Counted from the stretch's first letter, positions 1-47,083 are shown. The stretch: 47,083 bases of DNA from Candidatus Peregrinibacteria bacterium (GCA_016196225.1 JACPXZ010000026.1:1-47083); one strand, 5' to 3'. Numbers and translations are program-made. Notes: generated from the sequence alone by a model not told the origin.

Positions 1-401
1 AGTGTGGTTTATGGACGATGGGACCAAAAGTCGATCAGCAGTGTATCTCAATACACAGCAGTTCACGATTGAAGAGCAGAGAATGTTGCAAATGCTTCTT
101 TATAAAGCATTTGCAATTACCTCCAGCTTCAATCGTGATAAAGAATATATTCGATTACGCGTGAGTACGGAAAGTACGAAAAGACTCAAAACGATTGTGG
201 ATCCGTATGTATGTCCATGTTTTCGATACAAATTGCTATAATGACCCCGTAACGACTGACCCGAAAGGGGAGGATCTGAATGAAATCAGATCAATACGCC
301 GATTCCTGTCTATACAAACCAGGTTACGGCTCTTTTAGAGCCTAAAGCCGGTGACAGGAAAAAGATATAGTCTGCACCATATGAAAATATGGATTATGTA
401 C

Positions 402-402
<1 letters not shown>
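1..402 (+). mobile_element. Group I intron in 23S rRNA, 3' portion
   Basis: This is the 3' part of a self-splicing group I intron that interrupts 23S rRNA; its 5' part lies before the window. An endonuclease reading frame ends at 241. After it comes structured non-coding sequence with the typical 3' core: GATATAGTC at 364-372, matching the usual P7 strand, then a P9-like hairpin CCATAT-GAAA-ATATGG at 377-392. Recognisable 23S sequence (GATGTCGGCTCATC) starts at 402. The exact 3' splice site is uncertain, because an intron-terminal G could be 398, 402 or 405. The insertion lies near E. coli 23S position 2500-2505, in the peptidyl-transferase loop. The assignment rests on motif recognition; I did not fold the RNA. 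Confidence 0.8.
2..241 (+). CDS. LAGLIDADG homing endonuclease, C-terminal fragment (intron-encoded)
   Basis: This is the C-terminal end of a two-motif LAGLIDADG homing endonuclease, cut by the window edge. The first visible residues, VWFMDDGTK, are the second LAGLIDADG helix with its catalytic Asp. They are followed by the usual family pattern: LNTQ.F (residues 17-22), E...L..ML...F (24-38) and a terminal VDPYVCPCFRYKLL block resembling the PYI.P.M.YKL ending of intron-encoded enzymes. Proteins of this type cut intron-less 23S alleles and so spread the intron. The frame stays open to the left edge, so the leading GTG is not the true start. The stop lies inside the intron, upstream of the P7/P9 core. 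Confidence 0.88.
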   Translation: MWFMDDGTKSRSAVYLNTQQFTIEEQRMLQMLLYKAFAITSSFNRDKEYIRLRVSTESTKRLKTIVDPYVCPCFRYKLL

Positions 403-790
<388 letters not shown>

Positions 791-875
791 TTCGCGTTTT
801 TTTAAACGTGAAGAACTATCTACATGTTACTGAGAGGGTGGGCAAGATGTGTTCACTCATGATCTTTTAAAAATA

Positions 876-997
876 ATGTCTTGGTGGTTTTAGCGAAGGG
901 GGTACACCTGTTCCCATCCCGAACACAGCAGTTAAGCCCTTCAGCGCCGATGGTAGTGTGGCATCTGCTACGCAAGAGTAGGACGCCGCCAAGACAT
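876..997 (+). rRNA. rrf: 5S ribosomal RNA
   Basis: This is a typical bacterial 5S rRNA about 120 nt long. The terminal helix pairs AATGTCTTGGTGG at the start with CCGCCAAGACATT at the end. Inside are the conserved CCCATCCCGAACAC and GTTAAGCCC segments of loops B and C, and the GATGGTAGTGTGG-like loop E/helix IV. It follows the 23S 3' end by about 85 nt, as in an ordinary 16S-23S-5S transcript. Ends are placed from helix pairing and may be off by one or two bases. Confidence 0.95.
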
Positions 998-1035
998 TGT
1001 TTTTAAAATAAAAAAAGAGCCACTTTTAACATCTT

Positions 1036-1719
1036 ATGCAAGAACGTTTACAGAAAATTTTATCGGCTCGCGGTATTTGCTCCCGGCGGAAGGCCGAGGA
1101 GTATATTCAAGCAGGTCTTGTGAAGGTGAATGGGGAGGTTGCCATGCTTGGGCAGAAGGCGGATCCTGAAAAGGATGTTATTAAAGTGGATGGAACGGTT
1201 TTGAAGGCGCGGCAGGAAATGCTGTACTTCGTCATGAATAAACCGGTTGGTGTTGAGACTTTAGATGCGGTTCCTGCAACATTGCACGGAGCCGTTTTTC
1301 ATGTGGGACGACTGGATAAAGATACGGAAGGACTCCTTCTTCTTACCAATGACGGTTCACTTGCATATCGTCTTACACATCCCAAATTCGATCATGAAAA
1401 GGAATACGAAGTGACGACCGTGCGATCAATCACCGATGGACAACTGCACAAATTAGAACGGGGGGTGACGATTGATGGGTCGAAAACCAAACCGGCAAAA
1501 GTCCGGCGACTGGGAGCATCCTCTTTCACGATTGCTCTTACCGAAGGGCGCAACCGTCAAATAAGGAGAATGTGTCAAAAAGTGGGATGTCCGGTGAAGT
1601 TTTTAAAACGGGTCCGGATTATGACACTTACAGATCCAAAGCTAAAACCCGGTCAGGTTCGGCAACTTACAAAAAAAGAATGCGATAATTTACTCTACGC
1701 TGTAGGATTACAGTCATGA
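1036..1719 (+). CDS. rluB: RsuA/RluB-family rRNA pseudouridine synthase
   Basis: The product converts a specific uridine of rRNA to pseudouridine. The 227-aa protein has an N-terminal S4 RNA-binding domain (residues 1-60, RLQKILSARGICSRRKAEEYI). The catalytic domain carries the family signature GRLDKDTEGLLLLTNDG at about 91-107, with the catalytic Asp in RLDKDTEG. A GRNRQIRRM motif lies near 171-179, as in RsuA, RluB, RluE and RluF. The S4 domain and placement next to 23S/5S favour RluB (23S helix 90) over RsuA (16S), but sequence alone does not fix the target. ATG at 1036 places the S4 domain correctly; no strong Shine-Dalgarno site is visible. The stop overlaps the next start (ATGA). Confidence 0.85.
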   Translation: MQERLQKILSARGICSRRKAEEYIQAGLVKVNGEVAMLGQKADPEKDVIKVDGTVLKARQEMLYFVMNKPVGVETLDAVPATLHGAVFHVGRLDKDTEGLLLLTNDGSLAYRLTHPKFDHEKEYEVTTVRSITDGQLHKLERGVTIDGSKTKPAKVRRLGASSFTIALTEGRNRQIRRMCQKVGCPVKFLKRVRIMTLTDPKLKPGQVRQLTKKECDNLLYAVGLQS

Positions 1720-3113
1720 AAATCATTGCTCACGGTGCAGCTCGAGAGGTGACGGGGACGTGTCACGAGATTCAGGTTGGCAAACATCGTATCCTTCTCG
1801 ATTGCGGACTCTTTCAGGGTGCGCGGCGGGAATCCGCGCAAAAGAACGCAACATTTGCATTTGATCCGAGTACAATCGATGCCGTCATTTTGAGTCATGC
1901 CCACATGGATCATGTGGGGCGGATCCCGGTCCTTTGCAAAAAAGGTTTCAAGGGTCCGGTGTATTGTACCTACGCGACGGCTGATTTGGCGGATGTTATG
2001 TTGCAGGACGGAGGATATATCCAAGAGAAAGATGAAGAATATTTTTGCAAACACCTTAAGGATGTCATGATGGAGTGCGACGGGCCGCTCTATACCCAGG
2101 AGGAAGCGGCCAAATGCAAAGGGACGTTTGTCGGCCGCAATTATCACGAATGGTTTGATGTCGTCCCGGGCGTCAAAGCCCAGTTTCTCGACGCGGGGCA
2201 CATCATCGGAGCGGCGATGGTGCTTTTAGAGATCGAAGAGGGCGGACGCATGCGTCGGGTCGGCTTCAGCGCCGATCTGGGGAGAAACATGCTCCCGATT
2301 ATCCGCAACCCTGAGGCGATGCCGTCGGTGGAAGCGCTCGTTTGTGAAAGTACATACGGAAATCGATTGCATGAAGATGTTGCAACGGCAAAAAACGCAC
2401 TTCGCGACATCGTCGTGAAAACCGCGGAACGCGGGGGAAAAATCGTTATCCCGGCATTCTCTCTCGAGCGAACGCAAGAAATTGTCTACGATCTTCATCT
2501 TCTTTGGGATGCCAAAGAAATTCCCGCGATCCCGATTTTCATCGATTCACCTCTGGCAACTAAAGTCACTGATGTCTTTATGAAGCATCCCGAGTGCTAT
2601 GATCGAGAGATCTATGACAAATTCCTTGCTCGTGCGCATAACCCGTTCCATTTTTCACTCGTCACATATACAGAGAGTGCAGAGGACAGTAAAGCACTCA
2701 ATGGAAAGCCCGGTCCTATGGTGATTATGGCGGGATCGGGGATGTGCGAGGCCGGGCGGATTCGCCATCATCTCCGCAATACGATCGAAGAAACACGCAA
2801 CAGTATTGTGGCCGTGGGGTATATGGCGGAACAGACCCTTGGTCGGCGGATTATCGAGAAGGACATCACGGAGGTGAAGATTTTCAATGAGATGTACCGA
2901 AAGCGTGCGGAAACGCATTACATCAACGCGTATTCCGGTCATGCGGATAAGAATGATTTGGATGCATATATCAGTAAGGTGGAAGGGTTAAAAAAACTGA
3001 TTCTTGTTCACGGGGAACTGAAGCAGATGGAGCCTTTTGCGGAGCGGGTACGGTCGGTAAAAAAAGGTATAGAAGTGCTTACGCCCAAGCGGGAGGAGGA
3101 AATAATCGTATGA
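1716..3113 (+). CDS. Beta-CASP metallo-beta-lactamase RNase (CPSF/Ysh1-like)
   Basis: This 465-aa protein belongs to the metallo-beta-lactamase/beta-CASP nucleases that process RNA. The zinc motif HAHMDH is at residues 61-66. Later motifs are GHIIGA (a metal-binding His), ESTYGNR, the beta-CASP block GSGMCEAGRIRHHL near 340-353, and a C-terminal RMMBL region with NAYSGHADKNDL and LVHGE. This architecture fits cytosolic exo/endonucleases of the KH-less CPSF-like group rather than RNase J, which is longer. It overlaps the pseudouridine synthase upstream by 4 nt and the ABC permease downstream by 4 nt, so the three are probably one transcript. RNA maturation is the natural role next to the rRNA genes; the substrate is unknown. 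Confidence 0.88.
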   Translation: MKIIAHGAAREVTGTCHEIQVGKHRILLDCGLFQGARRESAQKNATFAFDPSTIDAVILSHAHMDHVGRIPVLCKKGFKGPVYCTYATADLADVMLQDGGYIQEKDEEYFCKHLKDVMMECDGPLYTQEEAAKCKGTFVGRNYHEWFDVVPGVKAQFLDAGHIIGAAMVLLEIEEGGRMRRVGFSADLGRNMLPIIRNPEAMPSVEALVCESTYGNRLHEDVATAKNALRDIVVKTAERGGKIVIPAFSLERTQEIVYDLHLLWDAKEIPAIPIFIDSPLATKVTDVFMKHPECYDREIYDKFLARAHNPFHFSLVTYTESAEDSKALNGKPGPMVIMAGSGMCEAGRIRHHLRNTIEETRNSIVAVGYMAEQTLGRRIIEKDITEVKIFNEMYRKRAETHYINAYSGHADKNDLDAYISKVEGLKKLILVHGELKQMEPFAERVRSVKKGIEVLTPKREEEIIV

Positions 3114-3898
3114 CGCGTTCCTCATCATATTCCTTTGGCCAATGCGCGCGCATTGCATTGAGTATGGGGTGGTCGGATTTTTCGCTGCAGTATCGCAGCA
3201 CAGCTCTGGGGATGGTATGGGTATTTCTCAAACCTGCTCTCAAATTCGTTGTCTTGTATGAGGTGTTTAATACGTTGCTCGGGACCAACATCAGGCAGTA
3301 CCCTCTCTACCTCTTCAGCGGCATTATTTTTTGGGAACATTTTTCCGTCACGACCTCTCAGTGCGTCGGCATACTTTTGCAGAAGCAGCGTCTGATCCAG
3401 CGCATACCCTTTCCTCGGATTGTGCTCATGTGGAGTGTAGGGTGGACGAGTTTTATCGTACTGGGCATTCATATGGCGATTCTCTTATTGGCAACTCTCA
3501 TCCTCGGATCAGGCATATCTCCGCGTATTCTGTTTGTGTCGGCCGCGATGCTGCAAATGACCGCGTTGGCGTTGGGCGTGGGAATGATCCTTGCGGCGTA
3601 CAGTCTTCGGTACAGAGACATCGGGCACGCGTGGCAAATCGCGTTACAGCTTCTCTTTTGGCTGACACCCGTCTTTTATCGTCCGCGATTACTGGAGAGC
3701 AGGATCGACGATCTTATCAGGTACCAACCGCTGTCTATCCTCCTCCGCGAGGTTCGCACGCTTTTGGTGTACACCGATCGGTCGTTGGATGACTCCCTAT
3801 GGACAATAGTATTGGTATCCGTTTTTACGGCCGTGGTCCTCGCGTGCGGGATAGGACTCTATCAATATCGTTCCCGATACTTTCTCCATGAGTATTAG
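3110..3898 (+). CDS. Polysaccharide/polyol-phosphate ABC exporter, permease subunit (Wzm/TagG-like)
   Basis: This is the membrane subunit of an ABC-2 type exporter of the Wzm/TagG family, which moves lipid-linked polysaccharide to the outer face of the membrane. The 262-aa protein starts with the amphipathic FSLQYRSTALGMVWVFLKPA segment typical of the family. About six hydrophobic segments follow, with a conserved Y.LRYRDI.H.W motif near 165-175 and WLTPVFY near 187. A good ribosome binding site (GGGAGGAGGAAATAATCGT) precedes the ATG. It overlaps the ATPase gene by 11 nt, supporting a single exporter. The exported glycan is not identifiable from sequence. Confidence 0.88.
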   Translation: MTRSSSYSFGQCARIALSMGWSDFSLQYRSTALGMVWVFLKPALKFVVLYEVFNTLLGTNIRQYPLYLFSGIIFWEHFSVTTSQCVGILLQKQRLIQRIPFPRIVLMWSVGWTSFIVLGIHMAILLLATLILGSGISPRILFVSAAMLQMTALALGVGMILAAYSLRYRDIGHAWQIALQLLFWLTPVFYRPRLLESRIDDLIRYQPLSILLREVRTLLVYTDRSLDDSLWTIVLVSVFTAVVLACGIGLYQYRSRYFLHEY

Positions 3899-4748
3899 TC
3901 CCCTCCTTCGCTCCTCCGTTCCGCTGCGGAGCTACGGCGGGCAGGCCCCCCTTCTTAGGTGTTTGGATATTGATCTCACATACCGCTGTGCGGTCCCCGC
4001 GGGCGGGGGATGGTCATTGCCGTTTGGCAAGACGGAGCACGTCACCATCCCTGCGCTTCGGGATGTGTCGTTCGATCTCCATGAAGGAGAATGGCTGGGG
4101 ATCACCGGTCCCAACGGCAGTGGAAAAACGACGCTGCTGCAGGTATTGGCCGGTCTTCTGGTTCCCGAACGAGGTATCGTGGCGAAGAGGGGGAGAGTAT
4201 CTTGTTTTTTTGGTTTGGGCGAAGGATTTCACCCGGAACGCACCGCCGTTGAAAATCTGCGTTTTTTCCGTTTACTGTATGGTCTATCGGAGGATGACCA
4301 GTATCCGGTTGAGCAAATTATCCGTTTTGCGGGCACAGAGTCCCATAAGGATCTCCCGTTAAAATATTACAGCACGGGATTGCGCATGCGGCTGGCGTTC
4401 TCCGCCGCGATACACGTCGACGCGGATATTTTTCTTTTTGATGAAGTGCTCGCAGTGGGCGATGAAGAATTCCGTGAGAAGTGTTTTACGACGATGCAAT
4501 CATTAAAAGAACGCGGCGCCGCGGTGATTTTGGCGACGCATAATGCTCCCGCTCTCTTCCGTCATTGTGATCGCCTGATCGGCATGCGGAGCGGGAGGAT
4601 CGTCCAGGATGATTCTGTGCGGATTTGGAAACGTCTGCATGAAGAACGACAGGAGCAAGAAAAGATCTGCCGAAGCAATATTCATCGCGTATATCAGCGT
4701 ACCAGAAATAGAAGTCAGCAGCAGTGTCTTGCGGGTTTGGATAAGTAA
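3888..4748 (+). CDS. Polysaccharide ABC exporter, ATP-binding subunit (Wzt/TagH-like)
   Basis: This is the ATPase partner of the upstream permease. The 286-aa protein has Walker A GPNGSGKTT at residues 74-82, an ABC signature in the divergent Wzt form (YYSTGLRMRLAFS), Walker B DIFLFDEVLAVGD and the switch His in LATHN. The C-terminal region is short, without the long carbohydrate-binding domain of full-length Wzt. The first 24 residues (SSVPLRSYGGQA) are encoded by a palindromic repeat found across the genome, so either the protein tail was extended by a repeat or the true start is downstream. Its 3' end overlaps the convergent methyltransferase gene by 34 nt. Confidence 0.9.
   Translation: MSISPLLRSSVPLRSYGGQAPLLRCLDIDLTYRCAVPAGGGWSLPFGKTEHVTIPALRDVSFDLHEGEWLGITGPNGSGKTTLLQVLAGLLVPERGIVAKRGRVSCFFGLGEGFHPERTAVENLRFFRLLYGLSEDDQYPVEQIIRFAGTESHKDLPLKYYSTGLRMRLAFSAAIHVDADIFLFDEVLAVGDEEFREKCFTTMQSLKERGAAVILATHNAPALFRHCDRLIGMRSGRIVQDDSVRIWKRLHEERQEQEKICRSNIHRVYQRTRNRSQQQCLAGLDK
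3897..3960 (+). repeat. Palindromic repeat, family A, in the 5' end of the Wzt-like gene
   Basis: This stretch contains TCCGTTCCGCTGCGGA, an imperfect palindrome, followed by GCTACGGCGGGCAGGC. The 11-mer GGCGGGCAGGC at 3936-3946 recurs at 13973-13983 inside the rplV tail, also next to a palindrome. It is translated here as SSVPLRSYGGQA. Peptides of this kind occur at protein ends in many CPR genomes, from general knowledge, which suggests a mobile short palindromic element that tolerates insertion in coding sequence. Confidence 0.6.
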
Positions 4749-5743
4749 GAATTCAGTTTTTGTTCGGTTATGCGCAGAGGTGCGGTCAATCGCCAACTGC
4801 GCGTATGTTCCATATGTTGTATGAGATGGAGAAGCGCATCGTGTTCATGCTGTATCTGTCGCAATCGTGCACGGAGATCCGTGCATTCAGATCGTAGTAC
4901 ATCGGTTGTTGTTTTCAGGGTATTCATATGTCGCTGCAATTCCTCATGAGCAATCACCATGTTGACGCGCTGTTTTTCTATTTCACGCAGGTGATTATTG
5001 AGCGGAGTGTTCCCGGTCATGGCATGGAGAAACGATAAAAATTCTTTTGTATGTGAACACGCGTCTTCCGAAAAAATCACGCCGGTGCCGTGAATGCCGG
5101 GGATGGACAGAAAACGGAGGTTGACGGTCGTCTGACGCAAAAAGTCTTCAATCGCAGAGAGCACGCCGTTGCGACTGCCGTTTGACGCGAGCGCGTGACA
5201 CATGCGGCGATTGAACCCGCCGTATGGTTGCAATACATCGGTTTGAGGATCCAATCCTTTGCGCTCATAGGGTTTGCGATGCTCCTCCGGGATATCCGCG
5301 GGATTGTAATAGGCGTCACGACGATCATACGGCCATGTCACATCATGAAGAAGAATAACGGGAAAGTTTTTTTGCCGGAGGGCTTGCTTCTCAATAAGCT
5401 TGAGTTCGTGGAATACGGTGTACCAATTGTGATCGCCATCAATAAGTACCAGGTCGTATTGAGGAATGCGCGGGAGAGCGTCCAGACTTTTTGCGCGATG
5501 GAAATGTAGGGTTGATCCTCTGTCGCGTTGCCAGTCCAAAGGATTATATTTTGGATCGGGATCGATGACGTGTAACGCACCGGATCGTTTTTGGCAAAAG
5601 GACAACAACCGACGCGTGAGATGCCCCTGATCCGATCCGATTTCCACGATTGTTTTTGGCTGAAGAGCGTCGAGGATGGGGAAAAGAACGCTATGCCAGA
5701 GTGTTGAAAATGTGCCGTAGATATGCGATTTTTTCTGAGGCAT
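4715..5743 (-). CDS. Class I SAM-dependent methyltransferase with C-terminal coiled coil
   Basis: The 342-aa product is a Rossmann-fold methyltransferase of the Methyltransf_24/cephalosporin-hydroxylase-like group. Motif I is TIVEIGSDQGHLTRRLL (about 34-50). The acidic strand is YDLVLIDGDHNWYTVFHEL (about 95-113), with the DGDH motif typical of this group, and a later ILLHDVTWP follows. A glycan-decorating O-methyltransferase is plausible from its neighbours. Residues about 255-320 form a heptad-rich coiled coil (EIEKQRVNMVIAHEELQRHM and following), perhaps for oligomerisation or for measuring chain length, as in WbdD-type enzymes. It lies 27 nt downstream of the glycosyltransferase on the same strand. 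Confidence 0.78.
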   Translation of the reverse strand: MPQKKSHIYGTFSTLWHSVLFPILDALQPKTIVEIGSDQGHLTRRLLSFCQKRSGALHVIDPDPKYNPLDWQRDRGSTLHFHRAKSLDALPRIPQYDLVLIDGDHNWYTVFHELKLIEKQALRQKNFPVILLHDVTWPYDRRDAYYNPADIPEEHRKPYERKGLDPQTDVLQPYGGFNRRMCHALASNGSRNGVLSAIEDFLRQTTVNLRFLSIPGIHGTGVIFSEDACSHTKEFLSFLHAMTGNTPLNNHLREIEKQRVNMVIAHEELQRHMNTLKTTTDVLRSECTDLRARLRQIQHEHDALLHLIQHMEHTRSWRLTAPLRITEQKLNSYLSKPARHCC

Positions 5744-5770
5744 AGATGAAGAATAGCGGGTCGATGACGG

Positions 5771-7801
5771 TTATTCCAGAAGCCCCGCCCGCTGGAGAAC
5801 CTTTTTCACAAACGATTTCGTTTGAGGAAAACGACGGAGTTTTTTCCCCACAAACGAAGCGACTTCTTGTTGTTCATGGAAAAACTCCAGTGTTTTGAGC
5901 GCAGAAAACCGTTGTTCCAACGCGTCAACATCTGCCGGTTGATCGAGAATGGTCAAAAGCGCGCCCGCGGTTTCCGCGCCGCATACCGCCCAGGATCGTT
6001 CGTGATGTTTCGGGAGAAGACTCGGCGCGGCTGCCCGCGCGCGTTGCAGGATAGCGGGCAGATCATTCCATCGCGCGCATGGAAATACGTATTCTTCGAT
6101 ACCGTATTCTTGTGTTACCTCCCGCGTCACGGGGAGGTCTTGTACGATGACGGGTTTTCCATAAAAACTCGCGTGCAGTATCGGCAAACCGCAGCTTTCG
6201 TATTGGCTTGGAAAGAGAACGGCGGCGCACTGCGTATAGAGAGCGCGCATGAGGGATGGGTGAACCGCACCGCTTCGCAGATTCCATGTTCTTTGACGTT
6301 CGGTATAGGTCGGCTTTTTATCTGCAAGCACAATCACTCCTTGGTCTTTGGGGATATGTTTGAGCGCGAATTCTATTGCTTTGTGCGCGAAGTGATTGCC
6401 GATGAGCAGGAGAAAGTCGCGATCAAGCGGTATCGTTGATTCTAAAGGCAACACGTGTCGATCATCCCGGCTGGTATTTGCCCCGTTATAGATGACCCGT
6501 CGCGGAAGGGAAGGCCGTTTTTGCAGGATCGAATAAAACGCGTCTTCGATATCCGCGAGTGTCGTTTTACTCACGGTAATGATGCCATCGCAAAAGCGGA
6601 TGCTTTCCCGAAAGGCAATATTCATATGCGTGGTGCAGAGTTGTCCGCATCGCAGCGCGATGACGTCATGCACCGTTGATACGATCCGCACGCCGAGTCG
6701 ATTGAGCAACGCGAGGTGTCCCATGTGAAAGATTTGCTGCGGGACAAACACAAGATCAAACAGCGGGCAGACACCTGCATCAGGATAGTGAATATTCTTA
6801 TAGCGTTTGGAAATCCCGAAAAACGCGTCAACGATCGGACGAATGAGAATATGCGCGTCGCATTGTTTGGTCAGTCGCGGCACAAGTTCGACCAGAAGCT
6901 CGAGCACGTACTGCGATGTTCCGTTATAGACGGCATGCAGGTGGGAGAGATCGATAAGAATTTTTTTACGGTTCGTCCGGGGGGAGAGGATTTCGGCAAA
7001 ATATTCGGCGCCCGATCGTTCCCAGCGCTCATATTCTCCCACTCGTCTGCGATATTCGGGAAATCGTTCGTTGAGCACGGCGCTATGCCGTTCTTCCAGT
7101 CGGATTTTTTCGGCCGGAGTGAACGACGGGATGTCGTGATGAAAGACGAATGCGCGGTTGGCCATGACGATGGAGTATCCGTAACGATTGATGCGCATGC
7201 AGAAGTCATTTTCTTCGTTGTATCCCTTGCCGTAGATGGGATCGAACAAACCAAATCGCTTGATCAACTCCCTGCGGATCATCATGCAAAAGCCGACTCC
7301 GGTGGGGAGACGGGCGGTGCGGGGAAGGTGATTCTTCAACATGTTCCATTGTGTGTAGGAGAGATCGGGCGTGCGTGGATCTTCCGATAGAGGCGGGAAT
7401 GACAGGATCGTCGCGTGATTACTCCGTGGACAACAGACGCCTGTACGATCGTTGAGATAAAGGCAAGAGAGCATTTCCTCGACCGACCCCTCCGTAAGTT
7501 CGGCATCGGCATTGAGGAGCAGAATGTCGTTATCCGTCGCGTCAATATCGAATACCGCGCGATTGCATGTTTTTACAAAACCAAGATTGGCGGTGTTTCG
7601 CACGTATCGGGCGTTCGGCATGTGCTCCAGAGTAATCCGGATTTGTCGCGCGAAATTTGATTCCGCACTCGCGTCATCGATGACCAGGATCGTGTGTCGC
7701 GCGTCAACGTATTTTTTGCACGACGCCACGCAGTTGCGCACGGTTGGCAGTTGATTGTATGCGGGAATAATGACGGTAACGCGTCGATCGATTATTGGCA
7801 T
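5771..7801 (-). CDS. Bifunctional glycosyltransferase, GT2 plus GT4 domains
   Basis: This 676-aa protein joins two glycosyltransferases. Residues about 7-235 form a GT-A family 2 domain: TVIIPAYNQLPTVRNCV, the nucleotide-binding Asp in VIDDAS, and the metal-binding triad region LLLNADAEL. Residues about 290-610 form a GT-B family 4 domain: ILIDLSHLHAVYNGTSQYV, then the C-terminal donor site FPSQYESCGLPILHASFYGKPVI with its E-x7-E pattern. Each domain has its expected length. Such fusions assemble surface polysaccharide by adding two successive sugars. It heads a two-gene minus-strand operon with the methyltransferase and is divergent from the sulfotransferase-like gene, 46 bp away. Confidence 0.85.
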   Translation of the reverse strand: MPIIDRRVTVIIPAYNQLPTVRNCVASCKKYVDARHTILVIDDASAESNFARQIRITLEHMPNARYVRNTANLGFVKTCNRAVFDIDATDNDILLLNADAELTEGSVEEMLSCLYLNDRTGVCCPRSNHATILSFPPLSEDPRTPDLSYTQWNMLKNHLPRTARLPTGVGFCMMIRRELIKRFGLFDPIYGKGYNEENDFCMRINRYGYSIVMANRAFVFHHDIPSFTPAEKIRLEERHSAVLNERFPEYRRRVGEYERWERSGAEYFAEILSPRTNRKKILIDLSHLHAVYNGTSQYVLELLVELVPRLTKQCDAHILIRPIVDAFFGISKRYKNIHYPDAGVCPLFDLVFVPQQIFHMGHLALLNRLGVRIVSTVHDVIALRCGQLCTTHMNIAFRESIRFCDGIITVSKTTLADIEDAFYSILQKRPSLPRRVIYNGANTSRDDRHVLPLESTIPLDRDFLLLIGNHFAHKAIEFALKHIPKDQGVIVLADKKPTYTERQRTWNLRSGAVHPSLMRALYTQCAAVLFPSQYESCGLPILHASFYGKPVIVQDLPVTREVTQEYGIEEYVFPCARWNDLPAILQRARAAAPSLLPKHHERSWAVCGAETAGALLTILDQPADVDALEQRFSALKTLEFFHEQQEVASFVGKKLRRFPQTKSFVKKVLQRAGLLE

Positions 7802-7847
7802 GACGGAAAATAATGAACATGGACATTATAGATGATGTGGTTACCAT

Positions 7848-8597
7848 ATGCATATGGCCCTCGAACTTCCGCATTCCATTTTCTTTCACGTGCCAAAAAC
7901 GGGAGGGACGTGGGTCCGTCAGGCGATCAAAAATGCGGGCATTCCGACGAATGAAGTCGGGAATGGGATTGAAGGGATAAACGATTTCCGACGGATGAAA
8001 CATGCATTTTATCATGCGACTCCACGGACGGTGCATACGCTGGGAAGATTCAATTTTGCTTTTGTGCGCAATCCCCTGACGTGGTATCAATCCCTATGGT
8101 CCTTTCAAATGCAACGTCAATGGGAGAATTTCGTCTTACCCGCGTCGGAGGTGTTTGCTGAATTTATTCAACTGTGCGCGCGCGAAAACCCCGGATTTCT
8201 GGGAAGACTGTATGCGACGGTCTACTCGGTGGATTTTCTCGGTCGTTTTGAGACGCTGGCGGATGATCTCGTACGTGCGCTCCATTTGGCCGGTGAAGAT
8301 TTTGACGAAGATGCCCTTCGTTGTACCCCGCCCGTGAATGTGTTCGGACAGTCTGCTCCATACAAGGAACGTTGTCGGTATACATCTTCTCTTCGCGATC
8401 AAGTAGTCGCGATGGAACAGAATCTTTTTCAAAAGTTTCAGTTCTCTACCGATGCTGTGGAATGTGTTCCGGAAGATATGGTTGAAAATGATCGTCGTGA
8501 CAATACTGTTTGGCCCGGCGATGCCGGTGAAAAAAAACACGTCCCATGGGTCAAAGTCCAATCGGATCGGCGACACCCTTCATTGCAGAGAGAGTGA
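7848..8597 (+). CDS. Sulfotransferase-family protein
   Basis: The 249-aa product resembles sulfotransferases that move sulfate from PAPS to a carbohydrate or lipid. The 5'-phosphosulfate loop is IFFHVPKTGGTWVRQAI (about 11-27). The 3'-phosphate-binding strand is NFAFVRNPLTWYQSLW (about 68-83), with the Arg expected in RNP. The middle carries FLGRFETLADDL, another family feature. Among glycan-export genes it probably sulfates the surface polymer, but no PAPS synthesis gene is in view. Starts at 7848 and 7854 are both possible. The 3' end overlaps lysS, on the opposite strand, by 47 nt. Confidence 0.75.
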   Translation: MHMALELPHSIFFHVPKTGGTWVRQAIKNAGIPTNEVGNGIEGINDFRRMKHAFYHATPRTVHTLGRFNFAFVRNPLTWYQSLWSFQMQRQWENFVLPASEVFAEFIQLCARENPGFLGRLYATVYSVDFLGRFETLADDLVRALHLAGEDFDEDALRCTPPVNVFGQSAPYKERCRYTSSLRDQVVAMEQNLFQKFQFSTDAVECVPEDMVENDRRDNTVWPGDAGEKKHVPWVKVQSDRRHPSLQRE

Positions 8598-10635
8598 GTG
8601 AAATAAAATCATCGAGGGGAATGTTGAGCAGTGATTCGCACTGAGCGATCTGTTCCCGGTCGACCTGACGGGCAAAGGTTTTATCTTTCAATTTTTTCTT
8701 GATGGAGGAAACTTCGGTGTCCGCAATTTTTTTGGAAGGTCGTACCAGAGTTGTGGCAATGATGAAACCCGTGAGCTCATCACAGCAGTAGAGGCATTTG
8801 CGAAGCATCGAATTTAAGGGATAGTCCGCTCCATACCGCTTGGCATAGTGAGCGCGAATATCCGCGAGGAGTTCGGGGGGCGCTTTGATGCCGCGTAACA
8901 TCGCGTCGAGTTCTTCTCCGCAGTGTTTTTCGAAGTCTTTGTCGAGAGAGTCCCAATCGAGGTCGTGGAGCATCCCAGCAACCCGCCAAGTATCGGGATC
9001 CCCGCCGAATTTCGTCGCGAGTGCTGCCATCGCAGCACCGGTCGCAATAAGATGGGCTTTCGTATTTGTGGCGTGCTCTTCGAGGAGGGCGTGAGCTGCA
9101 GGAAGGAGATGACCGTACTCGGCATGCTGAAGGAGGAGAGGCTGCGCCACATGGACATGTAAATCCGCTGGCGCGTCTTTACGTGGTTTCATGAGCGGGA
9201 ATAGTACCACATCCCTCAAGTTCCTCTGTTGCGTGAGGAGAGCTACGATCCGATCAATCCCCATACCCCACCCGCTGCAGGGCGGGCATCCGTATTCGAG
9301 GGCCTTCACAAATTCATCATCTTTGCGGTGCGCCGCCGTATCACCTTTGGCGGCGGCACGGGCTTGATCTTCAAATCGTGCGGCTTGATCAACGGGATCG
9401 ATCAATTCGGAGTAGGCGTTCACAATCTCCCATCCTCCGACAACAAGCTGAAAGCGATCGGTGACCGTGGGATCCAAGTCGCTGCGTCGGGCAAGAGGGG
9501 AGAGATCGATCGGGTGTTCGGTGATAAAAGTCGGTTGCAGGATCTTCGGGCGGGCTACTTTTTTGTAGAGCTGATCAATGAGGTTGCCTCGACTTAGTTT
9601 TTCGACGGGGACATCAAGGGTGATCTCCAAGTCACCGATGGCTTTAAGGAGATCTTGTTGCGAGGAACATTCTGCAATATTGATGCCGCAGCCATCGAGG
9701 ATGGCACTCTGGATACTAATGCGGGGCCAGGGGGGGGCAAAATCAACGGTGACGAGATGGCTCTCGCGATCTGGGATTTTGATTTTCGACTTCCCGATCA
9801 ATTCGGGGATGAGAAGTCCAAACATCTGTTCGGTGAATTCCATGTTTTTGTGATAGTCCCAGTACGCGGCATAGTGCTCGACCATCGTGAAGTCCTGCAG
9901 ATGTGAGGGGTCCAGCCCTTCATTACGAAAACATCGAGCGACTTCGAAAACCCGATCGAATCCGCCAATGAGGCACTCCTTAAGGAAGGTCTCGGGGGCA
10001 ATCCGCAGGTACAGATCGAGATCGTATGCAGCATGATGGGTGATGAATGGCTCGGCCAGAGCGCCGGAGGCGGCGCCGGTGAGGATGGGAGTCTCGACTT
10101 CGAGGAATTCGTTGCTCCAATAAAATTCACGGAGCTTCTGGAGGAAAAAACTCCGAAATTCGAATCGTTCGAATGTTTCACGATTGGACAAGGTATCGAG
10201 GTATCGCTGGCGCCAGGCGGTCTCCTGCTCGGCGATACCGTGCCACTTTTCCGGTGGTTGCCGCAGTGCTTTGCAAAGCATGGTCCATTCTTTTACGAGC
10301 ACTGTCAGCTCTCCCTTTTTGGTGGTGAATCGTTTGCCGGTTATTCCAATAATGTCTCCGAGATCCAAAAGTTCGAGCATGCGTATGTATTCCGCTTTTT
10401 TCAATTCATCCTCTTTAAAAGCAATTTGGAGTCTCCCGGTATGGTCTTGCAGATGGGCGAAGGTCATTCCTCCCATTTCTCGCAGAAGCATGATACGACC
10501 GGCAGTGGACACTGGTTTTCCATCTTTTAGCTCTTTGGTCTCATGCAGCGTATGAGATCGCGCAAAAGCAGAAGGATATGGATCGAGACCACCGGTGCGC
10601 ATCTTTTGAGCCTTTGCATGACGGATGGGGTCCAT
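8551..10635 (-). CDS. lysS: Lysyl-tRNA synthetase (class II) fused to a C-terminal HD hydrolase domain
   Basis: The 694-aa protein charges tRNA-Lys. Residues 42-120 form the OB-fold anticodon-binding domain (AGRIMLLREMGGMTFAHLQD). Class II motif 1 lies near 176-190, motif 2 is FRNEGLDPSHLQDFTMVEHY at 236-255, and motif 3 is GWGMGIDR at 455-462. The LysRS fold ends near 485. Residues about 503-694 form an extra HD-superfamily domain with an HDLDWD metal site at 557-562 and a conserved tail (CDELTG 618-623, LVRPSKKIAD 630-639), seen elsewhere as a stand-alone protein. I chose ATG 10635 because residues further upstream have no LysRS similarity and would run into rplC. It diverges from the ribosomal cluster. 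Confidence 0.92.
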   Translation of the reverse strand: MDPIRHAKAQKMRTGGLDPYPSAFARSHTLHETKELKDGKPVSTAGRIMLLREMGGMTFAHLQDHTGRLQIAFKEDELKKAEYIRMLELLDLGDIIGITGKRFTTKKGELTVLVKEWTMLCKALRQPPEKWHGIAEQETAWRQRYLDTLSNRETFERFEFRSFFLQKLREFYWSNEFLEVETPILTGAASGALAEPFITHHAAYDLDLYLRIAPETFLKECLIGGFDRVFEVARCFRNEGLDPSHLQDFTMVEHYAAYWDYHKNMEFTEQMFGLLIPELIGKSKIKIPDRESHLVTVDFAPPWPRISIQSAILDGCGINIAECSSQQDLLKAIGDLEITLDVPVEKLSRGNLIDQLYKKVARPKILQPTFITEHPIDLSPLARRSDLDPTVTDRFQLVVGGWEIVNAYSELIDPVDQAARFEDQARAAAKGDTAAHRKDDEFVKALEYGCPPCSGWGMGIDRIVALLTQQRNLRDVVLFPLMKPRKDAPADLHVHVAQPLLLQHAEYGHLLPAAHALLEEHATNTKAHLIATGAAMAALATKFGGDPDTWRVAGMLHDLDWDSLDKDFEKHCGEELDAMLRGIKAPPELLADIRAHYAKRYGADYPLNSMLRKCLYCCDELTGFIIATTLVRPSKKIADTEVSSIKKKLKDKTFARQVDREQIAQCESLLNIPLDDFISLTLSAMKGVADPIGL

Positions 10636-10685
10636 GGGCAATAGGATAGCATCTCGAATGGCATGACCGTAATGCCCTTTTTTTG

Positions 10686-10713
10686 TTGACGGTATCTCTA
10701 TTCCCTCTACACT
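10686..10713 (+). promoter_or_regulatory. Probable sigma-70 promoter of the ribosomal supercluster
   Basis: TTGACG at 10686-10691 and TACACT at 10708-10713 are separated by 16 nt, about 75 nt before the rplC start. The -35 matches consensus at five of six positions and the -10 at four of six. It lies in the only intergenic gap between the divergent lysS and rplC genes, where the operon must be transcribed from. The call is pattern-based only. Confidence 0.45.
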
Positions 10714-10739
10714 CTCCTCACGTTCACGTTCGAGTGAGC

Positions 10740-10757
10740 CTTTTACGTTTGTAAAAG
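10740..10757 (+). promoter_or_regulatory. Leader hairpin before rplC
   Basis: CTTTTAC-GTTT-GTAAAAG is a perfect 7-bp inverted repeat with a 4-nt loop, located 28 nt before the rplC start and downstream of the candidate promoter. It has no U tract, so it is not an intrinsic terminator. A translational operator bound by a ribosomal protein (as L4 binds in the S10 leader of E. coli) is a possible role, unproven. Confidence 0.35.
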
Positions 10758-10785
10758 AATCTCGCCGGATGAACCTCTGAATACA

Positions 10786-11385
10786 ATGGTCCCCGGTCTC
10801 ATCACCAAAAAAGTCGGCATGTCGCGTATCTTTGCGGAGAGCGGGGAGGCGGTTGCGGTTACGTATCTCAAGGTCGAACCTAATACGATCGTTCGACTTA
10901 AAAACCAGGAAAAGGATGGATATAACGCGATTGTGCTCGGGATTGGGGCGAGTCCCCACAAGACCAAGAACGGGAAGGAACTGACCAAATTTCGACGACA
11001 AAAAGAGTGGCAGGTACAGTCGCTCGAGGGATTTGAGCCGGGCAAGGAATTAGGCGCGGACGTTCTCCCCGTGAATACCACCGTGACGGTAACAGGGGTG
11101 AGTAAGGGGAAAGGGTTTCAGGGGGTGATGAAACGGCATCATTTTGGAGGCGGGCCCGCCACTCATGGATCTCACTTTAAGAGAGAGCCTGGATCGATCG
11201 GGATGCGTACAAAGCCGGGAAGGATCCATAAGGGCAAACGCATGGCCGGTCATATGGGGATGGATACAAAAACTCTGCATCATCGTCCGATTGTTCTTTG
11301 CGATGCGGAGCATGGGATTTTAGGAGTGAAGGGGCCCATTCCCGGCCCCAATGGGGGGTATATCTTTATTACCGTTGAAACCTAA
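10786..11385 (+). CDS. rplC: 50S ribosomal protein L3
   Basis: L3 is an early-assembling large-subunit protein near the peptidyl-transferase centre and the 3' end of 23S. The 199-aa protein has the family N-terminus (GLITKKVGMSRIF) and the loop that reaches the catalytic centre, GFQGVMKRHHFGGGPATHGS (about 107-126). The signature GSIGMRTKPGRIHKGKRMAGHMG follows in 135-160. Length is normal. It is the first gene of the cluster here; rpsJ, which usually precedes it, is absent from this window. The rplD start follows 2 nt after the stop. Confidence 0.96.
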   Translation: MVPGLITKKVGMSRIFAESGEAVAVTYLKVEPNTIVRLKNQEKDGYNAIVLGIGASPHKTKNGKELTKFRRQKEWQVQSLEGFEPGKELGADVLPVNTTVTVTGVSKGKGFQGVMKRHHFGGGPATHGSHFKREPGSIGMRTKPGRIHKGKRMAGHMGMDTKTLHHRPIVLCDAEHGILGVKGPIPGPNGGYIFITVET

Positions 11386-11387
11386 AC

Positions 11388-12032
11388 ATGAAGATCGATG
11401 TGTACTCTCTCACGGGCGCTAAAACAGGAACTCTCGAGTTACCCTCCTCTCTCTTTGAGGCACCGATCAATCAGGGGCTCATGCATCAGTCCCTTATACT
11501 CCAACAGAGTAATCGTCGTCGTCCCGTTGCACATGCAAAGAGGCGGAGTGAAGTAAAAGGGTCGACCCGAAAGTTGTATCAGCAGAAAGGAACAGGTCGC
11601 GCCCGACGAGGGGACATTCGCAGCCCCCTCCTTCGTGGCGGAGGAAAATCCTTCGGTCCCCGTAAGGATCGGAATTTTCATAAGGATATGCCGAAGGGTA
11701 TGCGCCGCAGCGCACTTCGATCGTGTCTTTCATGGCAAGCGAAAAACGGCGTTATTATTGGTCTCGAATCAGGGACGCTCACGGGCAAGACAAAAGAAAC
11801 ACACGCGCTCCTAAAAAAACTCCCTATCGAACTTGGCCGGAGTATTCTTTTTGTTTTACCGCAAAGAGATGATTTGTGGGCACGTTCTACCCGGAATATT
11901 CCTCGTGTCAAAACCCTCATCGCGTCGTATCTGAATCCAGAAGATGTCTTAAAAGCGCATCGACTGATTTTTCTCACCGATGCCATCAAGAAAGCCGAAG
12001 AGATATTTGGAAAGAAAGCCCCTCTCTCATAA
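11388..12032 (+). CDS. rplD: 50S ribosomal protein L4
   Basis: L4 lines the upper exit tunnel. The 214-aa protein shows the N-terminal globular fold and the extended tunnel loop (RSEVKGSTRKLYQQKGTGRARRG split across about 53-74). GGGKSFGPR then follows, as does the C-terminal domain with an ALLKKLPI segment and a final LIFLTDAIKKAEEI helix. It overlaps rplW by one base (TAATG). In E. coli L4 also represses its own operon; nothing here shows whether that applies. Confidence 0.96.
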   Translation: MKIDVYSLTGAKTGTLELPSSLFEAPINQGLMHQSLILQQSNRRRPVAHAKRRSEVKGSTRKLYQQKGTGRARRGDIRSPLLRGGGKSFGPRKDRNFHKDMPKGMRRSALRSCLSWQAKNGVIIGLESGTLTGKTKETHALLKKLPIELGRSILFVLPQRDDLWARSTRNIPRVKTLIASYLNPEDVLKAHRLIFLTDAIKKAEEIFGKKAPLS

Positions 12033-12331
12033 TGAATCTCTCCTCCGTCATTCTCGGCGTCATCGTTACCGAAAAGTCGCAGCGACTCAAAGATCAACAT
12101 GTGCACTGTCTTCGTGTGCATCCGCAGGCGACAAAAGTGGACATATTGAATGCTCTTCGAACATTTTTTGATGTGGACGTTCTAAAGGTTCGAACGGCTC
12201 ATGTGGGAGGAAAGGTGCGGGTAATGGGCGGGGGGAAGGTCATACACAAGCGTCACTCCTACAAAAAAGTGCTTGTTACTCTTGCCCCAAAAAGTAAACC
12301 GCTTGATATTGCTGTCGCCCGCTCTTCTTAA
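12032..12331 (+). CDS. rplW: 50S ribosomal protein L23
   Basis: L23 sits at the tunnel exit and forms part of the docking site for trigger factor and the Sec machinery. The 99-aa protein contains VTEKSQRL at the start, VHPQATKVDILNALRTFFDV in the middle, VLKVRTAHVGGK, and a basic KKVLVTLAPKS strand. A longer open frame begins at 11876, but the start at 12032 (directly on the L4 stop) gives the usual length and N-terminus. A 15-nt gap separates it from rplB. Confidence 0.93.
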   Translation: MNLSSVILGVIVTEKSQRLKDQHVHCLRVHPQATKVDILNALRTFFDVDVLKVRTAHVGGKVRVMGGGKVIHKRHSYKKVLVTLAPKSKPLDIAVARSS

Positions 12332-12346
12332 CACCTCTTCTTGCTT

Positions 12347-13189
12347 ATGCCGATTCGTTTTCTTAAACCAACGACTCCAAGTCAACGCTTTATGAGCAAG
12401 GCGGATTTTTCAGGTTTAAGTAAAGAGAGTCCTCTTAAAAACCTGGTCCATGGTAAAAAGCGTTGTTCCGGTCGGGATAATAAAGGTCAGGTGTCGATTC
12501 GACATCGTGGAGGGGGGCACAAACGGCGCGAGCGATCCGTTGATTTTTCCTGCGCGGACAAGGAAGGAGTTGTCGGGAAGGTTTGCTCTCTCGAATACGA
12601 TCCCAATCGCAGTGCCTATATTGTACTGGTGACCTATGCCGATGGAGACAAACGGTATCATCTGGCTCCCGAGGGTTTAAAAAAAGGAGATGCCATTGTG
12701 TGTGCCATCCGAACAAAAGCAAAAGTCGGGAATCGCATGCAACTGCAACATATCCCCGTGGGATATAAGATTTTCAATATTGAAGTGCAACCGGGCAGAG
12801 GAGGGCAGATCGTTCGTTCTGCAGGAAATAGCGCCACTCTGATGGGGTTTGACGGCGCATATGCGATTGTGCAATTTCCCAGCAGCGAAGTACGCAAGAT
12901 TCTCAAGGTGTGTTATGCGACGTTGGGTATCGTGAGCAATCCGGAACACAATCTTATCCGTATCGGGAAGGCGGGTCGTCAGCGTTGGCTCGGACGCAAG
13001 CCCGAGGTATTGGGAAAATCCATGAATGCTGTTGATCACCCGCACGGAGGGGGAGAAGGGCATTCTCCTATTGGGCTCAAAGCCCCCAAGACCCCATGGG
13101 GAAAGAAGGCGCTTGGCGTAAAAACACGCCAAAGACATCTCTATTCTGATAGACTCATTGTCCGCCGTCGTTTGAAGAAGAATCGGTAA
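12347..13189 (+). CDS. rplB: 50S ribosomal protein L2
   Basis: L2 is required for subunit joining and peptidyl-transferase activity. The 280-aa protein begins [13 protein letters not shown], as in other L2 proteins. It carries the SH3-like and OB-like folds and the C-terminal [17 protein letters not shown] block (about 226-242) that holds the essential His. I chose ATG 12347 over the in-frame TTG at 12341 because of the family N-terminus. The end, [16 protein letters not shown], is normal. Confidence 0.97.
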
Positions 13190-13208
13190 TTTTTTCTTTA
13201 TTTTTTCT

Positions 13209-13550
13209 ATGACTCGTTCACTTAAAAAAGGCCCCTACATTGATCCTGTTCTTATGAAGAAAGTCGAGAAGATGGTTGAGACAGGACAGAAGCGTATTAT
13301 CAAAACATGGGCAAGAGACTCTGATATCCCGCCGGAGTTTGTGGGTTTTACGTTTGCTGTGCATAATGGAAAGGACTTTCTGCCCGTGTACATCACCGAA
13401 CAGATGGTGGGTCATAAACTTGGAGAATTTTCGTGGACGACAAAATTCAAAGTGCATGGTGGAAAATTGGCGGATGGTCAGGCAAAAGTCGGTGTGGCGG
13501 GTGGCGCACCCGCTCCGGTCGTTCCCGTTTCTGCTCCCGCATCAACATAA
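13209..13550 (+). CDS. rpsS: 30S ribosomal protein S19 with an Ala/Pro-rich tail
   Basis: S19 binds the head of the small subunit near the A-site finger. Residues 1-90 match the family: [17 protein letters not shown] at the start, [20 protein letters not shown], and the C-terminal signature [15 protein letters not shown]. The protein is 113 aa, about 20 longer than usual. The extra end ([16 protein letters not shown]) is Ala/Pro/Val-rich and probably disordered. The rplV start comes 3 nt after the stop. Confidence 0.95.
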
Positions 13551-13553
13551 TCC

Positions 13554-14045
13554 ATGAAAGCACATCTTCATTCTTACCGGCTTGCTCCCAAAAAAACGAA
13601 CCTCATTGCGGGGATGGTGCGGGGTCTCTCGGTACGGCATGCCATGGATATCCTTGAACGTACGCCCAAAAAAGGAGCGCAGGCTATTCTCGGCGTGATC
13701 CGATCAGCGTTGGCGAATGCAGTCCATAATGATCGGCAGCATGCCGATGATCTTTTTATTCGCCGTCTCCTCGTCAATCAGGGGACCGCGTATCGTCGCG
13801 GTGTTCCGATGGCGCGGGGCCGCGTGCGACCAATCAGGAAATTTACCTCTCACATTGAAGTGGTTTTGGGAGTAGGACCAACAGAAAAAAAGAACCAGCC
13901 TTCGTCCGCCTTAGGCGGACTACGGCCGGCAAGCCAAATAAATCCCAAATCCCCCACCTACGCCGAGGCTTCGGCGGGCAGGCAGATCCCAAAAACCAAG
14001 GAAAAAGTTTCCAAAAAGGCCGCTTCTAAGCAAATATCCTCATAG
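13554..14045 (+). CDS. rplV: 50S ribosomal protein L22 with a repeat-derived C-terminal tail
   Basis: L22 lines the exit tunnel and contacts all 23S domains. Residues 1-108 are ordinary L22: YRLAPKKTNLIAGMVRGLSV, SALANAVHNDRQ, and the tunnel hairpin GTAYRRGVPMARGRVRPIRK (about 77-96). The protein then continues for about 50 residues. Within this tail, SSALGGLRPASQ and TYAEASAGRQ are translations of two palindromic repeat pieces at 13905-13990. A Lys/Ser-rich end follows. The tail is unlikely to be part of the conserved fold. It is followed by rpsC 2 nt later. Confidence 0.94.
   Translation: MKAHLHSYRLAPKKTNLIAGMVRGLSVRHAMDILERTPKKGAQAILGVIRSALANAVHNDRQHADDLFIRRLLVNQGTAYRRGVPMARGRVRPIRKFTSHIEVVLGVGPTEKKNQPSSALGGLRPASQINPKSPTYAEASAGRQIPKTKEKVSKKAASKQISS
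13901..13990 (+). repeat. Palindromic repeat pair, family A, inside the rplV reading frame
   Basis: Two pieces are visible. TCCGCCTTAGGCGGA at 13905-13919 is a perfect 15-base palindrome around its central T, followed by CTACGGCCGGCAAGCC. The second piece is CTACGCCGAGGCTTCGGCGGGCAG, whose 3' end includes GGCGGGCAGGC at 13973-13983, the same 11-mer as at 3936-3946. The insert keeps the L22 frame open. It looks like a mobile short palindromic element captured by a ribosomal-protein gene. Confidence 0.65.
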
Positions 14046-14047
14046 TT

Positions 14048-14737
14048 ATGGGTCAAAAGGTCAACCCCAACGGCTTTCGAATCGGCTTTACTCATACCTG
14101 GCCGAGCACTTGGTTTGCCCGACGTGGACGGTATCGGACATTTTTATTGGATGATGTGCGGATTCGCCATTTTATCCGGGCGCGGATGAAAGAATCCGGT
14201 ATCAGTCAGATTGAGATTGAGCGAGGGAAAAACATCGCGGTGACGATTCATACCAGCAAACCGGGTGTTATCATTGGGAAGCAGGGGGCGGCCATAGAAG
14301 AGCTACGGAAAAATCTTGAGCAGGTTTTTGGAGGATTGTTCCAAGTGGACATTCGGGAAGTGCGGAGTCCTGACTCTGATGCAGAGGTGATCGCAGAGAC
14401 GATTCAGGGTCAGATACAACGGCGCATGCCGTATCGACGCGCTGTCAAAATGGCTCTTGAAAAGGCGATGCAGAGTGGGGCGCTTGGAATCAAGGTAACG
14501 ATAGCGGGTCGATTAAATGGGGCGGAGATTGCACGGCGGGAGCTCCTTAAGGAGGGTAATATTCCTCTTCAGACTCTCCGGGCGAATGTACAACATGCGG
14601 TCCGTCATGCGGTCACCAAATTCGGAACGATTGGAGTTCAGGTATGGGTCTATAAGGGAATGGTGTTCAAGAAGGTGGAACATGTGCAGTCATCGGCATT
14701 GCAGAACAGACAATTATCCGCGGAGCATTCGTCGTGA
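14048..14737 (+). CDS. rpsC: 30S ribosomal protein S3
   Basis: S3 forms part of the mRNA entry site and its helicase. The 229-aa protein starts GQKVNPNGFRIG. It has the KH type II domain with GVIIGKQGAAIEELRKNLE (about 76-94) and a C-terminal domain with RRMPYRRAVKMALEKAM and GRLNGAEIARRE. The sequence after the WVYKGMVF strand is a short variable tail. It is followed 17 nt later by rplP, its normal neighbour. Confidence 0.96.
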   Translation: MGQKVNPNGFRIGFTHTWPSTWFARRGRYRTFLLDDVRIRHFIRARMKESGISQIEIERGKNIAVTIHTSKPGVIIGKQGAAIEELRKNLEQVFGGLFQVDIREVRSPDSDAEVIAETIQGQIQRRMPYRRAVKMALEKAMQSGALGIKVTIAGRLNGAEIARRELLKEGNIPLQTLRANVQHAVRHAVTKFGTIGVQVWVYKGMVFKKVEHVQSSALQNRQLSAEHSS

Positions 14738-14754
14738 ATTATTAACCCTTTATT

Positions 14755-15171
14755 ATGCTTGAACCGAAGAAATCCACCTATCGTAAATCCCACCGTCATC
14801 GCGGTTGGTTTGGCGGAAAGGCATCACGCGGTACTCGACTGGCGTTTGGTTCCGTCGGTTTAAAAGTAGTCAGCGGAGGCGAGGTGACGGCACGGCAGAT
14901 CGAGGCGGCGCGTCGGGCAATGACACGCAGTGTGGAGCGGGGAGGAAAGATCTGGATTCGTGTTTTCCCTCATACACCGGTTACCAAAAAAGCCGCAGAA
15001 GTGCCGATGGGGTCCGGCAAGGGGTCGATTGAGTATCATTCACTTGTCGTCCGACCGGGGACTATGCTCTTTGAGATGGACGGACTTTCGGAGGATGCAG
15101 CACGCAGTGCGCTGAAACTTGCGGCATACAAATTACCTGTTCGGACGAAGATTATTACGCGCGTATTGTAG
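14755..15171 (+). CDS. rplP: 50S ribosomal protein L16
   Basis: L16 sits near the A-site tRNA elbow and helps organise the GTPase centre. The 138-aa protein has the familiar start (LEPKKSTYRKSHRHRG), with FGSVGLKVV and ITARQIEAARRAMTR-like segments (here VTARQIEAARRAMTR). The conserved RVFPHTPVTKKAAEVPMGSG is at about 75-94, and GTMLFEMDGL follows. Length is normal. rpmC starts 1 nt after its stop. Confidence 0.96.
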   Translation: MLEPKKSTYRKSHRHRGWFGGKASRGTRLAFGSVGLKVVSGGEVTARQIEAARRAMTRSVERGGKIWIRVFPHTPVTKKAAEVPMGSGKGSIEYHSLVVRPGTMLFEMDGLSEDAARSALKLAAYKLPVRTKIITRVL

Positions 15172-15172
15172 T

Positions 15173-15370
15173 ATGGCAGCATCGCTCACCATGACCGAAA
15201 TTCGCTCCATGGGTACTCAGGATTTGAATCGTGAGATAAAGCACAAAAGGGCAACAATCGGAGCCCTTCGACTTGCAGTATCTCTCGGTAAGGAGAAAAA
15301 TACGATGCTTTATCGCAAAGCCAAGAGAGAACTGGCCCAACTACTAACCGTTGCCCATGCTCAATCATGA
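15173..15370 (+). CDS. rpmC: 50S ribosomal protein L29
   Basis: L29 is a small two-helix protein near the tunnel exit. The 65-aa product reads LTMTEIRSMGTQDLNREI, then a charged LYRKAKRELAQLLT helix, matching the helical hairpin of L29. An in-frame start exists upstream at 15119, but it would overlap rplP by 53 nt, so ATG 15173 is preferred. The stop overlaps the rpsQ start (ATGA). Confidence 0.85.
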   Translation: MAASLTMTEIRSMGTQDLNREIKHKRATIGALRLAVSLGKEKNTMLYRKAKRELAQLLTVAHAQS

Positions 15371-15684
15371 AACCGAAGAAAGGAATTATTACATCGGCCC
15401 GTATGACAGGAACGGTTGTCGTGACTGTGCATCGCTTTGTGCTTCATCCGTTATACAAAAAGCAATACCGTCGCAGTAAAAAATTTCTGGCGGATCCGGG
15501 AGACTTCGATTTGCATGAGGGGGATGAGGTGGAAGTTGCAGAGTGCCGTCCTTTGAGTAAAAGGAAGTGTTTTCGTATTATCAACCTCATCAAAGCCGCC
15601 CCTCGCGTATCTGAAGTGCGTGAGGAAAGCGAACTGGAGGAAGCAATGCATAGAAAGGGTGTTTCTTCCCCCGCTTTATCGTGA
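15367..15684 (+). CDS. rpsQ: 30S ribosomal protein S17 with a short C-terminal extension
   Basis: S17 is a primary 16S-binding OB-fold protein. Residues 1-75 match: [25 protein letters not shown], then [25 protein letters not shown], the usual C-terminal signature. The protein is 105 aa against about 85 for most bacteria. The extra end is Glu-rich ([15 protein letters not shown]). Its stop overlaps the GTG start of rplN by 3 nt. Confidence 0.95.
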
Positions 15685-16049
15685 TTCAACAACAAACATT
15701 TTTAGCGGTGGCGGATAATACGGGTGCCAAAAAAGTGATGTGCATTCGTGTACTTGGCGGATCCAAGCGTCGATATGCCCATGTGGGAGACACGATCGTC
15801 GTATCGGTCAAAGATGCTGTTCCCAGAGGTTTGGTGCCAAAAAAAAGCATCCAACGTGCCGTCGTGGTGCGGACGCGAGCCGTTATCCGCCGTAAAGACG
15901 GGGGCGGTATTCGTTTTGATGACAATGCATGTGTCATCATCCAAAAGGACGGTATGCCGCAAGGAACACGCGTATTTGGTCCCGTGGCACGGGAGCTGCG
16001 CGGAAAGGGGTATCAAAAAATCATCTCTCTTGCCCCCGATGTGCTATGA
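15681..16049 (+). CDS. rplN: 50S ribosomal protein L14
   Basis: L14 lies at the subunit interface and is the binding site of the silencing factor RsfS. The 122-aa protein shows [41 protein letters not shown] and a typical [24 protein letters not shown] ending, split here at 98-122. It starts with GTG at 15681, overlapping the S17 stop, and ends in an ATGA overlap with rplX. Confidence 0.96.
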
Positions 16050-16573
16050 AAGTGTATACGGGCGATACCATCGTCGTGATTACAGGAAAAGACAAAGGAA
16101 AAACGGGGAAAATCCTGCGCGTACTTCCGGAACGGGAACGCGTTGTCATCGAGGGGGTGAATATGCGCACTCGTCATGTACGAAAAACCCCTCAAAGGCC
16201 CGGGCAAATAGTCCGGTACGAAGCGAGCATTCACGTGAGCAACGTGATGCTCCTGGACCCAACATCCAAAAAACGTACACGCATCGGATTTGAGATGAAG
16301 AATGGAAAGAAGACGCGTATCGCAAAAAAGAGCGGAACAATTCTCGCAGTTTCGGCACCTTCGAAAGCTTCAGTAGCTTCTCAAAAGAAAAAAGAAACAT
16401 CTGTAAAAACAAATGAAGCTCAGGCAACGCCGTCCAAAAAACCGTTCTGGAAGCGGCTTGGATTGGGAGCCGATGCACTGGAAGAAGCCGAAGGACATGA
16501 AGAGTCGAAGGATCATTCGGTTCCGAGTGAGGGCAGATTACAATCATCTCGTTCCCATGGACGAGGTTCTTAA
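16046..16573 (+). CDS. rplX: 50S ribosomal protein L24 with a long charged tail
   Basis: L24 starts assembly of the large subunit. Residues 1-100 are the standard KOW-domain protein: [33 protein letters not shown], and SNVMLLDP. The protein is 175 aa, about 70 residues longer than usual. The extension is rich in Lys, Ser, Ala and Glu ([19 protein letters not shown], then an acidic [12 protein letters not shown]). It looks disordered. I place the start at ATG 16046, on the L14 stop, not at upstream in-frame codons. Confidence 0.94.
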
Positions 16574-16575
16574 AG

Positions 16576-17157
16576 ATGGCATACATATCCCTTCATGACC
16601 GGCTTCAACGCAGTATCCCGGCACTTCTGACAAAGGAATTGGGTCAGAAGAACAAAATGGCTTTACCACGCATTGATAAAATTATCGTGAGTACGGGTAT
16701 CAATCGTCAGAAGATGGAAGGCAAAGAGTGGAAGGAATACGTTGGAGAGATTCTCGGTCGTATTACAGGACAGCGACCGGTATTTCGTGGTGCAAAGAAA
16801 GCAATTTCGAACTTCAAAACACGCGAAGGATTGATCGTTGGTGCGATGGTGACGCTCCGCGGCCGGAAGGCCGAAGAGTTTTTGGATCGTTTTCTAAGTT
16901 TCACATTGCCCCGTGTGCGGGATTTTCGGGGACTGGGGACACGCGGTGATGGACATGGAAACTATTCTATCGGGATACGCGATCAGTCTATTTTTCCGGA
17001 AGTTCCTCCACCGGAGGCGGGTCGACTATTTGGCATTCAAGTACAGGTGGTGACGACCGCGAAGACCGATGCAGAAGCTCTTACATTTTTTAAGGCAATC
17101 GGATTTCCTTTTCGGGTTGATTCTAAGTCTAAAAAAACGGATACTCTCGTATCCTGA
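16576..17157 (+). CDS. rplE: 50S ribosomal protein L5
   Basis: L5 binds 5S rRNA and the central protuberance. The 193-aa protein has [16 protein letters not shown] near the start, [23 protein letters not shown] (about 60-82), [15 protein letters not shown], and the C-terminal [20 protein letters not shown]-type signature. CPR bacteria are often reported to retain L5, as here. It starts 2 nt after the rplX stop. Confidence 0.95.
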
Positions 17158-17162
17158 ATTTT

Positions 17163-17387
17163 ATGGCCAGAAAGTCACTCATCATCAAGCAGAAGAATAG
17201 ACTCGCAGAGTATATGCGGGCTAAAAGCAGCGGGGAGCGTCCAAAGTTCCCGACACGGGTATACAATCGATGCAATCTTTGCGGACGACGTCGGGGGTTT
17301 ATGCGTTTTTTCGGGACCTGTCGCATTTGTTTTCGTGAACTTGCCTGCAATGGAGAAATACCCGGTATCAAAAAGTCATCATGGTAA
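17163..17387 (+). CDS. rpsN: 30S ribosomal protein S14, zinc-binding type
   Basis: S14 is a head protein of the small subunit. The 74-aa product is the short zinc-ribbon form: two CxxC pairs in [22 protein letters not shown] (about 36-57), separated by 12 residues, hold the zinc. ARKSLIIKQ at the start is the common S14 opening. The end, [11 protein letters not shown], is the family ending. The stop overlaps the next gene by 7 nt if rpsH starts at 17381. Confidence 0.95.
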
Positions 17388-17770
17388 TGGTTAATGACCC
17401 TATTGGCGATCTACTAACGAGGCTCCGCAATGCGCAGGCTGCGCGGCATAAGGTTTGCCGTATTCCGTGGTCCACAGGAAAACAGATTCTTTGCGGTGTC
17501 CTTAAGGATAAGGGGTGGATCGCAAATGTTGTCCTCGAGGGAGAGAAGAAAAAGAAAGAGATTCTTGTCACGTTTTCGGCGGAGCATCCGCGTCTTACAT
17601 TGACCAGGATCAGTAAACCGGGTCGTCGCGTTTATAAAGATGCAAAAGAATTAAAGCCGGTTCTGCAGGGATTTGGTATGGCAATCATCACCACCAATCA
17701 GGGGACGATGAACGACCATGAAGCACGGAAAAAGAATGTTGGTGGAGAAGTACTTTGTACTGTTTCATAA
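17381..17770 (+). CDS. rpsH: 30S ribosomal protein S8
   Basis: S8 is a primary binder of the 16S central domain and the translational repressor of the spc operon in E. coli. The 129-aa protein shows [19 protein letters not shown], the middle [17 protein letters not shown] block, and the C-terminal [21 protein letters not shown] (here [20 protein letters not shown]), typical of S8. ATG 17381 and ATG 17387 are equally possible starts. Confidence 0.96.
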
Positions 17771-17771
17771 C

Positions 17772-18329
17772 ATGTCGCGCATAGGGAAAAAGCCAGTATC
17801 GGTTCCATCAGGAGTGACGGTCCAAGTCACGAATGGTGTTGTGCGCGTGCAGGGGCCCAAAGGAGAGCTCACGTATAAACTCCTCCCGGAAGTATCGGTG
17901 CACGGCGAAGGAAACATCGTGAGGGTCGAACGCTCTGATGATTCGGCGCAGTCCCGCGCACGGCATGGTTTGACGCGTGCACTTATTGCCAACATGGTAC
18001 GGGGTGTGCACGAGGGCTATGTCAAGGAACTCGAGATTATCGGTGTGGGATATAAGGCGCAACTCAAGGGGAAGGTTCTGTCACTGAATCTTGGCTTTTC
18101 CAATCCGGTGGATCTTCCTATCCCGGAGGGACTGACCATTGCCCAGGATGCGCAAAATAAAAATGTATTGAATATATCTGGCATTGACAAGCATCTTGTT
18201 GGAGAATTTTCTGCTCAAATCCGCTCTCTACGTCCGCCGGAACCATACAAGGGAAAAGGGATCAGATATCGGGATGAGAAGGTACGGCGCAAGGTTGGCA
18301 AGGCTGCTGTTACGACTACCAAAGCATGA
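17772..18329 (+). CDS. rplF: 50S ribosomal protein L6
   Basis: L6 supports the factor-binding centre near the sarcin-ricin loop. The 185-aa protein starts SRIGKKPVSVPSGVTV. It has the two duplicated alpha/beta folds and the second-domain signature SLRPPEPYKGKGIRYRDE (about 155-172). The longer in-frame opening at 17718 overlaps rpsH by 53 nt and adds unrelated residues, so ATG 17772 is chosen. The stop overlaps rplR by 4 nt. Confidence 0.95.
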   Translation: MSRIGKKPVSVPSGVTVQVTNGVVRVQGPKGELTYKLLPEVSVHGEGNIVRVERSDDSAQSRARHGLTRALIANMVRGVHEGYVKELEIIGVGYKAQLKGKVLSLNLGFSNPVDLPIPEGLTIAQDAQNKNVLNISGIDKHLVGEFSAQIRSLRPPEPYKGKGIRYRDEKVRRKVGKAAVTTTKA

Positions 18330-18673
18330 GTGTATCTTTAAAACATCTCCATCGGCAAGCGCGCAAGCGTCGCATTCGCGCAAAGGTGCAAGGGACTTTA
18401 GAGCGACCACGCCTCTCGGTGTACCGGTCACTGACGGCCATTTCGGTCCAGCTTATTGATGATCAGGCAGGAAAGACATTAGTGAGTGCAGAGCTGCGTG
18501 AGGTGAAAGGAAAACCAACACTTGAGGGCGCAAAAAAATTGGGAATGCTCTTGGCAAAGAAAACGTTAGCTGCAAATATTGCCACGGTGGTCTTTGATCG
18601 AAATGCCTATAGGTATCACGGACGAATTAAGGCTCTTGCTGATGCGGCCCGCGAAGGCGGATTAGTATTTTAA
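18326..18673 (+). CDS. rplR: 50S ribosomal protein L18
   Basis: L18 delivers 5S rRNA together with L5. The 115-aa protein has a basic N-terminus (RQARKRRIRAKVQGT), then RPRLSVYRSLTAISVQLIDD. The usual C-terminal FDRNAYRYHGRIKALADAAREGGL block sits at about 91-114. Length and order are normal for an spc operon. Confidence 0.96.
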   Translation: MSVSLKHLHRQARKRRIRAKVQGTLERPRLSVYRSLTAISVQLIDDQAGKTLVSAELREVKGKPTLEGAKKLGMLLAKKTLAANIATVVFDRNAYRYHGRIKALADAAREGGLVF

Positions 18674-18679
18674 ATCTCA

Positions 18680-19264
18680 ATGGCAAAAACGACTCACCCC
18701 GAACGGCATAGAGACAAACGGCCGCGTGAACCGCAGGAATTTGGTGAAACGACACTGTCCGTGGATCGTGTCACGCGGGTGGTAAAAGGAGGGCGACGTC
18801 TGCGATTCCGTGCGGTCGTGGTGGTAGGGGATAAGAAGGGGAGAGTGGGACTAGGGACCGGAAAAGCAAACGAGGTGCGGTCCGCGGTGGATAAGGCAAG
18901 CAAGGATGCGAAACGCCATATGATTCGGGTACCGCTTGTTCGCGGCACAATCCCTCATGAGGTGAATGTCAAATTTAAGGCAGCGCGCATCCGGCTCCTT
19001 CCCGCGGCCGGAGGCACGGGGATTATTGCCGGGGGGGCAGCTCGGGTCATCCTGGACCATGCCGGTGTTGAAAATGTTCTCGGGAAGCGTTTTGGAACAA
19101 ATAATAAACTGGTGAATGCGCAGGCAGTGATGAAGGCGCTGACATTCCTGCGTCAACCAAGGGTAAGTCCAAATTTGCAGAACAGTAAGAAGGAACAGTC
19201 CCCTGTCCCCAAAGGGGTACCTCCCCCATCGGGGGAGGGTAGGGAGGGGGGAGAGGTGGTGTAA
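18680..19264 (+). CDS. rpsE: 30S ribosomal protein S5 with a repeat-derived tail
   Basis: S5 helps decoding accuracy and forms the mRNA entry pore with S3 and S4. Residues 1-160 contain the dsRBD-like domain ([20 protein letters not shown]) and GVGTGKA-like (here [10 protein letters not shown]). The C-terminal fold has [20 protein letters not shown], then [15 protein letters not shown]. The protein is 194 aa, about 28 more than E. coli S5. The extra end ([21 protein letters not shown], split at the palindrome) is encoded by a G/C-rich repeat at 19202-19260 that recurs at other sites in this window. Confidence 0.95.
19202..19260 (+). repeat. Family B palindromic repeat in the 3' end of rpsE
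   Basis: CCCCAAAGGGG (19207-19217) is followed by CCTCCCCCATCGGGGGAGG (19220-19238) and then GGTAGGGAGGGGGGAGAGG. The CCTCCCC...GGGGAGG core with its trailing AGG/GGGAG purine run recurs at 27633, 33748, 38382, 38844 (three tandem copies), 42765 and 42841. Here it is translated as the last 20 residues of S5. Confidence 0.7.
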
Positions 19265-19278
19265 GAATCTTCCGCATC

Positions 19279-19788
19279 ATGAAGAAGGCCTTGGTCATCA
19301 TCGCTCCATCCGGCTATCAAGATCTCGAGTATGCTGGCACGCGCAAGGGATTGGAAGAAGCAGATTTTGACATAGTGATTGGGAGTGTTCATATCGGTTC
19401 ATGTCAGGGGAAACTCGGAGGGTCTGTGGAGGCAACGGCGGCTTTGAAAGACATCGATGTTGCGCATTATGACCGCATCGCCTTTATCGGAGGGCCGGGT
19501 GCAAAAGTGCTTGATACCAATCCCGATGCACTGCGTATTGCACGAGAGACGGTGGCAGCAGGAAAACCTCTTGGGGCTATCTGCATCGCTCCCCGTATTC
19601 TTGCTGCCGCAGGAGTGCTTAAGGGTGTACGGGCAACAGTGTGGAATGCGGATAGGGAGCAGGGGAATTTTTTGGAGGATCATGGGGCGATCTATACGGG
19701 TGACCACGTCACCACGGATGGAAAGATCGTGACCGCTGACGGACCCCCGGCTGCGGAGGAGTTTGGGAAGACATTGGCTTTGCTTTAA
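19279..19788 (+). CDS. DJ-1/PfpI-family protein in the rpmD position
   Basis: The 169-aa protein belongs to the DJ-1/PfpI superfamily of glyoxalases, deglycases and peptidase-like enzymes. It has the conserved start ALVIIAPSGYQDLEY with its acidic residue, GGPGAKVL at about 72-79, the nucleophilic elbow AICIAPRILAAAG (Cys about 97) and a C-terminal TADGPPAAEEFGK. It lies between rpsE and rplO, exactly where L30 (rpmD) stands in most bacteria, so it is co-transcribed with ribosomal proteins. Its substrate is unknown; stress repair of proteins or nucleotides is the usual family role. Confidence 0.88.
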   Translation: MKKALVIIAPSGYQDLEYAGTRKGLEEADFDIVIGSVHIGSCQGKLGGSVEATAALKDIDVAHYDRIAFIGGPGAKVLDTNPDALRIARETVAAGKPLGAICIAPRILAAAGVLKGVRATVWNADREQGNFLEDHGAIYTGDHVTTDGKIVTADGPPAAEEFGKTLALL

Positions 19789-19841
19789 ATCAGATTTTTC
19801 TCTTGAGCTTGGCTCAATGTGCTCCTACCATGCCTTTGCTT

Positions 19842-20282
19842 ATGCTTCACCGTCTTCGTCCATCGCTGGGATCAACAAGGCCTCGCAAGCGTGTCGGGCG
19901 CGGGAACAGTGCCGGTGGAGGGACGACGGCGGGGCGGGGGACCAAAGGGCAACACGCGCGGACCGGGAAAGGGCGCCGTCATGGATTTGAAGGAGGACAA
20001 ATGCCTCTGCTTCGACGGCAGCCAAAAATAGGCGGATTTCTCCAACCGCGGCGGGTTGCATACGAGATTGTAAATATCGGGGGAATCGAGGTATTACCGG
20101 CCGGAGCGTACGACGCTAATGCACTCTGTGCACATCACATGGTCCGTAAGGGGCGACGGGTGAAAGTTTTGGGAAAAGGAACGGTGACCAAGAAGTTTGA
20201 ACTCACGGTACATGCGGCTTCCAAAGGCGCGAGAGAGGCAATTCAAAAAGCGGGAGGAACCATCACGATTGTGAAGAATTAA
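19842..20282 (+). CDS. rplO: 50S ribosomal protein L15
   Basis: L15 is a late-assembly protein that threads through 23S. The 146-aa protein begins LHRLRPSLGSTRPRKRVGRG, then Gly/Arg-rich TTAGRGTKGQHARTGKGRR and FEGGQMPLLRRQPK (about 52-65). It ends in the globular AYEIVNIGGIEV and AIQKAGGTI blocks. In-frame starts at 19803 (TTG) and 19830 (ATG) exist; ATG 19842 matches the family N-terminus. No clear Shine-Dalgarno site is visible. It overlaps secY by 1 nt. Confidence 0.93.
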   Translation: MLHRLRPSLGSTRPRKRVGRGNSAGGGTTAGRGTKGQHARTGKGRRHGFEGGQMPLLRRQPKIGGFLQPRRVAYEIVNIGGIEVLPAGAYDANALCAHHMVRKGRRVKVLGKGTVTKKFELTVHAASKGAREAIQKAGGTITIVKN

Positions 20283-21559
20283 TGTTTACTTATCTTAAAC
20301 AACTTTGGCGGTCGGAGGATCTTCGCGGGAGGATTCTTTTTACTTTGGCAACGTTGCTCATCTATCGCATCGTTGCCCATATCACCATCCCGGGGGCGGA
20401 TCCATTTGCATTGAGTCAGTTCCTGGAATCCCGCGGGGGAACGGGAGCACTCGGAGTATTTGCGGCACTGACCGGGGGGGCAATTGATAATTTTTCCGTT
20501 GTGCTTTTGGGACTCTCTCCCTATATCAACGCATCGATTATTATACAGCTCAGCACGGTGATTTTCCCGAAGCTCGAAGCGATCAGTAAGGAAGGAGTGC
20601 AGGGACAACAGCAAATCAATCGGTATACCCGGTGGCTTACGCTCCCTCTCGCATTTTTGCAAAGTTATGGTTTTTTGGTTCTTTTACAGCGAGGCGGCGT
20701 CGAACTGGTGGATGTCTCGTTTCCGGGCGTACTCTTCCCGATGCTCTACGTGACTGCGGGATCGGTGTTTATCATGTGGTTGGGGGAACTGATTACGGAG
20801 AAAGGAGTTGGGAATGGCATTTCGCTGATTATTTTTACGGGCATTGTATCCGGTATTCCGACAACCCTGAGTTCGTTGATGATTGCCGGTGAGGGGAAGA
20901 TGGGCGCATTTTATCTCTTCAGCATTGTTTCGGTTGCACTCTTGGTGATGGTGGTTCTCTTTACCGATGCACACCGTCTGATTCCGATTACGTATGCCAA
21001 TCAGGGGGCGGGGCGGGGAGTCCAGGGGAGTATCCCGATTCGTCTCAATCAGGCGGGGATGATCCCGATTATTTTTGCGATCTCTCTCATTACATTTCCT
21101 GCGATCATTGCGCAGTTGATGCAGACCGCGCCGCGATTCCAGGCGTTCGTCGGTTTTATCACCCTTCATCTCAATTCTCAAAACCCGAGCATTTTCTATA
21201 TATTGATCTACTTCCTTCTTGTCCTTGGGTTTACGTACTTCTACGTATCGGTGACGTTCCGCCCCGATCAGATTGCTGAGACGATTCAAAAACGCGGGGG
21301 GTTTATTCCCGGAGTCCGACCGGGACGCCATACGGCAGAGATCCTGGAAAAGACGAGCAATCGTCTGAATTTATGGGGAGGAATATTTCTTGGAATTGTT
21401 GCAATCATTCCCCTTATTTTTACCAAATATTCGACATTGAGTTCACAAGATCTCATTATCTCCGGATCCGGACTGATCATTATCGTAGGGGTGGTGATGG
21501 AACTCATCCGGCAAGTGAATGCGCAGCTCCTCGCACACGACTACGAAAAACTTGTATAA
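20282..21559 (+). CDS. secY: Preprotein translocase channel subunit SecY
   Basis: SecY is the membrane pore of the general secretion pathway. The 425-aa protein has ten hydrophobic segments. It shows ILFTLATLLIYRIVAHITIPG at the N-terminus, the plug/TM2 region SPYINASIIIQLSTVIFPKLEA, TEKGVGNGISLIIFTGI in TM4-5, and the C-terminal loop IQKRGGFIPGVRPGRHT that binds SecA and ribosomes. Length is slightly below E. coli (443). It sits in its usual place after L15. Confidence 0.97.
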   Translation: MFTYLKQLWRSEDLRGRILFTLATLLIYRIVAHITIPGADPFALSQFLESRGGTGALGVFAALTGGAIDNFSVVLLGLSPYINASIIIQLSTVIFPKLEAISKEGVQGQQQINRYTRWLTLPLAFLQSYGFLVLLQRGGVELVDVSFPGVLFPMLYVTAGSVFIMWLGELITEKGVGNGISLIIFTGIVSGIPTTLSSLMIAGEGKMGAFYLFSIVSVALLVMVVLFTDAHRLIPITYANQGAGRGVQGSIPIRLNQAGMIPIIFAISLITFPAIIAQLMQTAPRFQAFVGFITLHLNSQNPSIFYILIYFLLVLGFTYFYVSVTFRPDQIAETIQKRGGFIPGVRPGRHTAEILEKTSNRLNLWGGIFLGIVAIIPLIFTKYSTLSSQDLIISGSGLIIIVGVVMELIRQVNAQLLAHDYEKLV

Positions 21560-21565
21560 ATAAAT

Positions 21566-22126
21566 ATGGATCTCGTCCTCTTCGGTATTCAGGGCAGCGG
21601 CAAAGGAACACAGGCGCGAAAACTTGCGGAGGAATTCGGTTATGAATTATTTGAAACAGGAGCCGCGCTTCGGGAGATTGCAAAAACAGACTCGGACTTG
21701 GGACGGACTGTAAAGTCGACCATCGAGGCCGGACACCATGTATCGGCGGATATTGTGATGGATGTCTTACGAACCGCTGTGCTTGCGCAGCGCAAGGAAA
21801 CGCAGATGATCTTTGATGGGGTTCCACGAAATACGGATCAAATGGTCCCGTTCGAGGCAGTGCTCAAAGAGGCTGGCAGAGATTTTCGGTGCATCGAACT
21901 TCACGTCGACGAAGGGGGCGCGGTGCAGCGGATCTTAAAGCGTGCAGCGAGCGAGGGGCGTAAAGATGATGCATCGGAGGAACCCATTCGTCTGCGCATG
22001 CAGCTCTTCCATGACAAGACCCAACCGGTGATCGATGCTTTTCGGGAACGGGGACTCGTCACCGATATCGACGGAGAGGGGGAGGTTTGGGAGGTGTATG
22101 AGAGATTAAAAGAGGCCGTACAATAG
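21566..22126 (+). CDS. adk: Adenylate kinase (short, LID-less form)
   Basis: It equilibrates ATP, ADP and AMP. The 186-aa protein has the P-loop FGIQGSGKGTQ (6-16), an AMP-binding ETGAALREI region, FDGVPRNTDQ (about 83-92, usually DGFPR), and no zinc or long LID insert. The region between the IELHVDE strand and the RMQLFHDKTQPVI helix is only about 20 residues. Short forms occur in many bacteria. The context secY-adk-map supports the assignment. Confidence 0.9.
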   Translation: MDLVLFGIQGSGKGTQARKLAEEFGYELFETGAALREIAKTDSDLGRTVKSTIEAGHHVSADIVMDVLRTAVLAQRKETQMIFDGVPRNTDQMVPFEAVLKEAGRDFRCIELHVDEGGAVQRILKRAASEGRKDDASEEPIRLRMQLFHDKTQPVIDAFRERGLVTDIDGEGEVWEVYERLKEAVQ

Positions 22127-22130
22127 ATTC

Positions 22131-22880
22131 ATGCCACAGTTTCAGATTTTTGACGACCGGCAAATCCAATCTCTTCGCAAGGGGGGGAAGATTCTCCGAG
22201 AGTGTCTTACGTATGTTGCAAAGCTGGTAGCACCCGGTATCACTACAAAGGCCTTGGATAATGCAGCAGAGACGTTTATTCGTGACCATGGGGGTCTCCC
22301 CGGGTTTAAGGGGTACAAGGGGTTCCCGGCGACGCTGTGCACGTCGGTGAATGAGGAGTGTGTTCATGGGATCCCGGGGGAGCGTCTCCTCAAGGAGGGG
22401 GACATTATTTCTCTTGATGCGGGGGTGCTTTTGGATGATCTCTACACCGATGCCTGTATTACCGTTGCGGTAGGAGAGGCGAGTCCGGATGCTCTCAGGC
22501 TTATTCAATATACGGATGATGCCCTTGTTGCCGCATTACGGGTGATACGGACGGGGATCCATATTGGAGATATCTCGGCAGCAATTCAGGAGATTGTCGA
22601 AGGAGGAGGATATACAGTACTCCGCGCGCTCACCGGGCATGGTCTCGGGACGAATCTCCACCAATATCCGGATATTCCAAATTTTGGCGCATCCGGCAAG
22701 GGGCCTACTATCCCCTTCCATACGATCCTTGCAATCGAACCTATTGTCTCCGCAGGCAAGAGCAGCGGGATTACAGAAGGGGGGGATGGGTGGACATTAA
22801 AAACGAAGGATGGAGCTCTCTCTGCCCATATGGAGCATACGGTACTGATTATACAAAATGGGTGTGAGATTCTTGCGTAA
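22131..22880 (+). CDS. map: Methionine aminopeptidase, type I
   Basis: The enzyme removes the initiator Met. The 249-aa protein has the pita-bread fold signature. Metal ligands visible are the two Asp in SLDAGVLLDDLYTDACITV (about 102-120), His in LTGHGLGTNLH (about 165-175), Glu in AIEPIVS, and the final Glu in SAHMEHTVLI. CTSVNEECVHGIPG is the common substrate-binding block. It starts 4 nt after the adk stop. An AT-rich gap of about 150 nt follows before infA. Confidence 0.96.
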   Translation: MPQFQIFDDRQIQSLRKGGKILRECLTYVAKLVAPGITTKALDNAAETFIRDHGGLPGFKGYKGFPATLCTSVNEECVHGIPGERLLKEGDIISLDAGVLLDDLYTDACITVAVGEASPDALRLIQYTDDALVAALRVIRTGIHIGDISAAIQEIVEGGGYTVLRALTGHGLGTNLHQYPDIPNFGASGKGPTIPFHTILAIEPIVSAGKSSGITEGGDGWTLKTKDGALSAHMEHTVLIIQNGCEILA

Positions 22881-23031
22881 CGCTCACTTTTATGTATTTA
22901 TAAAATATTTTAAGTATTTTGCAATACATTTTTTGTTCTTCTGCGAATTTTAAGGAGATTTCGCTTGAAGGAGCTCAAATACCTCTGTAGGCTGCGTCCG
23001 CTTTTTTAACTATTTTCCCCCTGCTTTTTCT

Positions 23032-23337
23032 CTGTCGAAGGATGTCATAGAGCTTATGGGCATTGTTACAGAAACGTTTCCGAATGCGATGTTTAAGGTC
23101 AAGATCACGAGTGCACAAGCTTTAGGCCACGAGCTTCTCTGTCATCTCGCCGGGCGAATGCGCGTCAACCGTGTACGGATTCTTCCCGGAGACAGGGTAC
23201 GAGTGGAAATGACGCCGTACGATCTTAAAAAAGGGCGTATTGTCTACCGGTTCCGTTCGGATCAGCTAGTGGTGGACACACTCAATGCCGCTTCGACCGG
23301 TGAACCAAGTTCGACTGGTACTCCACCTATCCTATGA
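23032..23337 (+). CDS. infA: Translation initiation factor IF-1 with probable CTG start and C-terminal tail
   Basis: IF-1 is a small OB-fold protein that blocks the A site during initiation. The conserved body is [52 protein letters not shown]. The first in-frame ATG is at 23056, but the codons before it read SKDVIEL, which matches the normal IF-1 beginning (EDVIEVEG). No ATG, GTG or TTG occurs in frame between the stop at 22966 and 23056; CTG at 23032 would give [13 protein letters not shown] 20-residue tail ([14 protein letters not shown] at its end) is extra. The ATG at 23056 would give a 93-aa form lacking strand 1. It overlaps rpmJ by 4 nt. Confidence 0.9.
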
Positions 23338-23462
23338 AAGTTCGTCCTTCTGTCCGGCCCATCTGTAAAGATTGTCATCTTGTGATTCGGCGAAATAGTC
23401 GCCGTAAGGCCGTCCGGCGCATTGTCTGTAAAAATCCTAAGCACAAGCAACGACAAGGTTAA
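23334..23462 (+). CDS. rpmJ: 50S ribosomal protein L36
   Basis: This 42-aa gene overlaps infA by 4 nt (ATGA). It encodes the zinc-ribbon L36: [16 protein letters not shown] with a CxxC pair at 11 and 14, then the third Cys (about 32) and His in [12 protein letters not shown]. That C-terminal block is the invariant L36 ending. L36 stabilises 23S near the sarcin-ricin loop. The gene is easily missed because of its length. Confidence 0.96.
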
Positions 23463-23480
23463 TGCACTACTCCCTAACGT

Positions 23481-23861
23481 ATGGTTCGTCTCTGTGGCAT
23501 CGTCCTCCCGGGTAAAAAACGCGTTGAAATCGCGCTTACTTCTATAAAAGGAGTCGGACGGCCGCTCGCTCGTCGCATGTTGAACGAACTTTCCATTGAT
23601 ATGGATCAACATGCGGATGATCTTTCATCGGAAGCAGAGGCACGATTGCGCTCTCGTCTGGAAAAAGAATTGACGGAGGGGGAGCTGACGCGAAAAGTTT
23701 CCATGGACATCAAGCGACTTCAGGATATCGGGACATGGCGTGGACACCGCCATCGTCGAAAGCTTCCGGTCCGTGGACAGTCGTCACGTCGCAATGCCCG
23801 GACCAAGCGTGGAAAGAAGAAGACGGGACTCTCCGGTCGAGTAACTCTTACAAAGACATAG
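23481..23861 (+). CDS. rpsM: 30S ribosomal protein S13
   Basis: S13 contacts S19, the P-site tRNA and the central protuberance. The 126-aa protein has GIVLPGKKRVEIALTSIKGVG at the start, a helix-two-turn-helix domain, and the signature GTWRGHRHRRKLPVRGQSSR (about 88-107). A Lys/Arg-rich end (NARTKRGKKK) follows. It begins 18 nt after rpmJ. Length is normal. Confidence 0.96.
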   Translation: MVRLCGIVLPGKKRVEIALTSIKGVGRPLARRMLNELSIDMDQHADDLSSEAEARLRSRLEKELTEGELTRKVSMDIKRLQDIGTWRGHRHRRKLPVRGQSSRRNARTKRGKKKTGLSGRVTLTKT

Positions 23862-23897
23862 AGATGCGATTATTCATTATTCACCACTCCCTGCTCC

Positions 23898-24305
23898 ATG
23901 GTTGATTCCATTCCATCCAACGAAAAACCCAAGGTGCGACGCAAAAAAATCAAGCGGATGCTGACTCAAGCGCGTGTCTGCATTACCGCAGGGGAGAATA
24001 ACACCATTGTGACGTTTACGGATCCTGAGGGACAAGTTCTTGGATGGTCGAGTTGCGGTTCGACCGGCTTTAGCGGGACACGAAAATCGACACCATATGC
24101 CGCGAAGGTGGCAGCAGAAACTGCGCTCGAAAAAGTACAAGGGTACGGGATACAATCGGTGACGGTGGAAGTGAAGGGACTGGGACCCGGTCGGGAGCAA
24201 GCCATTCGGGGATTACTTGGGGCAGGTCTTAATCTTGATGCGATTATTGATCGAACGCCCATTGCGCATGGCGGATGTCGTCCATCCCGTCGTCGTCGTG
24301 TATGA
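23898..24305 (+). CDS. rpsK: 30S ribosomal protein S11
   Basis: S11 lies on the platform near the mRNA exit and E site. The 135-aa protein has a basic N-terminus, then NNTIVTFTDPEGQVLGWSSC, GFSGTRKSTPYAAKVAAE, and VEVKGLGPGREQAIRGL. Its end TPIAHGGCRPSRRRRV differs slightly from the common TPIPHNGCRPPKRRRV. The gap from rpsM is 36 nt. Length is normal. Confidence 0.96.
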   Translation: MVDSIPSNEKPKVRRKKIKRMLTQARVCITAGENNTIVTFTDPEGQVLGWSSCGSTGFSGTRKSTPYAAKVAAETALEKVQGYGIQSVTVEVKGLGPGREQAIRGLLGAGLNLDAIIDRTPIAHGGCRPSRRRRV

Positions 24306-24327
24306 TTTTTAATTTTTTGATGTTGTT

Positions 24328-24945
24328 ATGAAGTATATTGGTCCAAAAGCGAAGAAGTGCCGGCAACAGGGGATGAATCTATTCGGATCGGATAAATACG
24401 ATCGGATTTTACAAAAAAAACCCTATGCTCCCGGCAAAGGTCCACGGGTGCGTAGCGGGCGAAAATCACCATACGCGCGCCAATTACTCGAAAAACAGCG
24501 GATACGCACGTTGTATGGAGTCAATGAGCGCCAATTCCGCTGTTTATATGCAGATGCATCTCGTGCCAAGGGGCAAACGGGCGAACTCCTTAAGCAATTA
24601 CTCGAGCGTCGTCTTGACAACGTCATTTACCGGGCGGGTTTTGCTCTTACGCGTTTGCAGTCGCGCCAATTTGTCGGTCACGGCCTTTTTAAAGTGGATG
24701 GACGGCGTGTGACATGCGCATCGTACTCGGTTCGGCCCGGTCAAAAAATTGCGATTCGTGACAAAACGAAGGACTCGCCGGTTTTTGCCATGATTCGTGA
24801 CGCGCATGCGAAGTATCTTCCTCCTCCTTGGCTCCATGTTGATCTTGCCGCATTGCTCATCGACGTGATTAGCTTGCCTGAACCCAAAGATGCGGAACAG
24901 GCGATTGATGTTCGTCAGGTTATTGAATTTTATTCCCGCGTGTAA
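24328..24945 (+). CDS. rpsD: 30S ribosomal protein S4
   Basis: S4 starts small-subunit assembly. The 205-aa protein is the zinc-free form: only one Cys is seen in the N-terminal KYIGPKAKKCRQQG segment. It has KQRIRTLYGVNERQFRCLY, an S4 RNA-binding domain with RRLDNVIYRAGFALTRLQSRQFVGHG (about 92-117), and the C-terminal end IDVRQVIEFYSRV. Position before rpoA is typical. Length is normal. Confidence 0.96.
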   Translation: MKYIGPKAKKCRQQGMNLFGSDKYDRILQKKPYAPGKGPRVRSGRKSPYARQLLEKQRIRTLYGVNERQFRCLYADASRAKGQTGELLKQLLERRLDNVIYRAGFALTRLQSRQFVGHGLFKVDGRRVTCASYSVRPGQKIAIRDKTKDSPVFAMIRDAHAKYLPPPWLHVDLAALLIDVISLPEPKDAEQAIDVRQVIEFYSRV

Positions 24946-24977
24946 TTTTTTTCATATCTCTTCCTCCCTCTTGTCCT

Positions 24978-25972
24978 ATGCATATCATCCAGGAAGAAAT
25001 CGGCCCCCCCGTTTTTACCAGTGTTGCCGGACCTAAAGGGGGTGACCCGGCGCATGCCGTTTTTACTATCGCCCCGCTTCCTCCGGGTATGGGATGACGC
25101 TGGGGAATGCATTACGGCGAACATTACTGTCGAGTTTACCCGGTGCTGCAGTAACGGCGGTTCGGATTCGTGGAGTGCAACATGAGTATGCGACCCTGAA
25201 GGGGGTCAAAGAATCGGTGATGGATATCATCCTCAATCTCAAAGGGTTGTATCTCAAGAAGCACAGCAAAGATCCGGAAATTATTCGGCTGCAGGGGAAG
25301 GGTTTGAGAGTACTGACAGCCAAGGATCTTTCGCTGACATCGGATATTGAAGTGCTTAACCCGTCACTTCATTTGGCGACATTGGACAAAGGAGGAGAAA
25401 TCGATATGGAGCTCACTGTTGAAAAGGGGGTTGGATATAATCCTGCGGCGGAACGAAATAAAAAGAATAACGAACCGGGTCTTATTCATGTCGATGCGAT
25501 CTACAGTCCGGTGATAAAAGTACATTATGATATTGAAGCGGCTCGGGTTGGTGAACGGACCAATCTCGATAAACTGACGATTGCGGTTAGTACGAATGGT
25601 TCGCTTATGGCGCAGGAGGCCATGCAATTTGCATCGCAGCTCCTTCAAAGTTATTTTGGATACTTTGCAAGCGAAGAGAAGATAGTGCAGCCGCAGTTTA
25701 TGGCAGATTTTTCACGTACAGCGGCACCGTCTGACGAAGAGGGTGCGCATGTTGCGATCAAGGAAAGCTACACCCCTATCGAGATTCTTAATCTCTCTCC
25801 GCGGACACTCAATGCGCTTATCAATGCCGGTGTGGGGAGTATTGAGCAGCTGGTAAAGTGTACAGAAACAGCGCTGACCAATTTTCGAGGCTTTGGTGCA
25901 AAAGCATTGGAGGAAGTAAAAACCACCCTTGCGGTGCGAGGGATGAAACTTTCGGAAGAATCAGTAGAATAA
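24978..25972 (+). pseudogene. rpoA: RNA polymerase alpha subunit, interrupted by an apparent one-base frameshift
   Basis: Alpha dimerises to start RNA polymerase assembly and binds promoter UP elements. From ATG 24978 the frame reads a normal N-terminus (HIIQEEIGPPVFTS, then HAVFTIAPLPPGMG) but stops at TGA 25095-25097. The frame beginning at ATG 25094 continues with TLGNALRRTLLSSLPGAAV, the alpha-NTD core, through the C-terminal domain to 25972. Adding one G to the GGG at 25085-25087 joins them as PLPPGYGMTLGNALRR, the expected family sequence, giving a 331-aa protein. The alpha-CTD is intact (LNLSPRTLNALINAGVGSIE). Because rpoA is essential, a sequencing or assembly error, or a recoding event, is likelier than true loss. 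Without repair, only a 292-aa form lacking the first strands can be made. Confidence 0.9.
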
Positions 25973-25978
25973 GTTACC

Positions 25979-26350
25979 ATGTTTCACCGCCATCGTCGTC
26001 TTCGGCTCTCCCAAAAACCTGCTCTTGCACGGTTGATGCTCCGCAATCTTGCAACCTCCTTTTTATTGTATGAGCGTGTCCGTACGACACGAAAACGTGC
26101 CAAAGTAGTCCAGCCAATCATTGAGCGATTGGTGCACACGGCCAAGACATCTTCCGAGCGGGAAGCCATTCGCGCACTGAATAGCGTAGTAACTGATCGT
26201 AATGCCAGTCGCAAACTCATCGAAGTATATAAAGATCGTTTTGGGGAGCGGTGCTCCGGCTTTACACGCATTATTCCCGTTGGCATGCGTAAGGGGGATG
26301 GAGCGGATATGGTGGATCTTGTTTTGGTTGATAAAAAATCTTCATCATGA
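25979..26350 (+). CDS. rplQ: 50S ribosomal protein L17
   Basis: L17 lies near the tunnel exit. The 123-aa protein opens with the family signature RHRRLRLSQKPALARLMLRNLATSF and has VRTTRKRAKVVQPIIERLV (about 37-55), then a C-terminal alpha/beta domain with GFTRIIPVGMRKGDGADM. It starts 6 nt after rpoA and overlaps rplM by 4 nt (ATGA). Length is normal. Confidence 0.95.
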   Translation: MFHRHRRLRLSQKPALARLMLRNLATSFLLYERVRTTRKRAKVVQPIIERLVHTAKTSSEREAIRALNSVVTDRNASRKLIEVYKDRFGERCSGFTRIIPVGMRKGDGADMVDLVLVDKKSSS

Positions 26351-26802
26351 AGACAACCATGCCCAAATCCTTGGCACCTCAGTGGATCATTATCGATGCT
26401 CGAGGTCAGTCGATCGGGAGAGTGGCAGTCACCAGCGCATTGATTTTGCGCGGGAAGCATCGGCCCGATTTTTCACCTCATCGGACGCATAGCGATCATG
26501 TGATTGTCATGAATGTCGGGGGACTCTGCATTCATCCCGCCAAAATATCTCAAAAGCAGTATCTCCGGCATACGGGTTACTTTGGTCATGTAAAAACAAA
26601 AAAACTCTCAGATCTTTTTCAAAAAGATCCGGGGCAGATTATTGAGCGTGCGGTGTGGGGCATGCTGCCGAAGAACCGCCTGCGGTCATCCTCGCTTCGT
26701 CGTTTGCATGTTTTTGAAGGAAGTACGCATCCTTTTGCGGCACAAAAACCTTCTCCTCTGGCTATATCGGTTTCTCGTGGTATAAAGCTATCTCCTTGCT
26801 GA
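26347..26802 (+). CDS. rplM: 50S ribosomal protein L13
   Basis: L13 is an early assembly protein. The 151-aa protein has APQWIIIDARGQSIGRVAV (about 10-28), LRGKHRPDFSPHRTHSDHVIVMN, a basic HTGYFGHVKTKKLSDL loop, and GMLPKNRLRSSSLRRLHVFEGSTHPFAAQ (in 104-132, split by helices). These match L13 throughout. rpsI follows 2 nt downstream, its regular partner in bacteria. Confidence 0.95.
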   Translation: MKTTMPKSLAPQWIIIDARGQSIGRVAVTSALILRGKHRPDFSPHRTHSDHVIVMNVGGLCIHPAKISQKQYLRHTGYFGHVKTKKLSDLFQKDPGQIIERAVWGMLPKNRLRSSSLRRLHVFEGSTHPFAAQKPSPLAISVSRGIKLSPC

Positions 26803-26804
26803 TT

Positions 26805-27206
26805 ATGTCTTCTTTGCAACGTCAGTATTTCTATAGTGTCGGGAAGCGCAAGAATGCGATTGCGTGCGTGCGTCTGTATCAAGACGGTTCGGGAACATGT
26901 ACGGTAAATACGCGTAAACTCAAAGAATACTTCCATGGTATCGGGAGTGAGAATGCTCTTGCTCCACTGGATATTGTTCGGGAAACGCGTACATTTGATA
27001 TTGAGGCGAAGGTGTATGGAGGGGGCAAGTCCGCGCAATCCGATGCGGTTCGCCTGGGGATCAGTCGTGCATTGATCCTTTGCAATCCGGAATGGCGGCC
27101 GGAACTCAAGCGTGCAGGATTTCTCCGGCGGGATGCGCGTATCAAAGAACGCAAGAAGCCGGGCTTAAAGCGTGCCCGGAGAGCACCGCAGTTTAGTAAG
27201 CGCTAA
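26805..27206 (+). CDS. rpsI: 30S ribosomal protein S9
   Basis: S9 places a C-terminal tail against P-site tRNA. The 133-aa protein has YSVGKRKNAIACVRLYQDG (about 9-27), a VYGGGKSAQSDAVRLGISRAL core and a tail ending KKPGLKRARRAPQFSKR with the terminal KR that touches the tRNA. ATG 26805 is preferred over an upstream TTG at 26796 that would overlap L13. It is the last gene of the cluster; a convergent minus-strand gene overlaps its last 4 nt. Confidence 0.96.
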   Translation: MSSLQRQYFYSVGKRKNAIACVRLYQDGSGTCTVNTRKLKEYFHGIGSENALAPLDIVRETRTFDIEAKVYGGGKSAQSDAVRLGISRALILCNPEWRPELKRAGFLRRDARIKERKKPGLKRARRAPQFSKR

Positions 27207-27562
27207 GCCGCAATATCAATTTTTGCGTAGTAGAGGGTGGTTCCTTCGGGGGTATCAAGAATGAACTGGGCGTCGAGGATATTGAGCTGAACAATAGTCT
27301 GACACATACGGAGCAAGATCTCCGGCGGGAGAGTAACGCCGTCCTCAAGGCAGGTGGCGCATAACCCTGCCGCATCTTTTGCCCGCAGATACGCGTCCCC
27401 CTTTTGGGTGATGGTACGGTAGAGTGCATCCTGAATATCCAGGATGTAGCCCTCGATATGGTCTTGTAACTGATCGATCGGCAGGGCGTTGAGCTCCGGC
27501 ATGACTTTGATGATATCCAGATCATTACGGATAGCGTGGGCAATGGCGGCTTCGATAGACAT
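27203..27562 (-). CDS. Hypothetical protein, 119 aa
   Basis: I do not recognise this protein. It is largely helical: SIEAAIAHAIRNDLDIIKVM, then a DQLQDHIEGYILDIQDALYR helix, a CATCLEDGV-type pair of Cys (CxxC), and a strand-like ILDTPEGTTLYYAKIDIAA end. ATG 27562 (SIEAAIAH) is chosen over longer in-frame openings that include a repeat region. It is the last gene of a minus-strand series headed by polX and the CYTH gene, with its stop on the rpsI stop. Confidence 0.6.
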   Translation of the reverse strand: MSIEAAIAHAIRNDLDIIKVMPELNALPIDQLQDHIEGYILDIQDALYRTITQKGDAYLRAKDAAGLCATCLEDGVTLPPEILLRMCQTIVQLNILDAQFILDTPEGTTLYYAKIDIAA

Positions 27563-27632
27563 TGTTTGTTTTGTGTGTAAGTAACAGAACATAATAGCAG
27601 AAAGTGAAACGTATGTCCAGGTCCCATATATT

Positions 27633-27650
27633 CCTCCCCATTGGGAGGGG
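27633..27650. repeat. Family B palindromic repeat, short copy
   Basis: CCTCCCCATTGGGAGGGG is an 18-base near-perfect palindrome between the two small unknown genes. It matches the core of the G/C-rich repeat family found at 19220, 33748, 38382, 38844, 42765 and 42841. It has no U tract on either side, so it is not an ordinary terminator. Confidence 0.6.
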
Positions 27651-27654
27651 TGCC

Positions 27655-27897
27655 TCACCACATCAAATCGGTATCATCACAGAGATCATTGGCTTCGGGA
27701 GCGACGCGGGCACAAAGAGAGAGGTGCAGGACATCATGAGCATCACGACGCATCGACAAAATCACTAATTCTTCTCCCCATTCCCGTAGTTCGTGATCAG
27801 AGTCCTGTAAAAAAGATTGAATAGTGTCCGAAGAACTACCGGGAGGAAATGTAAGATCACACCATCCCGAAAGACGATCCGTAGCCATAAAGAACAT
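27655..27897 (-). CDS. Hypothetical protein, 80 aa
   Basis: This small acidic protein is not recognised. From MFFMATDRLSGWCDL it continues with a helix SSSDTIQSFLQDSDHELREW, a strand-like ELVILSMRRD and an acidic C-terminus (NDLCDDTDLMW). The start lies 1 nt downstream of the polX stop, suggesting translational coupling. Longer in-frame openings run into polX. It could be a real co-transcribed gene or a remnant; it has no visible motif. Confidence 0.5.
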   Translation of the reverse strand: MFFMATDRLSGWCDLTFPPGSSSDTIQSFLQDSDHELREWGEELVILSMRRDAHDVLHLSLCARVAPEANDLCDDTDLMW

Positions 27898-27898
27898 G

Positions 27899-29635
27899 TT
27901 ATCTCTTTTTAAGCCAATTGTGAAGCCGTTCCCATGGCAGAGTATTAAGGACATCCTTTTTTTCGAGCCATCCGCGACGCGCCTGGAAGATTCCATATTG
28001 GTAGGAGAGATGGGCGGGGGAATGGGCATCAGAATTGATGCAGATCGTTACACCGAGTTCCTTCGCGCGTTTTAGATGCACATCGTTCAAGTCGAGACGG
28101 ACGGGGGAGGCGTTGAGTTCGATAACCTTTCCGTTCTTTTTGGCTGCACGCAGGACGGCATCGATATCGAGATCAACTGCCTCACGTTTGCCGATAATCC
28201 GTCCCGTCGGATGACCGAGAATATGGACGTATGGATTTTCAATGGCGCGCAGGACCCGTTTGGTGAGCTGTACACGCGATTGGCGAAAATTCTGATGAAT
28301 GGATGCCACGACGAGATCGAGCTTGGCAAGAACGGAGTCCGGGAGGTAGAGAGATCCGTCGGCAAGAATATCAACCTCTGCGCCAGCGAGGATATGAATG
28401 CCGGGAACAGCGAGGCGGGCTTTGTGAATCTCTCTGAGATACTTCTTGATATTTTTTGGTTTGATGCCGCGGACCATGCCCATACTCGACGCATGATCGG
28501 TGATGGCAACGTATTCATGTCCTTTTTCCTTGGCCGCGCGCGCCATTTCTATAATCGATGAACGGCCGTCACTAAAAGTCGAGTGCGTATGCAAATCGCC
28601 ACGGAGATATTTTTCCTGAATGAGATGAGGCAATCGACCGGCAGTCGCCGCCTCGATTTCGCCGCGGTCTTCCCGGAGTTCGGGTTCGATGTATGGAAGA
28701 TCCAATGCGGCAAAAACATCTTTTTCAGTTTTGGCCGCAATGAGTTCCCCTTTGTGTTTAGCCGTCCCCTTAAATACTCCATATTCCGAAACGGTGAGGC
28801 CGCGTCGGACGGCAATTTTGCGAACATGGACATTATGATCTTTGCTGCCGGTAAAGTAGTAGAGAGCGGCGCCAAAAACATCCGGAGCCACAATACGAAG
28901 ATCGGCGTCAATCCCGGCGTGGAGGAATACGCTGGCTTTGGTTGTTCCTTTGGCAACGACTCGTGCGACGTGCGGGAGCGCGCAAAAGGAATCCATAAGC
29001 TTTGCGGGGGTATTGCTCGTCGCAAGGATATCGATATCCCGGCAGGTTTCACGATGCCGCCGCAAACTTCCTGCAATTTCAATAGATGAACAGAGGTTTG
29101 TTTTTTTTAAACTCATGATCAGCTCTTGTGCAAAGGGAAGCGCTTCATAGATTGGTAAGCGGCCGCTCACGGTTTTAAGAAACTCAATCCCCTTAAGGAT
29201 ATTTGCAACAGATTTTTCGCCCCATCCTTTGAGGGATGTAAGTTTTCCGGACTCTGCAAGGCGTTTGAGTTGAGAAATGCTCCTCACGTTAAATTTCTGC
29301 CAGAGAAATTTTGTTTTTTTGGGGCCGATACCCTCAATGCGCATAATTTCGAGCAGCCCCTTGGGAAGGTTTTTTTCGAGTTTGTTCAAGTACGAGAGTT
29401 TATCTGTTTTGAGGAGCTCTTCGATCTTTTGTGCAAGATCTTCTCCGACCCCCGGGAGCTCTTTGAGGCTACCAATCCCTCCATGGTCATATATTTCCCG
29501 GATGTCTTTTGGGAGGTTACCAATCACTTGGACTGCGCGCTCATATGCGCGGATACGGAATGGATTTTCTTCTCCTGTGAGCTCGAGGAGCATCGCAATA
29601 CGTTCGAAGACTTGTGCGATTTCTGCATTGGTCAT
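27899..29635 (-). CDS. polX: DNA polymerase/3'-5' exonuclease PolX
   Basis: PolX fills short gaps in base-excision repair and carries its own nuclease. The 578-aa protein has helix-hairpin-helix repeats (LPGVGEDLAQKIEELL, IEGIGPKKTKFLW, LKGWGEKSVANIL) in its first 160 residues. The pol-beta nucleotidyltransferase site AGSLRRHRETCRDIDIL (about 193-209) has two metal-binding Asp, with a third in DADLRIV. A C-terminal PHP domain begins GDLHTHSTFSDGR and contains AITDHA and INSDAHSP. Length is standard (about 570). I chose ATG 29635 because upstream residues lack similarity. It lies 16 nt after the CYTH gene. Confidence 0.94.
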   Translation of the reverse strand: MTNAEIAQVFERIAMLLELTGEENPFRIRAYERAVQVIGNLPKDIREIYDHGGIGSLKELPGVGEDLAQKIEELLKTDKLSYLNKLEKNLPKGLLEIMRIEGIGPKKTKFLWQKFNVRSISQLKRLAESGKLTSLKGWGEKSVANILKGIEFLKTVSGRLPIYEALPFAQELIMSLKKTNLCSSIEIAGSLRRHRETCRDIDILATSNTPAKLMDSFCALPHVARVVAKGTTKASVFLHAGIDADLRIVAPDVFGAALYYFTGSKDHNVHVRKIAVRRGLTVSEYGVFKGTAKHKGELIAAKTEKDVFAALDLPYIEPELREDRGEIEAATAGRLPHLIQEKYLRGDLHTHSTFSDGRSSIIEMARAAKEKGHEYVAITDHASSMGMVRGIKPKNIKKYLREIHKARLAVPGIHILAGAEVDILADGSLYLPDSVLAKLDLVVASIHQNFRQSRVQLTKRVLRAIENPYVHILGHPTGRIIGKREAVDLDIDAVLRAAKKNGKVIELNASPVRLDLNDVHLKRAKELGVTICINSDAHSPAHLSYQYGIFQARRGWLEKKDVLNTLPWERLHNWLKKR

Positions 29636-29651
29636 GCGCGAAGCATACCTT

Positions 29652-30170
29652 TTATTGCTTTTTCTTTTTATAGAATTTTTGCACGTCGGTCGTGGACCAT
29701 GGTTTGGCATGTTTCATCGATAGACCGAGTTTTTCGGCATATTTCTTGATGTCCTCGACGGTTGGCGCTTCGATTTCCAAAAATGGCGGAATGCCGGGGA
29801 CAGTATCGATTTCGAATCGTGTTTTGCCGAGGAGGTAGGAAATGCGGTGGCGAGTGATGCGTCGTTTAAATTGTAATGAAAGATGTTTCAGTATTTCTTT
29901 CATAGTCTCAGCGTCGCTGACATTGACCTCGTATTCATCACAGACCTTTGCTTGTTCGTAGTCTTTCCTTTGTTTGAGGGTTAGCTCTACAATGTCTCCC
30001 TTTGTTCGTAGGCGAATCGTGGCATCATTTTTTGTGAGACGTTTGTCGTCAAAATCAAAATAATCCGCGACGATCTCTCCATCAAAGACACGCTTGGCAC
30101 CCAGATCCTCTAAGGAGGAGATAACGTCCTCGGGATTCACTTCTAAAAATTTGACTTCGATCTCACGCAT
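29652..30170 (-). CDS. CYTH-domain protein (class IV adenylyl cyclase/triphosphatase type)
   Basis: The 172-aa protein is a CYTH tunnel enzyme that acts on triphosphates. The signature E-x-E-x-K is present as EIEVKF (residues 3-8). Conserved tunnel residues follow: DYFDFDDKRL (41-50), IRLRTKGD, ELTLKQRKD, and CDEYEVNV with its two Glu. RFEIDTVPGIPPFLEIEAPT is the typical CyaB-type second half. It could be a thiamine-triphosphatase, tripolyphosphatase or adenylyl cyclase. It lies 1 nt after the small chorismate-mutase-like gene. Confidence 0.88.
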   Translation of the reverse strand: MREIEVKFLEVNPEDVISSLEDLGAKRVFDGEIVADYFDFDDKRLTKNDATIRLRTKGDIVELTLKQRKDYEQAKVCDEYEVNVSDAETMKEILKHLSLQFKRRITRHRISYLLGKTRFEIDTVPGIPPFLEIEAPTVEDIKKYAEKLGLSMKHAKPWSTTDVQKFYKKKKQ

Positions 30171-30171
30171 G

Positions 30172-30429
30172 TTATTCGCCGGGTTTTTGGCAAAGCTGCT
30201 CGAGACATTTGCAAAGTTTTATCAGTGCTCCTTCATCCATACCGCACTCCATGCCTTCTTCGAGCCAGAGATCGAGCAGTTCGGCATCGTAGTCTTTGTC
30301 GTGCAACATCGAGTTCCTCCGGGCATCCCATAAGAGTTGACAACGCTCTTCGAGCAGACGAAAAATTTTCTCATCGATACGGGTAAGTGCGGGCCGGAGA
30401 TCGTGGAGAACAGGCAAAGCAACGCGCAA
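30172..30429 (-). CDS. Chorismate-mutase type II-like mini-protein
   Basis: The 85-aa protein has the helical pattern of AroQ-type chorismate mutases: LRPALTRIDEKIFRLLEERC (11-30), like the LR..ID.ID..LL.LL.ER opening, then a DKDYDAELLDLW helix and GMDEGALIKLCKCLEQLC, like the last helix. Some catalytic positions (the Lys and C-terminal Gln of AroQ) are not obvious, so activity is uncertain. It may be a structural mimic. No other shikimate gene is nearby. It starts with TTG at 30429, 35 nt after the HTTM gene. The weak start lowers certainty. Confidence 0.5.
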   Translation of the reverse strand: MRVALPVLHDLRPALTRIDEKIFRLLEERCQLLWDARRNSMLHDKDYDAELLDLWLEEGMECGMDEGALIKLCKCLEQLCQKPGE

Positions 30430-30464
30430 GCTATCAGACGCGTGTTCATTTGCAAAGCTCTTTT

Positions 30465-31355
30465 TTACGGAATGGAAGGGGCGGTCTTTTTGAGGAACCG
30501 GTAGACGGCTTCCGGTTCAAGGAAGGTGATGTAGGCGGGGACCATGATGAGGAACCACCACATGGAAATAAGGACTGCAATCGTGATATGGAACAGTGCG
30601 CCGCCGAAAAAGAAGAGCCATTGATATCGTCGTATCCAGAGACCGAAGGGGAGGAGGAATTGAAAAAACTTCAATAGAAAGAGCGCCCTATCATAAAAGG
30701 GAAGAGGAAGGTTTGTTTGTGCAACGGTGAAGGCGAGGGGGGTCGCCCATCGTCCCGTGAGTGCGTGAGTCAGGATCTCTCCATGTTGCCAATCCGGCAG
30801 TGCCATTTTTTCCCATCCCACGCCAAGATATGTTGCGCTTAACTGGAGTGCGATGAGACGTTGGGGGAGAATGTGGATGGGTTGCCAAGCGAATACCGAT
30901 CCTTTGTGAAGGAGCATGCGCAGTGAAAACGTACGGTCTGCGCCACTGCAGAGGAGTACGAGGAGGATAAAAACGAACAGTCGTTCAAATGTCATAAAGA
31001 AGGGATGCAGGCCGATGTTCCAGAAGTATGCGTATATCCCAAGAGTCATGAGAATACCCGCGCGCATCCTCATACCGATCGTGACCATGGCGAGCGCCAC
31101 CATAAGAAGAGTGAACACCGCGTACGCGACAGTGACGGAAGGAGGGATAAGAAAGATATCAATCGCTCCGATGCCGGTTGGTAAAAAGTAGGGAAGAGCG
31201 AGTCCCTGGTCCGAAAATAACATGGGTATGGCGGGTGTTTTTAATCCCCAATGGATGAGGAGCCACATGCCAAGCAGAATACGAAGAATAGCCATGCTAT
31301 GTGGGGGGACCCGACGCTCTGCCCAGCGGGAGAATATTCCGGATTTAAAATTCAT
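30465..31355 (-). CDS. HTTM-domain membrane protein
   Basis: The 296-aa integral membrane protein resembles the HTTM domain family, related to the membrane part of vitamin K-dependent gamma-carboxylase. It has about seven hydrophobic segments and features such as AILRILLGMWLLIHWG near the start and SATYLGVGWEKMALPDWQHG at about 172-191. The sequence FHITIAVLISMWWFLIMVPAY near the end is a typical HTTM closing segment. Its role is unknown for most of the family. It overlaps its partner gene by 4 nt. Confidence 0.75.
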   Translation of the reverse strand: MNFKSGIFSRWAERRVPPHSMAILRILLGMWLLIHWGLKTPAIPMLFSDQGLALPYFLPTGIGAIDIFLIPPSVTVAYAVFTLLMVALAMVTIGMRMRAGILMTLGIYAYFWNIGLHPFFMTFERLFVFILLVLLCSGADRTFSLRMLLHKGSVFAWQPIHILPQRLIALQLSATYLGVGWEKMALPDWQHGEILTHALTGRWATPLAFTVAQTNLPLPFYDRALFLLKFFQFLLPFGLWIRRYQWLFFFGGALFHITIAVLISMWWFLIMVPAYITFLEPEAVYRFLKKTAPSIP

Positions 31356-31843
31356 GGGACAAGGGTGACAAGTTCATTCCGAAGGAAGAATGGTTCTTTA
31401 TAGAGGGTCCGGTATCCTTCCGGCGAACGCGGCCATGTCCGGTAGATGATGCGGATATGATCGAATATATTTCCTTTTGTACGCTCCTGCTCGAGGAGTT
31501 TTAGTGCAAGTTCCCGATACTTTGCGTAGAGGAATGCAGGACTGTCTTCTTTTTGAAATGAATGCAGTGCCATGCGTACGCTGGCTTCTCCGCGGATAAA
31601 GGGGAAGTACGATTCTAGCGGGATCGGGGTCCATCTCCCGTCAGGCAATTCTCCCTCCGCAATAAATACTCCATTCCAGGGGACATCCCCTTGATATGGG
31701 GCCATGAGAGTATAACTAACGTGAATAAGTGGCCATGGGAGGAGTGGGATGCGGAAACGCCCGATTGTATACAAAAACGCGGCTCCCGTGATCAGAAGGT
31801 ATGTTATGAGAATGGCAGAGGCGAAGAGTGACTTGTAGTACAT
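31352..31843 (-). CDS. Membrane-anchored partner of the HTTM protein
   Basis: The 163-aa protein has one N-terminal hydrophobic segment (LITYLLITGAAFLYTIGRF) and an extracytoplasmic domain with GVFIAEGELPDGRWTPIPLE and a final NELVTLVP strand. Similar small proteins are coded next to HTTM genes in other bacteria, from general knowledge. The 4-nt overlap with the HTTM gene makes a complex probable. I do not recognise a named domain. It lies 31 nt after the secreted Ser/Pro-rich protein. Confidence 0.65.
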   Translation of the reverse strand: MYYKSLFASAILITYLLITGAAFLYTIGRFRIPLLPWPLIHVSYTLMAPYQGDVPWNGVFIAEGELPDGRWTPIPLESYFPFIRGEASVRMALHSFQKEDSPAFLYAKYRELALKLLEQERTKGNIFDHIRIIYRTWPRSPEGYRTLYKEPFFLRNELVTLVP

Positions 31844-31874
31844 GGGTTTACTTTATCGCGGGGCTTGCCCTGCG

Positions 31875-32870
31875 TCACTCCAGGAACGGTTGACCGGCCG
31901 GAACCTCAATGGATGGCTGCAATAGAGGCCCGGAAGTATTTGAAGTATTCCACTCTGCGGTCAAGTCCTTGAAGAGGTCGCTTATTTTTGCAGAGGTTGG
32001 GATGTCCTGCATGAGGATCGGTTCGATGGATATACGCATTTTGCCGAGCGCATAGATGCTGCTGCGAAGCGCCACCGTACAGGGGGTTTTGCCGGATGTG
32101 AGGTAAAACTCGGCGCATTGTGTGCGGGCACTTAAGAGCTCCAGTCGTGCATCGCGATATCCCTGATATGCCTGATCCATTGCAGTGGCGGTAATGAGGG
32201 GTGATCCGGTCATGATTTGCAGGAACTGTGGCAAACGCTGGAAAATCGTGGTGAGCGCAGTGAGCACGGTGAGAGGGTCGTGTTCCGGCGGAGGAAGAGG
32301 TTGGACTTGAGGAGACGGTACATTGGTGATGCCCAGCAACTGTGCAATGAGATCATCGATCGGTTTTGTGGGGGTTATTCGTGAAGGAAAGAGTACCGTT
32401 CCCTGAACGGTCGGTGAGGCGCAACTTGTCCGATCTGTTACTCTTTTTCCTGTGGCATCGATACAAAATGGCTGATCATCGGGAATAGGTACAGAGGAGC
32501 TCTGTTTTGGCGCGGAAGAGAACGAGGGGAGGGAGGACATGAGCAGTGGCGCGGTGCTGCTGGGTGAGGTTGTCACGCTACTTGTGGAACTTTTCTTTCC
32601 GGCAAAACACTCTCGGAGACATTCGTTGAATGCCGGGGTGAATGACGGGATTCCTTTGCAAATTTGATTGAGACAATCCTGAAAGTTTGGCGAGGGAGGG
32701 GAGGTCGGCTGAGAAGAAGGAAGAGTCAGTGAAAAGGATGGGAGCAAAGACGGAATATCATCAAATGTGTGGAATGATGCGTTGGGACTATGGATACGCA
32801 CGGAAGCGATGCTCACGGTAGCGAAGAGGAGCGTTATGACGAGGACAGCGATTTTGTGGAAACGCCGCAT
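31875..32870 (-). CDS. Secreted Ser/Pro-rich hypothetical protein
   Basis: The 331-aa protein begins with a Sec signal peptide (RRFHKIAVLVITLLFATVSIA, cleavage probably after SIA or ASV). A linker rich in Ser, Pro and Thr occupies about residues 30-140, with two Cys pairs around DCLNQICKGIPSF and NECLRECFAGK. The C-terminal half is more regular and helical (LTVLTALTTIFQRLPQFLQ, YQGYRDARLELLSARTQCAEF). No named domain is seen. A cell-surface or periplasmic role is likely. It diverges from the SLH gene, with a good promoter in front. Confidence 0.7.
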   Translation of the reverse strand: MRRFHKIAVLVITLLFATVSIASVRIHSPNASFHTFDDIPSLLPSFSLTLPSSQPTSPPSPNFQDCLNQICKGIPSFTPAFNECLRECFAGKKSSTSSVTTSPSSTAPLLMSSLPSFSSAPKQSSSVPIPDDQPFCIDATGKRVTDRTSCASPTVQGTVLFPSRITPTKPIDDLIAQLLGITNVPSPQVQPLPPPEHDPLTVLTALTTIFQRLPQFLQIMTGSPLITATAMDQAYQGYRDARLELLSARTQCAEFYLTSGKTPCTVALRSSIYALGKMRISIEPILMQDIPTSAKISDLFKDLTAEWNTSNTSGPLLQPSIEVPAGQPFLE

Positions 32871-32890
32871 ATTGTGGTCTTAATCGTATA

Positions 32891-32919
32891 ATTATAGCAT
32901 TTTAATGATAAATTTGCAA
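32891..32919 (-). promoter_or_regulatory. Promoter of the secreted Ser/Pro-rich gene
   Basis: On the minus strand TTGCAA (32914-32919) and a consensus TATAAT (32891-32896) are separated by 17 nt. The start codon at 32870 is about 20 nt downstream of the -10, so the leader would be very short. This fits CPR genes with short or absent leaders. The -35 has four of six consensus bases. Confidence 0.55.
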
Positions 32920-32964
32920 TTCCGAAGTTCCTCTCCTCTGTTTCCCGGACATACAATAACTTCT

Positions 32965-33741
32965 ATGAAACATGTTTCACGACTGCGATTGTGTTTTTGT
33001 GGAAAGTTCATCGCAATACTAGTATTTGTATTGTTGGCCGGTATTCCGTGGGGGAAGGGGTTGGCTTTTTTTGAAGTTCTCGATGATCTTACGAGAGAAC
33101 TGGATGCCATGGAGCAAGGAGGGACGGGACTGGAAGATCTTGTGGAACAACTGGACTTGGGAGGGGGGGGGTCGTTCAAAGACATCAAACAGGGAGAGTG
33201 GTATACACAGTATGTTGCCCGTGTGGCGCAGTGGGGCATCGTATCAGGGTACAAGGATACACAGGGGCGGGCACTGGGGGTGTTCGGTCCCGGAGATCCG
33301 GTGACGATTGCGGAGATACTCAAGATGGCACTAAAGGCGGCAAAGGTTGATGAGACGGCATGCAAAGGGATCGCGCGTCATCCGCAGGCACAGGGGCATT
33401 GGGCATATCTTTATGTTGTTTGCGCGGAGGAGAAGAACTTCCGGATACTCCAATATCCGACCAATCTGAATGGTCCGGCACTGCGCGGGGAAGTACTTGC
33501 GATCATGCACGATGCCTTTGGCGATAAGGTGCCGCCGCTATTATCGGTATTCAAGGACACGGCATATCATCCATATGAGACAGATATTGCATACGCAGCG
33601 GCATTGGGAGTGGTCTCGGGGGATACGGACAGCGCCGGGAATCCAATAGGGACCTTCCGTCCCAATGACGAGGTGAACCGTGCGGAAGCCACAAAAATAA
33701 TTTACGAAAAACTGAAGGCACAGGTTTTGCTGGGGGAGTAA
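32965..33741 (+). CDS. SLH-domain cell-surface protein
   Basis: The 258-aa protein has a hydrophobic signal segment (KFIAILVFVLLAGIPWGKG), then three S-layer homology repeats. SLH1 is FKDIKQGEWYTQYVARVAQW with GVFGPGDPVTIAEILKM. SLH2 (about 130-190) has GHWAYLYVVCAEEKNF. SLH3 is FKDTAYHPYETDIAYAAALG with GTFRPNDEVNRAEATKI. SLH triplets bind pyruvylated secondary wall polymer, linking this protein to the cell envelope. ATG 32965 is chosen because it starts the signal peptide; an upstream in-frame start at 32905 adds unrelated residues. Confidence 0.85.
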   Translation: MKHVSRLRLCFCGKFIAILVFVLLAGIPWGKGLAFFEVLDDLTRELDAMEQGGTGLEDLVEQLDLGGGGSFKDIKQGEWYTQYVARVAQWGIVSGYKDTQGRALGVFGPGDPVTIAEILKMALKAAKVDETACKGIARHPQAQGHWAYLYVVCAEEKNFRILQYPTNLNGPALRGEVLAIMHDAFGDKVPPLLSVFKDTAYHPYETDIAYAAALGVVSGDTDSAGNPIGTFRPNDEVNRAEATKIIYEKLKAQVLLGE

Positions 33742-33747
33742 TTTTTT

Positions 33748-33782
33748 CCTCCCCCTTGGGGGGAGGATTAAGGAGAGGGGGT
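33748..33782 (+). repeat. Family B palindromic repeat between the SLH and ligA genes
   Basis: CCTCCCCCTTGGGGGGAGG at 33748-33766 is followed by ATTAAGGAGAGGGGG. The same arrangement, in reverse orientation, occurs at 42833-42864 (CCCCCTCTCCTTAATCCTCCCCCC), showing that the unit is about 35 nt and includes the ATTAAGGAG spacer. It sits 17 nt before the ligA start and its purine run could serve as a ribosome binding site. Confidence 0.7.
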
Positions 33783-33789
33783 AAGGTAA

Positions 33790-36491
<2,702 letters not shown>

Positions 36492-36527
36492 ATACTGAAG
36501 TGGTAATAGGAAGGAGAAACAATTGTT

Positions 36528-36556
36528 ATTATACATTATAATTATTTACATGTCAA
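36528..36556 (-). promoter_or_regulatory. Perfect-consensus sigma-70 promoter
   Basis: On the minus strand TTGACA (36551-36556) and TATAAT (36528-36533) are separated by exactly 17 nt. Both hexamers match the consensus fully. The ATG of the 209-aa gene follows 37 nt after the -10, giving a leader of about 30 nt. The match is so good that strong constitutive expression is expected. Confidence 0.8.
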
Positions 36557-36590
36557 AAAGATATAAAATGGCTCTATGAAGCCTAAAAAT

Positions 36591-38123
36591 TTATGTCCTT
36601 ACATTTCTTTTTTCTGGCCATGCCAGACAAAAAACAAGCGTGATAAGAACGACAAACAGAGCACTCGAGACGATCCAGACCGGTTTATCGATGATATTGC
36701 TATAAATGAAAAGGGGCAGACCGATGAAGAAGGCAACGAGCACTCCCCAAAAGACCCCTTTTGGATTCAATCGTTCCCAATACAGACTGAGGATAGTCGG
36801 CACCATCACGCAGGCGGCAACCGTATTGAATACCCACCACAATTGCTTGAGTTCAAATCCGGGGATATAAATCACGGCAAGTGCTACGAGGAATCCTGTG
36901 ATGGTCAACCACACCATCGTGTTGCGAGCACCCGACAAACGGCGCATATCCAGGAGGTGTTTTTGTAACTTCTCTCTATCAGAAAGTTTTTGGCCCTTTT
37001 CATAATTGAGCATCAAATCGCGTTCTTCTTTGGTGTACTTCATCACATCCGTCGTCCAGAGACTTGCGGCGGCATTCATGCCCGAATCCAGCGTAGAACT
37101 TAGTGCACAGAGGAGCATGAGAACAAAAAAGAATACGGTCCATAGAGGGAGCAGACGTCCGACAACGACAACACCGATAAGCGATGTATCAACACCAGAA
37201 GGAACCGTTGCTGCGAAGCTTGGATCTGCTCCTATAAAACCCAGAAAGCCGAGGAGGATAGGGACCAGTCCAAAGGCGAGAGCACCAAAAACAAAGGCTT
37301 TGCGAAGATGTCCCTCTTTAATGGCAAATGCCCGTTGCCAGTATTGCTGATCAGAAACTGATCCTGCAATTAATCCGATGGATGTGACGATCCCGAGAGA
37401 AAAGGCAATGCTTGGATCAAAGATGTTTTTGCTGCCAGAAAGTCCGGAAAGTCCGGCGCGGATACTATCGATTCCAGCGATACTGACGGCCCACGGGATG
37501 AGAATAATGAGAGCAATGATGATGAATGCGAGTTGGAGAAAATCCGTGATCACGGACGACTCGAGCCCAGAGACGAGCGAATAAATAAGTGGAATGGCAG
37601 CGAGCATGGCAATGGTGACCACGGCTGTCGCTTGATATACGGGGATACCAAGAAGAAGTGCGAGGAGGTTTCCTCCGGCGTACAGTTGCACGGTGATCGA
37701 CATCAGCTGGTAGAAGAAAAATGGGTAGAGGTAGAGCTTATGTACACTCTCGTCATGAAATTTATGCCGGATCCATTGGGGGAGCGTATAACCATACGGC
37801 ATCTTTTTTCGGATCCGGGGAGCAAGCAGTGCAAAGATTGCAAGAGCGGCCATGTTCGGGACCGTGAACCAAAATAATCCCGCGAGTCCATATTGATAGG
37901 CAAATAGTGTGGATACAAAAACGGCAGGGGCCCATATCCACGACGCAGCAATGCTGGATCCCCCGAGGAACCAATTTACTCTGCGTTCGGCCACGAGGAA
38001 ATTTTCGACAGAAGTGGACTTTTGCCACCACGCAAACAGATAGGTTGCCAATAACATAAATATCCCAAAACCGAGGAGCAGGAGATATGTCGAACCGATA
38101 GAGAGAGTGACGAGGGGATTCAC
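36591..38123 (-). CDS. Sodium:solute symporter (SSS family)
   Basis: The 510-aa protein is an integral membrane cotransporter with about thirteen hydrophobic segments. The N-terminal half shows the SSS pattern: STSVENFLVAERRVNWFLGG (about 36-55), GSSIAASWIWAPAVFVSTLF, and SGLESSVITDFLQLAFIIIA in TM6. A later SSTLDSGMNAAASLW segment (about 340-355) matches the conserved sodium-site region. Substrate is uncertain; similarity to urea/proline/pantothenate carriers is general. Adjacent genes give no hint. It is the only clear solute importer in the window. Confidence 0.87.
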   Translation of the reverse strand: MNPLVTLSIGSTYLLLLGFGIFMLLATYLFAWWQKSTSVENFLVAERRVNWFLGGSSIAASWIWAPAVFVSTLFAYQYGLAGLFWFTVPNMAALAIFALLAPRIRKKMPYGYTLPQWIRHKFHDESVHKLYLYPFFFYQLMSITVQLYAGGNLLALLLGIPVYQATAVVTIAMLAAIPLIYSLVSGLESSVITDFLQLAFIIIALIILIPWAVSIAGIDSIRAGLSGLSGSKNIFDPSIAFSLGIVTSIGLIAGSVSDQQYWQRAFAIKEGHLRKAFVFGALAFGLVPILLGFLGFIGADPSFAATVPSGVDTSLIGVVVVGRLLPLWTVFFFVLMLLCALSSTLDSGMNAAASLWTTDVMKYTKEERDLMLNYEKGQKLSDREKLQKHLLDMRRLSGARNTMVWLTITGFLVALAVIYIPGFELKQLWWVFNTVAACVMVPTILSLYWERLNPKGVFWGVLVAFFIGLPLFIYSNIIDKPVWIVSSALFVVLITLVFCLAWPEKRNVRT

Positions 38124-38178
38124 TGTTAGGTAGTATATTCAAAATGCTTTGTATTTAACAATCCGAACAAGTTACATT

Positions 38179-38265
38179 TGGTGCCCAGGAGAAGACTCGA
38201 ACTTCCACGGGATTGCTCCCACTAGCCCCTCAAGCTAGCGCGTCTACCAGTTTCGCCACCTGGGC
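38179..38265 (-). tRNA. tRNA-Leu (GAG)
   Basis: On the minus strand GCCCAGG pairs with CCTGGGC and the CCA end is encoded (38179-38181). The D arm has CTGGTAGACGC. The anticodon stem-loop CTAGC-TTGAGGG-GCTAG gives anticodon GAG (38229-38231). A long variable arm (GTGGGAGCAATCCC region) and a T arm GTTCGAGTCTT follow, as in class II leucine tRNAs. Length is 87 nt. Confidence 0.95.
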
Positions 38266-38339
38266 AGTAATTGAGAAGGAACTCAGAAGGAGAGAAGGGT
38301 AACCTCGTTTCACCCACCATAGCCTTGTGCGAAGGTTGG

Positions 38340-38415
38340 TCGCCACCTGGGCAAACCATAAAAATTGTAGCATGAAGGGTACCCCTCCCATAGGGAGGGG
38401 ATGAAGGGGAGGGGG
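38340..38415. repeat. tRNA-Leu 5' end fragment plus family B repeat
   Basis: CGCCACCTGGGCA at 38341-38353 copies the first 13 bases of the tRNA-Leu gene (38254-38266), as a direct repeat 87 nt away. Then CCCCTCCCATAGGGAGGGG (38382-38400) and GATGAAGGGGAGGGGG form a family B repeat. A weaker GCCTTGTGCGAAGG upstream may be a decayed family A piece. No gene is seen in 38266-38415. Confidence 0.55.
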
Positions 38416-38790
38416 TCATTCATGCTCCAATCCAAGAAAAATCTGAATGTACTCAAGAACCCCGTCAATGTTTCGTAAGATCTCTTTATGACCAACACGA
38501 AGAATTTTTAATGAGTGCTGCGCAAGATATGCGTCACGTTTTATATCGTTCTCTTGTGCATCATCTTGATAATGGGAATCTCCATCAATTTCAATAACGA
38601 ACCTTTTCTCGATACAGAAAAAATCAAGAATGTATGTACCAAATGGGACCTGTCGTCGAAAGCGCAGCCCAAAGAACTGTTTTCTGCGAAGCTTACTCCA
38701 GAGGAATTTTTCTGCGGGATTTCCACTAGTACGAAGCTGTCTTGCGAAAACAACAGTCTCTTTGGATGTTGTCACATACCGGCGAAGCAT
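38416..38790 (-). CDS. DUF559 endonuclease-like protein
   Basis: The 124-aa protein is a DUF559 member, related in fold to very-short-patch-repair and restriction-type nucleases. The conserved blocks are FARQLRTSGNPAEKFLWSKL (about 15-34), FGLRFRRQVPFGTYILDFFC (about 40-59) with the catalytic Asp in LDF, and FVIEIDGDSHYQ (about 64-75), whose E-x-D/H motif completes the site. The function of the family is unsettled; mobile DNA or repair is usual. Its neighbours are repeats. The start at 38790 follows from the N-terminal match. Confidence 0.85.
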   Translation of the reverse strand: MLRRYVTTSKETVVFARQLRTSGNPAEKFLWSKLRRKQFFGLRFRRQVPFGTYILDFFCIEKRFVIEIDGDSHYQDDAQENDIKRDAYLAQHSLKILRVGHKEILRNIDGVLEYIQIFLGLEHE

Positions 38791-38830
38791 GGCGTTATTG
38801 GAATAGGAAATATGGGATGAAAGTATACGC

Positions 38831-38938
38831 CCCCCTCCTTTATCCTCCCCCGCAGGGGGAGGTGGCCCCCCTCCTTTATCCTCCCCCGCAGGGGGAGGTG
38901 GCCCCCCTCCTTTATCCTCCCCCGCAGGGGGAGGTGCT
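38831..38938 (+). repeat. Three tandem 36-bp copies of the family B repeat
   Basis: CCTCCCCCGCAGGGGGAGG begins at 38844, 38880 and 38916, giving a perfect 36-bp period, with the linker TGGCCCCCCTCCTTTAT between copies. The copies are identical, linkers included, so it is not a CRISPR array. The open frame through it (repeats of PLLYPPPQGEVA) has no coding signature. Local duplication of one mobile repeat is the simplest reading. Confidence 0.85.
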
Positions 38939-38978
38939 CCTTTTGGAGGGGCAGCGGATATCCGCTACATTCGAGCAG

Positions 38979-39128
38979 ATGTCTGTTCATAAAGGGAGAG
39001 ATAACAGAGGCGAATACTATCAATGTGGAAACCATGGGAAGAAGTATCGGGGGAGAGGAGCAGTGGCCAAAGCCGCACGGCAGGGGAGAGCGGCCTATGC
39101 GCATGGATACCGTGGGCAGCGGACGTAA
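38979..39128 (+). CDS. Small basic conserved protein, 49 aa
   Basis: This short frame encodes SVHKGRDNRGEYYQCGNHGK, then KYRGRGAVAKAARQGRAAYAHGYRGQRT. The pattern K-G-(K/R)-D..G.YY..G..GKKY followed by a basic AKAKA.RQGRA end is one I associate with small proteins in CPR genomes and some large viruses. No function is known to me; a nucleic-acid-binding role is possible. A terminator starts at its stop codon, which supports it as a real transcribed unit. ATG 38979 is the natural start; further upstream is repeat DNA. No good Shine-Dalgarno site is visible. Confidence 0.6.
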   Translation: MSVHKGRDNRGEYYQCGNHGKKYRGRGAVAKAARQGRAAYAHGYRGQRT

Positions 39129-39160
39129 AAAAACCCGCCTTTTGGAGGGGCGGGTTTTTT
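39128..39160. terminator. Bidirectional intrinsic terminator
   Basis: AAAAAACCCGCC (39128-39139) pairs with GGCGGGTTTTTT (39149-39160) around a 9-nt loop. The stem is GC-rich and has A/T runs on both sides, so it can stop transcription from either strand. It ends the 49-aa gene on plus and the 102-aa gene on minus. Confidence 0.9.
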
Positions 39161-39183
39161 GACAAGAGTGTTATAGAAACGTA

Positions 39184-39492
39184 TCAGTCGGTATATTTTC
39201 TGAATGGGCCATTGTCTTTGCCATTTTCTGCGGCATTGAACTCTTGGTCTCTAGCGATCTGCTGGATAGACTGGAGACGATCGGCTCTCCTTTGCAAAAC
39301 TTTTTCCATCAGTTCTGGCGTTCTAGAATAATAGAAGGAAGCACCCGAGAGAGAATCTACGATCTCGTCGCCATCGAGAGGGCCGAATTGTGCTGCAAGG
39401 GTTTCGATATCGGTACCTTCAACAATAGCTTCAAGAATTCTTTCCCGGTCCATCTGCGAGGGGGTGCTGTAATTTACCTCAGGGTTTGTCAT
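39184..39492 (-). CDS. Hypothetical protein, 102 aa
   Basis: The protein is not recognised. It starts TNPEVNYSTPSQMDRERILE and is mainly helical: ILEAIVEGTDIETLAAQFG, then ELMEKVLQRRADRLQSIQQI. LAAQFGPLDGDEIVDSL suggests a small helix-turn-helix-like region, unproven. ATG 39492 is chosen as the first one after a hydrophobic, unlikely opening. It ends before a bidirectional terminator and follows purB on the same strand with a gap of about 50 nt. Confidence 0.6.
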   Translation of the reverse strand: MTNPEVNYSTPSQMDRERILEAIVEGTDIETLAAQFGPLDGDEIVDSLSGASFYYSRTPELMEKVLQRRADRLQSIQQIARDQEFNAAENGKDNGPFRKYTD

Positions 39493-39543
39493 AGAGAGAG
39501 ATGGGGAAGAGAAGTAAAACTTCTTTAACAATTTAACAGTTAT

Positions 39544-40848
39544 TTATGTATTGTCAATACCCTTTTGTGGAGAGAGGGAAATAAGGGAAAGGAGGCGATT
39601 TTTGGCTTCTTTTGGCAGTTTTATGGCATTGATAAAGGCAGTGAAATCCGCGGCAGAGACGGATTTCCCCCGTGTGAGGGTTTTGAGATGCTCGTATGCA
39701 TCTTTGATGCCATGGGCACGCAGCACCGTTTGAATGAGTTCTGCGGTGACTTCGGGGTGGGCGAAGAGTTCTTCTGCCATACGTTTTTTATTGATAGAGA
39801 GTTTGGTGATGCCCTTCGCGAGGGATGTAACCGCAAGCAGATGGTAGCCGAACGCCACGCCGATGTTCCGCTCTACGGTCGAATCCGAGAGATCCCGCTG
39901 GAGGCGGGAGATCGGGAATTTTTCAGCAAAGTGATGGAAGAGCGCACGTGCAAGGCCGAGATTGCCTTCGGCATTCTCGAAGTCGATGGGGTTCACTTTG
40001 TGGGGCATGGTGGAGGAACCGACTTCCGATGCTTTTGTGCGTTGGGTGAAGATGCCGCGGGAAATATAGAGCCACATATCCTGCGAAAGGTTGAGGAGGA
40101 TCGAATCTGTGCGGTGGAAGATGTGGCTTAACTCCGCGAGGTCATCATGCGGATTGATTTGGGTTGTCCGTGGGAGATACGTGAGGCCATGCGCCTTGAC
40201 GAACTTTTTTGCAAAGGATTCCCATCGGATGTCGGGATAGGCGGCGAAGTGTGCTGCCAAGTTCCCCACCGCGCCGCCAAACTTCCCCTGCATGCGGAAT
40301 TTTTTGAGAACAGAGAGTTGGCGTTCGAGACGGTCGGTAAAGACGAGAAGTTCCTTTTGCAATGTGGTTGGAGTTGCGGGTTGTCCGTGGGTGAGACTTA
40401 ACAGACCAGAAGATCCGGAAGCTTTTGCGAGGCGCTTGATATCTCCGATGAGGTTTGTCAGGGAGGGGATCAGAACTTTTTTAAGAGATTCGTGAATGAG
40501 GAGCCCGTAGGCAAGGTTGTTTACGTCTTCGCTCGTGAGGCCAAAGTGAATGAATTCCTGGTGTGTTTTTATGTGTCCTCGCAAATAGTATTCGATGGCT
40601 TTGACATCGTGATTCGTACGCGATTCGATACGTTTAATATGTTTGAATGCGGACGTATTAAAATTATTGACGATACGCCAACATTTTTTTGGATTCACTT
40701 TTATGCGAAGAGTTGTACAAAGAGCAACAAAATAACCGACTTCGACAAATAATCGCACACGAACAAGCGCTTCTTCTGAGAAATATAGGCGGAGTGGTGC
40801 CACTTCTTTTTGATAGCGGCCATCCAGTGGGGATAAGGCGTCATGCAT
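39544..40848 (-). CDS. purB: Adenylosuccinate lyase
   Basis: PurB acts twice in purine synthesis: on SAICAR and on adenylosuccinate. The 434-aa protein opens [19 protein letters not shown]. It has TNHDVKAIEYYLRGHI and FIHFGLTSEDVNNLAYGLL near 85-120, with the catalytic His in LTHGQPATPTTLQKEL. The superfamily signature SSTMPHKVNPIDFENAEGNL (about 288-307) with its flexible catalytic Ser loop follows. Length is standard. ATG 40848 overlaps the ftsH stop by 8 nt; an in-frame ATG at 40866 is also possible. Confidence 0.94.
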   Translation of the reverse strand: MHDALSPLDGRYQKEVAPLRLYFSEEALVRVRLFVEVGYFVALCTTLRIKVNPKKCWRIVNNFNTSAFKHIKRIESRTNHDVKAIEYYLRGHIKTHQEFIHFGLTSEDVNNLAYGLLIHESLKKVLIPSLTNLIGDIKRLAKASGSSGLLSLTHGQPATPTTLQKELLVFTDRLERQLSVLKKFRMQGKFGGAVGNLAAHFAAYPDIRWESFAKKFVKAHGLTYLPRTTQINPHDDLAELSHIFHRTDSILLNLSQDMWLYISRGIFTQRTKASEVGSSTMPHKVNPIDFENAEGNLGLARALFHHFAEKFPISRLQRDLSDSTVERNIGVAFGYHLLAVTSLAKGITKLSINKKRMAEELFAHPEVTAELIQTVLRAHGIKDAYEHLKTLTRGKSVSAADFTAFINAIKLPKEAKNRLLSLISLSPQKGIDNT

Positions 40849-42700
40849 GTTGTTTCTGTTCTTCAAAAATCACCAAAAACTCTTTCACCGATAATGTCTC
40901 CTTTTTGAGGAGGACGACGGCGATCTCATGGAGCTTTGAGAGGTGCGTTTTGAGGATACCAAGGGCTCTCGCGTACTCTCTATGGAGCGTCTCGCGAACG
41001 AATCCATCAATGTCTTTGGCGCTTTCTTCGGAGTAATTGCGGGTAAGGCTGGGATCTGCTCCAAGGAAGATCATTCCCTGGGATTCGCCGTAGGTGACCA
41101 GTCCCAGATCCGAACTGCCCATCCCATAGCGCATGGCCATGTTGCGGGCAATCAGCGAGGCGCGTTCGAGATCATTTTGTGCACCGGTCGTGACTTCACC
41201 AAAAATCAGTTCTTCCGCAGCGCGTCCGCCGAGAAGACCACAAATCTCATCGATAAATTTGGCACGACTGATGGTGTAGCGGTCTTCCTCCGGGAGGAAC
41301 CAGGTGACACCGAGAGCAGAGCCGCGAGAGACGATGGAGATCTTATGGAGAGGATCGGACTCCGGACAGAGGTGGCCGACAATCGCATGGCCAAGTTCGT
41401 GGTAGGCCGTGATCTCCTTTTCTTTTTTGGTGAGCTTGCGGGAGCGTCGCTCAGAACCGATGGAGATCTTTTCAACGCTATCCACGAGATCCCGTTGGGT
41501 CACCGCGGGATGACCGCGTTTCGCGGCAAAGATCGCCGCTTCGTTCATGATATTTTCGAGATCCGCTCCCGTCAGTCCGACGGTTTGGCGTGCGATATCC
41601 CGAAGTTTGACGGTTTTGTTTATCTTTTTCCCGTTCATGTGGACTTCGAGAATTTTTTCACGCGCGATGAGATCGGGTTTGTCGAGGAAGATTCGACGGT
41701 CAAAGCGTCCGGGTCGCAGCAGCGCGACATCAAGCACATCCGGACGGTTGGTCGCTGCCATGACGATCACGTTGGTCCCTTGTTCAAATCCATCCATTTC
41801 GGTGAGGATTTGATTAAGTGTTTGTTCGCGCTCGTCGTGACCGCCGCCGAATCCCGCTCCCCCGCGTTGGCGACCGACGGCATCGATCTCATCAATAAAG
41901 ATGATGCAGGGGGCGTTCCGTTTGGCGCGGGTAAAGAGATCGCGGACGCGGCTAGCGCCGACCCCGACAAACATCTCGACGAACTCGGATCCGGCGATGG
42001 AGAAGAAGGGGACACCCGCTTCACCGGCCACCGCGCGGGCGAGGAGGGTTTTCCCCGTGCCGGGGGGGCCAACGAGGAGGACGCCCTTCGGGATCTTGGC
42101 ACCGAGATTGATGTACTTTTTTGGATTTTTGAGGAAGTCGACGACTTCGACGAGATCTTCTTTGGCTTCGTCACACCCGGCGACATCCTTAAAGCGTGTT
42201 TTTACTTGGTGGGCATCGGCGATACGGGCGCGGGATTTACCAAAAGAGAGCGCAGTGTGTTGGCTGCGCGCAATACTCCGAAAGAGCCAGATAATCCCGG
42301 TGATAATAAGGAGGAAGAAGAGGAGATCGGGGAGAACAGCAAGCAGTAAGTTGGTTGCTTCGCGGTTTTCGACCTCCACAATGGTGGGGTTTTTTGGATC
42401 GTTCCATCCGAGGGTTGCAAGTGAATCCTGGGCTTCTTTATAAGATTGGAGCATTGCTCCGGTATGGGTGGTTGCAAAGACTTTATTGTCGCGGATGACG
42501 ATTTTTTCGAACTTCCCCACAGCATATCCGCGCGTGATTTCGCTGACGGATACCTGCGTTGCGTCGACAAATTTTTGCTCAGATTCCCGTAAGGGATTGG
42601 AGAGGTGGTAGAGGGAAAGGAAGATCAGCGTCGCAAAAAGGAGAAGGCTCAGGAGCCAACTGCGACTGTTTTGCGGCGGACGCGGAAGGACGGGGGACAT
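40841..42700 (-). CDS. ftsH: ATP-dependent zinc metalloprotease FtsH
   Basis: FtsH removes faulty membrane proteins. The 619-aa protein has two membrane segments ([18 protein letters not shown] at about 15-32 and [21 protein letters not shown] at about 120-140). The AAA domain has Walker A GPPGTGKT, pore loop [17 protein letters not shown], Walker [12 protein letters not shown] and [23 protein letters not shown]. The zinc site is [10 protein letters not shown]. The rest matches to the end. Length is a little short of E. coli (644). purB follows, overlapping by 8 nt. Confidence 0.96.
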
Positions 42701-42714
42701 GGATGAATTCTAAG

Positions 42715-42746
42715 CCCGAAATCCGAAATCCGAAATCCGAAAATTG
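42715..42746. repeat. Short tandem AAATCCG repeat
   Basis: CCCGAAATCCGAAATCCG at 42715-42732 continues as AAATCCGAAAATTG, giving about four units of 7 nt. Translated in one frame it gives EIRNPKSE-like peptides, which I have seen as widespread repeats in bacterial genomes. A related repeat with a TTTGGAA unit lies in the giant surface-protein gene at 44915-44945. It does not match a terminator. Confidence 0.6.
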
Positions 42747-42764
42747 CCAAATTGGCATATTTTT

Positions 42765-42867
42765 CCCTCTCCCTAGGGGAGAGGGCCAGGGAGAGGGGGT
42801 GGAAGAATCTTCCATTCATCGGAACTATTTGACCCCCTCTCCTTAATCCTCCCCCCAAGGGGGAGGA
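42765..42867. repeat. Two family B repeats in inverted orientation, upstream of ftsH
   Basis: CCCTCTCCCTAGGGGAGAGGG (42765-42785) is followed by CCAGGGAGAGGGGGTGG. After 30 nt comes CCCCCTCTCCTTAATCCTCC (42833-42852) and CCCCAAGGGGGAGG. The second copy is the reverse of the 33748-33782 copy. Together with the AAATCCG array they fill the gap between ftsH and the next gene; I see no gene in 42701-42878. Confidence 0.65.
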
Positions 42868-42878
42868 AAGTCTGGAAT

Positions 42879-43322
42879 TTATTTTACATACCCCGCTTTT
42901 TCGGCTTCCTCTGCGGTTTTAAAATAAATCCGGTTTTCCGGGACCAGTTGTTCGCCGGCTGCGGAGCCCACCGGATAGTACTTTTTTCCCCGTTTGGAGG
43001 CCAAAAATTGCATGCCATCGGGAACAGGGATATCCACAATATTTTTTAAAAGGAGATCGGGTGGGACCGTAAATGTTCCGCTGGCCGTGGGGATAAGAAG
43101 TTCGTCTCCGAAAAAGAGCCGTGCATCTCCCAGAATTCTTCCTTCGATCATTCCATTGTGGATTCCTTGAATATGGATGGTAGGAATAAGAGGGCGAGTA
43201 TCTTCTGTAACGGTGATAGGAGTAACCGGAATAGAAAATCGTAGGGTTATCAGACGTCCAAGGAGATAGCCGCAGGTGAGGGCCAGGAGAACGAGGCCGA
43301 CGAGGGGAAGACCCCGGGAACC
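42879..43322 (-). CDS. Membrane-anchored protein with Ada-like metal-binding tail; no normal start codon
   Basis: The frame encodes a hydrophobic segment (GLPLVGLVLLALTCGYLLGRL), an extracytoplasmic domain and a C-terminal block FLASKRGKKYYPVGSAAGEQ...ENRIYFKTAEEAEKAGY. The last block resembles the metal-binding domain named after Ada, found in CPR surface proteins and nucleases. The only ATG is at 43151, which would leave out the membrane segment. In frame between the stop near 43386 and 43151 there is no ATG, GTG or TTG. The upstream coding frame of the 134-aa gene ends at TAG 43322-43324; a -1 slip in its CCCCCC would continue into this frame. So the gene may use an unusual start, be a frameshift product, or carry a sequence error. 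Confidence 0.6.
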   Translation of the reverse strand, partial: GSRGLPLVGLVLLALTCGYLLGRLITLRFSIPVTPITVTEDTRPLIPTIHIQGIHNGMIEGRILGDARLFFGDELLIPTASGTFTVPPDLLLKNIVDIPVPDGMQFLASKRGKKYYPVGSAAGEQLVPENRIYFKTAEEAEKAGYVK

Positions 43323-43726
43323 TAAGGAGTGGAGGGGGGAGAGGCGGGTTTGAGTTGCACCGGGACGACATCGAGGATGATATCTTTATCGGGATCGTAG
43401 AGGATGGCGCGGGTGGGAGTCACAATGAGATGATCGCCGTTTTCGGCTGATTGATAAAAAGAGTTTTGTGCCCGAAGGGCTTCGACGTCAACAATGGTGG
43501 CAACCGTAGGCTCTGCGTCTCCGGGGAGCGCCATGTGCCGCTTCACCTTCACAAGAATCTGCTTCACCAATTGCTCGTTTTGCTGACGCTGTGGCGCGAG
43601 TTGATCCATTTGAACAGAAAGGTCTTTGAGTTGACCTTCGACTTGCCGGCGCCTCGTATCGAGAACGACAACAAGGGCAACGAGAATGATAACAAGGACA
43701 GTGGTGAGGAATGTTGCACGTTTCAT
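43322..43726 (-). CDS. Membrane-anchored coiled-coil protein
   Basis: The 134-aa protein has one N-terminal membrane segment (FLTTVLVIILVALVVVLDT), then a coiled coil (RRQVEGQLKDLSVQMDQLAP, QRQQNEQLVKQILVKVKRHM). It ends in a small domain with DVEALRAQNSFYQSAENGDH and LIVTPTRAILYDPDKDIILD. This last block occurs in CPR membrane-anchored proteins of unknown function. The stop at TAG 43322 is just where the next frame begins. A run of six C (CTCCCCCCTCC) lies 20 nt before the stop and could allow a -1 slip. Confidence 0.75.
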   Translation of the reverse strand: MKRATFLTTVLVIILVALVVVLDTRRRQVEGQLKDLSVQMDQLAPQRQQNEQLVKQILVKVKRHMALPGDAEPTVATIVDVEALRAQNSFYQSAENGDHLIVTPTRAILYDPDKDIILDVVPVQLKPASPPSTP

Positions 43727-43783
43727 AGAAAAATTGGTAAAGAGTCAAAAAGAGGATAGAGGATTGATTGGGGGGATGCAAGA

Positions 43784-46700
43784 TTACTCTGTGAGGGCAC
43801 CCGAGAGAGTGGCAGGTTCTTCGATGGGCTCAGTGGAAACAGGTGGGACCAAAGCTCCCGTGGAATCTATAGGTTCGCTTGCCCTGAAGTCGTCCGACTT
43901 GTCCTGAACCATGTCTGCATTGGTTTGGGGAGGATGTACTACGGGGGTAGGTTCTTCAATAGGTTCTGCTATGGGTTCGCTTGCCCTGAAGTCGTCCGAC
44001 TTGTCCTGAACCATGTCTGCATTGGTTTGGGGAGGACGTACTTCGGGGGTGAGTAATGGAGGAGGATTTAGTGTTCCCATCACCATCCATGTGAATTGAA
44101 TATCGGTGAGAGATGGGCTTGCGAGCTCAATCGTGAACCCGGTCGCGGTGATGCTATGAACTGCATAGAGCGTTGGTATGCTTGGACTTGCCACAATCAC
44201 GGGGGTTGCATTCCATGGTGGATCGAAGAGGAGGGTGACTGCCGCAGAGCCAGATTTTATTTGGACAAATCCCGCCTGTTTATCGGCAACAACAAACTCA
44301 TCTTTAGAATGCAGGGTTCCCTCGACAGTGGCATCGCCTTTCACTTCGATACTCTTGTTAAAGATAGCGAGTTCTTGGAATGTGACGGGTCCGAGGAAGG
44401 TAATAGCATCTTCTGTCAGAAGATCTTCAAGAGATAGTGGTGTTGAATCTGGTTCGAGAATTGCACCAGAGAGGGTGGCTTCTGTGTCATGGTGAGCCCT
44501 GTTGAACCATGAGTCACTTATTTTTTCCTCTACTAACTTCGCGAGTATTTGATCGAAGGGCTCCCCATTCACCATCATATTCCCCTCAATTGCAAAGTCA
44601 CCACGAACGGTCGAACCGCTGCCGACATCAAGAACTGATGCGGTGAGTTTGCCATCAATGACTGCATTGTTTTGAACATAGAGTGACACCGTGTTCAGTG
44701 CTCCTTCTACTTCAACATCACTCTGCGCAAGGAGTGTGCCACCAATTTGGATGTTATGGGTGATATCGGTATCGCCGGTCACCGTGAGGAGGCCATCAAT
44801 GGTGGTATCATTTTTTAGTTCTGTGGTTCCGCCGACCATCAAAGCATTGTTAACTGTGAGATCGGCAGTGGTAAACGCTATTTGGAATGTTTCAATTTGA
44901 GATTTGATATTTTCTTGGAATTTGGAATTTGGAATTTGGAATTTTTCCTCGTATTCCTTTAGGACAACTTGTAATTTTTCGGTCAAGTCTACTGCTTTCA
45001 CTGCTTCTGATACGAGGAGCTGTACTTCATCCTCAATTTCCATTGCTTTGATGGTCTCGAGTACATGCTCTTCGACCGTCTCAACGGTTACGGAAGAGTT
45101 ACGGCGGGAAATAAGGACATTGAGAATCCCTTCTCCATTCTCGAGACCTTCGAGAGCGACACCGACTGTCGATTCACCGGGGAGAGCGCGACGGGCGTAG
45201 CCCGGCTTACTGGCGGAGGTCAATGCATCACCGGGACGGACGGGGATAAGGAGTGTTCCTCCACTTCCTTCAGAGTTCGATACCTCTTCGACAATCACTT
45301 TTGCGGGGACTTGTCCGATGAGACCGACGAGAACGTAGCCGGGGACCGGGAGTCCCTCCGCTCCCCAGAAGGAGTTCCCAATAAAACCGGGTTTTGTCGA
45401 AATAATACCGATGAGGTTGCCGTCGGCGGGTCCGGTACATTTGCGGACCGCCTCATTGATGCGCACGTCGATACAGACAAGATCACCGTTGGTGATTGTT
45501 TGTGCATCTTTGCTATAAAACCATTCGGCGTAGTCTGCTCCAGTCCCATCATATGCATTATCGGCAAACGTACTTCCATCTGCTCTCACCCGCCATATCA
45601 TGTCATTATCGGAGGAAACATCGGAGCGTAAAGTGATCAGGTTTTGTGCTGCGGTCGTCTCTTCAGTATCAAGTGTAAGCATGGGCCAGTTGTCGCTATC
45701 GAGTGACACGATGTTGAATTTATCGTCCGTTCGTAGGGTACTTCCGGAAGAACGATAAAGGTTGGTATCGAACGTGCCGAGGTATCCAAAGAGGATATGG
45801 GGGGCATTGGATCCAGTACCATTGCGTGCGATACTTGCTCCTGTTGCGCTATCGAGTGCAAGGACGGCACCGAGTTCTACCTCCGAATCAATAATCAGTC
45901 CCGTACCAGTGCGTGTATTGTGGTCAATGGCTATGGCACCGGATCCAATGACGACATTTTGTTCCACAACGAGATTACCGCTACTGGACATAGTGTATGA
46001 CGCATTGAGAACGGTACCGGATATTGTTCCGAGGACTTCGAATGCCACGCCGACATCATTGTTAGATATCTTTACTCCCACATCGTCTTGAAAGTAGAAG
46101 TTGTCTTCATCCTCCATCCATTGCAGCACCCCATCCGTCGTCTCCCCGTCGAAGGTGAGGGTGTAATCCACACCAGCTCCCGCGCTTCCGATCGTGACAT
46201 TACTATCGACTTGCAACGCTCCCGCGGTCGTGAGGTTCAAGACCTCCACCGCGGCGTTTAAGACGGAGAGATCGTTCCCCGTCGCTTCGGATTCAAACAC
46301 CCACCGGTCAGCCGCGTCATCCCCATCATCCGCGAAGAGTCGTAACACCGCGTCTCCGCCCTCCTGTGCGCCGACACTCACCAAGCCTCCGCTCACGGTC
46401 AATAGATGATTCGCGTGGATGCGAGCGCCGGAGAGAAGATTCGGGCTTTCGAGCGCGATGGTATCTACCGTTCCACTCGTCACGACGATGTTCAATGCCC
46501 CGCTCATGGTGTCCCCGGTGTCATTCACAAACCAAGAACTCGCCGTTGTAAAGTCTCCGCTGTTCGCGTCTGTTCCGCAGCTGAATCGATTCAAGGTGTC
46601 ATCCCAGAGGAGCTTGCTGGTCGTTGCCGTATCACAATCCGTTAAGCCCCCTCCGTCATACTGTCCGGAAAAAAGATATGAGCCGGAGGCATTCGTCTCC

Positions 46701-47083
46701 CACACGAGCGTGCCGCTGCTCCCGACGGTATCCTGTCCATGGACGACGATCCCGCTCATCGTTCCCACGACTTCCAGTGCGGTGGTGGGATCGACGGTCA
46801 ATATCCCCACCTTGTTGTCATCGCCCTCCACCACCAGCACATTGGTATCAACGAGAAGGTCATCCCCCGCATCCGTCCCGAGCGTTATCCCAATCGTCGT
46901 CCCCGCATCGGAGGAAATGGTATCGAGCGCGATATCCCCAACGTTCGTAATGTTGTTGTCGGAGACATCGAGGATATCGCTCACCGTGAGTGTGCCATTG
47001 GAGTCGATGGTGATCGCATCCCCGTTGTCCCCGATGGTGGTCGTCGCCCCGAAGTTAATATTCCCCCCGTTCACGATGAGGTC
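43784..47083 (-). CDS. Giant surface/adhesin-like protein, C-terminal 1,100 residues (runs off the window)
   Basis: The frame is open to the right edge, so this is a partial protein. The visible part is built from repeated beta-rich blocks (DNNITNVGDIALDT, GTTIGITLGTDAGDD, GDNGDAITIDSNGTLTVS) with short Ser/Thr/Gly/Asp-rich turns. A central domain has GADYAEWFYSK (45519-45545), NGDLVCID, GIISTKPGF, like modules ending phage tail-fibre or CPR surface proteins. A coiled coil follows (EEHVLETIKAMEIEDEVQLL) and a low-complexity insert KFQIPNSKFQ. The C-terminus holds a 102-nt direct repeat (43872 and 43974) giving VQDKSDDFRASEPI twice. Adhesion or surface display is likely; the membrane anchor may be at the missing N-terminus. 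Confidence 0.7.
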   Translation of the reverse strand, partial: DLIVNGGNINFGATTTIGDNGDAITIDSNGTLTVSDILDVSDNNITNVGDIALDTISSDAGTTIGITLGTDAGDDLLVDTNVLVVEGDDNKVGILTVDPTTALEVVGTMSGIVVHGQDTVGSSGTLVWETNASGSYLFSGQYDGGGLTDCDTATTSKLLWDDTLNRFSCGTDANSGDFTTASSWFVNDTGDTMSGALNIVVTSGTVDTIALESPNLLSGARIHANHLLTVSGGLVSVGAQEGGDAVLRLFADDGDDAADRWVFESEATGNDLSVLNAAVEVLNLTTAGALQVDSNVTIGSAGAGVDYTLTFDGETTDGVLQWMEDEDNFYFQDDVGVKISNNDVGVAFEVLGTISGTVLNASYTMSSSGNLVVEQNVVIGSGAIAIDHNTRTGTGLIIDSEVELGAVLALDSATGASIARNGTGSNAPHILFGYLGTFDTNLYRSSGSTLRTDDKFNIVSLDSDNWPMLTLDTEETTAAQNLITLRSDVSSDNDMIWRVRADGSTFADNAYDGTGADYAEWFYSKDAQTITNGDLVCIDVRINEAVRKCTGPADGNLIGIISTKPGFIGNSFWGAEGLPVPGYVLVGLIGQVPAKVIVEEVSNSEGSGGTLLIPVRPGDALTSASKPGYARRALPGESTVGVALEGLENGEGILNVLISRRNSSVTVETVEEHVLETIKAMEIEDEVQLLVSEAVKAVDLTEKLQVVLKEYEEKFQIPNSKFQENIKSQIETFQIAFTTADLTVNNALMVGGTTELKNDTTIDGLLTVTGDTDITHNIQIGGTLLAQSDVEVEGALNTVSLYVQNNAVIDGKLTASVLDVGSGSTVRGDFAIEGNMMVNGEPFDQILAKLVEEKISDSWFNRAHHDTEATLSGAILEPDSTPLSLEDLLTEDAITFLGPVTFQELAIFNKSIEVKGDATVEGTLHSKDEFVVADKQAGFVQIKSGSAAVTLLFDPPWNATPVIVASPSIPTLYAVHSITATGFTIELASPSLTDIQFTWMVMGTLNPPPLLTPEVRPPQTNADMVQDKSDDFRASEPIAEPIEEPTPVVHPPQTNADMVQDKSDDFRASEPIDSTGALVPPVSTEPIEEPATLSGALTE
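43872..44036 (-). repeat. Direct repeat in the tail of the giant surface protein
   Basis: GGTTCGCTTGCCCTGAAGTC begins a 62-nt identical stretch at 43872 and again at 43974, so the period is 102 nt (34 codons). It encodes PPQTNADMVQDKSDDFRASEPI twice, separated by an E/P/V spacer. In-frame expansion by slippage or unequal recombination is the simple cause. Confidence 0.8.
44915..44945 (-). repeat. TTTGGAA tandem repeat inside the giant surface-protein gene
   Basis: TTGGAATTTGGAATTTGGAA at 44915-44934 continues for four units of 7 nt. On the coding strand it reads FQIPNSKFQ, a low-complexity insert between the coiled coil and the beta-rich part. Its 7-nt periodicity keeps the frame only because the total fits three units. 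It resembles the AAATCCG array at 42715-42746 in period. Confidence 0.7.

Follow-up and report, generated by a model that had tools for sequence, protein, structure and literature searches.

What would a hydrolase of the HD superfamily be doing at the C-terminal end of a lysyl-tRNA synthetase (LysRS), and does it serve that one enzyme or the reaction that the enzyme carries out? The question is raised by a gene at 8551-10635 on the minus strand of the window, as we call the whole stretch of 47,083 nucleotides from Candidatus Peregrinibacteria analysed here. Translation gives an uninterrupted frame of 694 aa, and in the product a complete class II LysRS is followed by a disordered linker and, at the C-terminal end, by an HD domain. 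The features to which the text refers are as follows.

9184..10635, minus strand: class II LysRS part, residues 1-484 (PRK00484.1, PF00152, PF01336, class II motifs)
9118..9183, minus strand: linker, residues 485-506; length and sequence vary among relatives, predicted disordered
8554..9117, minus strand: HD-superfamily hydrolase domain, residues 507-694 (AF2 pLDDT 97.2; PF01966 in 65/65 relatives)
9052..9054, minus strand: predicted metal ligand 1, His528 (65/65 relatives)
8962..8967, minus strand: HD doublet His557-Asp558 (65/65 relatives)
8923..8925, minus strand: predicted metal ligand His571, third His of the dinuclear set (65/65 relatives)
8848..8850, minus strand: predicted metal ligand His596, fourth His of the dinuclear set (65/65 relatives)
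8779..8781, minus strand: predicted metal ligand Asp619 (Asp in 59/65 and Glu in 6/65 relatives)
8656..8697, minus strand: family-specific basic motif K647 K648 x K650 x K652 x F A ... R660 (named residues in 65/65)
10786..11385, plus strand: rplC (uL3), divergent neighbour, assigned from sequence without a database search

The synthetase part belongs to the bacterial class II LysRS family, scoring 551.7 bits against the NCBIfam model PRK00484.1 lysine--tRNA ligase (cut-off 468; residues 4-484) and 485.3 against TIGR00499 (cut-off 427.6), with both Pfam PF00152 and PF01336 matched. An OB-fold anticodon domain (about 42-120) and the catalytic core (137-482) lie within it, and the class II motifs FRNEGLDPSH and GWGMGIDR are visible in the translation. 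A first-pass annotation of this DNA had described the gene as a LysRS fused to an HD hydrolase at residues 503-694. The HD assignment holds and the boundaries have been mended, as LysRS homology stops at about residue 484 and the HD core begins at about 507. The motifs that it had named in the C-terminal domain, HDLDWD (H557/D558), CDELTG (D619) and LVRPSKKIAD, are all present.

The fusion at 8551-10635 is genuine. A GTDB scan with the C-terminal tail as query gave 75 loci, the best 50 of which belong to Peribacteria by record or by tree, and in 28 of these 50 best-matching loci, from separate genomes, the tail and LysRS stand in a single open frame. As at least 28 Peribacteria loci from separate genomes carry it, the fusion is not an artefact; assembly error, frameshift and chance were considered as its origin and rejected, the same frame being found in many independent genomes. 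Far from being absent in all relatives, LysRS with the same C-terminal domain was found in Peribacteria and in further lineages when CPR genomes were searched for it. The stand-alone form of the domain that the annotation had mentioned also exists among the GTDB loci, and is presumably COG2316.

The C-terminal part of the window protein is matched only by generic HD models, and these below cut-off (HD_4 16.8, HD 17.3 and HDIG 21.5 bits); no Pfam or NCBIfam family specific to the domain was found over cut-off, and a search of its own genome with PF13023 (HD_3) gave no match. PF01966/HDIG is matched by all 65 aligned relatives. The AlphaFold2 model of the domain is confident (pLDDT 97.2, pTM 0.93), and the structural neighbours at the top of the list are all HD proteins, which places the domain in the HD superfamily. 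Dinuclear HD enzymes are diagnosed by the extended six-residue motif H..HD..H..H..D, as was done for YqeK (PMC8177086). This set is complete in the window protein, with H528, H557, D558, H571, H596 and D619, and the alignment of 65 relatives from which the conservation counts above were taken also shows the basic motif KKxKxKxFA....R (K647 to R660), specific to the LysRS-linked HD family, to be invariant in 65/65. From these residues we infer an active hydrolase. HD oxygenases of the MIOX/PhnZ type have the identical ligand set; this alternative was not retained, as the owners of the domain, CPR bacteria and clostridia, are expected to live without oxygen.

The connection between the two parts is loose. 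Among the 22 Peribacteria fusions measured, the linker is 22-65 aa long and variable in sequence, and some linkers retain a Met shortly ahead of the HD core. The full-length model (pTM 0.59) has pLDDT below 50 at residues 485-500 and shows both parts folded and a loose linker, no more. Comparison of related fusions gives dN/dS values of 0.022-0.048 for the HD part and, where it could be computed, 0.033-0.039 for LysRS; with values equal to or lower than those of LysRS, selection on the HD part is as strong as on the synthetase. Since the ligands are conserved, dN/dS is low and the linker is variable and disordered, the HD part appears to be a catalytic domain that is conserved and loosely tethered. 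In L022 the lysS and HD genes overlap by 4 bases, and the fusion was probably born by read-through of two such adjacent genes.

The unforeseen result concerns the partners of the domain. LysRS exists in two classes, class I and class II, which are unrelated and without a common ancestor. In all 46 Peribacteria loci with upstream sequence, lysS lies just upstream of HD, and it is of class II in 32 and of class I in 14. The class II loci comprise the 28 fusions and four in which the genes are adjacent (L018, L022, L038 and probably L049), and in the 14 class I loci lysS precedes a stand-alone HD gene, at a distance that reaches about 1.4 kb in some. Fusion to class I LysRS itself is seen in two genomes from another family (L109, a 738-aa frame, and L112, a 758-aa frame), and Pfam finds PF01921, the class I LysRS model, an anticodon domain and HD in a single chain. 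The synthetase parts of either class are ordinary members above curated cut-offs. Distant Paceibacteria (L070, L074, L075) likewise have HD behind a class I lysS, in the gene order greA-lysS(class I)-HD-serS, and the class II LysRS fusion occurs in further lineages of the class and phylum beyond Peribacteria.

A tree was built from 88 HD sequences, and in it those beside class I LysRS are interleaved with those beside class II LysRS, with strong support. For example, the HD of the window pairs with a class I neighbour, L007 (99/90), class II L019 pairs with class I L028 (97/93), L022 (class II) is nested in a class I group (100/96), and L060 groups with L103/L112/L115 (100/99). In LysRS trees, one for each class, the class I enzymes of Peribacteria form a single clade (100/100) and the class II enzymes another single clade (100/100). 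Gene-family comparison of 50 loci and pairwise identities identify rplC as the conserved left flank of lysS in Peribacteria with either class, and rplC and rplD on the left and other common genes on the right flank synthetases of both kinds. Class II L022 and class I L017/L029 are 80-87% identical in rplC, 59-76% in rplD and 87-88% in HD, with 87%, 76% and 88%, respectively, for L022 against L029. Because the HD tree mixes the classes, the LysRS clades are single and the flanks agree, these sequences are most simply read as repeated replacement of the synthetase at a fixed place, with HD retained.

The association is widespread and incomplete. HD is present in 49/145 genomes of the class and in 110/287 genomes of the phylum; the place of LysRS is listed for 81 of these 110, and HD is fused to it or near it in 50/81, with 22 in one frame with class II LysRS, and the gene following closely on lysS of class II in 20 and of class I in 8. 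In roughly a third, about 31/110, HD lies away from lysS. In three of the 29 genomes for which the place of LysRS is unlisted, the length of the HD frame would allow a fusion. For genomes of about 1 Mb, adjacency by chance is estimated to be of the order of 1/1000. No LysRS gene was found within about 4 kb of HD in Clostridia, Desulfurellales and others. A lysS-HD-serS cluster with stand-alone HD occurs in many CPR families and looks old, so operon order passed down from an ancestor may explain some of the association. The Ham1/RdgB house-cleaning gene is also found in the lysS-HD cluster of several CPR loci, an observation that was counted in favour of nucleotide clean-up.

Other domains share the C-terminal place on LysRS. 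DUF2000 (PF09391) follows class II LysRS in, for example, L018 and L038, which are close Peribacteria relatives of the HD-fused loci and themselves retain HD as the following gene. B3/4 (PF03483), known as the editing domain in PheRS beta, follows class I LysRS in L107, L166, L168, L193 and L194 (L107 and L194 by blastp only) and class II LysRS in L188. The domains are also combined, as LysRS-B3/4-HD in L151, LysRS-DUF2000-HD in L153 and LysRS-HD-B3/4-DUF2000 in one 1107-aa frame in L156. DUF2000 is present in 22/145 genomes of the class, and coordinate comparison finds it within lysS or immediately after it in about 15/22; its sole solved-structure match is Atu0240 (2gax, E 0.025), which we take to have a Pth2-like fold. 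As HD, DUF2000 and B3/4 share this place, LysRS is a hub for hydrolase-like accessory domains in CPR. No description of C-terminal HD, DUF2000 or B3/4 on LysRS, and no earlier report of the LysRS-HD system, was found in the literature searched, which leaves most subscription journals outside it, so that a prior mention is possible. Compared with ordinary class I and class II LysRS, the synthetase parts are alike and it is the C-terminal HD, DUF2000 or B3/4 that differs. The mycobacterial MprF-LysRS protein LysX is similar in that LysRS is joined to another functional domain, and its model PRK02983.1 matches the LysRS part here; however, LysX carries an N-terminal lysyl-phosphatidylglycerol synthase, and the HD domain is C-terminal.

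Among characterised proteins, the nearest relative by sequence is YqeK (COG1713, TIGR00488), the HD-type symmetrical Ap4A hydrolase. A single-sequence search of solved structures with the HD domain gave nothing useful and a profile was required; the profile placed YqeK first (8jja, E 1.6e-4), and hhalign of the domain against two YqeK sequences covered residues 14-166 with Prob 94 and E 9.5e-8. The structural match to YqeK (Z 9.5) lies below those to GlyRS beta and PgpH. Both proteins have the HD fold and the dinuclear ligands H..HD..H..H..D, but the LysRS-linked HD differs in its invariant Asp and W/Y/F instead of Lys/Arg, in KKxKxKxFA...R and in its linkage to lysS. YqeK has Lys/Arg three residues after the HD doublet (Lys62 in S. 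pyogenes, the position being taken from our alignment; PMC11857287), and among the 65 relatives the third position after the doublet is W in 46, Y in 10, F in 6, R in 2 and L in 1. Searched with TIGR00488 (cut-off 70.15 bits), the window domain is unlisted at E 0.1, 14/65 relatives are matched with a best E of only 6e-4, nothing is found in the window's own genome, and YqeK is present in 1/145 genomes of the class. A YqeK identity was rejected, as the domain falls below the TIGR00488 cut-off and is without the basic residue after the HD doublet. Nor is HD simply a YqeK substitute, because 6 of the 11 non-CPR genomes that hold the HD family also own a true YqeK.

The first-pass annotation had suggested that the domain clears Ap4A made by LysRS, and this idea survives only in part. 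The position of YqeK as nearest relative by sequence and the dinuclear motif speak for it; the missed TIGR00488 model, the lost basic residue, the coexistence with YqeK and the link to class I LysRS speak against it, and it is weakened further by the editing-type LysRS tails, which point at least as much to quality control of charged tRNA. To our knowledge class I LysRS is not known as an Ap4A producer, and no Ap4A role for it was found in the literature searched. Local nucleotide clean-up is nevertheless plausible, because, among the aminoacyl-tRNA synthetases, Ap4A synthesis first became known for LysRS (PMC10148737), and hardly any genome of the class has YqeK.

Structural comparison gives a tied top, shared by the HD domain of GlyRS beta (Z 11.5 and 11.1) and that of PgpH (Z 11.0) in a range of 11.5-10.8. 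As Foldseek with the HD domain never reached E <0.001, structure singles out no one relative. PgpH, a c-di-AMP phosphodiesterase, shares the HD fold and the dinuclear site; it differs in having 14% identity to the domain and no lysS link, and its HD domain is part of a membrane receptor. GlyRS beta (GlyS, PF02092) resembles the present case as an HD-fold domain inside an aminoacyl-tRNA synthetase, but the LysRS-linked HD keeps its metal-site residues and hangs on a flexible linker. Membership of the GlyRS beta HD family was rejected, as the domain is attached to LysRS, its HD doublet is invariant and hhalign between the two gives Prob 1, that is, no sequence-profile link. In GlyRS beta, the acceptor stem and U73 of the tRNA are bound by a loop and helix (H18-H19) that follow the fifth HD motif (PMC9908026), and the HD domain, which has lost its doublet (Ser393-Lys394), serves tRNA binding (PMC8464048, PMC9908026). 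By the order of secondary-structure elements, K647/K648 would fall at the place of GlyRS Arg481/Arg482.

We consider it likely that HD function is tied to lysine charging of some kind, and the annotation's proposal of a tie to lysine charging or its by-products is judged right. As HD stays with whichever LysRS class the genome uses, it would serve lysine charging and not one synthetase. On what it does there, our tentative preference, held at a little less than even confidence, is that HD removes a nucleotide by-product of lysine activation, the substrate being a guess. The window protein would then be bifunctional: its class II LysRS is an ordinary one, and the dinuclear HD hydrolase on the flexible tether would be catalytically competent and act in quality control by clearing an unwanted product of the lysine-activation reaction. 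It would cleave a P-O bond in a nucleotide by-product freed near the LysRS active site, candidates being a dinucleoside polyphosphate such as Ap4A or released lysyl- or analogue-adenylate. The tether, or the operon position beside lysS, would keep HD where the by-product arises, and a flexible linker would suit such local clean-up. Counted against this reading are the companion tails B3/4 and DUF2000, which are of aminoacyl-/peptidyl-tRNA type and not nucleotidases, and the HD genes away from lysS, both in CPR (about 31/110) and in the unlinked Clostridia and Desulfurellales. The editing-type tails favour quality control of charged tRNA just as well, and a nucleotide by-product is only slightly favoured over tRNA-Lys or Lys-tRNA as the substrate.

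Action on tRNA-Lys or Lys-tRNA, by editing or by 3'-end repair or trimming with the invariant lysine-rich helix holding the acceptor stem, is a serious rival, although on balance unlikely. It would account for B3/4 and DUF2000 at the same C-terminal place and for their combination with HD in L156, L151 and L153, and it agrees with a tied best structural match that binds acceptor stems (PMC9908026) and with the placing of K647/K648 proposed above. However, known HD enzymes cleave phospho bonds, a few being oxygenases or a hydratase, and do not cleave aminoacyl esters (PMC8177086); moreover, the GlyRS beta HD has no sequence-profile link to the domain, and a long disordered linker fails to fix HD on the acceptor arm. 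A rather improbable explanation is that the gene order greA-lysS-HD-serS was inherited, with occasional stop loss, and that HD is a general house-keeping enzyme unrelated to lysine. The cluster with stand-alone HD in many CPR families fits this, as do the overlap in L022, one step from fusion, the Met ahead of the HD core in some linkers, as if a former start, and the third of CPR genomes and the other phyla in which HD is unlinked from lysS. Yet HD stays beside lysS despite exchange between two unrelated synthetase classes, LysRS of both classes is the only one of the cluster genes seen to fuse with HD, and LysRS alone gathers two further accessory domains at the same spot. Least probable by far is a non-catalytic tRNA-binding arm like the HD of heterotetrameric GlyRS. 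An HD fold as a tRNA-binding part of a synthetase is established (PMC8464048, PMC9908026), the GlyRS beta HD is a tied best structural match and the basic residues are invariant; but the GlyRS domain lost its catalytic doublet, and because of this HD is not taken for an arm of that type, with H, HD, H and H invariant in 65/65 and the last ligand D or E. The separate life of HD as a protein of its own and the disordered linker also speak against an arm. The likelihoods given in words for these four readings are judgements, not calculations.

Taken more broadly, it is conceivable, with more doubt than conviction, that CPR bacteria possess a lysine-specific quality control in which HD, DUF2000 and B3/4 are hydrolases recruited interchangeably to the C-terminal end of LysRS, whatever its class, to act on what lysine charging produces. 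HD would then be the first catalytically active member of its superfamily to form part of a tRNA synthetase, and its substrate (lysyl-adenylate or the tRNA-Lys 3' end) would be new for HD enzymes. Synthetases with an appended hydrolase are the kind of thing to which this protein belongs; the surprise is that one orphan hydrolase is kept beside two unrelated LysRS classes. That HD accompanied both through replacement is strong natural evidence that it serves the reaction they share. An orphan HD family thereby gains a concrete pathway and a short list of substrates. Whether the Ap4A that LysRS makes is waste or signal is a debated matter on which a hydrolase built into the enzyme would also be informative, should it cleave Ap4A. 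As such, these findings point to an unstudied layer of lysine quality control, made up of HD, DUF2000 and B3/4, in a large and almost uncultured part of the bacterial tree.

In many relatives the HD hydrolase domain is fused to lysyl-tRNA synthetase (LysRS) or encoded close to its gene, lysS. In CPR genomes a recurring cluster has the order greA, lysS, HD and serS, in which lysS may be of class I or class II and a Ham1/RdgB gene is in some cases inserted between HD and serS; it was found at the relatives' loci L157-L166, L168, L197, L198, L070, L074 and L075, some of which do not carry every member. At L168 the HD gene adjoins serS and lysS lies about 2 kb upstream. In Desulfurellales (L067:3986-5124 and L068:3986-5128), a gene for elongation factor P follows about 20 bases downstream of the stand-alone HD gene. 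In other bacteria, elongation factor P is among the proteins on which a paralogue of LysRS acts. In the window itself, the fusion gene is met by a convergent gene on the forward strand (7848-8597), which overlaps its 3' end by 47 bases and whose product appears sulfotransferase-like by eye.

LysRS also carries other C-terminal or fused domains. The B3/4 domain (PF03483), known as the editing domain of PheRS-beta, is fused to class I LysRS at L107, L166, L168, L193 and L194 (L107 and L194 by blastp only) and to class II LysRS at L188, L151 and L156; such fusions are spread over several CPR families and both LysRS classes. Similarly, a C-terminal DUF2000 domain (PF09391) is found on class II LysRS at L018, L038, L181-L187, L190-L192, L153 and L156 (part of these by blastp only), and at L181 it is doubled in tandem. 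Of the 145 genomes surveyed in the class, 22 have DUF2000, and about 15 of these 22 carry it within lysS or immediately after it. At L156, a single frame of 1107 aa (627-3950) combines LysRS, HD, B3/4 and DUF2000, and a second, stand-alone HD gene (4446-4988) lies just downstream.

Within the HD domain, the last metal ligand is changed from Asp to Glu at L109, L112, L115, L060, L099 and L102. The fusions with class I LysRS belong to this lineage.

Two records carry names that clash with their sequences, likely through binning or naming errors: L032, recorded as a Micrarchaeota archaeon, has HD and LysRS that group with Peribacteria, and L072, recorded as Lutibacter (Bacteroidota), groups with Clostridia. 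Three of the 21 genomes of the window's family (G004, G081 and G109) show neither class of LysRS and no HD domain though rated 99% complete, and the shared LysRS/HD locus is probably absent from these assemblies. In genome G075 a class I lysS lies next to the HD gene and a lysS of class II is present at another place, which is possibly a snapshot of synthetase replacement.
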